From: Jatrophihabitans endophyticus
GTDB lineage: Bacteria > Actinomycetota > Actinomycetes > Mycobacteriales > Jatrophihabitantaceae
Direction: 5' to 3'
Assembly (NCBI RefSeq): GCF_900129455.1
Contig: NZ_FQVU01000002.1
Span: forward strand, 434,001 to 498,000
Length of the DNA stretch: 64,000 nt
The notes under the pieces were generated by a model. That model ran no database searches, was not told the origin of the DNA, and saw nothing but the letters and a program-made list of their open reading frames with translations. The translations under genes were made by a program, and so were the position numbers. Below are positions 1 through 64,000 of the stretch, one piece after another (position 1 is the first letter of the stretch; the number at the start of each line of letters is the position of its first letter).

Positions 1-402
1 GGCGTCTTCGTGTCGCTGCCGTTCACCGCGTACGTCTTCATCGCCGGGCTCAACGGGATCTCGCACGAGGTCCTCGAGGCGGCCCGCATCGACGGTGCGT
101 CGTCGTGGCAGACCTACCGGCACGTGACGCTGCCGCTGCTGCGTCCGGCCCTGCTCGTCGCGACCGTCCTCAACATCATCTACGTCTTCAACTCCTTCCC
201 GGTGGTCTACACGCTCAACGAGCGCAACCCCGGTTTCGAGCACGACACGACGATCACCTTCATGTACAAGCTCGCCTTCAAGAGCGCCGAGCTCGACGTG
301 GGCATGTCGGCGGCGACCGGCGTCTTCAACGTCCTGCTCATCCTGGTCGTCGTCGTCATCTACCTGAAGACCGTGAAGTGGCAGGAGGAGCCGGGATCGT
401 GA
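1..402 (+). CDS. Sugar ABC transporter permease, MalF type (5' part cut by window edge)
   Basis: This is the C-terminal part of a binding-protein-dependent sugar permease; reading frame 1 is open from the first base, so the start lies outside the window. The EAA cytoplasmic loop that docks on the ATPase is visible at 76-99 (EAARIDGA), followed by membrane segments around LLVATVLNIIYVFNSF and the final NVLLILVVVVIYL. The last codons overlap the next permease as GTGA (399-402), the usual translational coupling of a MalF/MalG pair. The binding protein and substrate genes would be upstream, so the substrate is unknown. Confidence 0.93.
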   Translation, partial: GVFVSLPFTAYVFIAGLNGISHEVLEAARIDGASSWQTYRHVTLPLLRPALLVATVLNIIYVFNSFPVVYTLNERNPGFEHDTTITFMYKLAFKSAELDVGMSAATGVFNVLLILVVVVIYLKTVKWQEEPGS

Positions 403-1298
403 CGACGTCCATCACCGCCACCGCCGTCGGCGACGCGACCGGCGAGCAACCCGCTCCCGTACGCCGTCACCGGGGCTGGCGACGCTGGCGTCCGGTCGTG
501 CTGCCGGTCGTCGGGTTCGTGCTCGCGCTCGTGCTGCTCTCGCCCTACATCGTCATGCTGCTCGACGCGCTGCGTCCGAGCGCCGACGTCGTGGCGACCC
601 CGACGACCTTCCTGCCGCGGCACTGGCGGTTCTCGTCCTTCGGCGACGTGCTGTCCGACGACCGGTTCCTCAACTGGCTCAAGACCTCGTTGCTCGTCGC
701 GGGGGTCTCGACGGCCATCGTCCTCGTCGCGGCGGTGCCGGCCGCGTACTTCACGGCCCGCTACCGCTTCCCGGGCCGCACGCTGTTCCTCTTCCTCGTC
801 CTGGTCACGCAGATGTTCTCGCCCACGTCGCTGGTGGTCGGCATCTACCGCGAGTTCTTCGACCTGAGCCTCGTGAACACCTACCAGGCGATCATCCTGA
901 CCAACGCGGCGTTCAATCTCGCGTTCGCGGTGTGGATCCTGCACGGGTTCTTCTCCGCCGTCCCGAAGGACGTCGAGGACGCCGCGCACCTCGACGGCTG
1001 CAGCAAGTTCGGCACGCTGTGGCGCGTGATGCTGCCGCTCACCAAGCCGGGGCTCGTGACCGCGGTCGTGTTCACCTTCATCGCGGCATGGAACGAGTAC
1101 GTGGTCGCGCTGACGCTGATGCAGGACGACTCGCGCAAGCCGCTGACGGTGGGCATCAACTCCTACGTCACCGGCTACCAGCAGAACTGGGACCTGCTCT
1201 TCGCCGCGTCCATCATCGCGATCGTGCCGGTCGTCGTGCTCTTCGCCGCCATCGAGAAGCACCTGGTGGGCGGCCTCACCGCCGGCTCGGTGAAGTAG
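399..1298 (+). CDS. Sugar ABC transporter permease, MalG type
   Basis: A 299-residue inner-membrane permease of the MalG family, the second subunit of the importer that begins before the window. The start is the GTG at 399, which overlaps the stop of the preceding permease by four bases. About 35 basic N-terminal residues precede the first membrane segment (VVLPVVGFVLALVLLSPYIV). The EAA motif reads EDAAHLDGCSKFGTLW in the C-terminal half, before the typical MalG ending VAGGLTAGSVK-like (here LVGGLTAGSVK). No ATPase or hydrolase follows. The transcript meets the opposite-strand toxin-antitoxin scar and the dehydrogenase gene. Confidence 0.93.
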   Translation: MTTSITATAVGDATGEQPAPVRRHRGWRRWRPVVLPVVGFVLALVLLSPYIVMLLDALRPSADVVATPTTFLPRHWRFSSFGDVLSDDRFLNWLKTSLLVAGVSTAIVLVAAVPAAYFTARYRFPGRTLFLFLVLVTQMFSPTSLVVGIYREFFDLSLVNTYQAIILTNAAFNLAFAVWILHGFFSAVPKDVEDAAHLDGCSKFGTLWRVMLPLTKPGLVTAVVFTFIAAWNEYVVALTLMQDDSRKPLTVGINSYVTGYQQNWDLLFAASIIAIVPVVVLFAAIEKHLVGGLTAGSVK

Positions 1299-1320
1299 CG
1301 CCGTCAGGCGGGAACGGATC

Positions 1321-1470
1321 CTAGACCCGGCTGCCGGCGAAGCGGCGCAGGTCGCGGTCGTGGCTCCACATCACCGTCACGTCGTGCCGACGCATCAGCG
1401 CGACGAGGTGCGCGTCGGGCACCAGGTCGTAGGGACGCTCGGATCGAGATCGAGAGTCGTGCGCACGCAT
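1321..1470 (-). pseudogene. Scar of a VapBC toxin-antitoxin locus (VapB start joined to VapC end)
   Basis: Two out-of-frame relics lie on the minus strand. From GTG 1466 the frame reads V-R-T-T-L-D-L-D-P, the canonical first residues of VapB antitoxins (MRTTLDID-type), and then loses similarity. In another frame, from about 1439 to the stop at 1321-1323, it reads DLVPDAHLVALMRRHD followed by TVMWSHDRDLRRFAGSRV. That is the end of a PIN-domain VapC toxin, with the DAHL helix and the acidic DRD strand. The N-terminal PIN acidic residues and most of VapB are missing. The simplest explanation is an internal deletion that fused the start of vapB to the end of vapC. The similarity is judged by eye. 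Confidence 0.7.
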
Positions 1471-1501
1471 CCGACGCCACCGATCGTCGCATCGGATGCG
1501 C

Positions 1502-2494
1502 CTAGCCCGGGATCACCTGCGTCTTCAGTCCCTTGCCCGTCTTGAACGCCTCGATCGCACCGGCGTAGTCCTCGAGCGGGACGCGGTCGGTGATGAACAG
1601 GCCCGGGTCGAGCACACCGGTGGCGAAGAGCTCGGCGGCCCGCTCGTAGCTGTGCAGGACCGCCATCGACCCGGTGATGGTGATCTCCTTGTTGTAGATC
1701 CGGTACGGGTCGATGGTGGCGCGGGCGGCGTAGTCGGCGACCCCGAACTGCAGGAAGGTGCCGCCGGGCGCGACGCGACCGAGCCCGTCCTGGATGGCCT
1801 TGTCGTTGCCGGTGGCGTCGATGACGAGCTCCCAGCCGAACTCCGGCTCGATGCCGTCGGCCGTGGTCTCGGCGTGCGTCACCCCGAGCCCGCGGGCGGT
1901 CTCGAGCCGGTCGGTGTTGAGGTCGACGACGTCGATGCTCGTCGCCCCCACCCGCTGCGCGAGGCGCAGCATCATCAGCCCCATCGTGCCGGCACCGTAG
2001 ATGAGCACGTGCGAACCCAGCTGGCTGGTCAGCACGTCGTAGCCGCGAACCGCGCACGAGAGCGGCTCGATCAGCGTCGCGTCGGCGGTCTCGACGTGGT
2101 CGGGCAGCCGCACGCAGTTGGCCGCGGGCACCGCGACGAACTCGGCGGCGCCGCCGGACACCGACACCCCGATCGCGTTCCAGCGCAGGCACAGGTTGTT
2201 GCGCCCGCGTCGGCAGTAGTGGCACTCGTGGCAGTACAGCGAGGGGTCCACGGCGACCCGGTCGCCCTCGCGCACGTCGGTGACGCCGGCACCCAGCGCG
2301 ACGACGGTCCCGGCGAACTCGTGCCCCGGGATCACCGGCAGCGTCGGCGCGAACTCGCCCTGCAGGATGTGCAGATCGGTGCCGCACAGGCCGCACGCGG
2401 CGACCTGGACGACGACCTCACCGTCCTGCGGAGTGGGGTCGTCCACCGTCTCGACCGTCACCTCGCCGACGGCCTTGACCACCGCTGCTCTCAC
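1502..2494 (-). CDS. Zinc-dependent medium-chain alcohol/polyol dehydrogenase
   Basis: A 330-residue MDR-family dehydrogenase, probably oxidising a polyol or sugar alcohol with NAD(P). The catalytic zinc site is visible as CGLCGTDLHI and GHEFAGTV. The structural zinc loop has four cysteines (CHECHYCRRGRNNLC), and the Rossmann motif is GAGTMG. The GTG start at 2494 follows AAGGA at short spacing. It is the last gene of a four-gene minus-strand operon behind a binding protein and two permeases. The locus is therefore likely a sorbitol, mannitol or arabitol uptake and oxidation system, although the exact substrate cannot be read from sequence. Confidence 0.9.
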   Translation of the reverse strand: MRAAVVKAVGEVTVETVDDPTPQDGEVVVQVAACGLCGTDLHILQGEFAPTLPVIPGHEFAGTVVALGAGVTDVREGDRVAVDPSLYCHECHYCRRGRNNLCLRWNAIGVSVSGGAAEFVAVPAANCVRLPDHVETADATLIEPLSCAVRGYDVLTSQLGSHVLIYGAGTMGLMMLRLAQRVGATSIDVVDLNTDRLETARGLGVTHAETTADGIEPEFGWELVIDATGNDKAIQDGLGRVAPGGTFLQFGVADYAARATIDPYRIYNKEITITGSMAVLHSYERAAELFATGVLDPGLFITDRVPLEDYAGAIEAFKTGKGLKTQVIPG

Positions 2495-2531
2495 TGCGTC
2501 CTTCTTTCCTCGTCACGGTCCGGGTCCGGCG

Positions 2532-3443
2532 TCACTTCACGGCGCCGAGGGAGAGCCCCTGGACCAGTTTGTCCTGTGCCGCGAATCCAGCGGCGAGCAC
2601 GGGCAGCGACACGATGGTCGCGGCCGCGCAGACCTTGGCGAGGAACAGCCCCTGGCTGGTCACGAAGCTGGTGAGGAACACCGGCGCGGTCTGCGCCGCG
2701 ACCCCGGTGAGCACCCGGGCGAAGAGCAGCTCGTTCCAGCTGAAGATGAAGCAGATCAACGACGTCGCCGCGATGCCCGGCATCGTGATCGGCACGATGA
2801 TGCGGCGCATCTGGTACGGCAGGCTCGCCCCGTCGAGGGAGGCGGCCTCGAGAATCGCCCGGGGCACCTCGGCGAGGAATGAGCGCATCATCCACACCGC
2901 GATGGGCAGGTTCATCGACATGTACAGCACGATCAGCAGGAAGACGTTGTCGAGCAGGTCGACCTTCTGCGCGAACAGGTAGATCGGCAGCAACCCCGCG
3001 ATCGGCGGCAGCATCTTGGTCGACAGGAAGAAGAACATCACGTCGGTCCACTTGCGCACCGGCCGGATCGACAGCGCGTACGCGGCGGGGATCGCCAGCA
3101 GCAGCACGAGCGCGGTCGAGACCACGCTGGCGGTCAGCGAGTTCAGCAGGTACGGCCAGGGGCTCGTACCGCCGGAGAAGAAATCGCGGTAGCCGTCGAG
3201 GTCGAGCGGCGCGGTCACGTACGGCGGGTTGTGACCGGCGTTCTGCTCGCTGTGGAACGACGTGAGGATCATCCACAGCACCGGCAGGACGAAGATGATG
3301 CCGATGACCCACGCGAGCAGGCCGAGCAGCGGACCGCCGTAACGCCGGGTCCGCGGGCTGCTGCCGGCGCTACCCGGGGCGCGCGTGGTCTCGGCGGCGT
3401 CCGGCGCGTCGGGGGCGTCGGGGGCGTTCACCGTCGCGGTCAT
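2532..3443 (-). CDS. Sugar/polyol ABC transporter permease, MalG/SmoG type
   Basis: A 303-residue permease. The ATG at 3443 overlaps the upstream permease stop as ATGA, which decides the start; the frame stays open further upstream only as a shadow of the neighbour. The N-terminus is a low-complexity Asp-Ala-Pro repeat (APDAPDAPDAAE), likely cytoplasmic and disordered. Six membrane segments follow, with the EAA loop ILEAASLDGASLPYQM. The end, LVQGLSLGAVK, is the standard MalG-type C-terminus. It forms the translocation pore together with the product of 3440-4420. No ATPase gene is in the operon, so a shared MsiK/UgpC-type ATPase is presumed. Confidence 0.93.
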   Translation of the reverse strand: MTATVNAPDAPDAPDAAETTRAPGSAGSSPRTRRYGGPLLGLLAWVIGIIFVLPVLWMILTSFHSEQNAGHNPPYVTAPLDLDGYRDFFSGGTSPWPYLLNSLTASVVSTALVLLLAIPAAYALSIRPVRKWTDVMFFFLSTKMLPPIAGLLPIYLFAQKVDLLDNVFLLIVLYMSMNLPIAVWMMRSFLAEVPRAILEAASLDGASLPYQMRRIIVPITMPGIAATSLICFIFSWNELLFARVLTGVAAQTAPVFLTSFVTSQGLFLAKVCAAATIVSLPVLAAGFAAQDKLVQGLSLGAVK

Positions 3444-4420
3444 CGCTCCTCCTCGAACAGCGACGACACGACCCGTAGGGCGAACGTCGCGATGATCAGC
3501 GAGCCGATGACCACGATGACGCCCTGCGCGGACGCGAGGCCGTAGTCGTGCGCACTGAAGAAGGTCTGGTAGATCGTGTAGGGCAGGTTCGCGGTGTCGA
3601 GACCGCCGGACGTGATCGTGAAGACCGCGTCGAAGTTCTGGACGATGTAGATGCTGCCGAGCAGGCCGCCGAGCTCCAGGTACTTGCGCATGTGCGGCAG
3701 CGTGATGAACCGGAACGCCTGCCAGCTGGACGCGCCGTCGACGTGCGCCGCCTCGGTGACCTCGCGGTCGCGGGACTGCAGACCCGCCAGCAGGATCAGC
3801 ATCATGAACGGCGTCCACTGCCAGATCAGCTGCAGCTCGACCATCAGCTTGGGGTGCGCGGTCAGCCAGTCCGGCTGCGGCGCGTCGCCGCCGAACAGGT
3901 TCCAGATCGACGTCAACGTCCCGTTGAGCAGGCCGTAACCGGGGTTGTAGACGCCGTGCTTGAACAGCAGGGCGGCGGCGACCGGTACGACGAGGAACGG
4001 CGCGATCATCAGCGTCCGCACGATGCCGCGACCGAAGAACGCGCGGTCGAGCAGCAGCGCGATGCACAGGCCGAGCACGAGGCTGACGAGCACGACGGTC
4101 ACCGTCAGCAGGATCGTGAACAGCACCGACGAGCGCAGCGCGGAGTCGCTGAACACCTTGCGGTAGTTGTCGATCCCGGCGAACCCCTTGTTGGCCGGCG
4201 ACAACGCGTTCCAGCGCATGAAGGAGATGACCAGCGTCGCGACGAACGGCAGCTGGGTCACGACGACCATGAAGATCAGGCCGGGCAGCAGCGGCGCCCT
4301 GCGCATCCACTTGTCGCGGCCGGTGACCAGCCCGGTGCCGTTGCCCGTGGGCTCGGGCACCTCGGCTTCGCGTTCCGCGACCGGGGCGGCCGGTGCCGCG
4401 CCCGACGTTGCGCTCGACAT
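3440..4420 (-). CDS. Sugar/polyol ABC transporter permease, MalF/SmoE type
   Basis: A 326-residue permease with a polar N-terminal tail of about 35 residues and six membrane segments, starting with LLPGLIFMVVVTQLPFVATL. The EAA loop is VTEAAHVDGASSWQAF. Spacing to the binding-protein gene upstream is nine bases, and the stop overlaps the next permease (3440-3443). A GGGGGA lies just before the ATG. It is paired with the binding protein at 4430-5779 and the permease at 2532-3443 as one importer, regulated presumably by the divergent SorC-type gene. Confidence 0.93.
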   Translation of the reverse strand: MSSATSGAAPAAPVAEREAEVPEPTGNGTGLVTGRDKWMRRAPLLPGLIFMVVVTQLPFVATLVISFMRWNALSPANKGFAGIDNYRKVFSDSALRSSVLFTILLTVTVVLVSLVLGLCIALLLDRAFFGRGIVRTLMIAPFLVVPVAAALLFKHGVYNPGYGLLNGTLTSIWNLFGGDAPQPDWLTAHPKLMVELQLIWQWTPFMMLILLAGLQSRDREVTEAAHVDGASSWQAFRFITLPHMRKYLELGGLLGSIYIVQNFDAVFTITSGGLDTANLPYTIYQTFFSAHDYGLASAQGVIVVIGSLIIATFALRVVSSLFEEER

Positions 4421-4429
4421 GGCGTCCCC

Positions 4430-5779
4430 CTACTTGTACGTGTCGCCGACGGTGGACGCGAGATCCTGGCCGGTGTCGAGCGCGCTCTGCACCGACTGCT
4501 TGCCGGCGATGGCGGCACTGAACTCCTGCGAGAACTTCGTCCCGAAGTCGGTGAACTCGGGAATGTCGACGAACTGGATGCCGACCCAGGGCCGCGGCTG
4601 GACCCCCGGTGAGCGCGGGTCGACCGACTGGATCGAGGACAGCGTCGGTTTCGCGAAGGCCCCCGCGATCTTCAGATAGTCCGGGTTGGAGTAGGTCGAG
4701 GTGCGCTTGCCGGCGGGCACGTTGGCCCAGCCGAGTCGGCGTCCGACGAGCTCCTCGTACTTCTTGCTCGAGGCCCACTCGACGAAGCGCGCCGCCTTGT
4801 CCTTGTGGTCGCTCGCCTTCTCGATCGCCCACGACCACGCGAACAGCCAGCCCGCCGTCTTCGTCTTGACGACCGGCGCCGGGACGTAGCCGATCTTGCC
4901 GGCCACCGGCGAGCCCTTGGCCTCGAGCGATCCCGCCGCGGAGGTCGCGTCGTACCACATGGCGACCTTGCCCTGCTGCAGGTTGGTCAGGCACTCGGTG
5001 AAGCCGGCCTGGGCCGCGCCGACCTCCCCGTGTCGGCGGACGAGGTCGACGTAGAAGTCGGCGGCCTGCTTGAAGGCGGGCGAGTCGACCTGCGCGTTCC
5101 AGTCCTTGTCGAACCAGGTCCCACCGAAGGTGTTGACGAGGGTCGTGAACGGCGCGAGCACCTGACCCCAGCCGGGCTGGCCCCGCAGGCAGATGCCGCG
5201 CATCCCCTGCTGCGCGCCGTCGGCCTTGGCCGCGAGGGCCGCCACCTGCTGCCAGGTCGGGTGCGGCGGCATCGTCAGTCCCTTCTTGGCGAAGACGTCC
5301 TTGCGGTACATCAGGAAGGACGACTCGCCGTAGAAGGGCTCGCCGTAGATCTTGCCGTCGTCGCCGGTCAGGCTCTGGGCGATCGGCTTGAGGATGTCGG
5401 CCTGGTCGAAGGACGCGTCGTTCCTCACGTAGCGGTCCAGCGGCTCGAGCCAGCCGTTCTTCGAGTAGAACGGGATCTCGTAGTTCGACAGCGTGGCGAC
5501 GTCGTACTGATGCGCCTGGCTCGAGAACTCCTGGCTGGCCTTGTCGCGCAGGTCGTCCTCGGGCAGCACGGTGAAGCTGAGTTTGATGCCGGTCTCCTTG
5601 GTGAACTCCGGCGCCAGCTTCTGCAGATCGATCATCTGCGGGTTGTTCACCATGAGCACCCGGACCGTGCCCGCGCCCCCCGTGTCGCCCCAGCCCTGCG
5701 CACCGCAGGAGGCGAGCGCTCCCGTCAGCAGCGGCACGGCCAGCACCGCCAGCGCCGCGCGAATCGTCCTACCCCGCAC
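4430..5779 (-). CDS. Extracellular solute-binding lipoprotein of sugar/polyol importer
   Basis: A 449-residue family-1 solute-binding protein. The N-terminus is a lipoprotein signal with the lipobox LASC (lipidated Cys at residue 25), so the protein is anchored outside the membrane. Features typical of the family are the early strand TVRVLMVNNPQM, the tryptophan-rich W-Q-Q region near the middle and the late AARFVEWASSKKYEEL helix. The start is the GTG behind AGGAGG at 5779. It is the first gene of the operon with two permeases and the zinc dehydrogenase, and it divergently faces the SorC-type regulator across 162 bases. It delivers the ligand to the permease pair. Confidence 0.93.
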   Translation of the reverse strand: MRGRTIRAALAVLAVPLLTGALASCGAQGWGDTGGAGTVRVLMVNNPQMIDLQKLAPEFTKETGIKLSFTVLPEDDLRDKASQEFSSQAHQYDVATLSNYEIPFYSKNGWLEPLDRYVRNDASFDQADILKPIAQSLTGDDGKIYGEPFYGESSFLMYRKDVFAKKGLTMPPHPTWQQVAALAAKADGAQQGMRGICLRGQPGWGQVLAPFTTLVNTFGGTWFDKDWNAQVDSPAFKQAADFYVDLVRRHGEVGAAQAGFTECLTNLQQGKVAMWYDATSAAGSLEAKGSPVAGKIGYVPAPVVKTKTAGWLFAWSWAIEKASDHKDKAARFVEWASSKKYEELVGRRLGWANVPAGKRTSTYSNPDYLKIAGAFAKPTLSSIQSVDPRSPGVQPRPWVGIQFVDIPEFTDFGTKFSQEFSAAIAGKQSVQSALDTGQDLASTVGDTYK

Positions 5780-5873
5780 GAATCCTCCTCGACTCGTCAG
5801 GACACCGATAGCTCAAACGAGCGCCAGCCCGCTCGGAAATCTCCGGACGAAACTCCCGCTTGCCGGTGGTCGC

Positions 5874-5906
5874 TGTCAACGGTTTCTGACAAACTGGAAG
5901 TCAACG
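5874..5906. promoter_or_regulatory. Candidate operator region of the polyol operon
   Basis: The divergent gap between the binding-protein gene and the SorC-type regulator holds two direct copies of GTCAACG (5875-5881 and 5900-5906). A TGTCA-N8-TGACA inverted repeat (5874-5891) overlaps the first copy. Such paired sites in front of both genes are what a DNA-looping or oligomeric SorC regulator would use. No clear -10/-35 pair is visible, so the assignment is inferred from position and symmetry. Confidence 0.35.
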
Positions 5907-5941
5907 CGCTCACATGAGCGGTGCCGGCGAGGGGGTGCACG

Positions 5942-6916
5942 GTGTCGCCCACACCAGGCCAGCACGTGCTGCTCGCCCGCGTCGCGCGGCTCTTCTACCT
6001 CGACGAGCTGTCCAAGAGCGACATCGCCGATCGGCTCGGCATCAGCCGTTTCCGGGTCGCCCGGCTGCTCGAGACCGCCCGCCGCGAGGGCATCGTGTCG
6101 ATCCGCATCGAGTCACCCGCCGGTGTCGACACCGAGTTGTCCGTCCAGCTGCAGGAACGGTTCGGCCTGGCCCACGCTGTGGTGATCGAGCACGGGGGCG
6201 AGGACATGCCCGAGCTGCGCCGACGGCTGGGGCAGGTGGCGGCCGGGGTCCTGAGCGAGATCGTCACCGCCGACGACGTCCTGGGTCTGGCGTGGGCACG
6301 GTCGCTGCAGGGCGTCGGCGCCGCGGTGCGCAGCATCGCGGCGTGCCCCGTGGTCCAGCTGACGGGTGCGCTGTCCGGGCCCGACGGAAGCGACGTGCTC
6401 GAGCTCGTCCGCTCGGTGGCGCAGGCCGGCGGCGGGACCCCGCACGTGTACTACGCGCCGCTCGTCGCACCGGACGCCGCCTCGGCCCGCGTCGTGCTGC
6501 GCCAGCCCGACGTCGCGCGTGCCCTCGAGCTCGCCGACCGCGTCACCGTCGCGGCGGTGGGGATCGGCGCCTGGGAACCGGGACTGTCGACCATCTACGA
6601 CATGGTGGAGCCCGAGGCCCGCGAGCAGGCCAGTGCCCTGGGCACCATCGGCGAGATCTCCGGCGCGCTCGTCGGTCGCGACGGCCACTCCATCTCCGGT
6701 GCGTTGAGCAAGCGCATCATCGGCGTCACCGGCGACCAGCTACGGCGCGCCGGCACCGTCATATCGGTCGCGTACGGCCGCGGCAAGGCCGACGCCGTCC
6801 GGGCCGCCCTGCGCGGCGGCCTCGTGAACGGTCTCGTCACCCATACCGAGCTCGCCCGCGCGCTGCTGGTCGCCGACCAGCGCGCGACCGAACCGGCCGC
6901 CGCCGATGCCGGCTGA
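5942..6916 (+). CDS. SorC/DeoR-type sugar-binding transcriptional regulator
   Basis: A 324-residue regulator. The N-terminal helix-turn-helix reads KSDIADRLGISRFRVARLLE (about residues 22-41). A large sugar-phosphate-isomerase-like effector domain follows, with the LGLAWARSLQ stretch and the C-terminal SKRIIGVTGDQLRRAG segment. I prefer the GTG at 5942, which has GAGGGGG eight bases upstream, over the in-frame GTG at 5921, which has no ribosome site. Its position, divergent from the importer/dehydrogenase operon, suggests that it controls that operon and binds a phosphorylated sugar or polyol. Confidence 0.88.
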   Translation: MSPTPGQHVLLARVARLFYLDELSKSDIADRLGISRFRVARLLETARREGIVSIRIESPAGVDTELSVQLQERFGLAHAVVIEHGGEDMPELRRRLGQVAAGVLSEIVTADDVLGLAWARSLQGVGAAVRSIAACPVVQLTGALSGPDGSDVLELVRSVAQAGGGTPHVYYAPLVAPDAASARVVLRQPDVARALELADRVTVAAVGIGAWEPGLSTIYDMVEPEAREQASALGTIGEISGALVGRDGHSISGALSKRIIGVTGDQLRRAGTVISVAYGRGKADAVRAALRGGLVNGLVTHTELARALLVADQRATEPAAADAG

Positions 6917-7691
6917 CGAGCTGCTCGCCGGCGGCACCGCGAACCGCGGCCGCGTCTTCCGCGTGGGCGACACCGTGCACCGCCCGCGCGGCGGGCACGC
7001 GCCCGCGGTCCACGCGCTGCTCGGTCATCTGCGCGACACGGGGTTCCGCGGCGCGCCCGGCGTCGTGGACGGCGCCGCCGACGGTGGCCGCGTCGAGGTG
7101 CTCGACTACGTGCCCGGCACCGCGGCCGTCGAACCACTGCCCGGGTGGGCGCTGACCGACGACGCGCTGGCCACGGTCGGCTCGTTGCTGCGCAGCTTCC
7201 ACGACCACGCCGCGAGCTTCGACGCCACGCCGCTGCGCTGGCAGCGGGCGGTGCCGCCGCCGTGGCGCGGCACCCTGGTGACGCACAACGACGTCAACCC
7301 CGCCAACGTCGTCTTCCGCGACGGCCGGGCCGTGGCCCTCATCGACTTCGACCTCGCCGCGCCCGGGAGCCGGCCCTGGGACCTTGCGATAGCGGCATGC
7401 TGCTGGGCGCCGCTGCGCGAACCCGCCGACGTCACCGACGACCGCGCCGGTGCGGCGGCCCGTCGGCTGCGGGCGCTGCTGGACGGCTACGGCGCCGACG
7501 CCATCCTGCGCACCGCGACCGTGGCCGCCTCCGCGACCGCGAACGCGTGGATCGCCGCCGTCATCCGCGACGCCAGCCAGGCCGGGCACCCGGCCTTCGG
7601 CCGCATGTGGGAGGCACAGGCGGAGATGTACCGGCGCGCGGGCGGCTGGATCGTCGCCCACCGCCGCGAGCTGCACGCCGCCGTCCGCTGA
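6906..7691 (+). CDS. Aminoglycoside-phosphotransferase-like kinase family protein
   Basis: A 261-residue small-molecule kinase of the APH/choline-kinase fold. The catalytic loop THNDVNPANVVF (H-x-D-x4-N) and the metal-binding IDFD are both present, so the enzyme should be active. The N-terminal glycine-rich ATP lobe is short. The ATG at 6906 overlaps the regulator's end by 11 bases, so the two are cotranscribed. Most members of this family are not antibiotic kinases. In this context phosphorylation of an imported polyol or sugar is possible but unproven. A long hairpin follows immediately. Confidence 0.8.
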   Translation: MPADELLAGGTANRGRVFRVGDTVHRPRGGHAPAVHALLGHLRDTGFRGAPGVVDGAADGGRVEVLDYVPGTAAVEPLPGWALTDDALATVGSLLRSFHDHAASFDATPLRWQRAVPPPWRGTLVTHNDVNPANVVFRDGRAVALIDFDLAAPGSRPWDLAIAACCWAPLREPADVTDDRAGAAARRLRALLDGYGADAILRTATVAASATANAWIAAVIRDASQAGHPAFGRMWEAQAEMYRRAGGWIVAHRRELHAAVR

Positions 7692-7694
7692 CGC

Positions 7695-7752
7695 CTTCCT
7701 CGGCGAGTTGGTTGCTGCGAGCCGCTGTTTTGCCACCAACTCGCCGAGGAAG
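7695..7752. terminator. Long perfect hairpin between convergent genes
   Basis: An 18-bp perfect inverted repeat (7695-7712 with 7735-7752; arm CTTCCTCGGCGAGTTGGT) around a 22-base loop fills the gap between the kinase gene and the convergent cNMP-binding gene. There is no T run. Its position suggests a bidirectional terminator. Confidence 0.75.
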
Positions 7753-7756
7753 ACGG

Positions 7757-8164
7757 TCAGTCGCTGTGGGCGTCGTAGACCGCGCGGAAGGCGTCGGCCA
7801 GGGCGGACCGCTGGGACAGCAGCGTGCGCAGCGCGTCGTACTCGACCCGCAGCCCGGCCACTCGGCTCGAGGAGGTGACGGTCGCGCGACGCTGCCCGCC
7901 GCCGAGCAGCGCCATCTCCCCGATGAGGTCGCCGGGTCCGAGCTCGGCGATCTGTTCGCGCTGGTGGAACACCAGCGCCGTGCCCTCCGTCAGCACGAAG
8001 CAGGCGTCGGCGGGGATGCCCTCCTGCACGAGCGGCCAGCCCGCCGGGAGCGTGAACGGGCCGCCGGCGTCGACCAGGGCGGCGACGTCGTCCTTGCTGC
8101 AGTCGGCGAACGTCGCGTACCCGGTGAGGGTCGAGGTCAGCTTGCGCTTGTCGCCACCGGGCAT
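7757..8164 (-). CDS. Small cyclic-nucleotide-binding domain protein
   Basis: A 135-residue protein that is almost entirely one cNMP-binding (CAP_ED) beta-roll. The family signature is GDLIGEMALLGGGQRRATVTS, in which the GEMAL and RRATV motifs contact the nucleotide phosphate. There is no DNA-binding or catalytic domain, so it is a stand-alone sensor. The ATG at 8164 follows GGAG by five bases and is preferred to an upstream GTG that would leave no spacer. It is downstream of the drug exporter but separated from it by a hairpin. Confidence 0.85.
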   Translation of the reverse strand: MPGGDKRKLTSTLTGYATFADCSKDDVAALVDAGGPFTLPAGWPLVQEGIPADACFVLTEGTALVFHQREQIAELGPGDLIGEMALLGGGQRRATVTSSSRVAGLRVEYDALRTLLSQRSALADAFRAVYDAHSD

Positions 8165-8183
8165 GAGCACTCCATCGGGTCGG

Positions 8184-8201
8184 GCGGACGCGATCGTCCG
8201 C
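8184..8201. terminator. Short hairpin between exporter and cNMP gene
   Basis: GCGGACG (8184-8190) and CGTCCGC (8195-8201) form a seven-base-pair stem with a CGAT loop in the minus-strand gap. It may end the MarR-exporter transcript. Confidence 0.4.
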
Positions 8202-8245
8202 GGCAGGATGCCCGCGAGCCTAGAGGCGGTGGTGCCGCGCGCGCA

Positions 8246-10015
8246 TCACCGACGCGTGACGTCGTCCTCGGCCTGCTCGTGCCGGCCCGGCCCGTCGTGC
8301 GGGGGCGCGACGCCCGCGGCCTCGTGCGCGCCGCCCGGGTCGTCGTCGGTGCCGTCCGCCGTCGGGACCGCCGTCGGGACCGAGATCAGCGAGGCGGCGC
8401 CGCCCGGGTCGAGCGCCGGCGTCGGCGGTGCAGCCTCTGCGGCCCGCCGGGCGTCCTGCCCCGACAGCGTGCGCAGCGGGACCTCCCTGACCAGGATCGA
8501 CAGCACGACGGCCAGGACCAGCAGCAGCCCGCCGACCAGGAAGACGTGGTCCATGGCGTCGGAGAACCCGACGAGGATCGGATGCTTCGCCTGCTCGCTC
8601 AGCGAGCCGAGCGCGCTGGTGTCGTTGAGGTCGAAGTTCGCGTACTGGCGCTGGTCGTTGCCCGACCGCGCGATCTCCTGCGGGATCTTGATCGCCGCCT
8701 GCGAGAACAGGATGGACAGGAAGACCGCGGTGCCCAGCGAGCCGCCCACCTGCCGGAAGAACGTCGCACTGGACGTGGCGACACCCATGTCGCGGGGATC
8801 CACGGCGTTCTGCATCGCCAGCACGATGCTCTGCATGTTCATGCCGAGCCCGAGGCCGAAGACGGCCATGAAGATGTCGGTCTGCCACAGCGGCGTGTCC
8901 GCGCCGACCTGGGTGAGGATCAGCAGACCGGCGACCATCAGGACCGAGCCCACGACCGGGAAGGCCTTGTACTTGCCGGTGCGCGAGGTGATCTGGCCGG
9001 CCACCAGCGACGCGGTCATGATGCCGGCGACGAGGGGCAGGATGAGCAGGCCCGCCTTCGTCGGCGAGGCGCCCTTCACGATCTGCAGGTACAGCGGGAT
9101 CGCGGCGATGCCGCCGAACATCCCCATGCCGACGACCATCGACTGGGCCGAGCCGACCGCGAAGTTGCGGATGCGGAACAGCCGTAGCGGCAGCAGCGCC
9201 TCGTCGCCCGCCCGCGCCTCGACGCGGAGGAAGGCGGCGATCCCGATCGCGCCGATGACGTAGCAGACCCAGGCGCCGGCGGACAGGAAGCCCCACTCGC
9301 GCCCCTGCTCGGCGATGATGAGCAGCGGCACCAGACCCACCACCAGCGCGGCGGCGCCGGTCCAGTCGATGCGGTGGTCGCGGCGCGTGTGCTCGAGCTG
9401 CAGCACCCGCGTGACGACAGCCAGCGCGAGCGCGCCCAGCGGGACGTTGATGTAGAAGATCCAGCGCCAGCCCGAGATCCCGAAGATGTCGCTCTGCCCG
9501 GCGAGGAAGCCGCCGATGACCGGGCCGAGCACCGAGGACGTCGCGAAGACGGCCATGAAGTAGCCCTGGTAGCGGGCCCGCTCGCGCGGCGGGATGATGT
9601 CGCCGATGATCGCGAGGACCAGCGGCATGATGCCGCCGGCACCGATCCCCTGCAGCGCCCGGAACGCGGCCAGCATGTACATGGACTGCGAGATGCCGCA
9701 GAGCATCGAGCCGAGCACGAACACGACGATCGCGATCATGAACATCGGCTTGCGCCCGTAGATGTCCGAGAGCTTGCCGAACAGCGGGGTGGCGATCGTC
9801 GAGGTGATCAGGAACGCGGTGGTCACCCAGGCCTGGATGGACAGCCCGTGCAGGTCGTCGCCGATCGTGCGGATCGCGGTGGCGACGATGGTCTGGTCGA
9901 GCGCGGCCAGGAACATGCCGATCATGAGCCCCGAGAGGATGCTCATGATCTGCTTGTGACTGAGGCCGCCGCTGGTGTCGGCGGCGGGCGCGGATGCGGT
10001 GGTGGTGCTGGCCAT
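8246..10015 (-). CDS. DHA2-family (14-TM) multidrug efflux MFS transporter
   Basis: A 589-residue proton-driven exporter. The DHA2 hallmarks are FLAALDQTIVATAIRTI in the first helix, the loop motif GKLSDIYGRKPMF and the motif C-like region GPVIGGFL after helix 5. About 14 hydrophobic segments are followed by an acidic, Pro/Gly-rich cytoplasmic tail of roughly 75 residues. The start codon overlaps the MarR stop as TGATG (10013-10017), so regulator and exporter are translated together, a common arrangement for toxin-inducible pumps. The substrate is unknown. Confidence 0.93.
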   Translation of the reverse strand: MASTTTASAPAADTSGGLSHKQIMSILSGLMIGMFLAALDQTIVATAIRTIGDDLHGLSIQAWVTTAFLITSTIATPLFGKLSDIYGRKPMFMIAIVVFVLGSMLCGISQSMYMLAAFRALQGIGAGGIMPLVLAIIGDIIPPRERARYQGYFMAVFATSSVLGPVIGGFLAGQSDIFGISGWRWIFYINVPLGALALAVVTRVLQLEHTRRDHRIDWTGAAALVVGLVPLLIIAEQGREWGFLSAGAWVCYVIGAIGIAAFLRVEARAGDEALLPLRLFRIRNFAVGSAQSMVVGMGMFGGIAAIPLYLQIVKGASPTKAGLLILPLVAGIMTASLVAGQITSRTGKYKAFPVVGSVLMVAGLLILTQVGADTPLWQTDIFMAVFGLGLGMNMQSIVLAMQNAVDPRDMGVATSSATFFRQVGGSLGTAVFLSILFSQAAIKIPQEIARSGNDQRQYANFDLNDTSALGSLSEQAKHPILVGFSDAMDHVFLVGGLLLVLAVVLSILVREVPLRTLSGQDARRAAEAAPPTPALDPGGAASLISVPTAVPTADGTDDDPGGAHEAAGVAPPHDGPGRHEQAEDDVTRR

Positions 10016-10533
10016 CAGTGGGTGTCGTCCTCGGCAGTGGTGGTCGCGTGACGGGTCGTCACGTCGTCGTAGGCGGCGGTGAAGCGGCGCATCAGCCCGG
10101 TGAGTTGCACGACCTCGTCGCGCTCCCAGCCCGACAGCATCGCCGCGAAGTGGTCGGCGCGGACGCGCCGCTGGTCGGCCAGCACCGCGTCGGCCTTGGG
10201 GGTCGGCGCGAGCAGGCTCGCCCGGCCGTCCTCGGGGTCGGCGCGCCGCTCCAGCAGCCCGTCGCGGACCAGCGCGGCGACCCGGCGGCTCACGGTGGAC
10301 GGGTCGAACTGCAGCGAGTCGGCGATGTCGCTCGCGCGCATCGGGCCGCCGCTACGCACGGTGCGCAGGATGACGAGTCCGGTGCGCTCGACGCTGTGCT
10401 CCGCCGCGGCCAGCCACCGGGCGCGGGCGCGTTGGACGGCCTGGACGAGGTCGAAGACGGTGTCGGCGAGTTCGGCGACGTCGGCGACGTCGCCGGTCTC
10501 GGGGGACGGCAACTCGGCGACGAGGTCGGTCAT
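10015..10533 (-). CDS. MarR-family transcriptional regulator of the exporter
   Basis: A 172-residue winged-helix regulator with the recognition region RASDIADSLQFDPSTVSRRVAAL and the wing RRADPEDGRASLLAPT, which carries the conserved D-x-R-A pattern. I take the ATG at 10533; a TTG at 10566 would put the operator palindrome over the start codon. The gene leads a two-gene operon with the DHA2 exporter, and repression of both is expected to be relieved by a pump substrate. Confidence 0.88.
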   Translation of the reverse strand: MTDLVAELPSPETGDVADVAELADTVFDLVQAVQRARARWLAAAEHSVERTGLVILRTVRSGGPMRASDIADSLQFDPSTVSRRVAALVRDGLLERRADPEDGRASLLAPTPKADAVLADQRRVRADHFAAMLSGWERDEVVQLTGLMRRFTAAYDDVTTRHATTTAEDDTH

Positions 10534-10562
10534 CGACGGACGGGCTCCATTACATGCTTCGC

Positions 10563-10574
10563 TCAACTAGTTGA
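10563..10574. promoter_or_regulatory. MarR-type operator palindrome
   Basis: TCAACTAGTTGA is a perfect 12-bp palindrome about 30 bases upstream of the marR start, in an otherwise AT-rich patch (AATAATTGT on the minus strand). TTGA/TCAA half sites are typical of MarR-family operators, so this is the likely autoregulatory site for the MarR-exporter operon. Confidence 0.6.
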
Positions 10575-10621
10575 TCGGCACAATTATTCACCCGCGCCGG
10601 CGGTTCTGCCACCTCGGGCGC

Positions 10622-12250
10622 TCAGCCGAGCTGGCCCCGCGCGAGGAGCTCGGTGGCGACGTCGCGCATCTCGACCTTGCGGACCTTGCCGGTGACCGTC
10701 ATCGGGAACTCGTCGACCACGCGCACGTAGCGCGGGATCTTGTAGTGGGCCAGCCTGCCCTGGCAGAACTCGCGCAGGGCGGCCGCCGTGAGCTCGGGAG
10801 CCCCGTCGCGCAGCCTGACCCACGCCATCAGCTCCTCGCCGTACCGCTCGTCGGGCACCCCGATGACCTGCGCGTCGACGACGTCGGGGTGGGCGTAGAG
10901 GAACTCCTCGATCTCGCGGGGGTACACGTTCTCGCCGCCGCGGATGACCATGTCCTTGATGCGGCCCACGATCTGCACGTAACCCTCGGCGTCCATGGTC
11001 GCGAGGTCGCCGGTGTGCATCCAGCCGTTGCGCAGCACCTCGGCCGTCCGCTCCGGTTCCTCCCAGTACCCGAGCATCACCGAGTAGGCCCGCGTGCAGA
11101 GCTCGCCGGGTTCGCCGCACGGCACCGGCAGGCCGGTCTCGGGGTCGACGACCATCACCTCGACGTGCGGGTGGACGCGACCGACGGTGCCGGTGCGCCG
11201 GTCGAGCGAGTCGTCCTTGCGGGTCTGCGTGGAGACCGGGGACGTCTCGGTCATCCCGTAGGCGATCGTGACCTCGCCCATGTGCATCTCGTCGATCACG
11301 CGCTTCATGACCTCGACCGGGCAGGGCGAGCCGGCCATGCACCCGGTACGCAGGCTCGACAGGTCGTAGGACGCGAAGTCCGGCAGCGCGAGCTCGGCGA
11401 TGAACATCGTCGGCACGCCGTAGAGCGAGGTGCACCGCTCGTCCTGCACGGCACGCAGCGTCGCGGCGGGGTCGAAGCCGGGCGCGGGGACGACGATGCA
11501 CGCGCCGTGCGACGTGGCCGCGAGATTGCCCATCGTCATGCCGAAGCAGTGATAGAAGGGCACGGGGACGCAGATGCGCTCCTCGTGGCTGTAGCCCATG
11601 CCCTCGCCGACGAAGTAGCCGTTGTTGAGGATGCTGTGGTGGCTGAGGGTGGCGCCCTTCGGGAACCCCGTCGTCCCCGACGTGTACTGGATGTTGATCG
11701 GGTCGTCGAAGGCCAGCTCGCTCGATCGGCGCGCCACGTCCTCGCGGGAGACCGCGGCCCCGTCGGCGAGCAACCGGTCCCAGCTGTCGTCGGCGATCAG
11801 GACGACGTCGCGCAGCTGTTCGAGACCAGGACGGGCCTCGTCGATCATGGCCCGGTAGTCGCTGGTCTTGAACGACGTCGCCGAGACCAGCATCGTGACG
11901 CCGGCCTGCCGGAGCACGTAGTCCAGTTCGTGGGTCCGGTACGCCGGGTTGACCGTCACCAGGATGGCCCCGACCCGGGCGGTCGCGAACTGGACGAGGA
12001 ACCACTCCAGGCAGTTGGGGGCCCAGACCGCCACCCGGTCACCGCGCTGCAGACCGCGGGCGAGCAGGCCGCGCGCGACGCCGTCCACCGCCTCGTCGAG
12101 CTCGGCGTAGGTGAGCCGACGGCCGGTCGCGACGTCGACGACGGCGTCGCGGTCGGCGTGGGTCGCGACGGTGCGGCGCAGGTTCGCGTCGATGGTCTCG
12201 CCGAGCAGCGGGACGGTCGCGACGCCGCTGGCGTAGGACGTGGGGTTCAC
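10622..12250 (-). CDS. Fatty acyl-CoA synthetase (AMP-forming ligase)
   Basis: A 542-residue ANL-superfamily ligase that activates a carboxylic acid to acyl-AMP and then acyl-CoA. The P-loop-like motif reads [16 protein letters not shown]. The other core motifs are YGMTETSP, the hinge [20 protein letters not shown] and the catalytic lysine region [13 protein letters not shown]. Overall it resembles the medium/long-chain FadD-type group. The GTG at 12250 has a TAGTCT -10 ending eight bases upstream, so the transcript is probably leaderless. It stands alone between the MarR operon and bldC, and its substrate cannot be read from sequence. Confidence 0.92.
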
Positions 12251-12257
12251 CCGCCCG

Positions 12258-12263
12258 AGACTA
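12258..12263 (-). promoter_or_regulatory. -10 element for leaderless acyl-CoA synthetase mRNA
   Basis: TAGTCT on the minus strand, then seven bases, then the GTG start. No good -35 is visible. Confidence 0.5.
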
Positions 12264-12320
12264 GGTGGCGCGGGTCACAGCGGGCCAGCAGGGCCGGCGC
12301 CGGTCCCGCCCCGAACGCAA

Positions 12321-12366
12321 CGACGCCGCACCGGAGTCGCAGCAGAGCGACTCGGGTGCGGCGTCG
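12321..12366. terminator. Mismatched hairpin downstream of bldC
   Basis: CGACGCCGCACC (12321-12332) pairs with 12355-12366 and GAGTCGC (12334-12340) with 12347-12353. The two stems are separated by one symmetric G-G mismatch, with an AGCAGA loop. It lies 20 bases after the bldC stop and is its likely terminator. There is no T run. Confidence 0.75.
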
Positions 12367-12385
12367 GAAGCCGCGTGGCGACGAC

Positions 12386-12595
12386 TCAGGCGTCGACGGC
12401 GGCGGTGTTGCCGTCCAGCAGCGAGCGGACCTCGGACTCGCGGTAGCGGCGGTGGCCGCCCAGCGTGCGGATCGAGGTGAGCTTGCCGGCCTTGGCCCAG
12501 CGGGTCACGGTCTTCGGGTCGACGCGGAACAGCGTCGCAACCTCGGACGGGGTGAGGAGGGCCTCGGTCTCGGGACGAACGCGAACCGTCGTCAT
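12386..12595 (-). CDS. bldC: BldC, MerR-like developmental DNA-binding protein
   Basis: A 69-residue protein that is only a MerR-type winged helix-turn-helix, as in Streptomyces BldC. The core PSEVATLFRVDPKTVTRWAK and KLTSIRTLGGHRRYRESEV is nearly invariant in this family. BldC binds direct repeats cooperatively and controls the timing of development and stress genes. The ATG at 12595 has AAAGGAG eight bases upstream; the longer open frame is a shadow. Its position beside a DUF3073 gene and purM/purF is the usual actinobacterial arrangement. Confidence 0.95.
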   Translation of the reverse strand: MTTVRVRPETEALLTPSEVATLFRVDPKTVTRWAKAGKLTSIRTLGGHRRYRESEVRSLLDGNTAAVDA

Positions 12596-12923
12596 GGTGG
12601 TGCTCCTTTGAGGTAAACGTCGCGAGAAGTCCTGTTCCTCGCGAACACCATCGAGTATGCCGAGCGTGAAGCGATCCGCCATAGGTGCGCGCTCAACTGT
12701 CCACTCTGTGCCATGCAGGAAGTGCCTGTCCAATTTTTCCGGGCCGCAATTCGGACGAATATGGTCACTACCGGACACGTCGCCACGTGGGCTCACCGAC
12801 GTGCAAGGCCACTTCTGCGCGAGGTAGGCTGTGTTTACGACATGACAAGTTCCCCGGCAACGCCCGCTGAGACACCACGTGTGGCTTGAAGCCGGATGAG
12901 CGCGCGAGCGAGGGGGTCGAGCC
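12596..12923. other. Divergent intergenic region bldC / DUF3073
   Basis: This 328-base gap has no convincing gene. It is clearly AT-richer than the neighbourhood and holds the start region of both genes. Visible elements are a CGCGAG/CTCGCG inverted repeat (12621-12643) and two AATT tetramers 16 bases apart (12732-12735 and 12748-12751). AAT-rich direct repeats are the kind of DNA BldC oligomerises on, so autoregulation is possible (inference). A TAGGCT hexamer near 12825 could be a -10 for the rightward gene. Confidence 0.4.
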
Positions 12924-13112
12924 ATGGGGCGCGGCCGTGCCAAGGCCAAACAGCAAAAAGTGGCCCGAGAGCTGAAGTACAACACCCATTTCACCGATCT
13001 CGACGCCCTTCAGCGCGAGCTCGGGACTTCCTCCCCTGGTGGCGATCACACCGCGCGGGACGCCGACGTCGATGACGACGACTACGACGAATGGACCGGC
13101 ACCGACCGGTGA
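12924..13112 (+). CDS. DUF3073 family small protein
   Basis: A 62-residue actinobacterial protein of unknown function. The conserved N-terminus MGRGRAKAKQQKVARELKY is followed by a middle FTDLDALQREL helix and an acidic tail rich in Asp (DVDDDDYDEW). This basic-then-acidic layout is typical of DUF3073. The ATG follows GAGGGGG by about eight bases. The gene is regularly found between bldC and purM in actinobacteria, as here, which suggests a conserved but unknown housekeeping role. Confidence 0.88.
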   Translation: MGRGRAKAKQQKVARELKYNTHFTDLDALQRELGTSSPGGDHTARDADVDDDDYDEWTGTDR

Positions 13113-13174
13113 CCGCCCGGTCGCCGGCATTGGTGCAGACCACTGACGTCGTCGCGGCGATGACGGACACGTCG

Positions 13175-13215
13175 ATCGCGTGCCAGGCGAAGCTCGTGCT
13201 CGCCTGGCACGCGAT
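13175..13215. terminator. Perfect 16-bp hairpin between DUF3073 and purM
   Basis: ATCGCGTGCCAGGCGA (13175-13190) is exactly complementary to 13200-13215, with a nine-base loop. It lies between convergent genes and is probably a bidirectional terminator. No T run follows. Confidence 0.8.
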
Positions 13216-13242
13216 AGCCGAGTAGGCCACCGAGCGGGCCGC

Positions 13243-14319
<1,077 letters not shown>

Positions 14320-14329
14320 GGCGCGACGC

Positions 14330-15865
14330 TCACGGCCGGGTGAGGGCGTCCTCGGCCCACGCCGAGGAGCGCTCCGGCTCGCGGCCGAGCAGCTGCGGCA
14401 CGGCGACCGACCGCTCGATGCCCTCGAGCACGTGCTTGCCCCCCATGGTCGCCGGGATGGCGATCGGGTACTCGCCGTCGAAGCAGGCGCGACACAGCCG
14501 CGTCTTGGGCTGTTCGGTCGCGGCGATCATGCTCTCCAGCGAGACGTAGCCGAGCGAATCGGCGCCGATGGAGTGGCGGATGCCGTCGTTGTCGAGCCCG
14601 TTCGCGACGAGCTCGGCCCGCGAGGCGAAGTCGATGCCGTAGAAGCACGGCCACTTGACCGGCGGCGCCGAGATGCGAACGTGCACCTCGACCGCCCCCG
14701 CCTCGCGCAGCATGCGGATCAGGGCGCGCTGGGTGTTGCCGCGCACGATCGTGTCGTCGACGACGACCAGTCGCTTGCCCCGGATCACGTCGCGCAACGG
14801 GTTGAGCTTGAGCCGGATGCCGAGCTGCCGGATCGTCTGCGAGGGCTGGATGAAGGTGCGTCCGACGTAGGAGTTCTTGACCAGCCCGAGGCCGTAGGGG
14901 ATGCCGGACGCCTCGGCGTAGCCGATGGCCGCCGGCACCCCGGACTCGGGCACCGGGATGACGAGGTCGGCCTCGGCCGGGTGCTCGCGGGCCAGCCGGC
15001 GGCCGAGCTCCACGCGCGCCGAGTGCACGCTGCGGCCGGCGATGGTGGTGTCGGGGCGGGCGAGGTAGACGTACTCGAACACGCAGCCCTTGGGCTTGGG
15101 GGCGGCGAAGCTCTGCGAGCGCAACCCGTCCGCGTCGATCGCCACGAGCTCGCCCGGCTCGACCTCGCGCACGAAGCTGGCGCCGACGATGTCGAGCGCG
15201 GCGGTCTCGGACGTCACGACCCACCCACGCTCGAGCCGCCCCAAGACCAGCGGTCGCACGCCCTGCGGGTCGCGGGCGGCGTAGAGCGTGTGCTCGTCCA
15301 TGAAGACGAGTGAGAAGGCGCCCTCGAGCTTGGGCAGGACCTCGCTCGCCGCCTGCTCGACGCTGACGTCGGGGCGCGCCGCGAGCATCGCGGTCAGCAG
15401 CTCGGAGTCGGTCGTGGCGCCCATCGAGCTGCCGCGGATGCCCGCCGCGCGCGCCTCGTCGGCGAGATCGGCGGTGTTGACGAGGTTGCCGTTGTGCCCG
15501 AGCGCGAGACCGGTGCCCGCGGGGGTGGTGCGGAAGCTCGGCTGCGAGTTCTCCCACGTGGTCGACCCGGTCGTGGAGTAGCGGGTGTGCCCGACGGCGA
15601 TGTGCCCCTGCAGCGTGGCGAGCGTCGCCTCGTCGAAGACCTGCGAGACGAGACCGAGGTCCTTGTAGACCACCAGCGAGCTGCCGTCGCTCACGGCGAT
15701 GCCCGCCGCCTCCTGCCCGCGGTGCTGCAGCGCGTACAGCCCGTAGTAGGTCAGCTTCGCGACGTCCTCGCCGGGCGCCCACACGCCGAAGACGCCGCAC
15801 GCGTCCTGGGGGCCCTTGTCGTCGTCGAACAGATTGTGGGTCAGCTTGCCGTCACCACGAGCCAC
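14330..15865 (-). CDS. purF: Amidophosphoribosyltransferase
   Basis: A 511-residue PurF, the first committed enzyme of purine synthesis, which makes phosphoribosylamine from PRPP and glutamine. A 22-residue propeptide precedes the catalytic Cys23 (DACGVFG), so it is the self-processing type. The glutaminase half has YGLYALQHRGQEAAGI, and the PRT half has the PRPP loop VVVDDTIVRGNTQ. The Fe-S cysteines of the Bacillus type fit the C-terminal LCRACFDGEYP. The GTG start is set by a leaderless-type TACACT promoter just upstream. Confidence 0.97.
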   Translation of the reverse strand: MARGDGKLTHNLFDDDKGPQDACGVFGVWAPGEDVAKLTYYGLYALQHRGQEAAGIAVSDGSSLVVYKDLGLVSQVFDEATLATLQGHIAVGHTRYSTTGSTTWENSQPSFRTTPAGTGLALGHNGNLVNTADLADEARAAGIRGSSMGATTDSELLTAMLAARPDVSVEQAASEVLPKLEGAFSLVFMDEHTLYAARDPQGVRPLVLGRLERGWVVTSETAALDIVGASFVREVEPGELVAIDADGLRSQSFAAPKPKGCVFEYVYLARPDTTIAGRSVHSARVELGRRLAREHPAEADLVIPVPESGVPAAIGYAEASGIPYGLGLVKNSYVGRTFIQPSQTIRQLGIRLKLNPLRDVIRGKRLVVVDDTIVRGNTQRALIRMLREAGAVEVHVRISAPPVKWPCFYGIDFASRAELVANGLDNDGIRHSIGADSLGYVSLESMIAATEQPKTRLCRACFDGEYPIAIPATMGGKHVLEGIERSVAVPQLLGREPERSSAWAEDALTRP

Positions 15866-15872
15866 GTCGTCG

Positions 15873-15878
15873 AGTGTA
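15873..15878 (-). promoter_or_regulatory. -10 element for leaderless purF mRNA
   Basis: TACACT on the minus strand is separated by seven bases from the purF GTG, so the mRNA probably begins at or next to the start codon. Confidence 0.55.
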
Positions 15879-15928
15879 AGGGCCCGGCCGGGGCCGGCGC
15901 GCCGCGGGCGCGGGTGTGGCGCGGCGCG

Positions 15929-16693
15929 TCAGGCGAGGACGGGCAGGAAGCCGGCCAGGTCGCTGCGGGGACCGGTCGCACGGACGGTGCCCGCGGCGAC
16001 GGCCGCGGCGAAGTCGAGCCGCCCGGTCGCGAGGCGCAGCCAGGTGACGGCGTCGGTCTCGACGACGTTGGGTGGCGTGCCCCGCGTGTGCCGCGGTCCC
16101 GGCACGGCCTGCACCGCGACGAACGGCGGCACTCGCAGCTCCACCGAGCGGCCCGGAGCCTGCGCGGCCAGGATCTCGGCCAGGACGCGGACGGTCGTGG
16201 CGAGGGCCGGGCGCAGCAGCGGGACGGGATCGTGCCCGGGCAGCGACCGGGACGCGTCGTCGCAGTGGACGACGAGGTCCAGGACGCGGGTCCGGGCGAA
16301 GTCGAGCGCGGTGATCGGTCCCCGCGGGCCGGCGAGCACGGTCGCGTCCGCGATCTCGGTGGTCGGCAGCGGCGCCCGCAACCGCGCCACCAGCTCGTCG
16401 CGACCGTCCGCACCGGTCGTGGCGACGCTGGCCGCCGCGATGTCGGCGGCCGCGGGCGCGTACGCCTGCACGTAGGACGCCGCGGGCACGGCCCGGCCCT
16501 CGCCGCGGGTGTCGAGGTGGTGGACCAATCCCTCCTTGCTGCTCGCGACGTGCCCGACGAGCACCCGCACCGTCCAGCCGGGCAGGATGCCGGCCCGCTC
16601 GAGGTCCGGCGTCGGCAACGCGGCGACCCAGTCGGCGAGCGCCGCCGCCTGCGCGCCGTACTCGGCGAGCGCCGCGGCCAGCCGCGGGCTCAT
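15929..16693 (-). CDS. Maleylpyruvate-isomerase (DinB-like) family protein with SCP2-like end
   Basis: A 254-residue protein of the mycothiol-dependent maleylpyruvate isomerase fold. The N-terminal DinB-type four-helix bundle includes [23 protein letters not shown] and [13 protein letters not shown], which supply the histidines and acid of the metal site. The C-terminal part ([16 protein letters not shown]) looks like the sterol-carrier-like domain common in this group. It sits seven bases after purL and is cotranscribed with it. A role in purine synthesis is not implied; such neighbours are frequent in actinobacteria. The substrate is unknown. Confidence 0.8.
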
Positions 16694-16700
16694 CGTGCGA

Positions 16701-18968
16701 TCACGGCTCGAAGCGTCGACGGATGGTGTCGCCCCACGCCGCGCGCAGCTCGCGCAGCGGGATCCGGAACTGTCCGTCGACGGCGAGATCGGCCTCGAGG
16801 ATGTCGACCCGTCCGAGCCGGCTGCTCGGCAGCCCGTGCTCCTGGCACAGCTGCGCGAAGCGCTCCTCGTTCGCCCGGGTGACGCTGACGAGCACGCGAC
16901 CGGCCGACTCGCTGAACAGCGTCACGAACGGGTCGGCGTCGGGCAGCGTGACCCGGGCCCCGGCGTTGCCGCGCAGGCAGCCCTCGACGAGGGCCTGCGC
17001 CAGCCCGCCGTCGGCGAGGTCGTGTGCGGACTCGAGCAGCGATTCCCGCGCGGCCGTGACGAGGACGTCGGCCAGCCGGCGCTCGCGGTCGAGGTCGACC
17101 TGGGGCGGCCGGCCGCCGAGGAAGCCGTGGACCGCGTACGCCCACTCCGAGCCCCCGAACTCGTCGCGGGTGTCGCCGAGCAGGTAGAGCTGCGCGCCGT
17201 CGGCACGCAACCCCTGCGGGACGCGGCGGGCGACGTCGTCGATGACCCCCAGGACACCGATGACCGGGGTCGGCAGGATCGGCGTGGACCCGGTCTGGTT
17301 GTAGAAGCTGACGTTGCCGCCGGTGACCGGCACCCCGAGCGCCTGGCACCCGTCGGCGAGACCGCGCACCGCCTCGCTGAACTGCCACATGACGCCGGGG
17401 TCCTCGGGCGAGCCGAAGTTCAGGCAGTTGGTGACCGCGAGTGGCCGGGCGCCCGTCGTCGCGACGTTGCGGTAGGCCTCGGCCAGGGCGAGCTGCGCAC
17501 CGGCGTACGGGTCGAGCCGCGCGTAGCGGCCGTTGCCGTCGGTGGCGATCGCGATGCCACGGGTAGTGGAGTCGTCGATGCGCACGATGCCCGCGTCCTC
17601 GGGCTGGGCGAGCACGGTGTTGCCGAGCACGTAGCGGTCGTACTGGTCGGTGACCCACGACTTGTCGGCCAGGTTCGGCGACGCGGCGAGACGCAGCACG
17701 GTCGCGCGCAACTGGTCCCCGCGCGTCGGCCGGGGCAGCGAGGCGCCGTCGTGCTGGACGAGCACGTCCTGGTCGAGCGGCCGCTCGATCGGCCGTTCGT
17801 AGACCGGGCCGTCGTTGGCGGCCGTCGTCGGGGGCAGGTCGACGATGAGCTCGTCGTGCCACGTCATCCGCAGCCGGCCGGTGTCGGTGACCGTCCCGAT
17901 GACCGTGGACAGGACGTCCCACTTGGCGCACACGGCGAGGAACTCGTCGAGCTTCTCGGGCGTCACCACCGCCATCATGCGTTCCTGCGACTCGCTCATC
18001 AGGATCTCCTCGGGCGCGAGGCCCGAGTCACGCAGCGGGACGAGGTCGAGCCGGACGTCCATGCCGCCGGTGCCGGCGGCGGCGAGCTCGGTCGTCGCGC
18101 ACGAGATGCCGGCGGCGCCGAGGTCCTGGATGCCGACGACGAGGTCGGCGGCGAAGATCTCCAGGCAGCACTCGATGAGCACCTTCTCGGCAAACGGGTC
18201 GCCGACCTGGACGCTGGGCCGCTTGGTCTCGCCCTCGGCCTCGAACGTCGCGCTCGCGAGGACCGACGCCCCACCGATGCCGTCGCCGCCGGTGCGCGCG
18301 CCGAAGAGCACCACGTGGTTGCCCGGCCCGTCGGCCTTGGCCAGCTTGATGCCGTCGGCCCGCATGACCCCCGCGCACAGCGCGTTCACGAGCGGGTTGC
18401 CGATGTAGCTCTCGTCGAAGACGATCTCGCCGCCGATGTTGGGCAGCCCGAGGCAGTTGCCGTACCCACCCACGCCGGCGACGACGCCGGGCAGCACGCG
18501 GCCGGTGTCGGCGGCCTGCAGCGGGCCGAAGCGCAGGCTGTCCATCACGGCGACGGGCCGCGCGCCCATCGTCAGGATGTCGCGGACGATGCCGCCGACG
18601 CCCGTCGCCGCGCCCTGGTACGGCTCCACGAAGGACGGGTGGTTGTGCGACTCGATCTTGAACGTGACCGCCCAGCCGTCGCCGACGTCGACGACGCCGG
18701 CGTTCTCGCCCATGCCGACGAGCAGGGCGTCGGTCGCGGGCGCCTTGTCGCGGAACTGGCGCAGATGCACGATCGAGGACTTGTAGGAGCAGTGCTCGCT
18801 CCACATCACCGAGTAGATCGCGAGCTCGGAGCTCGTGGGGCGCCGGCCGAGGATCTCGCGCACCCGCGCGTACTCGTCGGCGGCCATGCCGAGTTCCTTG
18901 AACGGCTGGGCCCGATCGGGCGTCTCCCCCGCGACCTCGACGGTGTCGAGGTCCACGCGCGGGCTCAT
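16701..18968 (-). CDS. purL: Phosphoribosylformylglycinamidine synthase subunit II
   Basis: A 755-residue small-type PurL, the synthetase subunit that works with PurQ and PurS to make FGAM. Motifs are the opening [31 protein letters not shown] and the ATP/Mg loop [32 protein letters not shown] follows, and the second half repeats the fold ([20 protein letters not shown]). The ATG at 18968 overlaps the purQ stop as ATGA; the longer frame is a shadow. Length is normal for the PurSQL system. Confidence 0.97.
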
Positions 18969-19636
18969 GCCGGCACCCCGAGCAGGGAGCGGAAGAAGCC
19001 GAGCCCGTCGGTGCCCGGCCCGGTCAGGGCGTCGATGGCGTGCTCGGGGTGCGGCATCAGCCCGACGACGTTGCCGGCCTCGTTGCTGATGCCGGCGATG
19101 TGGCGCTGGCTGCCGTTCGGGTTGCCGTCCACGTAGCGCGCGACCACGCGCCCCTCGGCCTCGAGGGCGTCCAACGTCGCCGCGTCGGCCACGTAACCGC
19201 CCTCGGCGTTCTTGATGGGGACGACGATCTCCTGGCCCTCGCGGTAGTCCGACGTCCAGCGGGTGCGGGTGTTCTCGACCCGCAGCGTCTGGTCGCGGCA
19301 GACGAAGCGCTGGTGGTCGTTGCGGACCAGCGCGCCGGGCAGCAGGTGCGCCTCGCACAGGACCTGGAAGCCGTTGCAGATGCCGAGGACGGGCATCCCG
19401 TTGTGCGCGCCGTCGATGACCGAGGCCATGACCGGCGAGAAGCGGGCGATGGCGCCGCAGCGCAGGTAGTCGCCGTAGGAGAAGCCGCCGGGCAGGATCA
19501 CCGCGTCGACGTCGTGCAGCCACGGGTCGGCGTGCCACAGGGCGACGGCCTCGCCGCCGGCCGCGCGGACCGCGCGTGCGGCGTCCCGATCGTCCAGACT
19601 GCCGGGGAAGGTGACCACGCCGATGCGAGCTGACAC
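18965..19636 (-). CDS. purQ: Phosphoribosylformylglycinamidine synthase subunit I (glutaminase)
   Basis: A 223-residue class-I glutamine amidotransferase that supplies ammonia to PurL. The nucleophile is Cys87 in [11 protein letters not shown], and the His-Glu pair is in GLMPHPEHA. The early [18 protein letters not shown] is typical of PurQ. The GTG at 19636 has a TAACCT -10 ending seven bases upstream, so purQ-purL and the DinB-like gene form a leaderless operon. In most actinobacteria purS lies directly upstream; here two opposite-strand genes intervene. Confidence 0.97.
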
Positions 19637-19642
19637 TCCGAC

Positions 19643-19648
19643 AGGTTA
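19643..19648 (-). promoter_or_regulatory. -10 element for leaderless purQ mRNA
   Basis: TAACCT on the minus strand, six bases before the purQ GTG. Confidence 0.55.
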
Positions 19649-19732
19649 CCGGGCCACCCGTGCCACCGGTCCTGGAGCGGATCCGAACGGTGGCCTGACC
19701 TCCCTCGAACACGACGCGGGTTCGATCCCGGC

Positions 19733-21046
19733 ATGGACAGCGAGTGGGCCGCAGCGGCACGACTGGTCCGGCGGACCGGGTTCGGTGCATCCGGTCGCAC
19801 CGTGGACGCCGTGCTCCGGGAGGGCGGTGCCGCCTACGTACGGCGCATCGTGGCGGCGGACCCGACGGCCGACGCCGGAGCCCGCCGAACACCGCCGCCG
19901 CGCTTCCCGGCGGTGGCGTCGCCGCGACCGGGAGGGGGCATGTCGGCGGCGCAGAAGAAGCAGCGCAACGCCGCCCGCCACGACGAATCCGTTCAGCTCA
20001 CCGGATGGTGGCTGCGGCGCATGCTCGCGGTCGAGCAACCGTTCGGCGAGAAGGCGACCTTCGTCTGGCACTCGCACTTCGCGACGTCGCTGAAGAAGGT
20101 CAAGATCGCCTCGCTGATGCTGCAGCACAACGAGCGGCAGCGCGGGCTCGCGACCTCGCGGTTCGACACGCTCGCGTACACGATGTTGCTGGACGCGGCC
20201 ACGCAACGCTGGCTCGACAACGTCCGCAACACCGTCACGGGCCCCAACGAGAACCTGTCGCGTGAGTTCATGGAGGTCTTCACGCTCGGTCACGCGGACG
20301 GTTACACCGAACACGACGTGCGCGACGGTGCGCGCGCGCTGACCGGGTACAAGGTCGACCCGCACGACGGCACGGTCTCGCTGCGGCCGGCGTTGCACGA
20401 CACCGGCGCCAAGACGGTGTTCGGCCACACCGGCGACTTCGACGCGAAGGGCTTCTGCGACGCCGTCCTCGCCCGTCCGGGTTGCGCCCGTTACGTCGTG
20501 GCGCGCTTGTTCGGACGTCTCGTCTCCGATCGCGCAGCGGACGACGCCACGCAGGACCGGCTGCTCGCGGCGTACGGTCCCCGCCGCGACCTGGCGGAGC
20601 TCCTCGTCGCGATGTTCACCGATCACGCGTTCGACGACGCGCGCGACACCTTCGTGGTGGGGCCGGTCGAGTGGCTGATCGGTGCGATGCGGGCACTCGG
20701 GGTCACCGCCGACTCCGACGCGGAGCTGCGGCAGACCACCGCGACCCTCGACGCCCTCGGCCAGTTGCCGTTCTTCCCACCGAGCGTCGGCGGATGGCCG
20801 AGCGGAGCGGTGTGGCTGTCGACCGCGGCGGCCGACCTGCGGTTCCGGGCGGCCGGACGCCTCGTGCAGCACGCCGATCTCGACGACCTGACCGGTTCCC
20901 CGACCGCGCGGGTGGAGGCCATCGCCTATCGCCTGGGGATCGCCACGTGGTCCGACCGGACGTTGGCGGTGTTGCGGGGAACGGCGGGGGACGTCCGCCA
21001 GCTCGCCGCGGTCGCGCTCAACAGCCCCGAGTACCTCGTCCACTGA
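19733..21046 (+). CDS. DUF1800 family protein
   Basis: A 437-residue member of the DUF1800 family, whose function is not established. Conserved stretches are [12 protein letters not shown] at the start, [36 protein letters not shown] and the [11 protein letters not shown] region near the C-terminus. There is no clear signal peptide. It is followed after 29 bases by a DUF1501 gene. This pairing is widespread in bacteria, and the DUF1501 partner carries the export signal, so the two probably act together at or outside the cell surface. The pair separates purQ from purS. Confidence 0.88.
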
Positions 21047-21075
21047 GAGCCGTTCCGACGCCTGGGAGAACATCG

Positions 21076-22326
21076 ATGGACACCGTGACCCGCCGCCGCT
21101 TCCTGCTCGCCTCCGGCGTCACCGGTGCCGCCGGCCTCGCTGCCGGAGCGGCCGCCCTCGATCATCGGACGTTGCAGCTGCGGGCGGCCGAGACGCCGCT
21201 GGCCGGGGACGCGAACGTCCTCGTCCTGGTGACCCTGTACGGCGGCAACGACGGCCTGAACACCGTGGTGCCCTACGGCGACAAGGCCTATCAGGACGGC
21301 CGTCCCGACCTCGCGTACGCGGAGTCGGCCGTGCACCGTCTCGGCGACGGCCTCGGCCTCAACCCGGCGCTGAAGGGTATGGCCGGCCTCTGGGCCGAGC
21401 GCCGTCTCGCGATCGTCCGCGGCGTCGGGTACCCCCGGCCCGACTTCAGCCACTTCCGCTCGATGGACATCTGGCAGACCGCGTCGCCGACGACCCCCGT
21501 CCCCACCGGATGGATCGGACGATGGCTGGACGCGACGGGTGACGACCCCGTCCGAGCGGTCAACGTCGGCTCGGTGCTCGCCCCGGCGGCGGTCGGGGCC
21601 CGGTGCACCGCTGCGGCGCTCGACGCCGATCAGGCCCGGCTACGGGCCGCCTTCGCGCCTGCGGTCACCCAGCTCGCGGTACCGGCGTCGGGCGAGAAGC
21701 CGGCGCGGGCCGCCGTCCGAACCTCGTACCGCAACGAGCGGACGGTCGCGACGACGTTCGCGACCGCGCTCGGGCCGTCCGCGCCGCGTCAGGGGTCGGG
21801 GCAGGGCGGCGGCGCGAGCAGGAAGGCCGGGCACAGCGGCCAGTCCTCGAACGCCCTGGCCGACCAGCTCACCTTCGTCGGGCGGTGCGTCAGGGCCGGC
21901 GTCCCCACCCGGGTGTATCTCGTGAGCCTCGGTGGCTTCGACACGCACGCGGACGAGAAGGGGACGCAGGAGAAGTTGCTGAGCACCCTCGACGAGGCGG
22001 TCGCCGGGTTCGTGACCGACATGGCTGCCGACGAGCGCGGCCGTCGGGTGGTCGTGGCCGTCTACTCCGAGTTCGGGCGCCGGGTCGTCGCGAACGGCGG
22101 CGACGGCACCGACCACGGAACGGCCGGGCCCGTGTTCGTCGCGGGCGCCCCGGTGCGCGGCGGGTTCTACGGCGAACAGCCGTCGCTGACCGACCTCGAC
22201 GACGGCAATCTCAAGTCCTCGGTCGACTTCCGGGCCGTGTACGGCGAGCTCGTCCACCGGGTCCTGGCGAGCGACCCCCACGCCGTGCTCGACACCGTGC
22301 CTGCCGAACTCGGGTTCCTCGCCTGA
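21076..22326 (+). CDS. DUF1501 family protein, Tat-exported
   Basis: A 416-residue DUF1501 protein of the alkaline-phosphatase/sulfatase-like superfamily. The twin-arginine signal reads TRRRFLLASG followed by an Ala/Gly-rich stretch, so export in folded form is expected. Family motifs include LYGGNDGLNTVVP, RPDFSHFRSMDIWQ, VSLGGFDTHADEKG and the late SEFGRRVVANGGDGTDHGTAGP, which holds likely metal ligands. GGGAGA lies seven bases before the ATG at 21076. A Gly/Ser/Gln-rich insert occurs near residues 235-255. Function is unknown; it is coupled with the DUF1800 gene. Confidence 0.9.
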   Translation: MDTVTRRRFLLASGVTGAAGLAAGAAALDHRTLQLRAAETPLAGDANVLVLVTLYGGNDGLNTVVPYGDKAYQDGRPDLAYAESAVHRLGDGLGLNPALKGMAGLWAERRLAIVRGVGYPRPDFSHFRSMDIWQTASPTTPVPTGWIGRWLDATGDDPVRAVNVGSVLAPAAVGARCTAAALDADQARLRAAFAPAVTQLAVPASGEKPARAAVRTSYRNERTVATTFATALGPSAPRQGSGQGGGASRKAGHSGQSSNALADQLTFVGRCVRAGVPTRVYLVSLGGFDTHADEKGTQEKLLSTLDEAVAGFVTDMAADERGRRVVVAVYSEFGRRVVANGGDGTDHGTAGPVFVAGAPVRGGFYGEQPSLTDLDDGNLKSSVDFRAVYGELVHRVLASDPHAVLDTVPAELGFLA

Positions 22327-22342
22327 GCGGAGGGGCGGTGTC

Positions 22343-22576
22343 TCAGACCCGCCGGATCGAGTAGTTCTCGATGACGGGGTTCGCGAGCAGCGTGTCGGCG
22401 ATCCGCGCGAGCGCGTCGCCGTCGAGCGCGTCCTCGACCTCGAGCTCGAAGTGCTTGCCCTGACGGACGCCGGTCACGCCCGTCACGCCGAGGCGGCCGA
22501 GCGCGCCGAGGATGGCCTGACCCTGCGGGTCCAGGATCTCGGGCTTCAGCACGACATCAACGACCACGCGGGCCAC
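22343..22576 (-). CDS. purS: Phosphoribosylformylglycinamidine synthase subunit PurS
   Basis: A 77-residue PurS, the small structural subunit that bridges PurL and PurQ. The sequence ARVVVDVVLKPEILDPQGQA and the end NPVIENYSIRRV are typical of the family. The GTG at 22576 follows AGGAG by six bases and starts the conserved ARV segment; the longer frame to 22624 is not supported. It faces the DUF1501 gene tail to tail with a 16-base gap. Separation from purQ by an inserted gene pair is unusual, so PurS dosage depends on its own promoter. Confidence 0.95.
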   Translation of the reverse strand: MARVVVDVVLKPEILDPQGQAILGALGRLGVTGVTGVRQGKHFELEVEDALDGDALARIADTLLANPVIENYSIRRV

Positions 22577-22630
22577 GGCGACTCCTGTTCCGACGACTGC
22601 TCGGTGACACCCTAGGCCACCCACCGATCA

Positions 22631-22678
22631 CGCTTTTGGCGGCTGAGCGCACCATAGTGCGCTCTGCCGCCAAAAGCG
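22631..22678. terminator. Mismatched hairpin upstream of purS
   Basis: CGCTTTTGGCGGC (22631-22643) pairs with 22666-22678 and GAGCGCA (22645-22651) with 22658-22664. The stems are separated by one symmetric T-T mismatch, with a CCATAG loop. It lies eight bases after the FMN-reductase stop and probably terminates that transcript before the purS promoter. Confidence 0.75.
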
Positions 22679-22685
22679 GGTCGGG

Positions 22686-23249
22686 TCAGCTCGCGGCGCG
22701 GACGCCGGCCAGCGGTTCCGCGAGCTTGACCAGTTCGTCGAGCATCACATCGGCGGACTGCGCGACGACGTCGGTGGGCTCGAATCCCCCGTCGCCGAGC
22801 ATCGTGCGCGCCATCGGGATCAGCACGGTGTCGCCGACGGGCACCATGCGCACCGCGGTGACGACCTGCTTGAGCATCTGCACCGCCCGCATGCCGCCGG
22901 AGACGCCGCCGTAGCTGACGAAGCCCACGGGCTTGTAGCGCCACTCGCGGTTGAGGTAGTCGATCGCGTTCTTCAGCGCCGCGTTGAACGCGTAGTTGTA
23001 CTCCGGCGTCACCATCACCACCGCGTCGGCGGCGTCGACCCGCGCACTCCAGTCCTTCGTGTGCTGATGCTCGTACTTGCCGGTCATCGGGTGGGCCGGC
23101 TCGTCGTGCAGCGGCAGCGCGATCTCGGCCAGGTCGGCGACCTCGACCTCGAAGCCGCCGTGCTGCGACGCGCGATCGGCGAACCAGTCGCCGATCGGCT
23201 TGCCGATCCGGCCGGGACGTGTGCTCGCGATGATGACCAGCAACTTCAT
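22686..23249 (-). CDS. NADPH-dependent FMN reductase / flavodoxin-like oxidoreductase
   Basis: A 187-residue protein of the NADPH:FMN reductase family. The phosphate-binding loop is IIASTRPGRIGKPIGDW, and the flavin-contacting PEYNYAFNAALKNAIDYL and FVSYGGVSGGMRAVQ motifs are intact. It likely reduces free flavin or quinone-like compounds in the cytoplasm. It is preceded by a strong palindrome that resembles a MarR-type operator, so induction by reactive chemicals is plausible. It is a single-gene unit bounded by a hairpin. Confidence 0.9.
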   Translation of the reverse strand: MKLLVIIASTRPGRIGKPIGDWFADRASQHGGFEVEVADLAEIALPLHDEPAHPMTGKYEHQHTKDWSARVDAADAVVMVTPEYNYAFNAALKNAIDYLNREWRYKPVGFVSYGGVSGGMRAVQMLKQVVTAVRMVPVGDTVLIPMARTMLGDGGFEPTDVVAQSADVMLDELVKLAEPLAGVRAAS

Positions 23250-23263
23250 GCCGTGCTCCCTTA

Positions 23264-23279
23264 GGTTGACTCGTCAACC
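23264..23279. promoter_or_regulatory. MarR-type operator in front of FMN reductase
   Basis: GGTTGAC-TC-GTCAACC is a perfect seven-base inverted repeat 15 bases upstream of the start codon. The GTTGA/TCAAC half sites match those of the palindrome near marR at 10563-10574 but in the opposite order. The cognate regulator is not adjacent. Confidence 0.55.
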
Positions 23280-23325
23280 ATATCAGCGCAGGACACCTGC
23301 CCCTGCGCCGTGGTCGGATGGCGGC

Positions 23326-23571
23326 ATGACCACACCGTCCCCGCACCGAACGATCCAGGTCGTCATCGACCTCGAGGATGCCGAATCCGTCGCCGCCACG
23401 ACCGACAGTCATCAGCAGGCCGCCGACTGGCTGCTGGGCGAGCTCGGGCGCGGCGACGGATCGCCGTACCCGCCCGTCACCGACGAGGCCGGGCTGACCG
23501 AGCTGGTCGACGCGATCAACGACAAGCTCGGCACGTCCGGCGTCGACGTCCGCTGGTCGTACGTCGACTGA
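23326..23571 (+). CDS. Small hypothetical protein
   Basis: An 81-residue protein of unknown function. It contains a beta-strand-like IQVVIDLEDAESV segment, a helix around QQAADWLLGELG and an ending DVRWSYVD. There is no signal or membrane segment. Codon use matches the neighbours. A TCGGAT hexamer ending seven bases before the ATG fits the leaderless pattern seen elsewhere in the window, weakly supporting this start. I do not recognise the family. Confidence 0.6.
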   Translation: MTTPSPHRTIQVVIDLEDAESVAATTDSHQQAADWLLGELGRGDGSPYPPVTDEAGLTELVDAINDKLGTSGVDVRWSYVD

Positions 23572-23592
23572 GTCCCGACGCGCGCCGAGCCC

Positions 23593-25323
23593 TCAGCGCA
23601 GCCCGACGACGACCGACGTCCCGTTCGCGCCCACCGATGCGGTGTCGGCCAGCACCACCGCGCCCGGCGCCGCGACCAGCCGTGCCGGCTCGGTCACGGA
23701 GGTCCGCTTCGGGAACGGGCCACCGAGGCGGACGGTGATCGTGTGCTGGAAGCGGGCGCTGCCGTAGTCGGCGGTGCGCACCTGCACGATGCCCTTCTCG
23801 TCGGCGCCGGCGGTGGGCGCGCGCTCCGCGCAGACGACCGAACGGGCCAGCACCGCGCCGAGCTCGGCGGAGGCACAGTTCGCCGGTGGCCCGGGGGGAA
23901 GCAGAACCCGTCTCGTACGGATGTCGCGCAATCCGCGCCCGGCCCCGGTGGTCGCGTCGTGCGCGACGATCGGGGCGGTCGTCGAATCGACTGCGAAGCC
24001 CCGGACGACGGCTCCCGTCGCCGTGTCGAGCAGGACGCTGCGGGAGTGCGCGCCCTCGACGTAGGCCGCGTAGACCAGGTCACCCCCGCTCGAGACGGTG
24101 GTGACGAGGTCCAAGCGGCTCGGCAACCGGGTCGTGTGGTGCCACCGCACGTGGCCGGTCGCCCCGTCGAGCAACTGCACGGTGGCGTTCGCCGGGCCTT
24201 CGCCGGCCCCGCAGAGCAGGAAGACCACAAGGCCCGCCGGCAGCGCCCGCGCACTGTTCAGCCCCTGGTGCAGCACGCAGCCCGACGGTGCGCGATAGGT
24301 CCAGCTGCGCCTCCCGGTGCGCAACGAACGGGCCTCGTATCCCTCGTCGTCGGAGCCCTGGGCACCGTTCGAACCGAGCAGCGTCGTGTCGGTGACCTGC
24401 AGCCTCGACGGGCCGAGCAGGCCGTCGTTGCCCTTCGTCCGCAACGCGAACCGCACCCGTCCGGACACGGCATCGAGCCCGAACAGCCGCTGGACGCCGC
24501 CGCCGAGGTCGAAGCCGACGAGCACGACGGTGCGGTCGGGCGTGGCGGCGAGCCGGACGGCCTGCGCGCCCGACCGTTCGTAGTGCCAGCGTTCCTTGCC
24601 CGTCCTCCCGTCGACGGCGGTGACGCCGCGTGCGGTCAGCACGGCCACGCCGGTGCCGGCCGCCACGACCTCCTGGACCTGCCCGTGCACGGTGAAGGCC
24701 CACGCCTGCCTGGCCACCGCCGACGGCGCCGCCGGCGCGGTGGTGGAGGCAGCGGTCGTCGCGTCGACCGTCCACCCGCTCGCGCTCGACGACAACGGAA
24801 CGCTGGTCGCCGCCACGAGCGCGACGCCGACGGCTCCGCCGACGACGGCGAACGGGCGGGGACGACCCAGGCGGGGCGGGAACCCCGCGAACAGCAGCAG
24901 GGCACCGATGCCGGTGGCCAGGCCACCGACCGCGACCAGGAGTGTCTGCGCGCCCGGGAATCCCAGGTCGTGCTGTGACCGCAGTCCGAGGGCACCCACG
25001 ACCGCCGCCCCCAGGGCCAGCAGGGCGGTCAAGGTCGTGCAGACCACCAGCAGGACGGTCGGTGCCAGCCAGCGGCGCGAACCTGCCACACCCCGATGTG
25101 CGAGCACGACACAGCCGAGCAACGCTGCGATCGCGAGCCACGTCAACACGATCAGGGCCTGCGCCGACCCACGGCCCGGCGACGGGGAGACGAGATCGTC
25201 GGCCACACCCCAGCCGCCCACGACCAGCACCACGGTGCCGGCGAGCAACAGGCCCACCCCGAATCCGAACGACACCGTCCTCGTGACCCCGGCCCGTCCG
25301 CCGGTCCCGCTACGCTCGGACAC
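23593..25323 (-). CDS. Membrane-anchored PQQ-like beta-propeller protein
   Basis: A protein of about 576 residues. The first third has four hydrophobic segments (for example LLLAGTVVLVVGGWGV and AALLGCVVLAH). The remainder is an extracellular beta-propeller of PQQ-type repeats, visible as GVTAVDGRTGKERWHYERSG, LFGLDAVSGRVRFALR and LLDGATGHVRWHHTTRLP. Such proteins scaffold or bind at the cell surface, and no catalytic residues are evident. The open frame begins at 25371. I prefer the GTG at 25323, which has a TACAAA hexamer six bases upstream, but the start remains uncertain. It is convergent with the small gene at 23326. Confidence 0.75.
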   Translation of the reverse strand: MSERSGTGGRAGVTRTVSFGFGVGLLLAGTVVLVVGGWGVADDLVSPSPGRGSAQALIVLTWLAIAALLGCVVLAHRGVAGSRRWLAPTVLLVVCTTLTALLALGAAVVGALGLRSQHDLGFPGAQTLLVAVGGLATGIGALLLFAGFPPRLGRPRPFAVVGGAVGVALVAATSVPLSSSASGWTVDATTAASTTAPAAPSAVARQAWAFTVHGQVQEVVAAGTGVAVLTARGVTAVDGRTGKERWHYERSGAQAVRLAATPDRTVVLVGFDLGGGVQRLFGLDAVSGRVRFALRTKGNDGLLGPSRLQVTDTTLLGSNGAQGSDDEGYEARSLRTGRRSWTYRAPSGCVLHQGLNSARALPAGLVVFLLCGAGEGPANATVQLLDGATGHVRWHHTTRLPSRLDLVTTVSSGGDLVYAAYVEGAHSRSVLLDTATGAVVRGFAVDSTTAPIVAHDATTGAGRGLRDIRTRRVLLPPGPPANCASAELGAVLARSVVCAERAPTAGADEKGIVQVRTADYGSARFQHTITVRLGGPFPKRTSVTEPARLVAAPGAVVLADTASVGANGTSVVVGLR

Positions 25324-25465
25324 CGGGACTTTGTACACGACCTCGCGCGACCACACCCGCCGGACGCGCACCGTAGCTCTGCGGTCCGGGCCGACGACCC
25401 ACGATCCGCGCCTGGCCCCATGCGGGCGCGGTCAGCTGATCGTCGCCAACGCGTCGGCGTGGGGC

Positions 25466-25507
25466 CAAGCCCACTCGGCACTGCGCTCGCATGGGCAAGC
25501 CCACTCG
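25466..25507. repeat. Short direct repeat in purC downstream region
   Basis: CAAGCCCACTCG occurs at 25466-25477 and again at 25496-25507, a 30-base period in the gap after purC. No gene or function is evident. Confidence 0.5.
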
Positions 25508-25528
25508 ACGCCGCGCCGGCAGGGATGG

Positions 25529-26434
25529 CTAGGGCCAGTCGGCGAAGCGCAGGCCCGTCAAGCGCTCGTACGCCTCGACGTAGCGCTCGCGCGTCGCGGC
25601 CACGACCTCGTCGGGGAGGGGCGGCGGGGCGTCACCGGAGGCGCGGTCCCAACCCGACTCGGGACCGAGCAGCCAGTTGCGGACGTACTGCTTGTCGAAG
25701 CTGGGCTGCGGACGGCCCGGCGTCCAGTCGTCGGCGGGCCAGAACCGCGAGGAGTCCGGCGTGAGCACCTCGTCGCCCAGGACGAGATCGTCGCTGCCGG
25801 GCACGCGGCCGAACTCGAACTTGGTGTCGGCGAGGACGATGCCGCGCTCGCGGGCGATGCCCGCCGCGACGTCGTAGATGCGCAGCGTCACCTCGCGCAG
25901 CGCCGCTGCCGTCGGCTCGCCGACCACACCCGCGACAGCGGCGAACGACACGTTCTCGTCGTGCTCGCCCAGCGCGGCCTTGGTCGCCGGGGTGAAGATC
26001 GGCCGGGGCAGTCGGTCGCCGTCGACGAGCCCGGCCGGCAGCGCCACGCCGCACACGGCGCCGGTCTCGCGGTAGTCGAGGAGCCCCGACCCGGTCAGGT
26101 AGCCGCGCGCGACCGCCTCGACCGGCAGCATCTCCAGCTGCCGGCACACGAGCGCCCGCCCGCGCCAGGACGCGGGGATAGCGGCGTCGTCGAGACTGAG
26201 CACGTGGTTCGCGACGACGTCGGCGAGCTGCTCGAACCACCACACCGACATCGCGGTCAGGATGCGACCCTTGTCGGGGATCGTGGTGCCGAGGACGAAG
26301 TCGAAGGCCGATATGCGGTCGCTCGCGAGCATGATCAGCCGGCCGTCCTCGGTCCGGTAGAGGTCACGGACCTTGCCGCTGTGGACGTGCGTGAGGCCGC
26401 CGGGGACGGCGGGCGCGGCATCGGGTGCAGTCAC
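25529..26434 (-). CDS. purC: Phosphoribosylaminoimidazole-succinocarboxamide synthase (SAICAR synthetase)
   Basis: A 301-residue PurC that joins aspartate to CAIR with ATP. The N-terminal nucleotide loop is [14 protein letters not shown]. Other landmarks are [38 protein letters not shown] and the C-terminal [14 protein letters not shown] and [11 protein letters not shown]. The GTG at 26434 lies seven bases after GGGAGGA, which fixes the start over a 105-residue longer frame. Length is typical of the actinobacterial long form. It lies upstream of purS on the same strand, with two unrelated genes between. Confidence 0.96.
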
Positions 26435-26486
26435 CGCGCGATCCTCCCAGATCACCGGACGGCCGACCCGGCCCCGCGGGCGGACA

Positions 26487-26557
26487 GACACCGATCCCGC
26501 CCTCCTGGCCGCGCCCGACGGGGCGTGACCACTGCTGTGGAGGGCGGGATCGGTGTC
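26487..26557. terminator. Very long hairpin upstream of purC
   Basis: A perfect 19-bp repeat (26487-26505 with 26539-26557; arm GACACCGATCCCGCCCTCC) encloses a 33-base loop whose CGCCC/GGGCG core extends the stem imperfectly. It lies after the small peptide gene on the minus strand and is a likely terminator or cruciform. Confidence 0.75.
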
Positions 26558-26612
26558 GATGCTGTCGAGGGCCGCCAGGACTACGGCCTCGACGTGCGAT
26601 GGCGCGGTGCCG

Positions 26613-26819
26613 TCACCACCACCAGTCGCCGGGGCGGCGGACCCCGACGGAGACGTGCGCCGTGGTGGCCGGTGTGCCGACCGTGGTGGTGACCGACGTG
26701 CTGACCGACGTGGTCGCGCTCGCGTCGGCGGGTGCGGCCGTGGCGACACCCGCGCCGCCGGCGACGAGGCCGACGGCCAGCGCCGCGACGGCGGCGAACT
26801 TGGCGATGACGCTGCGCAT
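26613..26819 (-). CDS. Small secreted peptide with Trp-Trp-Trp C-terminus
   Basis: A 68-residue precursor. A clear Sec signal ([20 protein letters not shown]) ends near the ATAAPA cleavage site, leaving about 39 residues. The mature part is rich in Ser, Thr and Val ([16 protein letters not shown]) and ends RRPGDWWW. It has no cysteines. The ATG at 26819 has AGGGAC about five bases upstream; the longer frame is not supported. It is divergent from a TrmB/LuxR-type regulator across an unusually AT-rich 164-base gap. The family is not recognised. A surface or signalling peptide is possible, by inference only. Confidence 0.65.
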
Positions 26820-26983
26820 GAGGTCCCTATTTGTCACGTTAGATCCAATTTTCCCGGCTGGTGACTTTGAGTTGATCCCTGCCACCAAACGAGTTCTTGA
26901 CAATAGGATTCAGGCAGACGAGCGGGCTTTCAAACCCTGGCAGTGGCAGGTAGCTGCCTGGCACCTAATGACGGACGGTACAT

Positions 26984-27991
26984 ATGGGCGAATTCGGTGA
27001 ACTGACCGAATCCGACGTCGCCCTGTACCGCGCGGTGCTCGAGGAGCCGGGTCGCGGGGTCCCCGACATCGCCGCATCGTTGGCGGTCACCTCGGACGAC
27101 ATCGACAAGTCGGTCGCGCGTCTCGTCGAGCTCGGCCTGCTCCGCCACGGCGACGGCGACCGTCTCACCGGGGTCAGCCCCATGCTGGCCGAGGCCACCG
27201 TGCTCGGCGCCGAGGACCTCGAGCTCGGCGCGCGCCGGGCGGCGGTCGAGCAGCGTCGCGACACGATCCGGCGCCTCGTCCCGCAATGGAACTCGGCCTT
27301 CACCAGCGCGGTGCACGAGGGCGTCGTCGACGTGATCAGCGACCAGAGCGCGATCGCGAACATCCTCATGCACTACGCGGACCGCTGCGAGCACGAGCTG
27401 CTCTCCGTCGCCCCCGGGCGGCTGCCCGCCACGCGCATGGACGGCCGGACCCGCGTCGCGAACGTGTACTCGGCGCGCCGCGGCATCAAGACCCGGGCGC
27501 TGTACCAGCACACGGCGCTGCGCGACCGGGCCACGCGCTCCTACCTGAACGAGCTGGCGCAGAACGGCGCCACCATCCGGTTCGCGCCGTCGGTCCCCGG
27601 TCGCAGCCTCGTCGTCGACCGGTCGGTCGCGCTGCTGCCCATCCCCACCGACGACCCCGGCCGGCACGGGCTCGCGGTCGTGCGCGAGCGCAACGTGATC
27701 GCATGGGTCGTCGCCACCTTCGAGCAGCTGTGGTCCGAGGCGTCGCCGCTCGAGGACGTCATCAACCGCCAGCACGACGACACCGAGCTCGACCAGACCC
27801 GGGCGGCGATCCTGCGGTTGATGGCCGAGGGCGAGAAGGACGAGGCGATCTCGCGCCGGCTGGCGATCTCGGTGCGGACCTGCCGGCGGCACATCGCCGA
27901 CTACATGGCGCAGGTCGGGGCGACGAGCCGGTTCCAGGCCGGGGTCATCGCCGCACGGGCCGGCCACACCGATTCCCCGACGCAGTCCTGA
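26984..27991 (+). CDS. TrmB-like / LuxR-type helix-turn-helix regulator
   Basis: A 335-residue regulator with two DNA-binding-like ends. The N-terminal winged helix (LTESDVALYRAVLEEPG through LVELGLLRHGDGDRL) is of the TrmB type. The middle resembles the effector domain of these regulators (SDQSAIANILMHYADRCEHELLSVAP). The C-terminus is a LuxR helix-turn-helix (EGEKDEAISRRLAISVRTCRRHIADYM). No receiver domain is present. It is alone in its unit and divergent from the small secreted peptide gene, which is its most likely target. Confidence 0.82.
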   Translation: MGEFGELTESDVALYRAVLEEPGRGVPDIAASLAVTSDDIDKSVARLVELGLLRHGDGDRLTGVSPMLAEATVLGAEDLELGARRAAVEQRRDTIRRLVPQWNSAFTSAVHEGVVDVISDQSAIANILMHYADRCEHELLSVAPGRLPATRMDGRTRVANVYSARRGIKTRALYQHTALRDRATRSYLNELAQNGATIRFAPSVPGRSLVVDRSVALLPIPTDDPGRHGLAVVRERNVIAWVVATFEQLWSEASPLEDVINRQHDDTELDQTRAAILRLMAEGEKDEAISRRLAISVRTCRRHIADYMAQVGATSRFQAGVIAARAGHTDSPTQS

Positions 27992-28006
27992 CGCGCCCCC
28001 GCGGGG

Positions 28007-29362
28007 TCAGCCGAGGTCGTCGACCGTCCGCCGCCAGGGCCGGGCGCGCTCGAGCTGGGCGGCCAGGGCCAGCAGCGTGTCCTCCCCGCCCGGCGGGCAC
28101 ACGAGCTGCACGGCCAGCGGCGTGCCGGTGGGGCCGGGTTCGCCGGTGGGCAGCGTCAACGCCGGCCACCCCGCCAGGTTCCACGGCGCGGCGAACGGGG
28201 CGTAGCGCGCGTTCGACCAGACGTTGGCCAGCCAGCCCCGTTCGCTCCACGCGCGGGCCCGCGGCGGGGACTGGGCGAGCGCGGGCGTCACCAGCACGTC
28301 GTGGTCGGTGAAGAACCGCTCGGCCCGGCTGCGCCAGGACGTCCGGCCCTGCTCCCGCGGCAGGCCGAGACGCAACGCCGCGCGGCCGAGCGCGGCGTGG
28401 CGCGCGGTCCGCACCTGCAGGCGTGACCGGTCGGCCACGAGCCGGGCGTCCAGCTCCGTCCCCGCCGTCCACCGGACGGCCTGCGAGAGCACCAGCCTCG
28501 CCGGGTAGGGCACCTCGGCGGTGCGGACCCGGTGGCCCGCCGCGGCCAGCGCGTCGCCGGTCGTGCGGGCCGCGGCCACCCAGTCCGGATGCACCGGGGT
28601 GCCGACGACGGGAGCGCGCACCGAGACCGCCACCCGGAGCGGCGCGGGGTCGGCGAGCGGGGCGACCGGACGGTCGGCCATCACGGCGAAGGTCAGGGCG
28701 GCGTCCTGCACCGTCGTCGCGAGCGGGCCGTTCTCGGCCATGCCGAACCACGACCCGTTGCCGAGGTCGGCCGGGACGACACCGCTCCCCGGCTTCAGCC
28801 CCACCAGGCCGCAGCACGCCGCCGGGATGCGGATGGAGCCCATGCCGTCGTTGCCGTGCGCGACCGGCACCGTGGCGGCGGCCACCGCGGCGGCGGCGCC
28901 CCCGGACGACCCGCCCGGGCTCACCCGCCGGTTCCACGGATTGCGCGTGACGGCGGCAGCCGAGTCGGTGGTGCCGAAGACGCACAGCTCGGGGGTGTTC
29001 GTCAGCCCGACGACCACGGCCCCGGCGGCGCGCAGCCGGCGCACGACCTCGTGGTCGCTCGTGCGGGGCGTGTCGTCCGTCGCCGCCGAGCCGTTGCGCA
29101 ACGCCTCGCCCGTCACCGGCACGTTGTCCTTCACCGCGACCGGGACGCCGGCCAGCGCGAGCCGGTCGCGGTCGGGTCGCGCGTCCACGAGGTCGGCCTC
29201 GCGCAGCGCGGCGAACACCCGCACCTCGCGGTAGGCCTCGATCCCGCCGTCGACCTCCTCGATCCGGCGCAGCGCGAGCTCGACCGCCTCCCGCGCCGAA
29301 TAGGTGCCCGCGCGCACGGCGGCGGCGATGGCGGCGGCCGTCCCCGGCCGGGCTGCGGTCAT
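28007..29362 (-). CDS. Amidase-signature family amidohydrolase
   Basis: A 451-residue amidase with the Ser-cisSer-Lys triad. The lysine lies in GVPVAVKDNVPVTG, the nucleophile region is SPGGSSGGAAAAVAA, and the third segment reads GNDGMGSIRIPAACCGLVGLKP. Family members hydrolyse small amides or act as GatA; no GatB/C genes are near, so a catabolic amidase is likelier. The ATG at 29362 has a TACCCT -10 ending seven bases upstream (leaderless), which favours it over the frame to 29476. It is convergent with the LuxR-type regulator. Confidence 0.9.
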   Translation of the reverse strand: MTAARPGTAAAIAAAVRAGTYSAREAVELALRRIEEVDGGIEAYREVRVFAALREADLVDARPDRDRLALAGVPVAVKDNVPVTGEALRNGSAATDDTPRTSDHEVVRRLRAAGAVVVGLTNTPELCVFGTTDSAAAVTRNPWNRRVSPGGSSGGAAAAVAAATVPVAHGNDGMGSIRIPAACCGLVGLKPGSGVVPADLGNGSWFGMAENGPLATTVQDAALTFAVMADRPVAPLADPAPLRVAVSVRAPVVGTPVHPDWVAAARTTGDALAAAGHRVRTAEVPYPARLVLSQAVRWTAGTELDARLVADRSRLQVRTARHAALGRAALRLGLPREQGRTSWRSRAERFFTDHDVLVTPALAQSPPRARAWSERGWLANVWSNARYAPFAAPWNLAGWPALTLPTGEPGPTGTPLAVQLVCPPGGEDTLLALAAQLERARPWRRTVDDLG

Positions 29363-29368
29363 GGCGGC

Positions 29369-29374
29369 AGGGTA
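29369..29374 (-). promoter_or_regulatory. -10 element for leaderless amidase mRNA
   Basis: TACCCT on the minus strand, six bases before the ATG. Confidence 0.5.
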
Positions 29375-29484
29375 GCGAGGGCCCCGTGGCGGCCCGGTGT
29401 TTGGCGTTGTCAGAGGCGTGAGCAACACTGGAGGAGCAAGGCACGAGGACGGTCGAAACTGCGGCCGCCCCCGCACCGACCCGC

Positions 29485-29503
29485 GGTCGCTGCAGCAGCG
29501 ACC
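29485..29503. promoter_or_regulatory. Leader hairpin upstream of egtA
   Basis: GGTCGCTG and CAGCGACC form an 8-bp stem with a three-base loop about 20 bases before the egtA start. It could affect translation of the ergothioneine operon; no known riboswitch is recognised. Confidence 0.35.
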
Positions 29504-29525
29504 GGTCCGGACCTGGAGGGGGCGG

Positions 29526-30800
29526 ATGACCGCTCACACCGCGTCGTCGACCCTGCGCGACGACCCACTCATCGACCCCGCCGACGCGCTCGCGGCCGCC
29601 CGCGACCACATCGTCGCCGCGGCGCTGACCCCGTCCGCGGGCGGCCGCGTCGGGCTCGAGCTCGAATGCCATCTGATCGACCTGCGCCGACCGGGGCGTC
29701 GGCCGGAGTGGGACGAGGTCGTCGCGGTCGCCGGGTCGTTGCCGGCGATGCCCTCGGGCAGCCGGGTGACGCTGGAGCCCGGCGGGCAGATCGAGCTGTC
29801 GACGCCCCCCACCGACGACGTGGCCTCGTCGGTCGCCGCCCTGCGCGCCGACCGGCAGGTGCTGCGCGACGGGCTGGCCCGCGCCGGCTTCGGTGCCGCG
29901 CCGCTGGGCACCGACCCCGCCCGTCCCGTCCGGCGGGTCAATCCCAGCGGCCGCTACGTCGCCATGGAGCAGCACTTCGCGGCCGTCGACTGCGCCGACC
30001 CCGGCCGGGCGATGATGACCGGCACGGCCGCCCTGCAGGTCAACCTCGACGCCGGCCCGGAGGCCGAATGGGCGCAGCGGCTGTCCCTCGTCGCCGCGCT
30101 GGGTCCGGTCCTCGTGGCCGCCTCGGCGGGGTCGCCCTACCTCGCCGGCGAGTCCTCGGGCTGGCACTCGATGCGCCAACAGATCTGGCACGGCATCGAC
30201 CACGGCCGCAGCGACCCGATCACCCCCGGCAGCGAGCCGGCGCAGGCGTGGGCGTCGTACGCGCTCGACGCACCGGTCATGCTGGTGCGCCCCGCCGACG
30301 GCGGCGACGACGTGCACCCGGTACGGCAGCGGGTGCCGTTCCGGGACTGGCTGCAGGGCCGGGCACCGATCGAACGGCGACCCACCCTCGCCGATCTCGA
30401 CTACCACCTGACGACGCTGTTCCCGCCCGTCCGGCCGCGGGGGTACGTCGAGATCCGCTGCCTGGACGCGCTGCCCGACCGGTGGTGGCCGGCACTCGCC
30501 ACGCTGACCGCCGTCCTGCTCGACGACCCCGACGCGGCGGCGGCCGCGGCCGAACTGACCCGGCCCGTCGTCGGGGCGTGGGAGGCCGCCGCCCGCGACG
30601 GCCTGCGCGATCCCGCGATCGCGGCCGCGGTGCGCGGCTGCGTCGACGTGGCACTCGTGCACTGCCCGGACGAACTGCGCCCCGAACTGACCGCGCTCGC
30701 CGACCTCGTGGCCGCGGGGCGGACGCCGAGCGACGAGCTGCGCGAGCGCGCCGACCGGGTCGGCCCGCTGCGCCTGCTGGAGGAGGAAGCCCATGCGTGA
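29526..30800 (+). CDS. egtA: Glutamate-cysteine ligase, ergothioneine pathway
   Basis: A 424-residue EgtA of the GCS2 family that makes gamma-glutamylcysteine, the sulfur donor for ergothioneine in actinobacteria. Motifs are [12 protein letters not shown] near the N-terminus, [13 protein letters not shown] and [31 protein letters not shown] lies in the C-terminal half. The ATG at 29526 follows GGAGGGGG. It overlaps egtB by eight bases and heads egtABCD. The egtE lyase is not in the window. Confidence 0.95.
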
Positions 30801-32064
30801 CATCGCCGCGAACGGTCTGCAGACCGCGCGGGCCCGCACCCTGACCCTGACCGAGTTCGACGACCACGAGCTGACGACCCAGCACAGCCCGCTGATGAGC
30901 CCGCTCGTCTGGGACCTCGCCCACATCGGACAGCAGGAGGACCTCTGGCTCCTGCGTGGCGGTGAGTCCGCTGCCCAGGGCCTGCTCTCGTGCCAGGTCG
31001 AGCGCCTGTACGACGCGTTCGAGAACCCGCGTGCGACACGGGCGACGCTGCCGCTGCTGTCGCCGGCCGAGGCCCGCACCTACCTCGCCGACGTCCGCAA
31101 CCGGATCCTCGACGGCCTCGACCGGCTGCCCGACCCGTCGGGCGAGGACCTCTTCCCCTACGTCATGGTCGAGCAGCACGAGCAGATGCACAACGAGACG
31201 ATGCTCGCCACCCATCAGCTGCGCGACGGCACACCGATCCTGGGCGCGGGCGCCCCACTGCCGACAGGACGGACGGTGCCGGACGGCTCGGTGCTGGTGC
31301 CCGCCGGCGAGTTCGTCCTGGGTGTCGACGGCACCGAGGAGCCGTGGTCGCTCGACAACGAGCGGCCCGCGCACGTCGTCGACCTCGCGGCGTTCCGCAT
31401 CGCCAGGGTTCCGGTCACCAACGCCGAGTACCAGCGCTTCGTCGACGCCGGCGGGTACGACGAGCCGCGCTGGTGGTCCGCGCGGGGCTGGGCGCACCGG
31501 CAGGAGGCCGGCCTGACCGCTCCCCAGTTCTGGCTGGGCGACGGCTCGCGTCGCCGGTTCGGCAGCGTCGAGGCTCTCGTCCCCGACGAGCCCGTGCAGC
31601 ACGTCTGCTTCTTCGAGGCCGAGGCGTACGCGGCGTGGGCCGGCGCCCGACTGCCCAGCGAGCAGGAGTGGGAGAAGGCCTGCGTCTGGGATCCCGAGCT
31701 GGGGCGGCGACGCCGCTGGCCGTGGGGTGCGGCCGACCCGACGCCGGCGCTGGCCAATCTCGGCGGCGGGTCGCTGCGGCCGGCGCCCGTCGGCGCGTAC
31801 CCCGACGGCGCGTCCGCCTACGGCGTCGAGCAGCTGATCGGCGACGTGTGGGAGTGGACGTCCTCCGGCTTCGAGGCCTGGCCGGGGTTCACGCCGATGC
31901 TCTACCGCCAGTACAGCGCGCCGTTCTTCGGTGGGGACTTCCGCGTGCTGCGCGGCGGCTCGTGGGCCGTCGGCGGCAACACGATCCGCCCGTCCTTCCG
32001 CAACTGGGACCTCCCGATCCGCCGCCAGATCTTCACCGGCTTCCGCCTCGCCTGGGACGCCTGA
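30793..32064 (+). CDS. egtB: Ergothioneine sulfoxide synthase
   Basis: A 423-residue nonheme iron enzyme that couples gamma-Glu-Cys to hercynine with oxygen. The DinB-like N-terminal half carries the iron ligands: His44 in [11 protein letters not shown], and His129 and His133 in [11 protein letters not shown]. The C-terminal formylglycine-generating-enzyme-like half has [25 protein letters not shown] and the end [13 protein letters not shown]. Length is usual. It overlaps egtA and lies three bases before egtC. Confidence 0.96.
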
Positions 32065-32067
32065 ACC

Positions 32068-32757
32068 GTGTGTCGTCACCTGGCGTGGCTCGGGACGCCG
32101 CGGGATCTCGCGTCGCTCGTGCTGGACCCGCCTGCGGGGCTGCAGACCCAGGCCTACGCGCCGCGGCGGCAGAAGCGTGGCCTGCTCAACGCCGACGGCT
32201 GGGGCGTCGGCTTCTACGACGCCGACGGCACGGTGCGGCGCTGGCGCTCGGCACGGCCGCTGTGGAACGACGCGTCCTTCGCCTCGGTCGCGCCGGTGCT
32301 CGCATCGCACGCCGTGCTCGCGGCGGTGCGCTCGGCCACGGTGGGCATGCCGATCGACGAGACCGCCGCCGCCCCGTTCACCGACGGGCGCTGGCTGTTG
32401 TCGCACAACGGCAAGGTGTCCCGCGCCGCCCTCCCCGCGACGCTCGACGCCGAGTCGGTGTGCGACTCGGCCGTCCTGGCGGCGCACGTGTTCGCGCAGG
32501 GACCGCCCGCCCTCGTCTCGATTTTACGCGATATCGCGCAAAAAGATTCCGGGTCGTTCCTCAACGTGCTCATGACCGACGGCGAGAAGATCGTCGGGGT
32601 GACGTGGGGCGACGAGCTGAGCTACCTCGAGACCGACGCCGGAGTCGCCGTCGCGAGCGAGCCCTGGGACGACGATCCCGGCTGGGTCGACGTCCCCGAC
32701 CACCACCTGATCGAGGTGACGCGATCCGGCGTCACCGTGACCGACCTGGAGGCCTGA
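32068..32757 (+). CDS. egtC: Gamma-glutamyl-hercynylcysteine sulfoxide amidohydrolase
   Basis: A 229-residue class-II glutamine-amidotransferase-like hydrolase that removes the glutamate after EgtB. The N-terminal Cys2 (start MCRHLAWLG) is the nucleophile once Met is cleaved. NADGWGVGFYD and WLLSHNGKV are family motifs. GTG start, three bases after egtB. Codon 153 (32524-32526) is TTA, a rare leucine codon in such GC-rich genomes. It lies in a short AT-rich palindromic patch, so translation might depend on the scarce TTA tRNA. Confidence 0.95.
   Translation: MCRHLAWLGTPRDLASLVLDPPAGLQTQAYAPRRQKRGLLNADGWGVGFYDADGTVRRWRSARPLWNDASFASVAPVLASHAVLAAVRSATVGMPIDETAAAPFTDGRWLLSHNGKVSRAALPATLDAESVCDSAVLAAHVFAQGPPALVSILRDIAQKDSGSFLNVLMTDGEKIVGVTWGDELSYLETDAGVAVASEPWDDDPGWVDVPDHHLIEVTRSGVTVTDLEA
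32522..32543. repeat. Palindrome with TTA codon inside egtC
   Basis: The 12-bp palindrome CGCGATATCGCG (32527-32538) is flanked by TTTT and AAAA, giving a 22-base inverted repeat with one mismatch. Its composition contrasts sharply with the gene around it. Confidence 0.6.
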
Positions 32758-32758
32758 C

Positions 32759-33730
32759 GTGCCGGTCAACGACACGGCGATCCATCTCGATCCGGGAGCG
32801 CTGAACGCGCAGTTGGCGCGCGACGTCCGCGCCGGGCTGACCGCGGATCCGAAGACGCTGCCGCCGAAGTACTTCTACGACGCGCACGGCAGCGATCTGT
32901 TCGACCGCATCACCCGGCTGCCCGAGTACTACCCCTTCCGCGCCGAACGGGCCGCGCTCGAAGCGCACGCCAGCGACATCGCGGCGGCCACCGGCGCGCA
33001 GGCGCTCGTCGAGCTCGGCAGCGGCACGTCGGAGAAGACGCGCCTCCTGCTGCGGGCCCTGCAGGGTGCCGGCACCCTCACCCACTTCGTGCCCTTCGAC
33101 GTCGATCCGGCCGTCCTCAAGGACGCGAGCGCCGCGGTCGCCGAGGAGTACCCGCAGCTCGAGATCGAGCCGATCGTCGGCGACTTCGAGCAGCACCTCG
33201 GGCTGCTGCCACGGCATCCCGCCCGACTCGTCGCGTTCCTGGGCTCGACCGTGGGCAATCTCGATCCGGCGCAACGCGAGAGGTTCCTCGCTGACGTGCG
33301 ACACACCCTCGTCGACGGCGACGCGCTGCTGCTCGGCACCGACCTGGTGAAGGACACCGATCGCCTCGTCGCCGCGTACGACGACGCCGAGGGAGTGACC
33401 GCCCAGTTCGACAAGAACGTCCTCTCGGTGATCAACCGCGACCTGGGGGGACGCTTCGACCCCGACGCGTTCGACCACGTCGCCCGGTGGGACGCCGACG
33501 AGGAACGCATCGAGATGCGGCTGCGCTCCCGATGGGAGCAGAGCGTCCGCATCGACGCGCTCGACCTCGACGTGCACCTCGCCCGCGACGAGGAGATCCG
33601 CACCGAGATCTCGTCGAAGTTCCGCCGCGAGCGGGTCGAGGCCGAGCTCGCCGTCGCCGGGCTGCGCCTCACCCACTGGTGGACCGACCCAGCCGGCGAC
33701 TTCGCGCTGTCGCTGTCCCAGCCCGCCTGA
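32759..33730 (+). CDS. egtD: L-histidine N-alpha-methyltransferase
   Basis: A 323-residue SAM-dependent enzyme that trimethylates histidine to hercynine, the first ergothioneine intermediate. Motifs are KYFYDAHGSDLFDRITRLPEYYPFRAE, given here as KYFYDAHGSDLFDRIT and LPEYYPFRAE, then LVELGSGTSEKTRLLL (SAM site) and FLGSTVGNLDPAQRERFL. The C-terminal EISSKFRRERVEAEL matches the substrate-binding part of the family. The GTG start lies next to the egtC stop. It is the last gene of the operon. The next gene is an acyltransferase rather than egtE. Confidence 0.96.
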   Translation: MPVNDTAIHLDPGALNAQLARDVRAGLTADPKTLPPKYFYDAHGSDLFDRITRLPEYYPFRAERAALEAHASDIAAATGAQALVELGSGTSEKTRLLLRALQGAGTLTHFVPFDVDPAVLKDASAAVAEEYPQLEIEPIVGDFEQHLGLLPRHPARLVAFLGSTVGNLDPAQRERFLADVRHTLVDGDALLLGTDLVKDTDRLVAAYDDAEGVTAQFDKNVLSVINRDLGGRFDPDAFDHVARWDADEERIEMRLRSRWEQSVRIDALDLDVHLARDEEIRTEISSKFRRERVEAELAVAGLRLTHWWTDPAGDFALSLSQPA

Positions 33731-33819
33731 GCCGATCGCCCGGTCGCGGCGAGCACGGCCACCGGCGCGGCGGGCCTCCCGCAGGCTTGCCGGAGCCGCC
33801 GGCAGGGCAGGCTGGGGTC

Positions 33820-34626
33820 GTGATCACCTCGGTACGGGCGCGCCTTCGCGGACGGGACCGCACCTATCGGGTGGTCATCGGCATCTTCCGGGGCGTGTTC
33901 GGACTGCTCGGCCTGCGTTTCGAGCTGCGCGGCGTCGAGCACCTGCCCGCGGCCGGCCCGGCGGTGCTGGCGTGCAACCACCTCAGCTACCTGGACTTCA
34001 CCTTCGTCGGCCTGGTCGCGTCCGGCCGGGCACGGCTCGTGCGCTTCATGGCCAAGCAGTCGACCTTCGAGAACCCGGTCTCCGGCCCGCTCATGCGCCG
34101 GATGCGCCACATCCCCGTCGACCGGGACAGCGGCGCCGCGGCGTACCGGGTGGCCGCGCGCCGACTCGCCGCCGGTGAGCTCGTCGGGGTCTTCCCCGAG
34201 GCGACGATCAGCCGGTCGTTCACCCTCAAGTCCTTCAAGCTCGGCGCCGCCACGCTCGCGACGTGGGAGCAGGTCCCGCTGGTGCCGGTCGTGCTGTGGG
34301 CCCCGCAGCGGACCTTCACCGTGGACGGCCGGCGCAGCCTGCGCCGTGGCAAGACCATCCGCGTCTTCGTCGGCGCGCCGTTGCACCCGGCCCGCGACGC
34401 CGACCGGGCGGCGGTGGACGCCGAGCTCCGGCGCCGCATGCAGGGCCTGCTGGACGACGCCATGGCCGGGTACCCCGACGTGCCGCGCGACGCCGACGAC
34501 CACTGGTGGCTCCCCGGCGCGCACGGCGGCACGGCTCCGACGCTGGCGGACGCCGCGGTGGCCGAGGCCGCGGCCCGGGAACGGTCGCGGGCCCGGCGCG
34601 ATGCGCGCCGGGCGCGTCGCCGCTAG
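33820..34626 (+). CDS. 1-acyl-glycerol-3-phosphate acyltransferase (PlsC-like)
   Basis: A 268-residue membrane-associated acyltransferase of glycerolipid synthesis. The catalytic H-x4-D motif is NHLSYLDF. The acceptor-binding motif is degenerate, reading GVFPEATISRS where FPEGTRS is usual. PVVLWAP forms the later conserved strand. The C-terminus is an Arg/Ala-rich tail (ARERSRARRDARRARRR). The GTG at 33820 fits the leaderless pattern (CAGGCT ending seven bases before). It stands alone after the egt operon. Confidence 0.87.
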   Translation: MITSVRARLRGRDRTYRVVIGIFRGVFGLLGLRFELRGVEHLPAAGPAVLACNHLSYLDFTFVGLVASGRARLVRFMAKQSTFENPVSGPLMRRMRHIPVDRDSGAAAYRVAARRLAAGELVGVFPEATISRSFTLKSFKLGAATLATWEQVPLVPVVLWAPQRTFTVDGRRSLRRGKTIRVFVGAPLHPARDADRAAVDAELRRRMQGLLDDAMAGYPDVPRDADDHWWLPGAHGGTAPTLADAAVAEAAARERSRARRDARRARRR

Positions 34627-34649
34627 CTGTACGGGAACGCGCGGGCGGA

Positions 34650-34745
34650 TCAGCGAACGGTCAGCGCGCCCACGTCGCCCTTGGCGACCTTCGGGGTCGT
34701 CGGCGTGCTCGTCCAGAGGACGTAGCGACCGGTGCCCTGGCGCGG
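34650..34745 (-). pseudogene. Possible C-terminal remnant of a surface/kinase protein
   Basis: A short minus-strand frame ending at the TGA 34650-34652 reads GTGRYVLWTSTPTTPKVA and then KGDVGALTVR. This resembles the last strands of the discoidin-like domains at the ends of some actinobacterial kinase or flippase proteins (pattern RYVLxW-T-x-LP). It has no start and runs into the exporter's 3' end. The resemblance is only by eye and may be chance. Confidence 0.3.
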
Positions 34746-34757
34746 AGGGCGGCGGCG

Positions 34758-36245
34758 TCAGTGATGGTGTGGGGCGTCGAGCGGGCAGCGGGCGGCGTCC
34801 CGGCTGGGCTCCGTCCCGGCCGGCGTCCCGGCCGGTGGCGGCCCGGGCACACCGGCCCGGGCCAGCAGGACGAAGGACAGCACTCCACCGACGGCGCACA
34901 GCACCCCCGCCACGACGACGGCGTGGTGGAAACCGGCCGACAGCTCGGCCGGCCGGTCGTACGCGGCCGGGGTGATGCCGGCGAGGCCCGGCAGCACGGC
35001 CACGGCGAGCAGACCGGCGACGCGGGCGATGTCGTTGTTGACCGCCGAGGCGACCCCGACCTGTCGCGGTGGGGCGGCCGCGAGCGCCGTCGCGGTCAGC
35101 GGCGCGACCGTCGCCGAGAGGCCGAGCGCGAACACCACGACCGCCGGCAGCACGTCGGTCGCGTAGGAGGCGTGCTCCCCCACGCGGACGAGCAGGACCA
35201 GGCCGAGCCCGGCCACGATCGGGCCGACCGTCATCGGCCCGCGGGCGCCGATGCGCGCCGCCAGCCGGCCGGCCCGGCTCGACAGCAGCAGCATCACGAA
35301 CGTCATCGGCAGCAGGGCGCTCCCCGCCGCCACCGGCGTGAAGCCCGACACCCGTTGCAGCTGCACCGGGATCAGGAACAGCGAGCCGCCCAGCGCGGCG
35401 TACATGACGAAGGTGACGGCATTGGCCGCGACGAACTGCCGGTCCGCGAACAGCGACAACGGCATCATCGGGTGCCGGCTGCGCGCCTCGACCACCACGA
35501 ACGCGGCGAGCAGGACCACACCGACGATCAGCAGGACGATGATCCCGACCGGCCAGCCCCGGGTGGGTCCGTCGGTCAGCGCGAGGACGGTGAGCGCGAG
35601 GCCGGCCGCGGCGAGCACCACGCCGGGGACGTCGTAGTGCGGTTCGGCGTCGTCGTCGCGGAGCTCGGGGACGTAGCGCACCGCCAGCCAGACGACGGCC
35701 GCGGCGAGCGGCACGTTGAGCAGGAAGACGAGCCGCCAGCCCCACGGCGCGACCCCGACGAGCACGCCGCCCACGACCGGCCCCACCGCGGTCGCGACGC
35801 CACCGAGCCCGGACCACGAGCCCACCGCCGCGGCGCGGTCGTCGCGCCGGAACACCGACTCGATGATGGCGAGCGACCCGGGGGTCAGCAGCGCCGCGCC
35901 GACGCCCTGCAGCAGTCGCATGGCGATCAGCAGGCCGGCGGTCGGCGCCACCGCGCAGCCGATCGAGGCGACGGTGAACCACACGACCCCGACCACGTAG
36001 ATCCGCCGTCGGCCGAGATGGTCGCCGAGGGACCCGCCGAGCAGCAGGAACCCGGCGAGCGTCAGCGTGTACGCGTTGACCGTCCACTGCAGCGCGGTCA
36101 GCCCCGCGTCGAGGTCACCACCGATCCGCGGCAGCGCGACGTTGACGACGGTGCCGTCGAGCATGGCCATCCCGCTGCCGAGGATGGTCGCGGCGAGCAC
36201 CCCGCGGCCGGCCGCGGACTTCAGCGCCAGGCCGGGTTCGGTCAC
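34758..36245 (-). CDS. DHA2-family multidrug efflux MFS transporter
   Basis: A 495-residue 14-TM exporter related to EmrB/QacA. Helix 1 reads GMAMLDGTVVNVALPRIGGDL, cited in part as MLDGTVVNVALP. The inter-helix loop is GSLGDHLGRRRIYVVG, and the motif C-like segment is GPVVGGVLVG. It ends DAPHHH, a small histidine tail. The GTG at 36245 has TACCGT six bases upstream (leaderless), which supports it over the longer frame. It stands alone with no adjacent regulator, unlike the exporter at 8246. Confidence 0.92.
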   Translation of the reverse strand: MTEPGLALKSAAGRGVLAATILGSGMAMLDGTVVNVALPRIGGDLDAGLTALQWTVNAYTLTLAGFLLLGGSLGDHLGRRRIYVVGVVWFTVASIGCAVAPTAGLLIAMRLLQGVGAALLTPGSLAIIESVFRRDDRAAAVGSWSGLGGVATAVGPVVGGVLVGVAPWGWRLVFLLNVPLAAAVVWLAVRYVPELRDDDAEPHYDVPGVVLAAAGLALTVLALTDGPTRGWPVGIIVLLIVGVVLLAAFVVVEARSRHPMMPLSLFADRQFVAANAVTFVMYAALGGSLFLIPVQLQRVSGFTPVAAGSALLPMTFVMLLLSSRAGRLAARIGARGPMTVGPIVAGLGLVLLVRVGEHASYATDVLPAVVVFALGLSATVAPLTATALAAAPPRQVGVASAVNNDIARVAGLLAVAVLPGLAGITPAAYDRPAELSAGFHHAVVVAGVLCAVGGVLSFVLLARAGVPGPPPAGTPAGTEPSRDAARCPLDAPHHH

Positions 36246-36251
36246 CCCTGG

Positions 36252-36257
36252 ACGGTA
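36252..36257 (-). promoter_or_regulatory. -10 element for leaderless exporter mRNA
   Basis: TACCGT on the minus strand, six bases before the GTG. Confidence 0.5.
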
Positions 36258-36373
36258 GCGCCGCCGGCCGCACCGAGCCGTCCGCCGCGAGCCGGGCGTC
36301 GTCCCGCGCGAGGAAAATCGGTGGCCGGACGTGACCACACATCGGGCCGGGGGTGCGTCTTAGAGACGTGGTC

Positions 36374-36889
36374 ATGACCGAGTTCGACACCTTCGCCCGG
36401 CGCGAGCTGGATGGTCTGCTGCGCTACGCCACCGTGCTCACCGGCGATCCCGACCTGGCCCGGGACCTGGTGCAGGACGTAATGGTCAAGGCGTTCCGCC
36501 GGTGGTCGTTGGTGAGTGCAGCCGACAACCAACGTGCCTACGTGCGGACGATGGTGACCCGGGCGTTCCTCTCCTGGCGTCGCAGCTGGGCGGTCCGTCA
36601 CGTCGTCCTCCCGTTCGACGAACTCCCCGAGGGGCCGCCCACCGGCGATCACGCGGGCGCGATCGCCGAGCGGGACGACGCACTGCAGCGGCTGCGCGGC
36701 CTGCCTCGCCGTCAGCGCAGCGTGCTCGTCCTGCGCTACTTCGAGCGGCTGACCGACAACGAGATCGCCGAGGTCCTCGGCTGCTCGCCGGTCACGGTCC
36801 GCGGCTACGCGTCCCGCGCGCTCGCCACTCTCCGCGCAGACCCTCACCCCGATTTCGCCGTCACCTCATCCATCAAGGAGCACTCATGA
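36374..36889 (+). CDS. SigE-family ECF RNA polymerase sigma factor
   Basis: A 171-residue ECF sigma factor. Region 2 is FARRELDGLLRYATVLTGD with DLARDLVQDVMVKAFRRW. Region 4 is LPRRQRSVLVLRYFERLTDNEIAEVLGC followed by SPVTVRGYASRALATLR. There is no C-terminal extension. The ATG at 36374 is preferred; a GTG at 36353 is in frame. The stop overlaps the next gene as ATGA, so the sigma factor is coexpressed with a single-span membrane protein that may sense signals or hold it. Confidence 0.9.
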   Translation: MTEFDTFARRELDGLLRYATVLTGDPDLARDLVQDVMVKAFRRWSLVSAADNQRAYVRTMVTRAFLSWRRSWAVRHVVLPFDELPEGPPTGDHAGAIAERDDALQRLRGLPRRQRSVLVLRYFERLTDNEIAEVLGCSPVTVRGYASRALATLRADPHPDFAVTSSIKEHS

Positions 36890-37698
36890 TCGACGACCGT
36901 TCGCTCGACGACGCCTTCGCCCACGAGGCCGACAGGGCACCTGACGCGGCCTCGGTGCTGGACGACGTCCACCAGCGCATCGCCCGCCGTCGCCGGGTCG
37001 CCACGACCCGCGCAGTCACTGCCCTCGCCGCCGCCGCGGCCGTGACCGCCCTCGCCGTCGGTGTCGCCGCGATCAGCGGGCCCGCGGACCCGCAGCACGA
37101 CCCGTCCGTCGCGGTCGGCGGCGCCCCCGCCGCGACCTCCGCCCCCGCCGCGTCCTCCGCCCCGGCCGCGTCCTCCGCCTCGGCAGGCGCCTCCACGTCG
37201 GCGGACCACCGCCCGGCGAGCAGCTCCGCGGCGTCGCTGTCCGGGTCCGGGGGCCCGACCAGGTCGATCGTGACCAGCGCGCGCGACTACTCCTCGATCG
37301 ACGCGGGCTGGCTCCCCGGCCCGGCCCGGCAGCAGGGCGAGCAGACCTTCAACAATCCCGGTTTCGAGCAGCGGGACTGGACCGTCTCGGTCGACGGGTC
37401 GGACGTCGACGTCGTGATCTGGACCCTGAAGGGGTCCCTGCCCACGCGCATGCAGGCCACCGGCGGCGGGCGGGGCGACTACACGAAGGTCACCGTCGAC
37501 GGACACGAGGGGCGGCAGTTCCGCGGCAACCACGTCACCATCGTCGCCTTCGACCGCGGGGACGGCACGATCGCCTACGCCGGCCCGAGCGTGCAACGGC
37601 TGACCGACAAGGTGACCAGCGAGCGAATCGCCGCCATCGCGCGCAAGGTCGCCGAGAACATGCAGTTCGACCAGCACGACCCGATCCCCGGCCGCTGA
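36886..37698 (+). CDS. Membrane-anchored partner of the sigma factor
   Basis: A 270-residue protein. The N-terminal cytosolic part (DDRSLDDAFAHEADRAPDAA) precedes a basic patch RRRRVATTR and one membrane helix of about 25 residues (AVTALAAAAAVTALAVGVAA). The outside part begins with a Ser/Ala/Pro-rich linker of about 60 residues. It ends in a small folded domain (GFEQRDWTVSVDGSDVDVVI through the final helix ERIAAIARKVAENM). This is the layout of sigma-partner membrane proteins, but no zinc anti-sigma motif (HxxxCxxC) is present. An anti-sigma role is inferred from overlap only. Confidence 0.75.
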   Translation: MIDDRSLDDAFAHEADRAPDAASVLDDVHQRIARRRRVATTRAVTALAAAAAVTALAVGVAAISGPADPQHDPSVAVGGAPAATSAPAASSAPAASSASAGASTSADHRPASSSAASLSGSGGPTRSIVTSARDYSSIDAGWLPGPARQQGEQTFNNPGFEQRDWTVSVDGSDVDVVIWTLKGSLPTRMQATGGGRGDYTKVTVDGHEGRQFRGNHVTIVAFDRGDGTIAYAGPSVQRLTDKVTSERIAAIARKVAENMQFDQHDPIPGR

Positions 37699-37718
37699 GC
37701 CCGTCCCGCGGGGCAACC

Positions 37719-37753
37719 GTCAGGGCGCTGCTGTCCGACAGCAGCGCCCTGAC
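37719..37753. terminator. 35-bp near-perfect palindrome after the sigma operon
   Basis: GTCAGGGCGCTGCTGTC (37719-37735) is perfectly repeated in reverse at 37737-37753 around a single central C. It lies 21 bases after the stop of the membrane partner and likely terminates the sigma operon. Confidence 0.8.
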
Positions 37754-37796
37754 ACCGCGCCGATCCGTCGCGCTCCGTGACGTGTCCCGCGCTCGC

Positions 37797-37802
37797 TACC
37801 GT
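37797..37802 (+). promoter_or_regulatory. -10 element for leaderless SpoU methyltransferase mRNA
   Basis: TACCGT, then six bases, then the GTG at 37809. Confidence 0.5.
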
Positions 37803-37808
37803 GTCCGG

Positions 37809-38300
37809 GTGTTCGAACAGGTGCGGCACCGACCGCCGACGCCGCTGGCGGCCCCCCGCGAGCTCGTCGTGGCCTGCGCGCCGATGCGCAGCAACGTCAA
37901 CCTGTCGACGATCGCGCGGACGGCGGGCTGCTGCGGCGTCGAGCGCATGATCGTGTGCGGGCACGCGCGGCTCGACCGCACGATCGCCCGCGACGGCGCG
38001 GACTCGGTCGGCCTCGAGGTCCGCAACTCCCTGCCGCCGGTGCTGAAGACCCTGCGCGCCGACGGCTACCGTCTCGTCGGCCTGGAGCAGACGACGAACT
38101 CGGCCGACCTGCACCACTACGCCTTCACGCGGCGGACGGCGCTGGTGATCGGCAACGAGCGCGCGGGGTTGAGCGAGGCCGAGCTCGCCCTGCTCGACGA
38201 CACGATCGAGATCCCGGTGTGGGGTCTGCCCTACAGCTACAACGTCGCCACCGCCACGGCCATGGCGCTCTACGAGTACTGCCGTCAGTTCCCGTCCTGA
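37809..38300 (+). CDS. TrmH/SpoU-family RNA 2'-O-methyltransferase
   Basis: A 163-residue SPOUT methyltransferase consisting of the catalytic knot domain only. Motif 1 is MRSNVNLSTIARTAGCCGV, with the Asn and Arg expected for 2'-O-methylation. Motif 2 is LVIGNERAGLSEAEL, and motif 3 is IPVWGLPYSYNVATATAMALYEY. The target (tRNA or rRNA) is not clear from sequence. The GTG at 37809 is fixed by the leaderless promoter. Its end overlaps by 16 bases the end of a convergent gene for a 16S rRNA methyltransferase homologue, so two RNA-modifying genes meet tail to tail. Confidence 0.87.
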   Translation: MFEQVRHRPPTPLAAPRELVVACAPMRSNVNLSTIARTAGCCGVERMIVCGHARLDRTIARDGADSVGLEVRNSLPPVLKTLRADGYRLVGLEQTTNSADLHHYAFTRRTALVIGNERAGLSEAELALLDDTIEIPVWGLPYSYNVATATAMALYEYCRQFPS

Positions 38301-38944
38301 CCGATGGTGCCGCGCAGCCCGAGGACGGCGAGCTCCTCGCGGGTCGAGCCGAGCCGTTTCGTCCAGGACGTCCCCAGGCCGGTGAGCTGCGCGTCGTCCA
38401 GGTAGTCGGCGGCCGACAGCATCCAGCCCGCGGCGGCGTAGCCCGGGGCGAGCACGTCGTCGACACTCGCCGGGGTCGGCTCGGGGGTGCCGCCCACGTC
38501 GGCCACCGGCGGCCGCCAGGCGTGCAGGTTGAGGGTGACGAGGAACGGCGCGCCGGGGCGACAGCTGGCCGCGACGCCGCGCAGGACGACCGGCTCGGGC
38601 GTGACGAGCGCCCGCAGCAGGCTGCCCCACGGCATGAGGCAGTGCACCTCGTCGACGGCGTGGAGCTCGCCCGGCAGCTGCTCCACCGCCGCCCACACGA
38701 ACACCGCGTTGGGCACGCCGCCCTTGGCCGGCCGGGCGGCGGCCCGGTGGGCGGTGCGACGCATGGCGTCGGGGCCGGCGTCGAGGCCGACGACGAGCGC
38801 GTCGGGCCGCGAGCGCGCGACGGCCAGCACGTGCTTGCCGTCGCCGGTGCCGAGATCGACGACGAGTTCCCGGTACGGCTCGCGCAGCGCGGCGAAGGCG
38901 GCGGCGTCGAGGTCGCGGGTCGCCTTGCCGATGACCTGCCGCAC
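38285..38944 (-). CDS. KamB-family 16S rRNA (adenine-1408-N1)-methyltransferase homologue
   Basis: A 219-residue SAM enzyme that resembles KamB/NpmA along its whole length; these methylate N1 of A1408 in 16S rRNA and block kanamycin- and apramycin-type drugs. Landmarks are the start MRQVIGKATRDL, VVDLGTGDGKHVLAVAR (SAM site), RPAKGGVPNAVFVWAA and HCLMPWGSLLRAL. NLHAWRPPVADVG and TSWTKRLGS follow. Trp106 (MPWGSLL) and Trp194 (TSWTKRL) match the two tryptophans known to clamp the target adenine. The GTG start has a TAGGGT -10 ending seven bases upstream. No aminoglycoside pathway is in the window, so this may be intrinsic resistance. Confidence 0.88.
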   Translation of the reverse strand: MRQVIGKATRDLDAAAFAALREPYRELVVDLGTGDGKHVLAVARSRPDALVVGLDAGPDAMRRTAHRAAARPAKGGVPNAVFVWAAVEQLPGELHAVDEVHCLMPWGSLLRALVTPEPVVLRGVAASCRPGAPFLVTLNLHAWRPPVADVGGTPEPTPASVDDVLAPGYAAAGWMLSAADYLDDAQLTGLGTSWTKRLGSTREELAVLGLRGTIGQDGN

Positions 38945-38950
38945 CGGCTC

Positions 38951-39027
38951 ACCCTAGGCGTTGGCCCCGGGCGAGCGCGGTCGTCAGGGGTCGTGAGCCG
39001 CGCCGGCACGGGGCCAACCCCTACGCT
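38951..39027. promoter_or_regulatory. Divergent leaderless promoters with 9-bp inverted repeat
   Basis: On the minus strand TAGGGT (38951-38956) precedes the KamB-like GTG by six bases. On the plus strand TACGCT (39022-39027) precedes the ATG at 39034 by six bases. Between them TTGGCCCCG (38961-38969) and CGGGGCCAA (39009-39017) form an inverted repeat that covers both -35 regions, a possible shared operator. Confidence 0.5.
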
Positions 39028-39033
39028 GCGGGC

Positions 39034-40098
39034 ATGCGGTTCACCGGACGCGGCCACCCGGCCGTCCGGGCGACCCACGGCAAGACCCTCGAGCTCAGTC
39101 CGGGCGCCGAGCTGACCGAGCGCGGCACCTGCATCGTGGCCGTGGCCGCCGAGGCCGAGCCCGTCGCGCCGCTGGCCGGAGCGGTCCGCATCCGCCTCAC
39201 CGCCGGCGGCCATCGCTTCGACCTCGACGCCGTCGCCAACCCCGCATGGGATCCGGCCGGTCCGATCGTGATCCGGCGCGGCCCCCTGCGCCTGCCGGGC
39301 ACGTTCGCCACCGACGCGACCGCCGCGGCGGCCGACCTGCCGGCCGAGCTCGTCGCACGCCTGCGCGACCCCGACACGCTCGTCACCGTCGACGTCGCCG
39401 AACGGCCGGCCGCGCAGCCCCTCCTCGTGCTCTGCGCGGCCGACCCGCTCGCCACGCACCCCGGACCGGCGCTCGCCGCGGAGCTCGCCCGCGCCGACCA
39501 GCTCATCGTCGAGGACGCCGGGGCGCGACGTCTGGTGGGTCCGGCGCGTGGCGCCGCCGGGGGCCGGACGGTCGTGGTCGCCACCGCCGACCTGCCCGGC
39601 ACGTCGCTGCGGGAACGGCCGGCCGGCGTCGAGGTCGACACGGTCGGTCTGCCGCCGCGGCACGCCGTGGCCGCCGCCTGTCCCTCATCGGCCCTCCTCA
39701 CCCTGGCCGGGGACGGCCCGGCCGCCGTCGCCGCATTGCGTACGACGCCGGCCTCGCACCGCCTCGTCGTGTCCGTAGGACGCGCCGAGCTGCCCGAGTT
39801 GTTGCACCGGGCACGCGATGTCCGCGGCAGCGGCGAGGCCACCGTGGCGCAGGACTTCGGCCGGCCCCGGCCGGCCGCGCCCGATTCGATCCCCGACCTG
39901 GCCGGGGCCGAGCGCGTCCACTGCTGCCTGCACCCGGTGCCCGCGGCCGACGCGCTCGATCCCACCGTCCGGGCGGCCGTCGAGGCGCTGCTCGCCGACG
40001 GCGTCGGGACGCGGACCGCGGCGCGGGCGCTCACCGCGCTCACCGGGTGGGAGCGCCGGCGCGCCTACGCCGCGGTCGTCGACTGGCCGGTTACGTGA
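39034..40098 (+). CDS. DUF371 domain protein fused to an RsmI-like C-terminal region
   Basis: A 354-residue two-part protein. Residues 1-110 match the DUF371 pattern: FTGRGHPAVRATHGKTLEL, RGTCIVAVAAEAEP, and FDLDAVANPAWDPAGPIVIRRG quoted as FDLDAVANP. The rest resembles the RsmI-type tetrapyrrole-methylase fold in degenerate form (LIVEDAGARRLVGPARGAAG, PSSALLTLAGDGP). It ends with the RsmI-like helical module GVGTRTAARALTALTGWERR. The usual glycine-rich SAM loop is not obvious. Function is unknown; an RNA-binding role is an inference. Its end overlaps the ABC permease end. Confidence 0.65.
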   Translation: MRFTGRGHPAVRATHGKTLELSPGAELTERGTCIVAVAAEAEPVAPLAGAVRIRLTAGGHRFDLDAVANPAWDPAGPIVIRRGPLRLPGTFATDATAAAADLPAELVARLRDPDTLVTVDVAERPAAQPLLVLCAADPLATHPGPALAAELARADQLIVEDAGARRLVGPARGAAGGRTVVVATADLPGTSLRERPAGVEVDTVGLPPRHAVAAACPSSALLTLAGDGPAAVAALRTTPASHRLVVSVGRAELPELLHRARDVRGSGEATVAQDFGRPRPAAPDSIPDLAGAERVHCCLHPVPAADALDPTVRAAVEALLADGVGTRTAARALTALTGWERRRAYAAVVDWPVT

Positions 40099-40876
40099 TC
40101 TCACGCCGGGCTGTGCGCACCAGGCCCAGGGCGAGCGGCACCACGAGCCACACGAGCACCGAGACCAGGATGTTGGGGACGTGGCCCCCGAAATCGCCCT
40201 CGACGAGCCAGTTGAAGGTGGTGTTGGTGTCGAGCCAGCGCCCGACGGGCGCGACCGCGTCGCCGAGGATGCCGAAGGCCGTCGGCAGGACGTAGAAGAG
40301 GACGACCGCCGCCGCCGTGTTGTGCAGCAGGGCCCCGAACGCGACGCCCATGCCGATGTTGACCAGCACGAACAGCGCGTACCCGACGAGGTCCGCGGCG
40401 CCCAGCCCGAGGCCGACGTCGCGTCCGGTGGCCGCGGCGATCGACAGCGCGACGGTGGTGACGACCACGCCGTAGGCGATCGCGGCGAACGCGATCAGCA
40501 CCGACACCACCACCTTGGCCGAGATGACCCGCGACCGCCGCGGCACCTGCACGAACGTCGTGAGCACCGTGCGCTGCGTCCACTCCGTGGTCAGCGTCAG
40601 GATGGACACCACCGGCAGCAGCGTGCCGATCCCGAACGCGGCGAACTGCAGGTAGGCGGCGAAGGTCTGGTCGTTGCCCTGCCGGTCGATGAGCGGGACG
40701 AGCATGAGCAGGGCGGTGGCCAGCGCGGTGATCCCGAGCAGCCAGCGCGCGGAGCGGGTGTCGGTGGCCTTGCCCCACTCGACGCGCAGCAGGCGGGCGA
40801 ACGGGATGGGCGCGCTCGCCGGCGGCATCGGCGCCGCGGCCGGTCGGGAGTCGGTGGGGGCGGACGTGGCGGTCAT
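40091..40876 (-). CDS. ABC-2 type transporter permease
   Basis: A 261-residue integral membrane subunit with about six hydrophobic segments, such as WLLGITALATALLMLVPL and ILVSVLVWLVVPLALGLV. A soluble Pro/Ala-rich N-terminus of about 25 residues precedes them. The EWTQRTVLTTFVQVPRRSRV stretch between helices 2 and 3 is typical of ABC-2 exporters. The ATG overlaps the ATPase stop as ATGA. With the ATPase and the divergent NarL-type kinase/regulator it forms a likely envelope-stress or antimicrobial-exporter module. Confidence 0.88.
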   Translation of the reverse strand: MTATSAPTDSRPAAAPMPPASAPIPFARLLRVEWGKATDTRSARWLLGITALATALLMLVPLIDRQGNDQTFAAYLQFAAFGIGTLLPVVSILTLTTEWTQRTVLTTFVQVPRRSRVISAKVVVSVLIAFAAIAYGVVVTTVALSIAAATGRDVGLGLGAADLVGYALFVLVNIGMGVAFGALLHNTAAAVVLFYVLPTAFGILGDAVAPVGRWLDTNTTFNWLVEGDFGGHVPNILVSVLVWLVVPLALGLVRTARREIT

Positions 40877-41793
40877 GCGGCCTCCTCGGACGCGGTGGTG
40901 GCGGTGGTGAGGCTGAAGAAGAGCTCCTCCAGCCCGGTGGCGTCGCTGCTGCGCAGCTCGCCGAGGGCGATGCCGTGCTGCAGCGCGAGCCGGCCGACGG
41001 TCGGGGCGTCGATCCCCGTGGCGGTGTCGACGGTCAGCGCGCCGTCGTCGGCGCGCGTGACCTGCGCGCCGGTGCCGACGAGCGCCCGTTCCAGGGTCGC
41101 GGTCGCGCCCGCGTCCACGGCGCGGACGACGACGCCGGAGGTCGCGAGCAGGTCCTGCATCGCGCCGGCGGCGGCGACGCGCCCCCCGGCGATCACGACG
41201 AGATGGTCGACGGTGGCCTGCACCTCGTGCAGGAGGTGGCTCGACAGCAGCACGGTGCCGCCGCGGTCGGCGAAGTCGCGCAGCAGCCGGCGCATCCACG
41301 CGATGCCTTCCGGGTCGAGCCCGTTGGCCGGCTCGTCGAGGATGAGCGCCTGCGGCTCGGCGAGCAGCGCCTGCGCGATGCCGAGGCGCTGCCGCATGCC
41401 GAGGGAGTACTGGCCGACCCGCTTCTCGGCCGCCGGGCCGGCGAGGCCGACGAGCTCGAGCGCCTCGCCGACCCGGGCCAGGGGGACGCCCGCGGTGCGC
41501 GCGGTGATCGCGAGCGTCGCGCGTCCCGACCGACCGGAGTGCATCGCGGTCGGGTCGAGCAGGGTGCCGACGACCCGCGCTGGGTTGGGCAATCGGGCGA
41601 ACGACGTGCCGGCGACCGTCGCACTGCCCCGGTCCGGGCGGGTGAGTCCGGTGATCATCCGCAACGTCGTGGACTTCCCGGCGCCGTTGGGGCCGAGGAA
41701 GCCGGTGATCGTCCCGGGTGCGCACGCAAAGGAGACGTCCGAGACGACCGGGGTCGCGCCGTAGGACCTGGTGAGGTGTTCCGCTGTGATCAT
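40873..41793 (-). CDS. ABC transporter ATP-binding protein (drug/peptide export type)
   Basis: A 306-residue ATPase with Walker A LGPNGAGKSTTL, signature YSLGMRQRLGIA (a usual variant in export ATPases) and Walker B QALILDEPANGLDPEG. The H-loop is LLSSHLLHEVQ. A C-terminal accessory region of about 80 residues resembles other ABC-2 partners. The ATG at 41793 is chosen because the frame upstream is a shadow. Divergent from the kinase gene across 141 bases. The substrate is unknown. Confidence 0.92.
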   Translation of the reverse strand: MITAEHLTRSYGATPVVSDVSFACAPGTITGFLGPNGAGKSTTLRMITGLTRPDRGSATVAGTSFARLPNPARVVGTLLDPTAMHSGRSGRATLAITARTAGVPLARVGEALELVGLAGPAAEKRVGQYSLGMRQRLGIAQALLAEPQALILDEPANGLDPEGIAWMRRLLRDFADRGGTVLLSSHLLHEVQATVDHLVVIAGGRVAAAGAMQDLLATSGVVVRAVDAGATATLERALVGTGAQVTRADDGALTVDTATGIDAPTVGRLALQHGIALGELRSSDATGLEELFFSLTTATTASEEAA

Positions 41794-41922
41794 GCCGGCA
41801 ACGCTGCCGTGCCGGGCCCCGGCGTCACATCGGCCGGACGGCTGCCTCTGCTGCGGCGGGCTGCACCTTTCGTCGCGGCCGGCCGTCGACTTTCGTAGGG
41901 CGTCGTGGCCGCGCCGGGTCCC

Positions 41923-41928
41923 TAGGCT
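41923..41928 (+). promoter_or_regulatory. -10 element for leaderless kinase mRNA
   Basis: TAGGCT, six bases, then the GTG at 41935. Confidence 0.55.
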
Positions 41929-41934
41929 GGCGGG

Positions 41935-43197
41935 GTGAGCGACACCGGTCGGCTGCGTTCGGGGCTGGCGTACCCGCACCTGGTGCCGGCGACCCTGCTG
42001 CCGCCGGAGGACCCGTCGCGCGCGACCCGGACCCGGCGGACGTGGCGCGACCGGGTCGTGGACACTCTGCTCTTCCTGCTCGCCGCGGGCACCGGCCTGC
42101 TCGCCTTCGCGGCCAACGAGGACGACGCGGTGCACTCGCTCTCGCCGGTCCTCGGCACGGTGGACCTGCTGCTGGGCGGGGTCGCCTGCGTCGCGCTGTG
42201 GGGCCGGCGGCGTTGGCCCGTCGGCGTGGGCGTGCTGACGGCGCTGCTGTCGACGGTGTCGGTGACCTCGGCGCCCGCGAGCGTCGTCGGGCTCTTCGGC
42301 GTCGCCGTGCACCGGCGCACGACGGTGGCGCTGCTGCTCGTCGTGGTGAATCTCGGGGCGTCGGCGGTCTTCACGCTCGTACGGCCGTCCACGACGTCCT
42401 TCTGGGTCATGATGCTGTTCAGCGTCGGCTTCGTGGCCGTCGTGACGGCGTGGGGGATGTTCGTGCGGGCCCGCCGGCAGCTGGTGTGGACGCTGCGGGA
42501 GCGGGCCGAACGCGCCGAGGCCGAGCAGCGGATGCTCGCCGAGCAGGCCCGTACGGCCGAACGCACCCGGATCGCGCGCGAGATGCACGACGTGCTCGCC
42601 CACCGCATCTCGATGCTCGCGCTGCACGCCGGGGGCCTGCAGCTGCGCCCGGACCTGCCGCCCGAGCAGGTCGCACAGACGGCCGGGTTGCTCCGGGAGA
42701 CGGCGCACCAGGCGCTGGAGGAGCTGCGCGGCGTGATCGGCGTGCTGCGCGAGAGCCCCGACGGCACCGTCGACACCGCCCCGGGCGCACCCGCGGCCGC
42801 GGCCCCGCAGCCGACCCTGCACGACATCGCGCGCCTGGTCGCCGACACGCGTCGCGCGGGCGCTCGGATCGAGTTCGTCATGGACGTCGCCGCGGCCGCC
42901 GAACCACCTGGCACCCTGGGCCGCGACGCGTACCGCATCGTGCAGGAGGCCTTGACCAACGTGGCGAAGCACGCGACCGGCACCGCCACCACCGTGCGCG
43001 TGGCCGGCGCTCCGGGCGCCGGGTTGCGGGTCCAGGTACGCAACCGCTTGCCGCTCGCCCCCGAGACCTCGCTGCCCGGTTCGGGCACCGGCCTGCTCGG
43101 GTTGCGCGAGCGCGTCAACCTCACCGGCGGCACGCTCGAGCACGGCCCGACCGGGGCCGGCGAGTTCGTCGTGGACGCGAGGCTGACATGGCGCTGA
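41935..43197 (+). CDS. NarL-type sensor histidine kinase
   Basis: A 420-residue kinase. After about 45 soluble residues come four or five membrane helices with short loops (TLLFLLAAGTGLLAFAA, VGVLTALLSTVSVTS). A short coiled coil (RERAERAEAEQRMLAEQAR) leads to the HisKA_3 box RTRIAREMHDVLAHRISML with the phosphorylated His. The ATPase part has EALTNVAKHATG and GTGLLGLRERV. The sensor is intramembrane, so it may read envelope damage. It overlaps the regulator gene by ten bases and is divergent from an ABC exporter that may be its target. Confidence 0.92.
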   Translation: MSDTGRLRSGLAYPHLVPATLLPPEDPSRATRTRRTWRDRVVDTLLFLLAAGTGLLAFAANEDDAVHSLSPVLGTVDLLLGGVACVALWGRRRWPVGVGVLTALLSTVSVTSAPASVVGLFGVAVHRRTTVALLLVVVNLGASAVFTLVRPSTTSFWVMMLFSVGFVAVVTAWGMFVRARRQLVWTLRERAERAEAEQRMLAEQARTAERTRIAREMHDVLAHRISMLALHAGGLQLRPDLPPEQVAQTAGLLRETAHQALEELRGVIGVLRESPDGTVDTAPGAPAAAAPQPTLHDIARLVADTRRAGARIEFVMDVAAAAEPPGTLGRDAYRIVQEALTNVAKHATGTATTVRVAGAPGAGLRVQVRNRLPLAPETSLPGSGTGLLGLRERVNLTGGTLEHGPTGAGEFVVDARLTWR

Positions 43198-43949
43198 CCG
43201 ACGGGACGGAACGATCCCGCGTACGCGTGCTGCTGGTCGACGACGACCCGCTGGTCCGCGCCGGGCTGCGCATGATCCTGTCCTCGGCCGCGGATCTCGA
43301 GGTGGTCGGGGAGGCCGGCGACGGCGCCGCCGCGGTCGGGGCGGTCGCGGAGCACCACCCCGACGTCGTGCTCATGGACATCCGGATGCCCGGCGTCGAC
43401 GGCATCACGGCCACCCGGACGGTGCGGGCGGCGCCCGACCCGCCGCAGGTCATCGTGCTCACCACCTTCCACGCCGACGACTCCGTGCTGCGGGCGCTGC
43501 GGGCCGGGGCCGGCGGTTTCCTGCTGAAGGACACCGCGCCGGAGGAGATCGTCGGCGCGGTGCGGCTCGTGCACGCCGGCGAGGCGATGCTCTCGCCCGC
43601 GGTCACCCGCACCCTCATCGGGCACGTCACCGGCGACACGAGCGGCGACACGAGCGACGACCCGAGCGGCGACGCAACCCCCGACAGTCCCACCGACGGC
43701 ACGGGCGGCGGCGGGTCCGCAGCCGACGACCGGCGCTCCGCCGCCCGCGCCCGGCTGGCGACGCTCACCGGGCGCGAGCACGAGGTCGCGGTCGCGGTGG
43801 GCCGCGGGGCGTCGAACGCCGAGATCGCGGCCTCGCTGTACATGAGCGAGGCCACCGTCAAGGCCCACGTCTCGCGACTGCTGGCCAAGCTGGCCGCCGC
43901 GAACCGGGTGCAGGTGGCCATCGTGGTCCACGACGCGGGACTGGGCTGA
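43188..43949 (+). CDS. NarL/LuxR-type response regulator
   Basis: A 253-residue regulator. The receiver domain has the acidic pocket VLLVDDDP, phosphoacceptor Asp in VVLMDIRMPGVDG and Lys in FLLKDTAPEEI. The LuxR helix-turn-helix reads LTGREHEVAVAVGRGASNAE with IAASLYMSEATVKAHVSRLL. Between them is an unusual 35-residue Asp/Gly/Ser/Thr linker made of imperfect repeats (GDTSGDTSDDPSGDATPD), encoded by repeats of GGCGACACGAGC. The start overlaps the kinase gene. Likely controls the divergent ABC exporter. Confidence 0.93.
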   Translation: MALTDGTERSRVRVLLVDDDPLVRAGLRMILSSAADLEVVGEAGDGAAAVGAVAEHHPDVVLMDIRMPGVDGITATRTVRAAPDPPQVIVLTTFHADDSVLRALRAGAGGFLLKDTAPEEIVGAVRLVHAGEAMLSPAVTRTLIGHVTGDTSGDTSDDPSGDATPDSPTDGTGGGGSAADDRRSAARARLATLTGREHEVAVAVGRGASNAEIAASLYMSEATVKAHVSRLLAKLAAANRVQVAIVVHDAGLG

Positions 43950-43977
43950 GCCCCTTCCCGCACCCGGACGGCGCATG

Positions 43978-43983
43978 TAAGAT
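43978..43983 (+). promoter_or_regulatory. Possible -10 for the Ig/FN3 protein gene
   Basis: TAAGAT within GCATGTAAGATTCACG, 55 bases before the start; no clear -35. Confidence 0.35.
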
Positions 43984-44038
43984 TCACGTTAGCTGGGGTG
44001 GCGGGGGTCGCATCGCGCCGACCCGGGAGCAGCCCAGC

Positions 44039-46807
44039 ATGATCCGTCCAGCCATCGCCGGCACCGTCCTCGCGGCGGTCGCCGCGCTCGTGGTCACCAC
44101 CGCGTCGCCGGTCGCCGCGGCCGCTGCGACCGACACCACCGCCCCCGCGCTGGTCGGGGCCGTCGGCATCGCCCCCGCCACCGTCGACGTCACCGCCGGC
44201 GACGCGCAGGCGACGGTCACCGCCCGCCTCACCGACGACCTGTCCGGCGTGGTCGACGCGACCGTCACCCTCACCGCGCCGGACGGCACGACGTCCGACG
44301 TCACGCTCGAACGCAGCGCCGGGACCGCCCGCGCGGGTACCTGGACCGGTGTCGCGTCCTTCTCGACCTTCGACGCCGCCGGCTCCTGGCCCGCGACCGG
44401 GCTGAGCGCCACCGACGACGCCGGCAACCAGCTCACGGTCGGGGCGCTCGGCACCGGCGTCACCGTGACCCGGACCGTCGACACCGCGGCGCCGGTGCTG
44501 CTCGGCGCGAGTCTCGATCCCGACGTCGCGACGCTCGACACCACGGCGGGCCCCGTCGACGCCACCGTGCACCTGCGAGCGAGCGACGACCTGTCCGGGG
44601 TCACCGGCGGCTCGGTCACCTTCACCTCGCCCGACGGCGACGCGACCGCGGACGGCTACCTGTCCGGGCCGCCGGCAGCGGGCACCGGCACCGACGGCAC
44701 GTGGGACGTCGCGGTCACCTTCCCGGCGCGCAGCGCGCCCGGTCGCTGGCAGCTCAGCGGGGTCAGCCTCGTCGACGGTCAGTTCAACGCCCGCGACTAC
44801 GACGACACCGCCGTGCCCGCCCTGGCGGTGACCGTCCGCACCGACGACGACACCGTCGCCCCGGCACTGACGTCGTTCACCGTCGGGCCGGCCACGGTCT
44901 CGACCGCCTACCAGCGCTCGGGATACGTGTACGCACGAGTCGGCTTCACCGACCAGGGCTCCGGGCTCGCCGCCGCCACCGTCACGCTGCGCCGTCCCAA
45001 CGGCACCCTGGACGACGCCCAGACCGCGCCCGTCTCCTACGACGGCGCGCAGGCGCGGTCGGGCACGTCGCGCAGCGGCACGCTCACCGTTCCGGTCTAC
45101 GCCGAGCTCACCACCGGCACCTGGACGGTCGCGAGCGTGGTCCTGACCGACCTCGCCGGCAACACGACCACCGTGGCGACCGCGGATCTGGGCGCGCACG
45201 CCTCGTTCACGGTCAGCAGCGCCGCGGCGGACACCGCGGCGCCGATCGTCACCGGCCTCGCGTTCGCGCAGCCCTCGCTCGACGCCCGCACCGACGCCGC
45301 CGACGGCACACTGCTGGTCGCCCTCACCGACCCGGACGCGGTGCCCGCCGGCCTTGCCGACGGCACGGTGACGCTCGCCAGCCCCAGCGGCGACGCCACC
45401 GTCGACGCCTCCTTCTCGACCGACGACCTCGTCGACGGCGATCCGGCCACCGGGACGTTCGCCGCCCGGTTCACGCTCGACGCCCGCACGCCGGGCGGCG
45501 ACTGGCGGATCACCGGCCTCACCGTCACCGACGTCGCCGGCCATGCCACCCGCTACACCGCCGCGACCCTCGCCGCGGCGGTGTCGAGCGTGCCGACGCT
45601 GACCGTGCTCGGGGCCGAGGGACCGGCGCCGACCGTCCCGGGCGCGCCGCGGGTCGCGCGCGCCACCCTGACGTCGACGTCGGCACCGAGCGTGACCGTC
45701 ACCTGGAGCGCGCCGTCGAGCACCGGGGGCGCCGCGATCGGACGCTACGTCGTCACGCCGTGGCTCGCCGGCGTCGCCCTCACGCCGGTGACGGCACGGG
45801 GCGTCACCACCGCGACGATCCCGGGACTGGCCCGGGGACGCAGCTACACCTTCACCGTCGCCGCGGTGAACGCCGTCGGCACCGGCGCGGACTCGGCCGC
45901 CAGCAACGCCGTCACCGTGCCCGCGGTCGCGCCGTCCGCCCCGGCGATCGGCACCGCGACCCTGGTCGGCACCACGGCCACGGTCACCTGGACGCGGCCG
46001 GCGGCCGACGGCGGCGCCGCCGTCGGCGGCTACGTCGTCACCCCGTACGTGGGCTCGACCGCGCAGCCCGCCGTCCGCGTCGGCGACACGACGACGGCGG
46101 ACGTCGCCGGCCTGGCGAAGGCACGCAGCTACACCTTCCGGGTGGCCGCGGTGAACGCCGCCGGCACCGGGCCGAAGTCGGCCGCCAGCACCTCGGTGAC
46201 TCCTGCCGCGACGGTGCCGGGCGTCCCGGGTCGCGCGAGCGCGACCGTCGCCGGCACCACCGCCACCGTGCGGTGGACGGCCCCGGCGGACGGCGGCGGG
46301 TCGACCGTCACGTCCTACCGGGTGGTCGGCTCGCCGGGTGGCGGGTGCCGCACCGCCGCCACGTCCTGTGTGCTCACCGGTCTCACGCCGTCGACGTCGT
46401 ACTCGTTCACCGTCACCGCGACGAACTCCCTCGGCCGCGGGACCACGTCGTCGGCGACCCGGCCGGTGACCGCCACGACGCCCGTCGCGACGGCCCTGGC
46501 GATCACCGCCGCCCCGCGCCGGGTCCGCCCCGGCGCCGCGCTCGCCGTCACCGGCCGCCTCACCCGCGCGCGTGGCGCCGACGGCGTGACCGGTCAGCCG
46601 GTCCGCCTGCAGTACCGGCGGACCGGAGCCCGCGGCGGCTGGCACACGTTCCGCACCGTCGCGCGTACCCGCGGCGGCGGCGCGGTGACGGTGACGGGCT
46701 TCCGGCCGGGCTACTCGGTGCGCATCCGGCTGGTCGCGCAGCCGTCGCCCGCCTTCGTGGCGTCGGTGTCCGTCGCCCGGACGGTGACGCGCACCCGCGC
46801 GTCCTGA
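44039..46807 (+). CDS. Large secreted Ig-like / fibronectin type III repeat protein
   Basis: A 922-residue exported protein. A Sec signal (MIRPAIAGTVLAAVAALVV) ends near ASPVAAAAA. Four Ig-like repeats of about 100-125 residues follow, each starting near D-T-x-A-P and holding a DDLSGV/GSGLA and a SPDG or RPNG turn. Three fibronectin type III domains come next (VTVTWSAPSSTGGAAIGRYV, ATVTWTRPAADGGAAVGGYV, ATVRWTAPADGGGSTVTSYR). A final beta-domain (RRVRPGAALAVTGRLTRARG) has no sorting signal or catalytic motif. Likely a matrix or adhesive surface protein. Confidence 0.85.
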   Translation: MIRPAIAGTVLAAVAALVVTTASPVAAAAATDTTAPALVGAVGIAPATVDVTAGDAQATVTARLTDDLSGVVDATVTLTAPDGTTSDVTLERSAGTARAGTWTGVASFSTFDAAGSWPATGLSATDDAGNQLTVGALGTGVTVTRTVDTAAPVLLGASLDPDVATLDTTAGPVDATVHLRASDDLSGVTGGSVTFTSPDGDATADGYLSGPPAAGTGTDGTWDVAVTFPARSAPGRWQLSGVSLVDGQFNARDYDDTAVPALAVTVRTDDDTVAPALTSFTVGPATVSTAYQRSGYVYARVGFTDQGSGLAAATVTLRRPNGTLDDAQTAPVSYDGAQARSGTSRSGTLTVPVYAELTTGTWTVASVVLTDLAGNTTTVATADLGAHASFTVSSAAADTAAPIVTGLAFAQPSLDARTDAADGTLLVALTDPDAVPAGLADGTVTLASPSGDATVDASFSTDDLVDGDPATGTFAARFTLDARTPGGDWRITGLTVTDVAGHATRYTAATLAAAVSSVPTLTVLGAEGPAPTVPGAPRVARATLTSTSAPSVTVTWSAPSSTGGAAIGRYVVTPWLAGVALTPVTARGVTTATIPGLARGRSYTFTVAAVNAVGTGADSAASNAVTVPAVAPSAPAIGTATLVGTTATVTWTRPAADGGAAVGGYVVTPYVGSTAQPAVRVGDTTTADVAGLAKARSYTFRVAAVNAAGTGPKSAASTSVTPAATVPGVPGRASATVAGTTATVRWTAPADGGGSTVTSYRVVGSPGGGCRTAATSCVLTGLTPSTSYSFTVTATNSLGRGTTSSATRPVTATTPVATALAITAAPRRVRPGAALAVTGRLTRARGADGVTGQPVRLQYRRTGARGGWHTFRTVARTRGGGAVTVTGFRPGYSVRIRLVAQPSPAFVASVSVARTVTRTRAS

Positions 46808-46810
46808 GAG

Positions 46811-46853
46811 GTGGGGGCCTGTCGCGCGGCTCCCGCCACAACAGGTCCCCCAT
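46811..46853. terminator. Hairpin after the Ig/FN3 gene
   Basis: GTGGGGGCCTGT (46811-46822) pairs with ACAGGTCCCCCAT (46841-46853), with one bulged T. It follows the stop by four bases in the gap between convergent genes. Confidence 0.7.
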
Positions 46854-46976
46854 GCCGACACTGATCCGTCCCCCGCAGGATCGGTCAGGGAGCAGCAGGA
46901 GGGCCGCGGTCTTTCGGCCGTCCGTGGCCGGGCCCGTCGTGCCCTCGCCGAGGAGGTGCCCCGGCTGCCGCCCACG

Positions 46977-48689
46977 CTAACGAGAGACGGGCAGGGAACA
47001 GACCAGCACGGCGGTGTCGTCTTCGTCCGTCGGATGATTGCGTCGCAGCAGCTCGTCCAGCAGCTCCTCGGGACGGTCGCGCAGGCCCGAGACGGCCGTC
47101 GCGCTCTGCCGCAACCGGGTGAGGCCGACATCGATGCTCTCGCCGCGGGTCTCGATCAGACCGTCGGTGTAGAGGACGACCGCGCTGCCGCCCGGCACGC
47201 GGCGCGTCGACTCGCCGCGCCGGGGGGACGAGCGGGTGCCGAGGATCGGGCCGTGCACCTCGTCGAGGAGCTCGACGCCGCCGTCGGGCAGCAGCAGCAG
47301 CGGCGGCGGGTGGCCGGCGTTGGTCCACGTGAGCGTCCAGTCACCCTCGGGCTCGGCGTCGACGGTCATGAGGACGACGCTCGCTGTGCCGACGACCGAG
47401 AGTGCGGCGAGATTGCCGTCCAGGGCCTCGATCACGCCCGCGCACGACTTGTCCGTGGCCACCGCGATCCCGCGGAGCAGGTTGCGGACCGCCGCCATCG
47501 TCGCGGCAGCCGGCAGGTCGTGACCGGCGACGTCGCCGACGACCAACACCGTGCGACCGGGTGTGCTGGGGCACGCGAAGCGGTCGTACCAGTCCCCACC
47601 GACTCGGTACCTCGCCCGGGAGGGCAGATAGCGCACCGCGGTGTCCACCACGAGATCCGCCGACGCCGACGGCAGCAGCGCGTGCTGCAGCTGCAGCGCG
47701 ACATCGCGCTGCTCGCGGTAGAGCCGGGCGTTGTCGACGGCGAGCGCGGCCCGGCGGGCGATGTCCTCGACCAGCGTGGCGTCGGCGCCGTCGAACGGCG
47801 TGACCCCTGTCCGGCGGACGAGCGCGAAGGCACCGACCGCCCGCTCCCGGGTCACCAGCGGGACGACGAGCACCGATGACGCGCCGAGGGCGCACATGAG
47901 GGCACGGGAGCTGTCGCCCAGCACGGCGGGGTCGTCGAGCTCGGCACCGTCGAGGCGCACGACGGCGCCCTGCAGCATCGTGCCCGACGACGCCGAGGCG
48001 GCCGGCACGACGCGGCCGATGTGGTCCTGGCCGAGGATCGCGTCGAGGTCGAGCTCCACGCCCGGCGCCACCGCCCCGCCGACCCGTCGCATCGCGCCGC
48101 CGCCGGTGTGCAGGTCGACGATCACGACCTCGGCCAGCCGGCCGGCGAGGATCCGGGCGAGCCGCAGCAGCACCTCGGCCTCGTCCAGGGACGAGGACAT
48201 GCTCTGCGTCAGCTCGGCGAGCCACTCGAGGTCCGACACCGACTGCCGCGCCTCGGCGAGGTCGGCGCGCCCCTGCTCGCGGACGGCGGCGTCGACGACG
48301 CCCCGAACCCGCTGCGCCGAGTCGTCCCGGACCACGATCGACGTCCCGGCGCCGCCACGCAGTGGTGCCGCGATCCAGGTGACGGGCACCAGCTCGCCCC
48401 CGGCGGTCGCGAAGCTGTCACCCTCGACCTCGATCGGGGCGGCGAGCTCCCTCGCCTGCCGGAACGGACACCCGCTCGGCCCGTGGTCGGCACCGTGGAA
48501 CACGTCGTGCGGCGATCGACCGACGAGTTCCGCGGCCGGGCGAGCGACCAGCTCGGCGAGGTGCCGGTTGAGCACCGAGATCGTCCCGGCGGCGTCGAGG
48601 CCGAGCAGTCCGATGCTGCTGTCGGCGACGACGTCGCCGAGATCGACCGAGCCGGTCACGAGGTCGTCCGCCTCGCCGTGACATGCCAC
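46977..48689 (-). CDS. PAS-GAF-PP2C (RsbU/SpoIIE-type) serine phosphatase
   Basis: A 570-residue soluble regulator. An N-terminal PAS domain (SIGLLGLDAAGTISVLNRHL through SIVVRDDSAQRV) is followed by a GAF domain from about residue 165 to 330. The C-terminal PP2C/SpoIIE phosphatase has its metal-site motifs VGGDWYDRF, LVVGDVAGHDLPAA, VLYTDGLIETR and DEDDTAVLV, so it should be active. Such enzymes dephosphorylate anti-anti-sigma factors; none lies adjacent. The GTG at 48689 follows GGGAGA by seven bases. It is next to an unusual PAS kinase, possibly in the same pathway. Confidence 0.9.
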   Translation of the reverse strand: MACHGEADDLVTGSVDLGDVVADSSIGLLGLDAAGTISVLNRHLAELVARPAAELVGRSPHDVFHGADHGPSGCPFRQARELAAPIEVEGDSFATAGGELVPVTWIAAPLRGGAGTSIVVRDDSAQRVRGVVDAAVREQGRADLAEARQSVSDLEWLAELTQSMSSSLDEAEVLLRLARILAGRLAEVVIVDLHTGGGAMRRVGGAVAPGVELDLDAILGQDHIGRVVPAASASSGTMLQGAVVRLDGAELDDPAVLGDSSRALMCALGASSVLVVPLVTRERAVGAFALVRRTGVTPFDGADATLVEDIARRAALAVDNARLYREQRDVALQLQHALLPSASADLVVDTAVRYLPSRARYRVGGDWYDRFACPSTPGRTVLVVGDVAGHDLPAAATMAAVRNLLRGIAVATDKSCAGVIEALDGNLAALSVVGTASVVLMTVDAEPEGDWTLTWTNAGHPPPLLLLPDGGVELLDEVHGPILGTRSSPRRGESTRRVPGGSAVVLYTDGLIETRGESIDVGLTRLRQSATAVSGLRDRPEELLDELLRRNHPTDEDDTAVLVCSLPVSR

Positions 48690-48765
48690 GTGCGTGTCTC
48701 CCGATTGGTGCCGATGCGTCGAGCGACGGTAACGGAGATCGTCCCGACCCGGGCTGTCGAGTTGC

Positions 48766-50502
48766 TCAGCGGCCCAGGGCCTCACCCGACGCGACGGCCT
48801 CGCTCGTGACGACCGACTCGCGCAGGTCGGCCACGGCACTGTCGAGCGGGGCGAGTGCCTCGTCGAGCTCGCGGGCGGCGCCGGGATGCATGGGGCGCAG
48901 CGCGTCGACCCGCAACGCGGCGGCGAACACCTCCTGGATCGCCAGGTGGTGCACCTCCTCCTCGGCGGCGTGACGCTCACGCAGGGCGAGGGCCCGTGCG
49001 GTCTCCTCGCGGACGGCGGACTCGGCACGCACCCGCTCGCCGATGTCGGTGACCTGCACGTAGATGCCGACGACCGACCCGCCGACGACCCGCGGCACGA
49101 ACTCGGAGCGGATGTGACGGGGCTGACCCGGCGCGGTGTCGAACGGGCGTTCCATGACCACGTGCGACCCGGCGAGCGCGCTGCGGGCGAGCGGGAGGGC
49201 ACGGGCCTGCGCCTCGGGCGTGGCGATGTCGCCGTAGAGCTGCCCCAGCATCTGCTCCGGCTCGGGCAGCCCGAACCACCGCGCGGCGATGCGGTTCGCG
49301 TACTGGTTGCGCAGGTCGCGGTCCCACACCGCGAGGCCGATCGGCAGGTGCTCCAGCAGCGCGCGCATCTCGCGTTCGTCCAGGGACGGCGATGCCGCGG
49401 CGCGGTACCCCTCGGGGGGTCGCTGGGTGTCGTCCACCGGGGTGACCACGGCGGCGTTCGCGGGGCCGGCCTGGGGAAGGTCCGGGTGCAGCGGCACCCG
49501 CCACTCGACGGTGGTGCCGTCGTCGGAGTTGATCACCCAGGAGCAGCGGCCGCCGCGACCGGTGGCGATCGTGCGCAGCCGGTCGAGGCTGCTGCCCGCC
49601 TGCGGGCGCACGACACCGCCGCCGTCGTCGGCCACGACCACCACGACGTCGCCGTGCTCGACCCCGACGGTGACGTCGACGCGGGTCGCGTCGGCGTGGC
49701 GGCCGATGTTGTCCAGGGTGGTCTCGAGTACCTCGCCGACGAGATCGGCGAGCGCCTCGTCGAGCGCGTCGAGCCGCCCCATCACCAGCAGCGTCGGCAG
49801 GAACCCGAGGGCGGCGGCGCCGGCCTCCACCTGCTCGCGCACGACCCGCTCGGGGCCTGGCGGCCGGCCCGGCCCCGGCCGGTGCTGGGCGAGCGTGCGC
49901 AACCGCTGCGCAGCCGTCGCCATGGTGCGCGCGGCGTCCTCGACGGCGTCCGCGTGCTCGGGGTGACGCCGCGCCACCCGGGCCAGCTCGCTCGCCATCT
50001 GGTTGAGCCGCTCCGTGGCGTTGCGCTGCTTGGCCATCGCGTCGCGCTCGCGCTCGCCGATCGCGGTGGCCCGCGCAGCGAGCTCCTGCCGGGCGAACTC
50101 CGCCCGCGCCCGGCCGGTGACGTCGGTGGCCATGGTGACGACGCCACGGATCTCCCCGTCGATGCGGTACGGCTCGTAGTGCACGATCGCGTGCCGGCGC
50201 AGCCCGGTGGGCAGCGTCATGATCCGTTCGAAGGTCTGCGGCTCGCCCTCGCGCACGGCGTCGTAGTAGGGGCGGGACTCGGCGAAGGTCGCGGCGCCGA
50301 CGATGTCGGCCGGCGAGCAGCCGACGAGATCACGGGGCTGCAGGCCGAACCACGGGACGTGCGCCCAGTTGGTGAATCGGTTGCGCAGGTCCATGTCGAA
50401 CAGCGCCACGATGGCCGGCAGGTGGTCGACCACCGTCGCGAGCGACGCAGCCGAGGCGAGCGGGCCCGCGACGGGCTCCGATGCCAGGGTGCGCGGACGC
50501 AT
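48766..50502 (-). CDS. PAS - kinase-like ATPase - PAS sensor with unusual domain order
   Basis: A 578-residue soluble sensor. PAS1 (LPAIVALFDMDLRNRF) leads to a coiled helical region without the usual His box (about 145-215). A HATPase-type module follows (GEVLETTLDNIGRHADATRVDV, quoted as VLETTLDNIGRHAD, and VVVVVADDGGGV). PAS2 comes next (LPIGLAVWDRDLRNQYANRI). The protein ends in a second DHp-like helix pair (EEEVHHLAIQEVFAAALRVD) with a candidate His but no ATPase after it. The catalytic module is thus internal. Start at the ATG 50502. The partner is unknown. Confidence 0.75.
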   Translation of the reverse strand: MRPRTLASEPVAGPLASAASLATVVDHLPAIVALFDMDLRNRFTNWAHVPWFGLQPRDLVGCSPADIVGAATFAESRPYYDAVREGEPQTFERIMTLPTGLRRHAIVHYEPYRIDGEIRGVVTMATDVTGRARAEFARQELAARATAIGERERDAMAKQRNATERLNQMASELARVARRHPEHADAVEDAARTMATAAQRLRTLAQHRPGPGRPPGPERVVREQVEAGAAALGFLPTLLVMGRLDALDEALADLVGEVLETTLDNIGRHADATRVDVTVGVEHGDVVVVVADDGGGVVRPQAGSSLDRLRTIATGRGGRCSWVINSDDGTTVEWRVPLHPDLPQAGPANAAVVTPVDDTQRPPEGYRAAASPSLDEREMRALLEHLPIGLAVWDRDLRNQYANRIAARWFGLPEPEQMLGQLYGDIATPEAQARALPLARSALAGSHVVMERPFDTAPGQPRHIRSEFVPRVVGGSVVGIYVQVTDIGERVRAESAVREETARALALRERHAAEEEVHHLAIQEVFAAALRVDALRPMHPGAARELDEALAPLDSAVADLRESVVTSEAVASGEALGR

Positions 50503-50688
50503 GGTGGTCGTTTCCTCACGGGCCGATGACAGCAGGACAATCCGTCCAGGCTCGCAGGTTTACCGGACGCCAACCAGGGCGAAAGGCCCGGATCGCGCCG
50601 GTGAGATCGTTTCGGCGACGAGCCTTTGGTCCACGCAGGATTCGACGCCGACGGTCGATGTCATGCGGTGCCGGGCCCCGCCGCCGGT

Positions 50689-51528
50689 TCAGCGGCCGAA
50701 CGCGTCGGCGATCGCGGCGTAACCGGCACGCCGGTCGGCACCCTCGGGCGTGAGCAGTTGCACGAGCACCTGGTCCGCCCCCGCCGCGCGGTGCCCCTGC
50801 AGCCGCTGCGCCACCGCGGCCGCGTCACCGTGGCCGACGAGCGCGTCGATCAGCGCGTCGCTGCCGCGATCGGCGATGTCGGCGTCGGCCCAACCGAGCC
50901 GCTTCAGGTTGCTCACGTAGTTGGACAGGTGCAGGTACGGGTCGTCGACCGCGCCCCGGCCCAGCTCGCGGGCCGCCGTCGCGTCGGTGTCGAGCACGAC
51001 CTTCTGCTCGGGTGCGAGCACCCGGTCCGCGCCGAGGATCTCGCGTGCCTGCCGGGTGTGCTCCGGTGGCACGAGATAGGGGTGCGCGCCGGCACTGCGA
51101 TCACGCGCGAGGCGCAGCACCTTGGGCCCGAGCGCGGCCAGCACGCGCTCCTCCGCGGGCACGCCCTCGTCGTCGAGCACGTCGAGGTAGTCGACCAGTG
51201 AGCCGTACGGCCGTCGGTAGTCCGACGTCGCCTCCGGATGGCCGACGCCGATCCCGAGCAGGAACCGCCCGGGGAACGCCGCGGTGATACGCCGGTGCGA
51301 CGCCGCCACCGCCCTCGCGTCCGCCGACCAGATGTTGACAATGCCGGTGGCGACGACGAGGTTCTCGGTGGCCGCGAGCAGCGGCTCGACCGCGGCCAGG
51401 TCGGCCGCCGGCGAGCCGCCCAGCCAGATCGCGCTGTAGCCGTAGCTCTCCAGGTCGCGGGCGAGCTGTGGGTCGAACAGCGACTCGTGGCCCCAGGTTC
51501 CGAGTGGTCCGAGGTGCGGGGAGGTCAT
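50689..51528 (-). CDS. LLM-class flavin/F420-dependent oxidoreductase
   Basis: A 279-residue luciferase-like monooxygenase-family protein, in actinobacteria often F420-dependent. Motifs are SYGYSAIWLGGSPAADL, VATGIVNIWSADARAVAASH, RFLLGIGVGHPEA and the C-terminal AGADQVLVQLL. The start is the ATG at 51528; upstream codons are in the gap to the divergent aldo-keto reductase. The substrate is unknown. The shared 91-base promoter region suggests coregulation with the reductase. Confidence 0.87.
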   Translation of the reverse strand: MTSPHLGPLGTWGHESLFDPQLARDLESYGYSAIWLGGSPAADLAAVEPLLAATENLVVATGIVNIWSADARAVAASHRRITAAFPGRFLLGIGVGHPEATSDYRRPYGSLVDYLDVLDDEGVPAEERVLAALGPKVLRLARDRSAGAHPYLVPPEHTRQAREILGADRVLAPEQKVVLDTDATAARELGRGAVDDPYLHLSNYVSNLKRLGWADADIADRGSDALIDALVGHGDAAAVAQRLQGHRAAGADQVLVQLLTPEGADRRAGYAAIADAFGR

Positions 51529-51619
51529 CGCCGGGCTCCGTCCGATGGGTTGCGTGCGTGTGTAGGGGTGAACCACCGGCTCGTGCTTCGGCTTCCCGGG
51601 ACCGGGGCACGATGACGAC

Positions 51620-52636
51620 ATGGACTTCCGTCACCTCGGCAACTCCGGTCTGCAGATCTCCGAGATCACCTACGGCAACTGGCTCACCCACGGCTCCCAG
51701 ATCGAGAACGACGTCGCGACGCAGTGCGTCCGCGCCGCGCTCGACAGCGGCATCACCACGTTCGACACCGCCGACGCCTACGCGAACGGCAAGGCCGAGA
51801 CGGTTCTCGGCGAGGCCCTGAAGGGCGAGCGGCGCGAGTCGCTGGAGATCTTCACCAAGGTGTTCTTCCCGGTCGGGCCGGACCCGAAGGGCAAGAACGA
51901 CACCGGCCTGTCGCGCAAGCACATCCGCGAGGGGATCGACGCGTCGCTGCGGCGGCTGCAGATGGACTACGTCGACCTGTACCAGGCGCACCGCTACGAC
52001 CGGTTCACCCCGCTCGAGGAGACGATGCAGGCGTTCGCCGACGTCGTGCGCGCCGGCAAGGCGCTTTACATCGGCGTCAGCGAGTGGTCGGCGGCGCAGA
52101 TCCGCGCCGCGGCGATCCTCGCCCGCGACCTCGGCGTCCCGCTGGTGTCCAACCAGCCGCAGTACTCGATGCTCTGGCGCGTCATCGAGGACGAGGTCGT
52201 CCCGACCTCTCGCGAGCTGGGCATCGGGCAGGTGGTGTGGTCGCCGATCGCGCAGGGCGTGCTGACCGGCAAGTACGAGCCGGGCGCACAGCCGCCCGAG
52301 GGCTCCCGCGCGACCGACCAGTCCGGCGGCGCCGACATGATCAAGCGCTGGATGAACGACGACGTCCTGACCCGGGTGCAGGAGCTCAAGCCCATCGCGG
52401 CCGACCTCGGCCTGTCGATGGCAGCGCTCGCCGTCGCCTGGGTGCTGCAGAACGACAACGTCGCGACCGCGCTCGTCGGCGCGTCGCGCCCGGAGCAGGT
52501 CGGCGAGAACGTCAAGGCCGCCGGCGTGACGCTGCCGGCCGAGGCGCTGTCCCGCATCGACGAGGTGCTCGGCGACGTCGTGACGTCCGACCCGGATGTC
52601 GTGGCGCGCTCGACGCCGAAGCAGCGCTTCGTCTGA
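51620..52636 (+). CDS. Aldo-keto reductase (voltage-gated K-channel beta-subunit-like)
   Basis: A 338-residue NADPH-dependent aldo-keto reductase of the AKR6/Kv-beta-like group. The catalytic tetrad region includes FDTADAYANGKAE (Asp/Tyr), the Lys in EIFTKVFFPVG and the His in DLYQAHRYD. The cofactor end is NVATALVGASRPEQVGENV. The beginning LGNSGLQISEITYGNW is typical. ATG start at 51620. Likely reduces aldehydes or ketones; physiological substrate unknown. Confidence 0.93.
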   Translation: MDFRHLGNSGLQISEITYGNWLTHGSQIENDVATQCVRAALDSGITTFDTADAYANGKAETVLGEALKGERRESLEIFTKVFFPVGPDPKGKNDTGLSRKHIREGIDASLRRLQMDYVDLYQAHRYDRFTPLEETMQAFADVVRAGKALYIGVSEWSAAQIRAAAILARDLGVPLVSNQPQYSMLWRVIEDEVVPTSRELGIGQVVWSPIAQGVLTGKYEPGAQPPEGSRATDQSGGADMIKRWMNDDVLTRVQELKPIAADLGLSMAALAVAWVLQNDNVATALVGASRPEQVGENVKAAGVTLPAEALSRIDEVLGDVVTSDPDVVARSTPKQRFV

Positions 52637-52638
52637 GC

Positions 52639-52663
52639 CGACGGTCCCGCGGCGGGTCCGTCG
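52639..52663. terminator. Mismatched hairpin between convergent genes
   Basis: CGACGG (52639-52644) pairs with CCGTCG (52658-52663) and CCC with GGG inside, separated by one symmetric T-T mismatch. It follows the aldo-keto reductase stop by two bases. Confidence 0.6.
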
Positions 52664-52669
52664 TCGTCG

Positions 52670-54640
52670 TCACCGGCCGACGACGACGGCGAAGCCCCGC
52701 GCGGGGATGCGGACGGTCGTGCCGGCTGTCGTCCGCACCGTCCGACCGGACGCGTCGTACACGCTCACCCGGCCCGTCCCCGTGGCCACGTGGCACGGCC
52801 GCACCGCGTTGCACCGCTCCACGCGGACCGTCCCGGTGCGGAGCTCGCTGACCACCGGGGTCACCAGGAGCGCGTCCACGCGGCCGGCGCCACCGGTGAA
52901 CCGGGCCGTGAGCGTGGCCGCGCCGGCACCGACGGTGCCGACCGGCAGCGGGACCAGCCGACCGGGGGCGGGCGAGTCGCCCTGCGGCGACCCGCCGCCG
53001 GTCGCGAAGCGGCCCACCCGCGTCCCGCCGGCGGTCACGGTCGCCCGCGCGCCCGGGCCCGGGGTGCGGTCCACGACCGCCTCCACGAAGCGGGGTCCAC
53101 TCCCCGCCGGCAACGTCCACCGCGCCGTCGCGGCGCCGGAGACCGCGAGCAGCTGGCCGCTCCAGGACGACTCGGCCGTGCCCGCCGGTGCGTCGGTCGG
53201 GGCCGCGGCGCCGGTGACGGCAGCATCCTCCGCCTCGACCACGGTGGTGCCGTCGCGCGTGGCCGCCGCTCCCGAGGCCCGGGCCAGCCGGGCGACGTCC
53301 GGTGCGGCGTCGAGCGCGAGCATCGACAGCAGGCCGTGGATCGTGGACTCGGCGCCGGAGTTGCGGTTCACGGTGCCGTCGGCGGCGATGCCGTCGTACG
53401 TCACGCCGGTGCCCGGGTCGTACGTCGGCGAGGCGGCGGCGTTCTGCCCGAAGTACCAGCCGGCCCAGACGCCGGCGAGCTGCCGCAGGCCGCGCGAGCC
53501 GGACACCGTCGCGGCGGCCAGCGACGACTGCACGCGGGAGTCGACGCCGTAGGCGATGGTGCTGCGGTCGACCGGTGCCGGGAGCAGCCCGTTGACCGCG
53601 CCGTAGCGGGTCAGCAGCGCGGGCGAGAACGCCGCGGCGTCGGCCACCGCGACGCGGGCCAGGGCCCGTCGGTCGAGCGCGGCCGACGCGCGGGCGAGGC
53701 CGGCGGGGGCGAGACCACCCCAGGCGTGCCAGCTCGACCGCGACAGCGCCGAGGGCAGGATCGCGCCGTACGGCCAGCGCTGCGAGGGTGCGGTGCCGAG
53801 CTGAGCGATGCCGTCGCTCAGCCGCCGCAGCGCGCGCACGCCGTCACGTCCGCCGGCCCGCACGTAGGCGGCCAGGCCGAGCACGGCCTCGCCGGAGGCG
53901 TCGGCGCCGTCGGCGATCAACCACGCAGGCGTGCGGACGCCGTCGACCCGGTGATAGGTCCCGTAGCGCGACAGCGAATCCCGCTCGAGGGCGTCGAGCG
54001 CGAGCCCGAGCCGCGCCCGCAGGAAGCGCGCGAAAGCCGGGTCCTGGTGCACGAAGGCCCGATAGCCCTCGCCGAGGGCCCAGATCGTGCGGGCGAGCCA
54101 GTAGGAGTTCGCCGAGTCCGACGGGTCGGGCTCCTCGCGGGGCAGGGCACTCGCGTTGAGCGTGCCGTCGGGCTGCATCCACAGCACGACGTTGCCGGCG
54201 TTCGGGCCCGTGGCGGTCTGCAGGTAGGTCAGTCCGCGCAGCAGGTCGAAGGCGTACTCGCGGCTGTGCGCGTCGCCGAACTGGCGCCAGTGCCGCAGGT
54301 ACACGACCGCCGCCCGGGCGATGTCGTCGGAGTCGTACGCGCCCTGGTCGTAGGTGTCCGTCTCGGCGTGGTGCGGCCCGCCGCCGACGCGCTCGTAGCT
54401 GCCGTCGTCACGGTGCTCGGCGTACACCCAGAGCTCGCGCAGCGGCCGGGCCGGCGCGTAGGTGCTGTGGCCGGCCTGCGCCGGCGGCGTCACGGTCTGG
54501 GTGAGGAAGTCCAGGTGGGCGAGGTTGGTCAGCGGCTGCTGCGACGCCGACGGGGCCGACGACGCCGACGGGGCCGCGGTCGCCGGCACGGCCACCGCGA
54601 GCGACAGCACCGAGGTCGCGACCGCGAGCAGCGCCCTCAC
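52670..54640 (-). CDS. Secreted helical-barrel protein with C-terminal CBM6/35-like module
   Basis: A 656-residue exported protein and the last gene of the GH130 operon. The signal peptide is RALLAVATSVLSLAVAVPATAAP. The next 400 residues are rich in Trp/Tyr and paired helices (DIARAAVVYLRHWRQFG, SYWLARTIWALGEGYRAFV, GAESTIHGLLSMLAL), as in alpha-toroid glycan-active enzymes. The end is a beta-module opening VVEAEDAAVTGA, like carbohydrate-binding modules of families 6/35. I cannot place the catalytic residues or family. The GTG overlaps the GH130 stop (54637-54640). Confidence 0.72.
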   Translation of the reverse strand: MRALLAVATSVLSLAVAVPATAAPSASSAPSASQQPLTNLAHLDFLTQTVTPPAQAGHSTYAPARPLRELWVYAEHRDDGSYERVGGGPHHAETDTYDQGAYDSDDIARAAVVYLRHWRQFGDAHSREYAFDLLRGLTYLQTATGPNAGNVVLWMQPDGTLNASALPREEPDPSDSANSYWLARTIWALGEGYRAFVHQDPAFARFLRARLGLALDALERDSLSRYGTYHRVDGVRTPAWLIADGADASGEAVLGLAAYVRAGGRDGVRALRRLSDGIAQLGTAPSQRWPYGAILPSALSRSSWHAWGGLAPAGLARASAALDRRALARVAVADAAAFSPALLTRYGAVNGLLPAPVDRSTIAYGVDSRVQSSLAAATVSGSRGLRQLAGVWAGWYFGQNAAASPTYDPGTGVTYDGIAADGTVNRNSGAESTIHGLLSMLALDAAPDVARLARASGAAATRDGTTVVEAEDAAVTGAAAPTDAPAGTAESSWSGQLLAVSGAATARWTLPAGSGPRFVEAVVDRTPGPGARATVTAGGTRVGRFATGGGSPQGDSPAPGRLVPLPVGTVGAGAATLTARFTGGAGRVDALLVTPVVSELRTGTVRVERCNAVRPCHVATGTGRVSVYDASGRTVRTTAGTTVRIPARGFAVVVGR

Positions 54641-55725
54641 GACGCGGTCCCGAACTCGAGGCGCGCGACGCCGATCGCGGAGTCGGCCATGCCGTAGAAG
54701 ACGTAGTGCGTGCCGTCGATCTCCTCGATCGCGGTGGGGAAGACGACGTTGGGCACCGTGCCCGACGTCTCCTGTCCGGTCTCGGGCTCGAGCAGCGGCT
54801 CGGCCGTCCGCGCCAGCACCCGGGTGGGGTCGTCGCGGTCGAGCAGCATCGCGCCGGCGCAGTAGCGGACGCGCTGCTGCTGGTCCCAGCCCTCGACGAG
54901 CTCGCCGGTGACGCCGTGGTGGATGACCAGCCAGCCGTCGTCCACCAGCAGCGGCGGTGGGCCGGCGCCGATCTTCAACGCCTCGTAGTCGTACTCGGGC
55001 ATCGCCACGAGCAGGTGGTGCGACAGCCGGGTCAGCGCGCCCGGGTCGGTGCCGACGTCCTCGACGGCGGCGTAGGAGATCCAGATGCCGGGACGGTCGT
55101 CGCCCACACCGGCCGGCAGGTAGGTCCCCTCTCCCGGCCGGATCCACGACAGGTCCCACATCGGCCGGTGCAGCATCGCGAACGACGGACGCCCGTCCGG
55201 GCCGGTGACCGGCTCGGGGAAGAAGACGCAGTCCTTGTTCGGGAACAGGTTGAGGTCGGTGTCGAGGTCGGCCTGGTAGCCGAAGTGCAGCGGGCCGTGC
55301 CGCGTCCACGTCCGCAGGTCGCGCGAGGACGCGAGGGCGGGCTTGGGACCGAGCGGGCCGTAGGCCACGTAGGTCATCACGTGGACGCCGAGCGCGGGGA
55401 TCCACGTCGTGCGGGGATCCTCGACGCCGCCGTGGTCGTGGGCGCGTTCCCACCCCGCGTCCGGGGCGAGCACGACGCCCGCGCGGCGCACGCCGGTCGG
55501 CCTGCCGTCGGCGACCTGCACCTCGGCGAGGCCGACGCGGGACACGTTGCCGGCGGCCACGAGCCGCGGCAGCAACCACAACCGGCCGTCGGCGTCGCGA
55601 CCGCTCGCCGGGTTGAGGACGCCCTCGACCTCGGCCGGCTCGTCCGGGGCCGGGGTCATCACGGTCCCGAGGCGGGTGAGCCGCAGGGCGTCGAGGGTGG
55701 TGGCAGTGGTGCGGTGGGCGGTCAC
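54637..55725 (-). CDS. GH130-family glycoside phosphorylase/hydrolase
   Basis: A 362-residue five-bladed beta-propeller of family GH130, whose members act on beta-mannosides, mostly by phosphorolysis. The family-defining GGVEDPRTTWI is present, as are LNLFPNKDCVFFPEP and TSGTVPNVVFPTAIEE. FYGMADSAIGVA is near the end. No signal peptide, so it is cytoplasmic and acts on imported glycans. The GTG at 55725 has AAAGG upstream and lies two bases after the permease. Whether it uses phosphate cannot be decided here. Confidence 0.9.
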   Translation of the reverse strand: MTAHRTTATTLDALRLTRLGTVMTPAPDEPAEVEGVLNPASGRDADGRLWLLPRLVAAGNVSRVGLAEVQVADGRPTGVRRAGVVLAPDAGWERAHDHGGVEDPRTTWIPALGVHVMTYVAYGPLGPKPALASSRDLRTWTRHGPLHFGYQADLDTDLNLFPNKDCVFFPEPVTGPDGRPSFAMLHRPMWDLSWIRPGEGTYLPAGVGDDRPGIWISYAAVEDVGTDPGALTRLSHHLLVAMPEYDYEALKIGAGPPPLLVDDGWLVIHHGVTGELVEGWDQQQRVRYCAGAMLLDRDDPTRVLARTAEPLLEPETGQETSGTVPNVVFPTAIEEIDGTHYVFYGMADSAIGVARLEFGTAS

Positions 55726-55727
55726 GA

Positions 55728-56636
55728 TCAGCCTTTCACTCCGGAACCGATGCCGGTGTTGACGAACCAGCGTTGGAACACGACGAACAGGACGAGCACG
55801 GGCACGGCGAGGACGCACGCGCCGGCGAGGATGGTGCCGAACGGGTTGTCCGCGGCGGCCGACGTGGCGGTGATGTAGTTCGACAGCGACACCGCGAGCG
55901 GCTGCATCGTCTGCTTCTTGGTGACGAGGAAGGGCCACAGGAACTCGTTCCACGGCCCGATGAAGGTCAGCAGCGCGCCGGTGAGCAGGGCGGGACGCAC
56001 CATCGGGATCGCGATGCTCCACAGGATCCGCCACTCGGTCGCGCCATCGATGCGGGCGGCCTCGAACAGCTCCTCGGGCAGCTGCAGGAAGTACTGACGG
56101 AACACGAAGACCGCGACCGAGTTGATGGCGTAGGGGGCGATCATGCCGAGGTAGCTGTCCGAGAGCCCGTAGTCGCGGGCGACGAGCACGTACATGGGGA
56201 TGATGAGCAGCTGGAACGGGATCGCCTGCACCAGCAGCAGCAGCGCGAAGAGCACTCCCCGGCCGCGGAAGCGCAGCCGGGCGAGGGCGTAGCCCGCCAT
56301 CGTGCCGAACACCAGCGTGCAGACGAGCACCCCGGCGGTGAAGATCAGCGAGTTGAGCAGCGACCGGCCCAGGGCGATGGCCCGGTTGATGTCGGTGTAG
56401 TTGGCGAACGTGAAGCCCTGCGCCCCCGGGATCAGTCCCTTGAGGGAGCCGTCGGTGTGATCGGCGAACGACCCGACGAGCATGTAGTAGAAGGGGAAGA
56501 CGAACACGAGCGCGCCGGCGCCGAGCAGCAGGTAGCGCCACCACTGCGGACGGTGCGCGGGCTCGTGGTGCTCGGCCGTGGGGCGGTTCGGTGCGGCGTC
56601 GGCGTTGTCGGCGACGTCCTCGACGGTGAGTGTCAT
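55728..56636 (-). CDS. Sugar ABC transporter permease, MalG type (GH130 locus)
   Basis: A 302-residue permease with six membrane helices, starting LLLGAGALVFVFPFYYMLVG. The EAA loop is LFEAARIDGATEWRILW. The final GIGSGVKG is the standard ending. A 30-residue Asp/Ala-rich N-terminus is cytoplasmic. It lies ten bases downstream of its MalF-type partner and two bases before the GH130 gene. Confidence 0.94.
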   Translation of the reverse strand: MTLTVEDVADNADAAPNRPTAEHHEPAHRPQWWRYLLLGAGALVFVFPFYYMLVGSFADHTDGSLKGLIPGAQGFTFANYTDINRAIALGRSLLNSLIFTAGVLVCTLVFGTMAGYALARLRFRGRGVLFALLLLVQAIPFQLLIIPMYVLVARDYGLSDSYLGMIAPYAINSVAVFVFRQYFLQLPEELFEAARIDGATEWRILWSIAIPMVRPALLTGALLTFIGPWNEFLWPFLVTKKQTMQPLAVSLSNYITATSAAADNPFGTILAGACVLAVPVLVLFVVFQRWFVNTGIGSGVKG

Positions 56637-56646
56637 CGGTTCCTCC

Positions 56647-57552
56647 TCAGCCCCGGTCCAGCAGTCGTTGCACCCCGGCGATCGCGAGCACGCCGAGCAC
56701 GAGGACGACGCCGATCGCGGCGGCGACGTCCGGGCGGTTCTGCTCGATGCCGAGCTGGTACATCAGCAGCACCGGTGACGCGGACGCGCCGTCGGGCCCA
56801 CCGCCGCCGGTGAGCAGGTAGGGCTCGGTGAACAGGTTCGCGCCGGTGACGATCGCCAGCAGCGTGACCAGCCCGGTCGTGTGCCGGACGCCCGGCACGG
56901 TGACGACGAGGAACTGCTTGACCGCGGACGCGCCGTCCATCGACGCCGCCTCGTACAGCTCCTTGGGCACGTTCTGCAGTGCGGCGAGATAGAGCAGCAC
57001 GTAGAAGCCGAGCTGCTTCCACGTCACGAACCCCGCGACCGACGGCATCGCCCACGTGCCGTTGACCAGCCAGGACGGCCTGGGCGCGGCCGAGCCGAGC
57101 ACGTTGTTGACGAGGCCGCTGCTGTTGAACAGGAACAGCCAGATGCCGGCGATGGCGACGCTGGCCGTCAGGTAGGGCGCGTAGTACGCGACCCGCAGGA
57201 ACGTCCGGCCGCGCAGCTTGGCGTTCAGCGCGGTCGCGAGTACCAGGGACAGCACCACCGTGAGCGGGACGTTGATCACCAGGAAGATCGCGATGTTCAC
57301 GAACGCCTGCTGCACCGCGTCGTCGCCGAGGGCGTCGCGGAAGTTCTGCAGACCGACGAAGGGGTGCGGCACGTCCACGCCGGGCGCGGTGAACTTGTAG
57401 CGGTGGAAGGCCATGTACACCGCGAGGCCCACCGGATAGGCGAACAGGGCCAGCAGGAACAGGGCGTACGGCGCGACGAACAGGTAGCCGACCGGGTTGC
57501 GACCGGCGTTCCGGCGCGGGGCACGGCGACGCGTGGTGAGCTGGGCGGTCAC
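56647..57552 (-). CDS. Sugar ABC transporter permease, MalF type (GH130 locus)
   Basis: A 301-residue permease. The basic N-terminus (TTRRRAPRRNAGRN) is followed by PVGYLFVAPYALFLLALFAY and five further helices. The EAA loop reads LYEAASMDGASAVKQF. The GTG at 57552 overlaps the binding-protein stop as GTGA. No ATPase gene is in the operon, so a shared multitask ATPase is presumed, as for the polyol importer. Confidence 0.94.
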   Translation of the reverse strand: MTAQLTTRRRAPRRNAGRNPVGYLFVAPYALFLLALFAYPVGLAVYMAFHRYKFTAPGVDVPHPFVGLQNFRDALGDDAVQQAFVNIAIFLVINVPLTVVLSLVLATALNAKLRGRTFLRVAYYAPYLTASVAIAGIWLFLFNSSGLVNNVLGSAAPRPSWLVNGTWAMPSVAGFVTWKQLGFYVLLYLAALQNVPKELYEAASMDGASAVKQFLVVTVPGVRHTTGLVTLLAIVTGANLFTEPYLLTGGGGPDGASASPVLLMYQLGIEQNRPDVAAAIGVVLVLGVLAIAGVQRLLDRG

Positions 57553-58856
57553 TTCTTCACCACCAGCCCGTCGATGTCGTGGGCGGTGTCGGTGAGCGAG
57601 CGGGGTACCGCCACCTTCCCGAAGATGACGCTGCGCGACCACCCGTCGCGGAACCGCTGCCAGATCTGCACCGAGTTCGGGACGTTGGGCACCTCGATCA
57701 CCCCTGGCCCCAGGGCGGCGAACGAGCGGTACGCCGGGTTCTTCGCGAAGTAGGCCGCGTAGCGGGTGGTCACGTCCGGACGCAGCGGGATCTGGCCGGT
57801 GACGTCGAGGAAGGTGCCGTCCTGCTGCGAGCTGGTCGAGTACTTCAGGAAGTCCCAGGCCGTGGCCCGGTTCTTGCAGGAGGCGTACATCGCCACGTTC
57901 TTCGCGTCGCTGAAGGTGTGGGCGCTCGGTGTGCCACTGCGGGTGGGTACGCGGACGACGCCCCAGTCGACCTTGCCCTTGTACGACCCGATGGCCCACG
58001 GCCCGACCGTCGCCATGGCGGAGACGCCATCGGCGAACGGGTCACCGCTGTACGTCTCGTCACCGGCGAGCCGTTGGGAGTACAGCGCGCGCCAGAACTC
58101 GGCCACCCCGCGCCCGGCGGCGTCGTCGAAGGTCGCCTTGTCGTCCTTCAGCAGCTGGGTGCCGCCGCTCTGGGCGGCGTACATGGGATAGAAGTCGTAC
58201 CAGGGCTGGAAGAAGTCGTTGGACGCGTTGGGGTAGATCGCGTAGCGGGCCGCCCGTGACGACACGATTTTGCGCGCTGTTGCGAGAAAGCCCGAGTAGC
58301 TCGCGAGGTCCGGGTGGTCGGGGTCGAGACCGGCCTTGGCGAAGATCTTCTTGTTGTAGAAGATCATGACAGGGTTCGACTTCCACGGCAGCTGGTAGTA
58401 GCGGCCGTCCGGGCTGCGGTACTGCTGCGCCTGCGCGCCGCTGCGGCTCTCGATGTACTGCCGGGCGCCCGGGAACTGGTCGAGCGGGACCAGCCCGCCG
58501 ATCGCCTGGAACTCGGGAACCGACGCCGGCGAGGTGTTGTAGATCAGGCACGGCTCGGTGCCGGCGATGATGCCGGCCTGGATGACCGCCTCGGACGACT
58601 TGCCGGTGGGCACCTGCTGCCCGGTGACGTGCTGCCCGGGATGCGTGCGGTTCCAGGACGCGACCACCTGCTTGGCCCAGGCGACCTCCTGCTCGTTGTT
58701 CGAGTACCAGACCTCGATCGGTCCGCGCGACGTGCGCGCCCGATCGGCGTTCACCGGGTCGACGATGCTGCAGGCGGCGAGTGCGAGCAGCGCGACGGCC
58801 AGCGCGGCGGCCGTGCGCACCCTCGACAGGGACTTTGCGGTGCGGCGGTGCATCAC
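57549..58856 (-). CDS. Sugar-binding lipoprotein of the GH130 locus
   Basis: A 435-residue solute-binding protein. The lipobox LAAC follows the hydrophobic signal (AAALAVALLALAACS). Family features are IEVWYSNNEQEVAWAKQVVA, given as IEVWYSNNEQEVAWAK, then KSNPVMIFYNKKIFAKAGLD and the late AWDFLKYSTSSQQDGTFL. The GTG/ATG pair (58856/58853) has GGAAGG upstream and overlaps the LacI gene's end by four bases. A short AT-richer patch with rare codons lies at 58264-58290. It binds the glycan for the two permeases that follow. Confidence 0.93.
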   Translation of the reverse strand: MMHRRTAKSLSRVRTAAALAVALLALAACSIVDPVNADRARTSRGPIEVWYSNNEQEVAWAKQVVASWNRTHPGQHVTGQQVPTGKSSEAVIQAGIIAGTEPCLIYNTSPASVPEFQAIGGLVPLDQFPGARQYIESRSGAQAQQYRSPDGRYYQLPWKSNPVMIFYNKKIFAKAGLDPDHPDLASYSGFLATARKIVSSRAARYAIYPNASNDFFQPWYDFYPMYAAQSGGTQLLKDDKATFDDAAGRGVAEFWRALYSQRLAGDETYSGDPFADGVSAMATVGPWAIGSYKGKVDWGVVRVPTRSGTPSAHTFSDAKNVAMYASCKNRATAWDFLKYSTSSQQDGTFLDVTGQIPLRPDVTTRYAAYFAKNPAYRSFAALGPGVIEVPNVPNSVQIWQRFRDGWSRSVIFGKVAVPRSLTDTAHDIDGLVVKK

Positions 58857-59932
58857 GACGTTCCCTTCCTAGGACGTGCGGGTGTCGGTGGGGCGACGGA
58901 GGCGCGGGCGATCATCCGCGCCGGCGGCAGGTCGACGTCGCGGGCCGTGGCGTCGGCGACCGCGGCGAGCAGGGCATGTGCGGCAGCGGTGCCCCACCCG
59001 GCGACGTCGGTGCGGACGGTCGTGAGCGGCGGGTTCGCGTAGTGCGCGAGCTCGACGTCGTCGAACCCGGTGATCGACAGGTCGGTGGGGACGGCGAGTC
59101 CCCGGCGTTGCGCGACGGCGAGCCCGGCCATGGCCATCACGTCGTTGGCGTAGGTGATCGCGGTCGGCGGGACGCGCCGCGAGAGCAGGCGGTCGGTCGC
59201 TCCCGCGCCCTCGCCCGCGCTGAAGTCGGTGTGGACGAGCAGGTCGGCGGCGAGCCCCGCCGCGGTGAGTGTGGCCTCCCAGGCCTCGCGACGCGAGCGG
59301 ACGTGCAGGAACTCGGCCGGCCCGGTGACGTGCGCGATCCGGTGGTGACCGGCGTCGACGAGGGTCCGCACGACCTCGCGCATCCCGGCGCTGTCGTCCA
59401 CCGACACCGCACCGACCCTGCCGGCGCTCGACGTGCGGTCGGGCCGGCCGAGCGTCACGGCCGGCAGGCCCAGCTCGGCCATCAGCGCGGGGCGGGGATC
59501 GTGGACCCGCAGGTCGGTCAGGAAGACGCCGTCGACGCGCTTCTCGGCGGCGAAACGCCGGTACGTCTCGATCTCGGCGTCGTGGTCGGGCACGACGGTG
59601 AAGGTGAGCGACTGCTCGCTCGGCTGCAGCGCGGCGGTGACCCCGGCGACGAACGCCGGGAAGAACGGGTCGGCGCCGACGGTCGTGGTCGGCCGCGCGA
59701 CGACCAGGCCCAGCGTGAACGAGGACTGGTGCGAGAGCGCGCGGGCGCGGTGGTTCGGGCGCCACCCCAGCTCCGCGGCGGCGTCGAGCACCCGGCGACG
59801 GGTCGCGTCGGCCACGCCCGGGCGGTTGTTCAGCGCGAACGAGACGGCGCCGGGCGATACCCCGGCCTCGCGCGCGACGTCGGCGATCGTGACCCGCCGC
59901 GCGGCCCCGCCGTGCTCGCCCCGTCCCGCCAT
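58853..59932 (-). CDS. LacI-family repressor of the GH130 operon
   Basis: A 359-residue repressor. The helix-turn-helix and hinge read TIADVAREAGVSPGAVSFAL and RALSHQSSFTLGLVV. The periplasmic-binding-like sensor domain follows (DPFFPAFVAGVTAAL, ITYANDVMAMAGLAVAQRRG, ITGFDDVELAHYANPPLTT). The ATG at 59932 is set by a promoter whose -10 ends seven bases before it, so the mRNA is leaderless. It is the first gene of the six-gene operon and overlaps the binding-protein start, so it represses its own operon. Confidence 0.93.
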   Translation of the reverse strand: MAGRGEHGGAARRVTIADVAREAGVSPGAVSFALNNRPGVADATRRRVLDAAAELGWRPNHRARALSHQSSFTLGLVVARPTTTVGADPFFPAFVAGVTAALQPSEQSLTFTVVPDHDAEIETYRRFAAEKRVDGVFLTDLRVHDPRPALMAELGLPAVTLGRPDRTSSAGRVGAVSVDDSAGMREVVRTLVDAGHHRIAHVTGPAEFLHVRSRREAWEATLTAAGLAADLLVHTDFSAGEGAGATDRLLSRRVPPTAITYANDVMAMAGLAVAQRRGLAVPTDLSITGFDDVELAHYANPPLTTVRTDVAGWGTAAAHALLAAVADATARDVDLPPARMIARASVAPPTPARPRKGTS

Positions 59933-59938
59933 CCGACC

Positions 59939-59968
59939 ACTAAAGCGGTTTAGTTCCCCGGCCGTCAA
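59939..59968 (-). promoter_or_regulatory. Promoter and LacI operator of the GH130 operon
   Basis: On the minus strand TTGACG (59963-59968) and TTTAGT (59939-59944) are 18 bases apart, a near-consensus promoter. The palindrome ACTAAAGCGGTTTAGT (59939-59954), with a central CG as in LacI-family operators, covers the -10. The start codon is six bases downstream. Confidence 0.8.
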
Positions 59969-60039
59969 GGGTGGGCGCGGAGCGGACCGGGTTACCCGCG
60001 GGTACGGCGCGCCCCGCCGTCCACGGGCCCACGGCGCAG

Positions 60040-60045
60040 GACAAT
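60040..60045 (+). promoter_or_regulatory. Possible -10 of leaderless DNA methyltransferase mRNA
   Basis: GACAAT, six bases, then the GTG at 60052. Confidence 0.4.
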
Positions 60046-60051
60046 CGCGCG

Positions 60052-60924
60052 GTGATCGACCTCGCGGCGGCCGTCGACTACGTCGTCGCCGGGGACAACG
60101 CCGTGGTGCTCCCCCGGCTGCCCGACGCCTCCGTCCAGCTCGTGTACATCGATCCGCCGTTCAACACCGGCGCCGTGCAGCAGCGCCGGACGCTGCGCAC
60201 GGTCCGCGACGACGCCGGCGACCGGACGGGATTCCAGGGCCGGCGCTACACCACCGTCGAGCTCGGCCGGCTCGGCTACGTCGACGTCCACGACGACTAC
60301 CTGGACTTCCTCGCCGCGCGGCTGGAGCACGCGCACCGGCTGCTGCGCCCGGACGGCACGCTCTACCTGCACGTCGACTACCGCGAGGTGCACTACTGCA
60401 AGGTGCTGCTCGACGCGATCTTCGGGCGCGACTGCTTCCTCAACGAGATCGTGTGGGCCTACGACTTCGGCGGCCGCGGCCGGGACCGCTGGCCGGCCAA
60501 GCACGACAACATCCTCGTCTACGTCAAGACGCCGAAGGGCCACTACTTCGACCAGGACGCGATCGAGCGGATCCCCTACCTCGCACCCGGCCTGGTCGGG
60601 CCGGAGAAGGCGGCGCGCGGCAAGCTGCCCACCGACGTCTGGTGGCACACCATCGTGCCGACCAACGGCCGGGAGAAGACGGGCTACCCGAACCAGAAGC
60701 CCGAGGGCATCCTGCGTCGGATCGTCTCCGCCTCGTCCGCACCCGGCGCTCGCGTGCTCGACTTCTTCGCCGGCAGCGGGACGACCGGCGCGGTCGCCCG
60801 GCAGCTGGGGCGCCGGTTCGCCCTCGTCGACGCCAACCCCGACGCGGTCACGACCATGCGCCGCCGCCTCGGCGAGGACGGCGTCCGCTACCTCGACGCC
60901 GACGGCGTGGCCCTCGACGACTGA
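60052..60924 (+). CDS. Orphan DNA N4/N6-methyltransferase
   Basis: A 290-residue amino-methyltransferase of the N6-adenine/N4-cytosine group. The catalytic motif IV YIDPPFNTG comes first and the SAM motif I LDFFAGSGTTGAVARQLGR last, so it is a beta-type arrangement. NQKPEGILRRIV precedes motif I, as usual. No restriction endonuclease or specificity gene is adjacent, so it is likely an orphan epigenetic or RNA/DNA-modifying enzyme. The frame opens at 59971. I prefer the GTG at 60052, where homologous proteins begin (VIDLAAAVDYVVAGDN) and a -10-like hexamer fits. Confidence 0.87.
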   Translation: MIDLAAAVDYVVAGDNAVVLPRLPDASVQLVYIDPPFNTGAVQQRRTLRTVRDDAGDRTGFQGRRYTTVELGRLGYVDVHDDYLDFLAARLEHAHRLLRPDGTLYLHVDYREVHYCKVLLDAIFGRDCFLNEIVWAYDFGGRGRDRWPAKHDNILVYVKTPKGHYFDQDAIERIPYLAPGLVGPEKAARGKLPTDVWWHTIVPTNGREKTGYPNQKPEGILRRIVSASSAPGARVLDFFAGSGTTGAVARQLGRRFALVDANPDAVTTMRRRLGEDGVRYLDADGVALDD

Positions 60925-60994
60925 GGGCACCGAGTCCGCATCACGATAGAGCCCGAAGTTCGTACATATCTGCCCAAGAACCCGAAACTGCCCC

Positions 60995-61023
60995 TTGACC
61001 GGGCAAACCTGGCGTTCTTCCCT
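60995..61023 (+). promoter_or_regulatory. Candidate promoter of the P450-pentapeptide unit
   Basis: TTGACC (60995-61000), 17 bases, TTCCCT (61018-61023), then six bases to the P450 ATG, consistent with a leaderless mRNA although the -10 is poor. TGCCC and GGGCA (60989-60993 and 61001-61005) flank the -35 as an inverted repeat, a possible operator. Confidence 0.4.
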
Positions 61024-61029
61024 CGACTC

Positions 61030-62217
61030 ATGATAGTGACCGCGGCCTCGGCCCGGCTCGACCCGCCACTGCGGAGCCTGCTGGATCCCGACGCCCTGCT
61101 CGACCCGCACGACCGGTACCGGTCCTGGCGGGCGAGCGCGCCGGTCGCGTGGGACGAGGGCACGAGCAGCTGGGTCGTCACGAGTTACGCGGTGTGCCGT
61201 GACGTGCTGCAGGACGTCACGACGTTCGGCTCGGACCGGCGCCGCGCGGGGCTGCCCCTTCCCCCGTCGATGCTCAGCATCCAGACCCTGGACCCGCCCG
61301 AGCACACCGAGATCCGGCATCAGGTCCTCGCCGCCCTGCGCCGCTACGACCTGCGCACGGCCGACACGGCGATCGCGGCCGCGGTCGACGACGTCCTCGA
61401 CCGCGCCGTCGCCGGCACGACCGTCGACTTCGTCCGCGACGTCGCGCAACCGCTGGCGCTGCAAGTGATCGCGGACGTTCTCGGCGTCACGCCGCCGGAC
61501 GCCGCGTGGTTCGTCCCGGTGTCGACGGCGATCGTCGACTCGATGGACGCCGGGCTCGCCCCCGAGCGCCTCGCCGCCGGCGTCGCCGCACGCGAGGAGC
61601 TCGCCGCCCTCGCCACGACGTGGCTCGACCACCCTGACCGCCCCGGCCTGGTGGCCGCGTTCGCGGCCGGACTCGACGAGTGGGACACCGACCCCGTCGT
61701 CGTCGCGAACACGGTGCGGGCGTTCGCCCACGCCGGCTTCGAGTCCGTCGGCCGGTTGCTCGCCGGCGCTGCGACGGTCCTGCTCGCCGAGCACCGGCTC
61801 CCGTCGGCCGTGCCGTTGTCGGAACGCGCGGCGGCCGAGCTGGTCCGCTACGTCAGCCCGGTGCAGGGCGACGCGCGGGTCTGCGTGCGGGACACCGAGC
61901 TCGCCGGCGTCCCCATCCGCACCGGCGAGGTGGTCACCCTGCTGCTCGCCGCGGCGAACCACGACCCGGCCGCGTTCCCCGAGCCCGACCGCCTCGTCCT
62001 GGACCGGGAGCCGAACCACCACCTCGGTTTCGGGCGCGGCGCGCACGCCTGCGTCGGGGCTGCCCTCGGCCTGCGGGTGCTGCGGGCCGCGCTCGACGGG
62101 TTCGGGCGTCGTTTCCCGGCGGCCACGCTCGTCGAGTCGCCCGCCTGGGCCGCGAACGCGACCCTGCGCGGCCCCGCCGCGGTGCTCGTCTCACCCACCG
62201 GACGCGAGAGGAGGTGA
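61030..62217 (+). CDS. Cytochrome P450, putative peptide cross-linking enzyme
   Basis: A 395-residue soluble bacterial P450. The heme-thiolate loop is HLGFGRGAHACVGAALG with Cys341 as ligand. The ExxR motif is ELVRY in AAAELVRYVSPVQGDAR. The I-helix motif is AHAGFESVG, with Ser in place of the usual Thr after Glu, as happens in P450s that couple aromatic rings rather than insert oxygen (suggestive only). No ferredoxin or reductase gene is nearby. The stop is five bases before a five-codon gene MTYVH with its own ribosome site, so the P450 likely cyclises that peptide. Without this context it would be an orphan of unknown substrate. Confidence 0.9.
   Translation: MIVTAASARLDPPLRSLLDPDALLDPHDRYRSWRASAPVAWDEGTSSWVVTSYAVCRDVLQDVTTFGSDRRRAGLPLPPSMLSIQTLDPPEHTEIRHQVLAALRRYDLRTADTAIAAAVDDVLDRAVAGTTVDFVRDVAQPLALQVIADVLGVTPPDAAWFVPVSTAIVDSMDAGLAPERLAAGVAAREELAALATTWLDHPDRPGLVAAFAAGLDEWDTDPVVVANTVRAFAHAGFESVGRLLAGAATVLLAEHRLPSAVPLSERAAAELVRYVSPVQGDARVCVRDTELAGVPIRTGEVVTLLLAAANHDPAAFPEPDRLVLDREPNHHLGFGRGAHACVGAALGLRVLRAALDGFGRRFPAATLVESPAWAANATLRGPAAVLVSPTGRERR
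62209..62214 (+). promoter_or_regulatory. Ribosome-binding site of the five-codon gene
   Basis: AGGAGG, a full Shine-Dalgarno core, ends eight bases before the ATG at 62223 and overlaps the last P450 codons. It is too close to the GTG at 62214 to serve that codon, so it decides the ATG as start. Confidence 0.75.
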
Positions 62218-62222
62218 GCGTC

Positions 62223-62240
62223 ATGACGTACGTCCACTGA
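62223..62240 (+). CDS. Pentapeptide RiPP precursor MTYVH (biarylitide type)
   Basis: An 18-base gene: ATG ACG TAC GTC CAC TGA, encoding Met-Thr-Tyr-Val-His. It starts five bases after the P450 stop and has AGGAGG at ideal spacing, and a hairpin terminator follows about 40 bases later. Biarylitide precursors are pentapeptides of the pattern M-x-Y-x-H whose Tyr and His rings are joined by the neighbouring P450, leaving a cyclic tripeptide (here Tyr-Val-His). Described precursors that I know of mostly have Arg at position 2 and precede the P450. This one has Thr and Val and follows it. The assignment rests on pattern and position. Confidence 0.75.
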   Translation: MTYVH

Positions 62241-62281
62241 GCACGGTCCAAGGTCCGCAGCGAACCTACGGGCCGACAGGA

Positions 62282-62313
62282 CCCGCCGGGCCGACACCGC
62301 TCGGGCCGGCGGG
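62282..62313. terminator. Hairpin after the pentapeptide gene
   Basis: CCCGCCGG (62282-62289) pairs with CCGGCGGG (62306-62313), then a G-G mismatch and a CC/GG pair lie inside. It could end the P450-pentapeptide transcript before the aminopeptidase gene. Confidence 0.6.
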
Positions 62314-62370
62314 CCCCCGACCGTCGCCGCCGACATCCCGCGTCCCCTCCGATCCGAAACGGGCTCCGCC

Positions 62371-63801
62371 ATGACGTTCGCCCTGCACCCGCACCGCAGG
62401 ACCGCCGGCCGCGTCGCCGCGCTGGCCCTGTCGGTCCTGACGCTGGCCGCGGGCACGCCGGCCCACGCCGCCAGTCGCCCGACGCTCGATCGCTTCGGCG
62501 CCCTGGTCGCGTCGCGGACGAGCACGGCCGCTGCGGTGGCCGATCTCGCCGTGTTGCAGCGGATCGCCCAGCGCGACCACGGCAACCGGGCGACGGGCAC
62601 GCGGGGGTACCGCGACTCGCAGGACTTCGCCGTGCGCCGGTTGCGGGCCGCCGGCTACCGCGTGCAGCTGCAGCCCGTGCCGTACACCAAGTTCCACGTG
62701 AGCGCCGAGCGCACGCGGCTGCAGCTCGGGGCCCGCACCGTACGACTCACCTCCCTGCTCATGGACGAGTCGCCCGCACGGCGGGTCACGAACGCGCCGC
62801 TCGTGGCCCCCGCCGACGGCCCGACGGCCGGCTGCCAGGCCGCCGACTTCGCCGGGCAGGACGTCAGCGGCGCCGTCGTGCTCGAGCCGCGCGCGTCGTG
62901 CGGCTACGCCGCCCAGCTCGCGGTCGCGGCGGGCCTCGGTGCCACGGCGGTGCTGCTCTCCTATCCCACGCCGCGGCCGCAGAACGTCCTGCGGCTGCAC
63001 TGGTTCGACAGCACGCCGCCGGCGATCCCGCTCGCCTCCATCCGGCACACCGACGAGACGGCGTTGCGGGCGGCGCTCGCCCGCGGACCGATCCGCGTCG
63101 ACCTCGACTGGCGCGGTCACGACGTCAGCGGCGTCACGCACACCGTGATCGCCGAGACGCGCGGCGGCTCGGCGCATCACGTGGTCATGTTCGGCGGCCA
63201 CCTCGACAGCGTCGACGAGGGGCCGGGCATCAACGACAACGGGTCGGCCGTGGCGGCGGTGCTCGAGACGGCGGTGGCGCTCGCGCCGTTCCAGGACCGG
63301 CTGCGCAACCGGGTGCGCTTCGTCCTCTGGGGCGCCGAGGAGCTCGTCGACGTCGGGTCGGACCACTACGTGGCGCAGCTCGACGCGCAGCAGCGGGCCG
63401 ACATCGACGTCTACGTCAACGCCGAGATGATCGCGTCGGACAACTTCGTCCGCTTCGTCATGGCGGGCGCGGGCATCGTGTCAGCCCCGTTCGAGGCCTA
63501 CTACGCCGCCCGCGACCTGCCGATCGAGCGGGTCGGCTCGGACGCCGTCGGCTCGGACCAGGAGCCGTTCTTCGCGGCCGGCATCCCGATCGCCGGTCTG
63601 TTCGACGGCGCGCTCGGCGTCAAGACGCCGGCACAGGCCGCCGTCTACGGCGGCCGGGCAGGGCAGCTCTACGCCTCGTGCTACCACCAGGCCTGCGACA
63701 CGCTGGCCGCGATCGACCGGCGCGCGCTCGAGCAGAGCACCCACGGCCTCGCCTACGCCGTCGCCACCCTCGCGGGGCAGGCGGCTCCCGGCGCGCGCTG
63801 A
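62371..63801 (+). CDS. Secreted M28-family zinc aminopeptidase with PA domain
   Basis: A 476-residue exported metallopeptidase. The signal peptide (RVAALALSVLTLAAGTPAHA) ends near residue 34. A PA-type insert (about 135-200, including CGYAAQLAVAAGLGATAVLL) precedes the M28 core. Zinc and catalytic motifs are MFGGHLDSVDEGPGINDNGS, WGAEELVDVGSDHY, NAEMI and the late YHQACDTL, all present. It removes N-terminal residues from peptides outside the cell. Its place after the pentapeptide suggests, without proof, that it trims Met-Thr. No good ribosome site precedes the ATG. Confidence 0.9.
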   Translation: MTFALHPHRRTAGRVAALALSVLTLAAGTPAHAASRPTLDRFGALVASRTSTAAAVADLAVLQRIAQRDHGNRATGTRGYRDSQDFAVRRLRAAGYRVQLQPVPYTKFHVSAERTRLQLGARTVRLTSLLMDESPARRVTNAPLVAPADGPTAGCQAADFAGQDVSGAVVLEPRASCGYAAQLAVAAGLGATAVLLSYPTPRPQNVLRLHWFDSTPPAIPLASIRHTDETALRAALARGPIRVDLDWRGHDVSGVTHTVIAETRGGSAHHVVMFGGHLDSVDEGPGINDNGSAVAAVLETAVALAPFQDRLRNRVRFVLWGAEELVDVGSDHYVAQLDAQQRADIDVYVNAEMIASDNFVRFVMAGAGIVSAPFEAYYAARDLPIERVGSDAVGSDQEPFFAAGIPIAGLFDGALGVKTPAQAAVYGGRAGQLYASCYHQACDTLAAIDRRALEQSTHGLAYAVATLAGQAAPGAR

Positions 63802-63825
63802 GCCTGCGACCCGGGCCGCGGCCGG

Positions 63826-64000
63826 TCACGGGCGGTAGTGCGTCTCGCCCTGCAGGTACCGCACGCCGCCGTCGTCGTCGACCGGCTCGTCGGGCGTGCG
63901 CACCGTGCCGTCGTCGATGACGTCGTAGACGTGTCGGCTCGCCCCCGCGCCGCAGTAAAGGTAGTTCTCGAGCGTCACGCTGCGGTTGCCGTCGGCGTCG
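63826..64000 (-). CDS. C-terminal part of an unknown protein (cut by window end)
   Basis: The last 58 codons of a minus-strand gene, ending at TGA 63826-63828. The peptide (GNRSVTLENYLYCGAGASRH, VYDVIDDGTVRTPDEPVDDD, GGVRYLQGETHYRP) has coding-like composition and codon use. No family is recognised. It converges on the aminopeptidase gene with a 24-base gap. Confidence 0.6.
   Translation of the reverse strand, partial: DADGNRSVTLENYLYCGAGASRHVYDVIDDGTVRTPDEPVDDDGGVRYLQGETHYRP

Follow-up and report, generated by a model that had tools for sequence, protein, structure and literature searches.

Known biarylitide systems

To our knowledge, no family is encoded by smaller genes than the biarylitides. 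A 2026 survey counts 277 biarylitide clusters and describes both AchB, which makes a C-N bond on MKYWH, and SavB, an enzyme 68.8% like Planomonospora BytO, with a cross-linked YVH of the C-C type isolated from its precursor MRYVH (PMC13417212). In the structures of P450Blt and RufO, residue 69 (Phe) adjoins Arg-2 of the bound peptide, and RufO carries an aspartate at position 169 (PMC12186263). His234 has been associated with C-N bonding, with Val or Leu at that position in C-C enzymes (PMC12951456).

The P450 gene and the pentapeptide gene behind it

The stretch of DNA analysed here (the window, 64 kb of Jatrophihabitans endophyticus) contains at 61030..62217 on the + strand a bytO-type cytochrome P450 gene of 395 aa, whose product is predicted to be a Tyr-His cross-linking enzyme on the basis of PDB phmmer searches, phylogeny and pocket alignment. 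The heme ligand Cys341 lies within HLGFGRGAHACVG, and the ExxR motif (E270-x-x-R273) and the I-helix sequence AGFES are kept. The best PDB match was P450Blt (8u2m, E 1.8e-82), followed by RufO-type chains at about 1e-75 and further related chains down to 2e-61, with the next P450 at only 6e-37. Identity with P450Blt is about 44%, the sequence match spanning residues 4-388. Both the PDB matches and the trees described below thus place the enzyme in the BytO/P450Blt/RufO family. Neither a Shine-Dalgarno (SD) sequence nor a sigma-70-like promoter was found 5' of the P450 start.

The P450 gene ends in GAG AGG AGG TGA (stop TGA, 62215-62217), and its final codons (E-R-R-stop) contain the Shine-Dalgarno AGGAGG (62209..62214, + strand) of an 18-bp bytA-type precursor gene, MTYVH, at 62223..62240 (+). 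Recognized from its sequence and its relatives, this gene reads ATG-ACG-TAC-GTC-CAC-TGA and comprises a leader, Met-Thr, and a core, Tyr-Val-His. The ATG lies 8 nt from AGGAGG and 5 nt from the P450 stop. The initial annotation had read all of these elements from the sequence (Cys341, the stop at 62217, the ribosome site and the MTYVH frame), and each is present as described. A longer precursor starting from the GTG at 62214 (MSVMTYVH) was discarded, as the Shine-Dalgarno sequence overlaps that codon. MTYVH is an 18-bp M-x-aromatic-x-aromatic gene with a ribosome site, tightly linked to its P450, as are biarylitide precursors.

Short frames do arise by chance, and MTYVH could in principle be such an 18-bp frame behind an ordinary hydroxylase. 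However, it is the sole five-codon M-x-aromatic-x-aromatic-stop frame on both strands of the window, the strict motif being expected 0.00 times in dinucleotide shuffles. It is also the sole ATG-started M-x-Y-x-H-stop in the 4.48-Mb genome, in which the other match to the M-x-Y-x-H pattern closes with TGG, no stop codon; a reversed control pattern gave 3 matches in the genome scan. Given a single such frame per genome, a chance occurrence within 100 nt of the P450 end on the same strand would be of the order of 1e-5 to 1e-4. Together with the phylogeny, the precursors found beside related P450s and their absence from the control loci described below, this makes a chance frame extremely improbable.

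Related loci and placement of the precursor

Relatives were sought in about 1,990 genome look-ups, covering nested samples of the genus, family, order, class and phylum and also the genus of G745, the family of G310 and a plasmid collection; the phage collection and Rfam gave no match. In all, 53 loci with a related P450 came from the genome samples and the plasmid collection, and 48 of these P450 genes are adjoined by an SD-preceded 18-bp M-x-[Y/H]-x-[H/Y]-stop gene. By comparison, an SD-preceded aromatic-x-aromatic pentapeptide frame was found at 0 of 87 control loci, which were ordinary P450s from the short-peptide-pattern contig scan (25-34% identity over full-length matches); the sole motif match among them, MRHLF, lacks a Shine-Dalgarno sequence. 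The expectation that homologues would keep such a frame and ribosome site beside the P450 was therefore borne out. Two known cases were recovered blind: an MRYLH gene preceding the P450Blt-like enzyme of L091, and another preceding a RufO orthologue (L104; PDB RufO, E 2.7e-245). In the latter, one of the five loci with no precursor nearby, the distance from MRYLH to the P450 is 1.3 kb, in agreement with the published position of the rufomycin precursor upstream of rufNO (PMC12186263). For L094, L100 and L109 (wider neighbourhoods L138, L139 and L140), no five-codon precursor was recognized over several kilobases on the P450 strand; on the opposite strand of L094, about 1 kb away, there is an MSYDH frame.

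Maximum-likelihood trees, in which Planomonospora BytO and AchB themselves are absent, separate the biarylitide-type P450s from ordinary P450s with support of 100/100, and the window P450 falls with P450Blt, RufO and their relatives and not with ordinary hydroxylases. The suggestion of a minimal biarylitide-type cluster is supported by this phylogeny and by the conserved precursor beside the relatives' P450s. The enzyme belongs to a 22-member clade (support 99/97), within which it stands on a long branch (0.94) and groups with six MRHxH enzymes (96/92). In all 22 members the precursor lies on the downstream side, from -4 to +100 nt from the P450 stop, so that the window precursor shares its side with those of 21 relatives. 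The clade precursors are 13 MKYWH, seven MRHxH, one MRYLH and MTYVH. In the rest of the family the precursor mostly precedes the P450 by about 50-200 nt; at L098 and L114 it is also downstream, and these two form a separate small group in the tree. Since every clade member has its precursor after the P450, the downstream position is a trait of the clade and not, as had first been supposed, a novelty of this locus. Most simply, it would be ancestral in the clade.

Several features of the relatives may be recorded here. In 12 of the 13 MKYWH loci (L115, L116, L118-L121 and L123-L128) the P450 stop codon and the precursor start codon share bases in the sequence ATGA. The downstream MRHxH (His-x-His) precursors occur at L111, L117, L122, L129, L130, L132 and L160, and L117 has two copies. 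At positions 231/234/238/239, six of these seven P450s have a distinct pocket, VQQT. L160 keeps VHES and stands elsewhere in the clade, which suggests that His-x-His substrates arose twice.

Within the bacterial family, the P450 was not found in the 23 other genomes at the thresholds used, and MTYVH was seen in no other genome; the family comprises only 24 genomes, many of them incomplete. The main texts of the biarylitide papers searched contain no MTYVH, which may nevertheless stand in the supplementary tables of the 277-cluster survey.

Active-site pocket, leader recognition and bond type

Published P450Blt residues (PMC10929621, PMC12186263, PMC12951456) were mapped onto the window P450 by alignment, giving Arg70, Gln85, Val169, Ala231, His234, Glu238 and Ser239 as its pocket. 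Gln84, Val169, Ala231, His234, Glu238 and Ser239 of P450Blt all have identical counterparts, and both the catalytic motifs (Cys341, ExxR) and the peptide pocket are intact.

The exception is position 69 of P450Blt, occupied by Arg70 in the window enzyme. Among the related loci, Arg at this position occurs only with a non-basic residue 2 in the pentapeptide (7/7 loci, with Thr, Ser, Asn or Phe, the window included), whereas a basic residue 2 is accompanied by Trp, Phe or Leu in 33/33. Pro is found only with Asp or Ser as residue 2. Because five loci have Phe or Trp together with a non-basic residue 2, the pairing is a tendency, and the counts come from related sequences and are not independent. 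It suggests a simple rule that would tie one P450 residue to leader residue 2. In the window the Arg70/Thr2 pair appears within a clade whose other members combine Trp with Lys or Arg, which favours MTYVH as the genuine partner of the P450. Thr2 had been put forward as a distinguishing feature, which overstates the case, since an uncharged residue 2 is known in MNYLH, MSYDH and others. Val4 does not set the locus apart either, given MRYVH and its isolated YVH (PMC13417212).

RufO-type enzymes are close relatives and act on a pentapeptide of this kind (PMC12186263), and the window P450 might accordingly nitrate the tyrosine of MTYVH, supplying nitrotyrosine, instead of cross-linking it. Yet at position 169 it has Val, as cross-linkers do, where RufO and the RufO-like loci L104 and L134 have Asp, and at position 239 it has Ser, against Val in both L104 and L134. 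It also lies outside the RufO branch of the tree, and no nitric oxide synthase gene was present among the genes inspected around it, the neighbours being a DNA methyltransferase and an M28 peptidase. Nitration is therefore very improbable and was discarded on Val169 and gene context.

As to the cross-link itself, the intact His234/Glu238/Ser239 pocket of P450Blt predicts that a C-N Tyr-His bond is most likely, in which case the product would be isomeric with the known C-C YVH. A C-C bond would be the alternative, as SavB gives C-C cross-linked YVH from MRYVH (PMC13417212) and the long branch of the window P450 allows for pocket changes. It is unlikely, though, because the window enzyme keeps His234 where C-C enzymes have Val or Leu (PMC12951456), and because AchB makes a C-N bond on MKYWH, the motif common in the sister lineage (PMC13417212). 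With a branch of this length (0.83-0.94), the exact cross-link cannot be read with certainty.

Flanking genes

A GC-rich hairpin at 62279..62315 (+) begins 39 nt past the MTYVH stop and may mark the 3' end of the transcript. It folds with -30.3 kcal/mol (z -3.05 against local shuffles), while a 130-nt fold of the region was not stronger than shuffles. A hairpin terminator about 40 bases on had been reported; the hairpin is there, but no T-run follows it and no intrinsic terminator was called, so that the terminator label is unproven.

The next gene downstream (62371..63801, +) encodes an M28 peptidase that has a PA domain and, at its N-terminus, a signal-like sequence (Pfam PF04389, E 1.5e-37), the sole peptidase recognized nearby. 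No counterpart was found in the 23 other family genomes (E 1e-60; many incomplete) or in the neighbourhoods of the relatives L138-L143, and it was discarded as a conserved leader peptidase. It is probably a bystander, a candidate for Met-Thr trimming by position only; as the relatives lack it, such a role is speculation.

The P450 is preceded by a DNA methyltransferase gene, whose conservation within the genus is 74-75%, and by a gene for a LacI-type regulator. A comparison aimed at a clean empty site did not bring out an insertion boundary, G001 having a different gene after the methyltransferase and the G002 contig ending soon after it. No redox partner, dedicated protease or tailoring gene is evident at the locus, and the flanking genes inspected include none for tailoring, transport or nitric oxide synthesis. 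Known biarylitide clusters are also without redox partners (PMC12951456).

Further away, 54637-59968 of the window holds an ordinary-looking sugar uptake locus with ABC permeases, a solute-binding protein and a LacI regulator, its genes other than the regulator being named by eye. Just to the right of the window lies a Wadjet-like defence operon (L144 9811-17805; genome C2 ~499.8-507.8 kb). Its JetD3 (E 4e-98), JetC3 (E 0) and JetA3 (E 1e-168) genes share a strand; an unmatched gene occupies the JetB position between JetC and JetA, and a Fic/DOC gene adjoins the operon.

Proposed biosynthesis and significance

Taken together, it is very probable that the locus is a minimal two-gene biarylitide (RiPP) cluster in which MTYVH is cross-linked by the product of the adjoining P450 gene. 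The two genes would most likely be carried on one message, and translation of the 18-bp gene would be coupled to that of the P450, because its ribosome site sits in the last P450 codons; MKYWH relatives have the same Shine-Dalgarno layout. The P450 would take the whole pentapeptide and join the Tyr3 ring to the His5 imidazole by one bond, most likely of the C-N type, after which a protease with no obvious gene would cut off Met-Thr and release cyclic Tyr-Val-His, for which [M+H]+ is calculated as 416.193 (458.203 when N-acetylated). The latter value agrees with the m/z 458 given for the known YVH product in the survey. Any biological role of the peptide would likewise be putative.

The exact MTYVH precursor and the deep P450 lineage with Arg70 look new, and no other sampled genome of the bacterial family has the cluster. 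We consider the chances about even that this is a deep precursor-downstream lineage in which Arg70 replaces the aromatic residue that grips a basic leader residue, the uncharged Thr leader is therefore recognized differently and the product is a C-N cyclic Tyr-Val-His not yet isolated. Such a product would test whether His234 alone sets C-N versus C-C bonding on one YVH core. The precursor-after-P450 layout, as a heritable clade trait, is useful for genome mining. Overall, the locus appears to be a genuine but not revolutionary addition to the biarylitide peptide family.

Comparison with known systems

The P450Blt/MRYLH system of Micromonospora sp. MW-13 (PDB 8U2M) has the Tyr-x-His pentapeptide and the pocket residues noted above in common with the window. 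It differs in Arg2, Leu4 and Phe69, as against Thr2, Val4 and Arg70, and in the precursor, which lies upstream at the P450Blt-like gene L091 and downstream in the window. The RufO/rufomycin MRYLH system likewise pairs a related P450 with a pentapeptide, but it is distinguished by Asp169, nitration and a precursor located ahead of the rufNO operon, which includes the NO synthase.

In the MRYVH/SavB cluster of Saccharothrix variisporea, as described in PMC13417212, the YVH core is the same and the product has been isolated; unlike the window, it has an Arg2 leader, a C-C cross-link and the tailoring genes savT and savH. The MRHxH clusters (all but L160) are the nearest branch and share the downstream precursor, and they differ in His3 and the pocket VQQT, against Tyr3 and AHES in the window.

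The MKYWH clusters (AchB of Actinomadura hibisca and 13 loci of the genus Streptomyces) belong to the same precursor-after-P450 clade and resemble the window in the HAES pocket, the translational coupling layout and the Tyr-x-His motif, at 44-47% identity. Unlike the window, they have Lys2, Trp4, Trp at position 69 and, in 12 of 13, the ATGA overlap. In both MKYWH neighbourhoods inspected (L141 and L142), a second, divergently transcribed P450 about 30% identical to the window P450 directly adjoins the first, whereas none is adjacent in the window.
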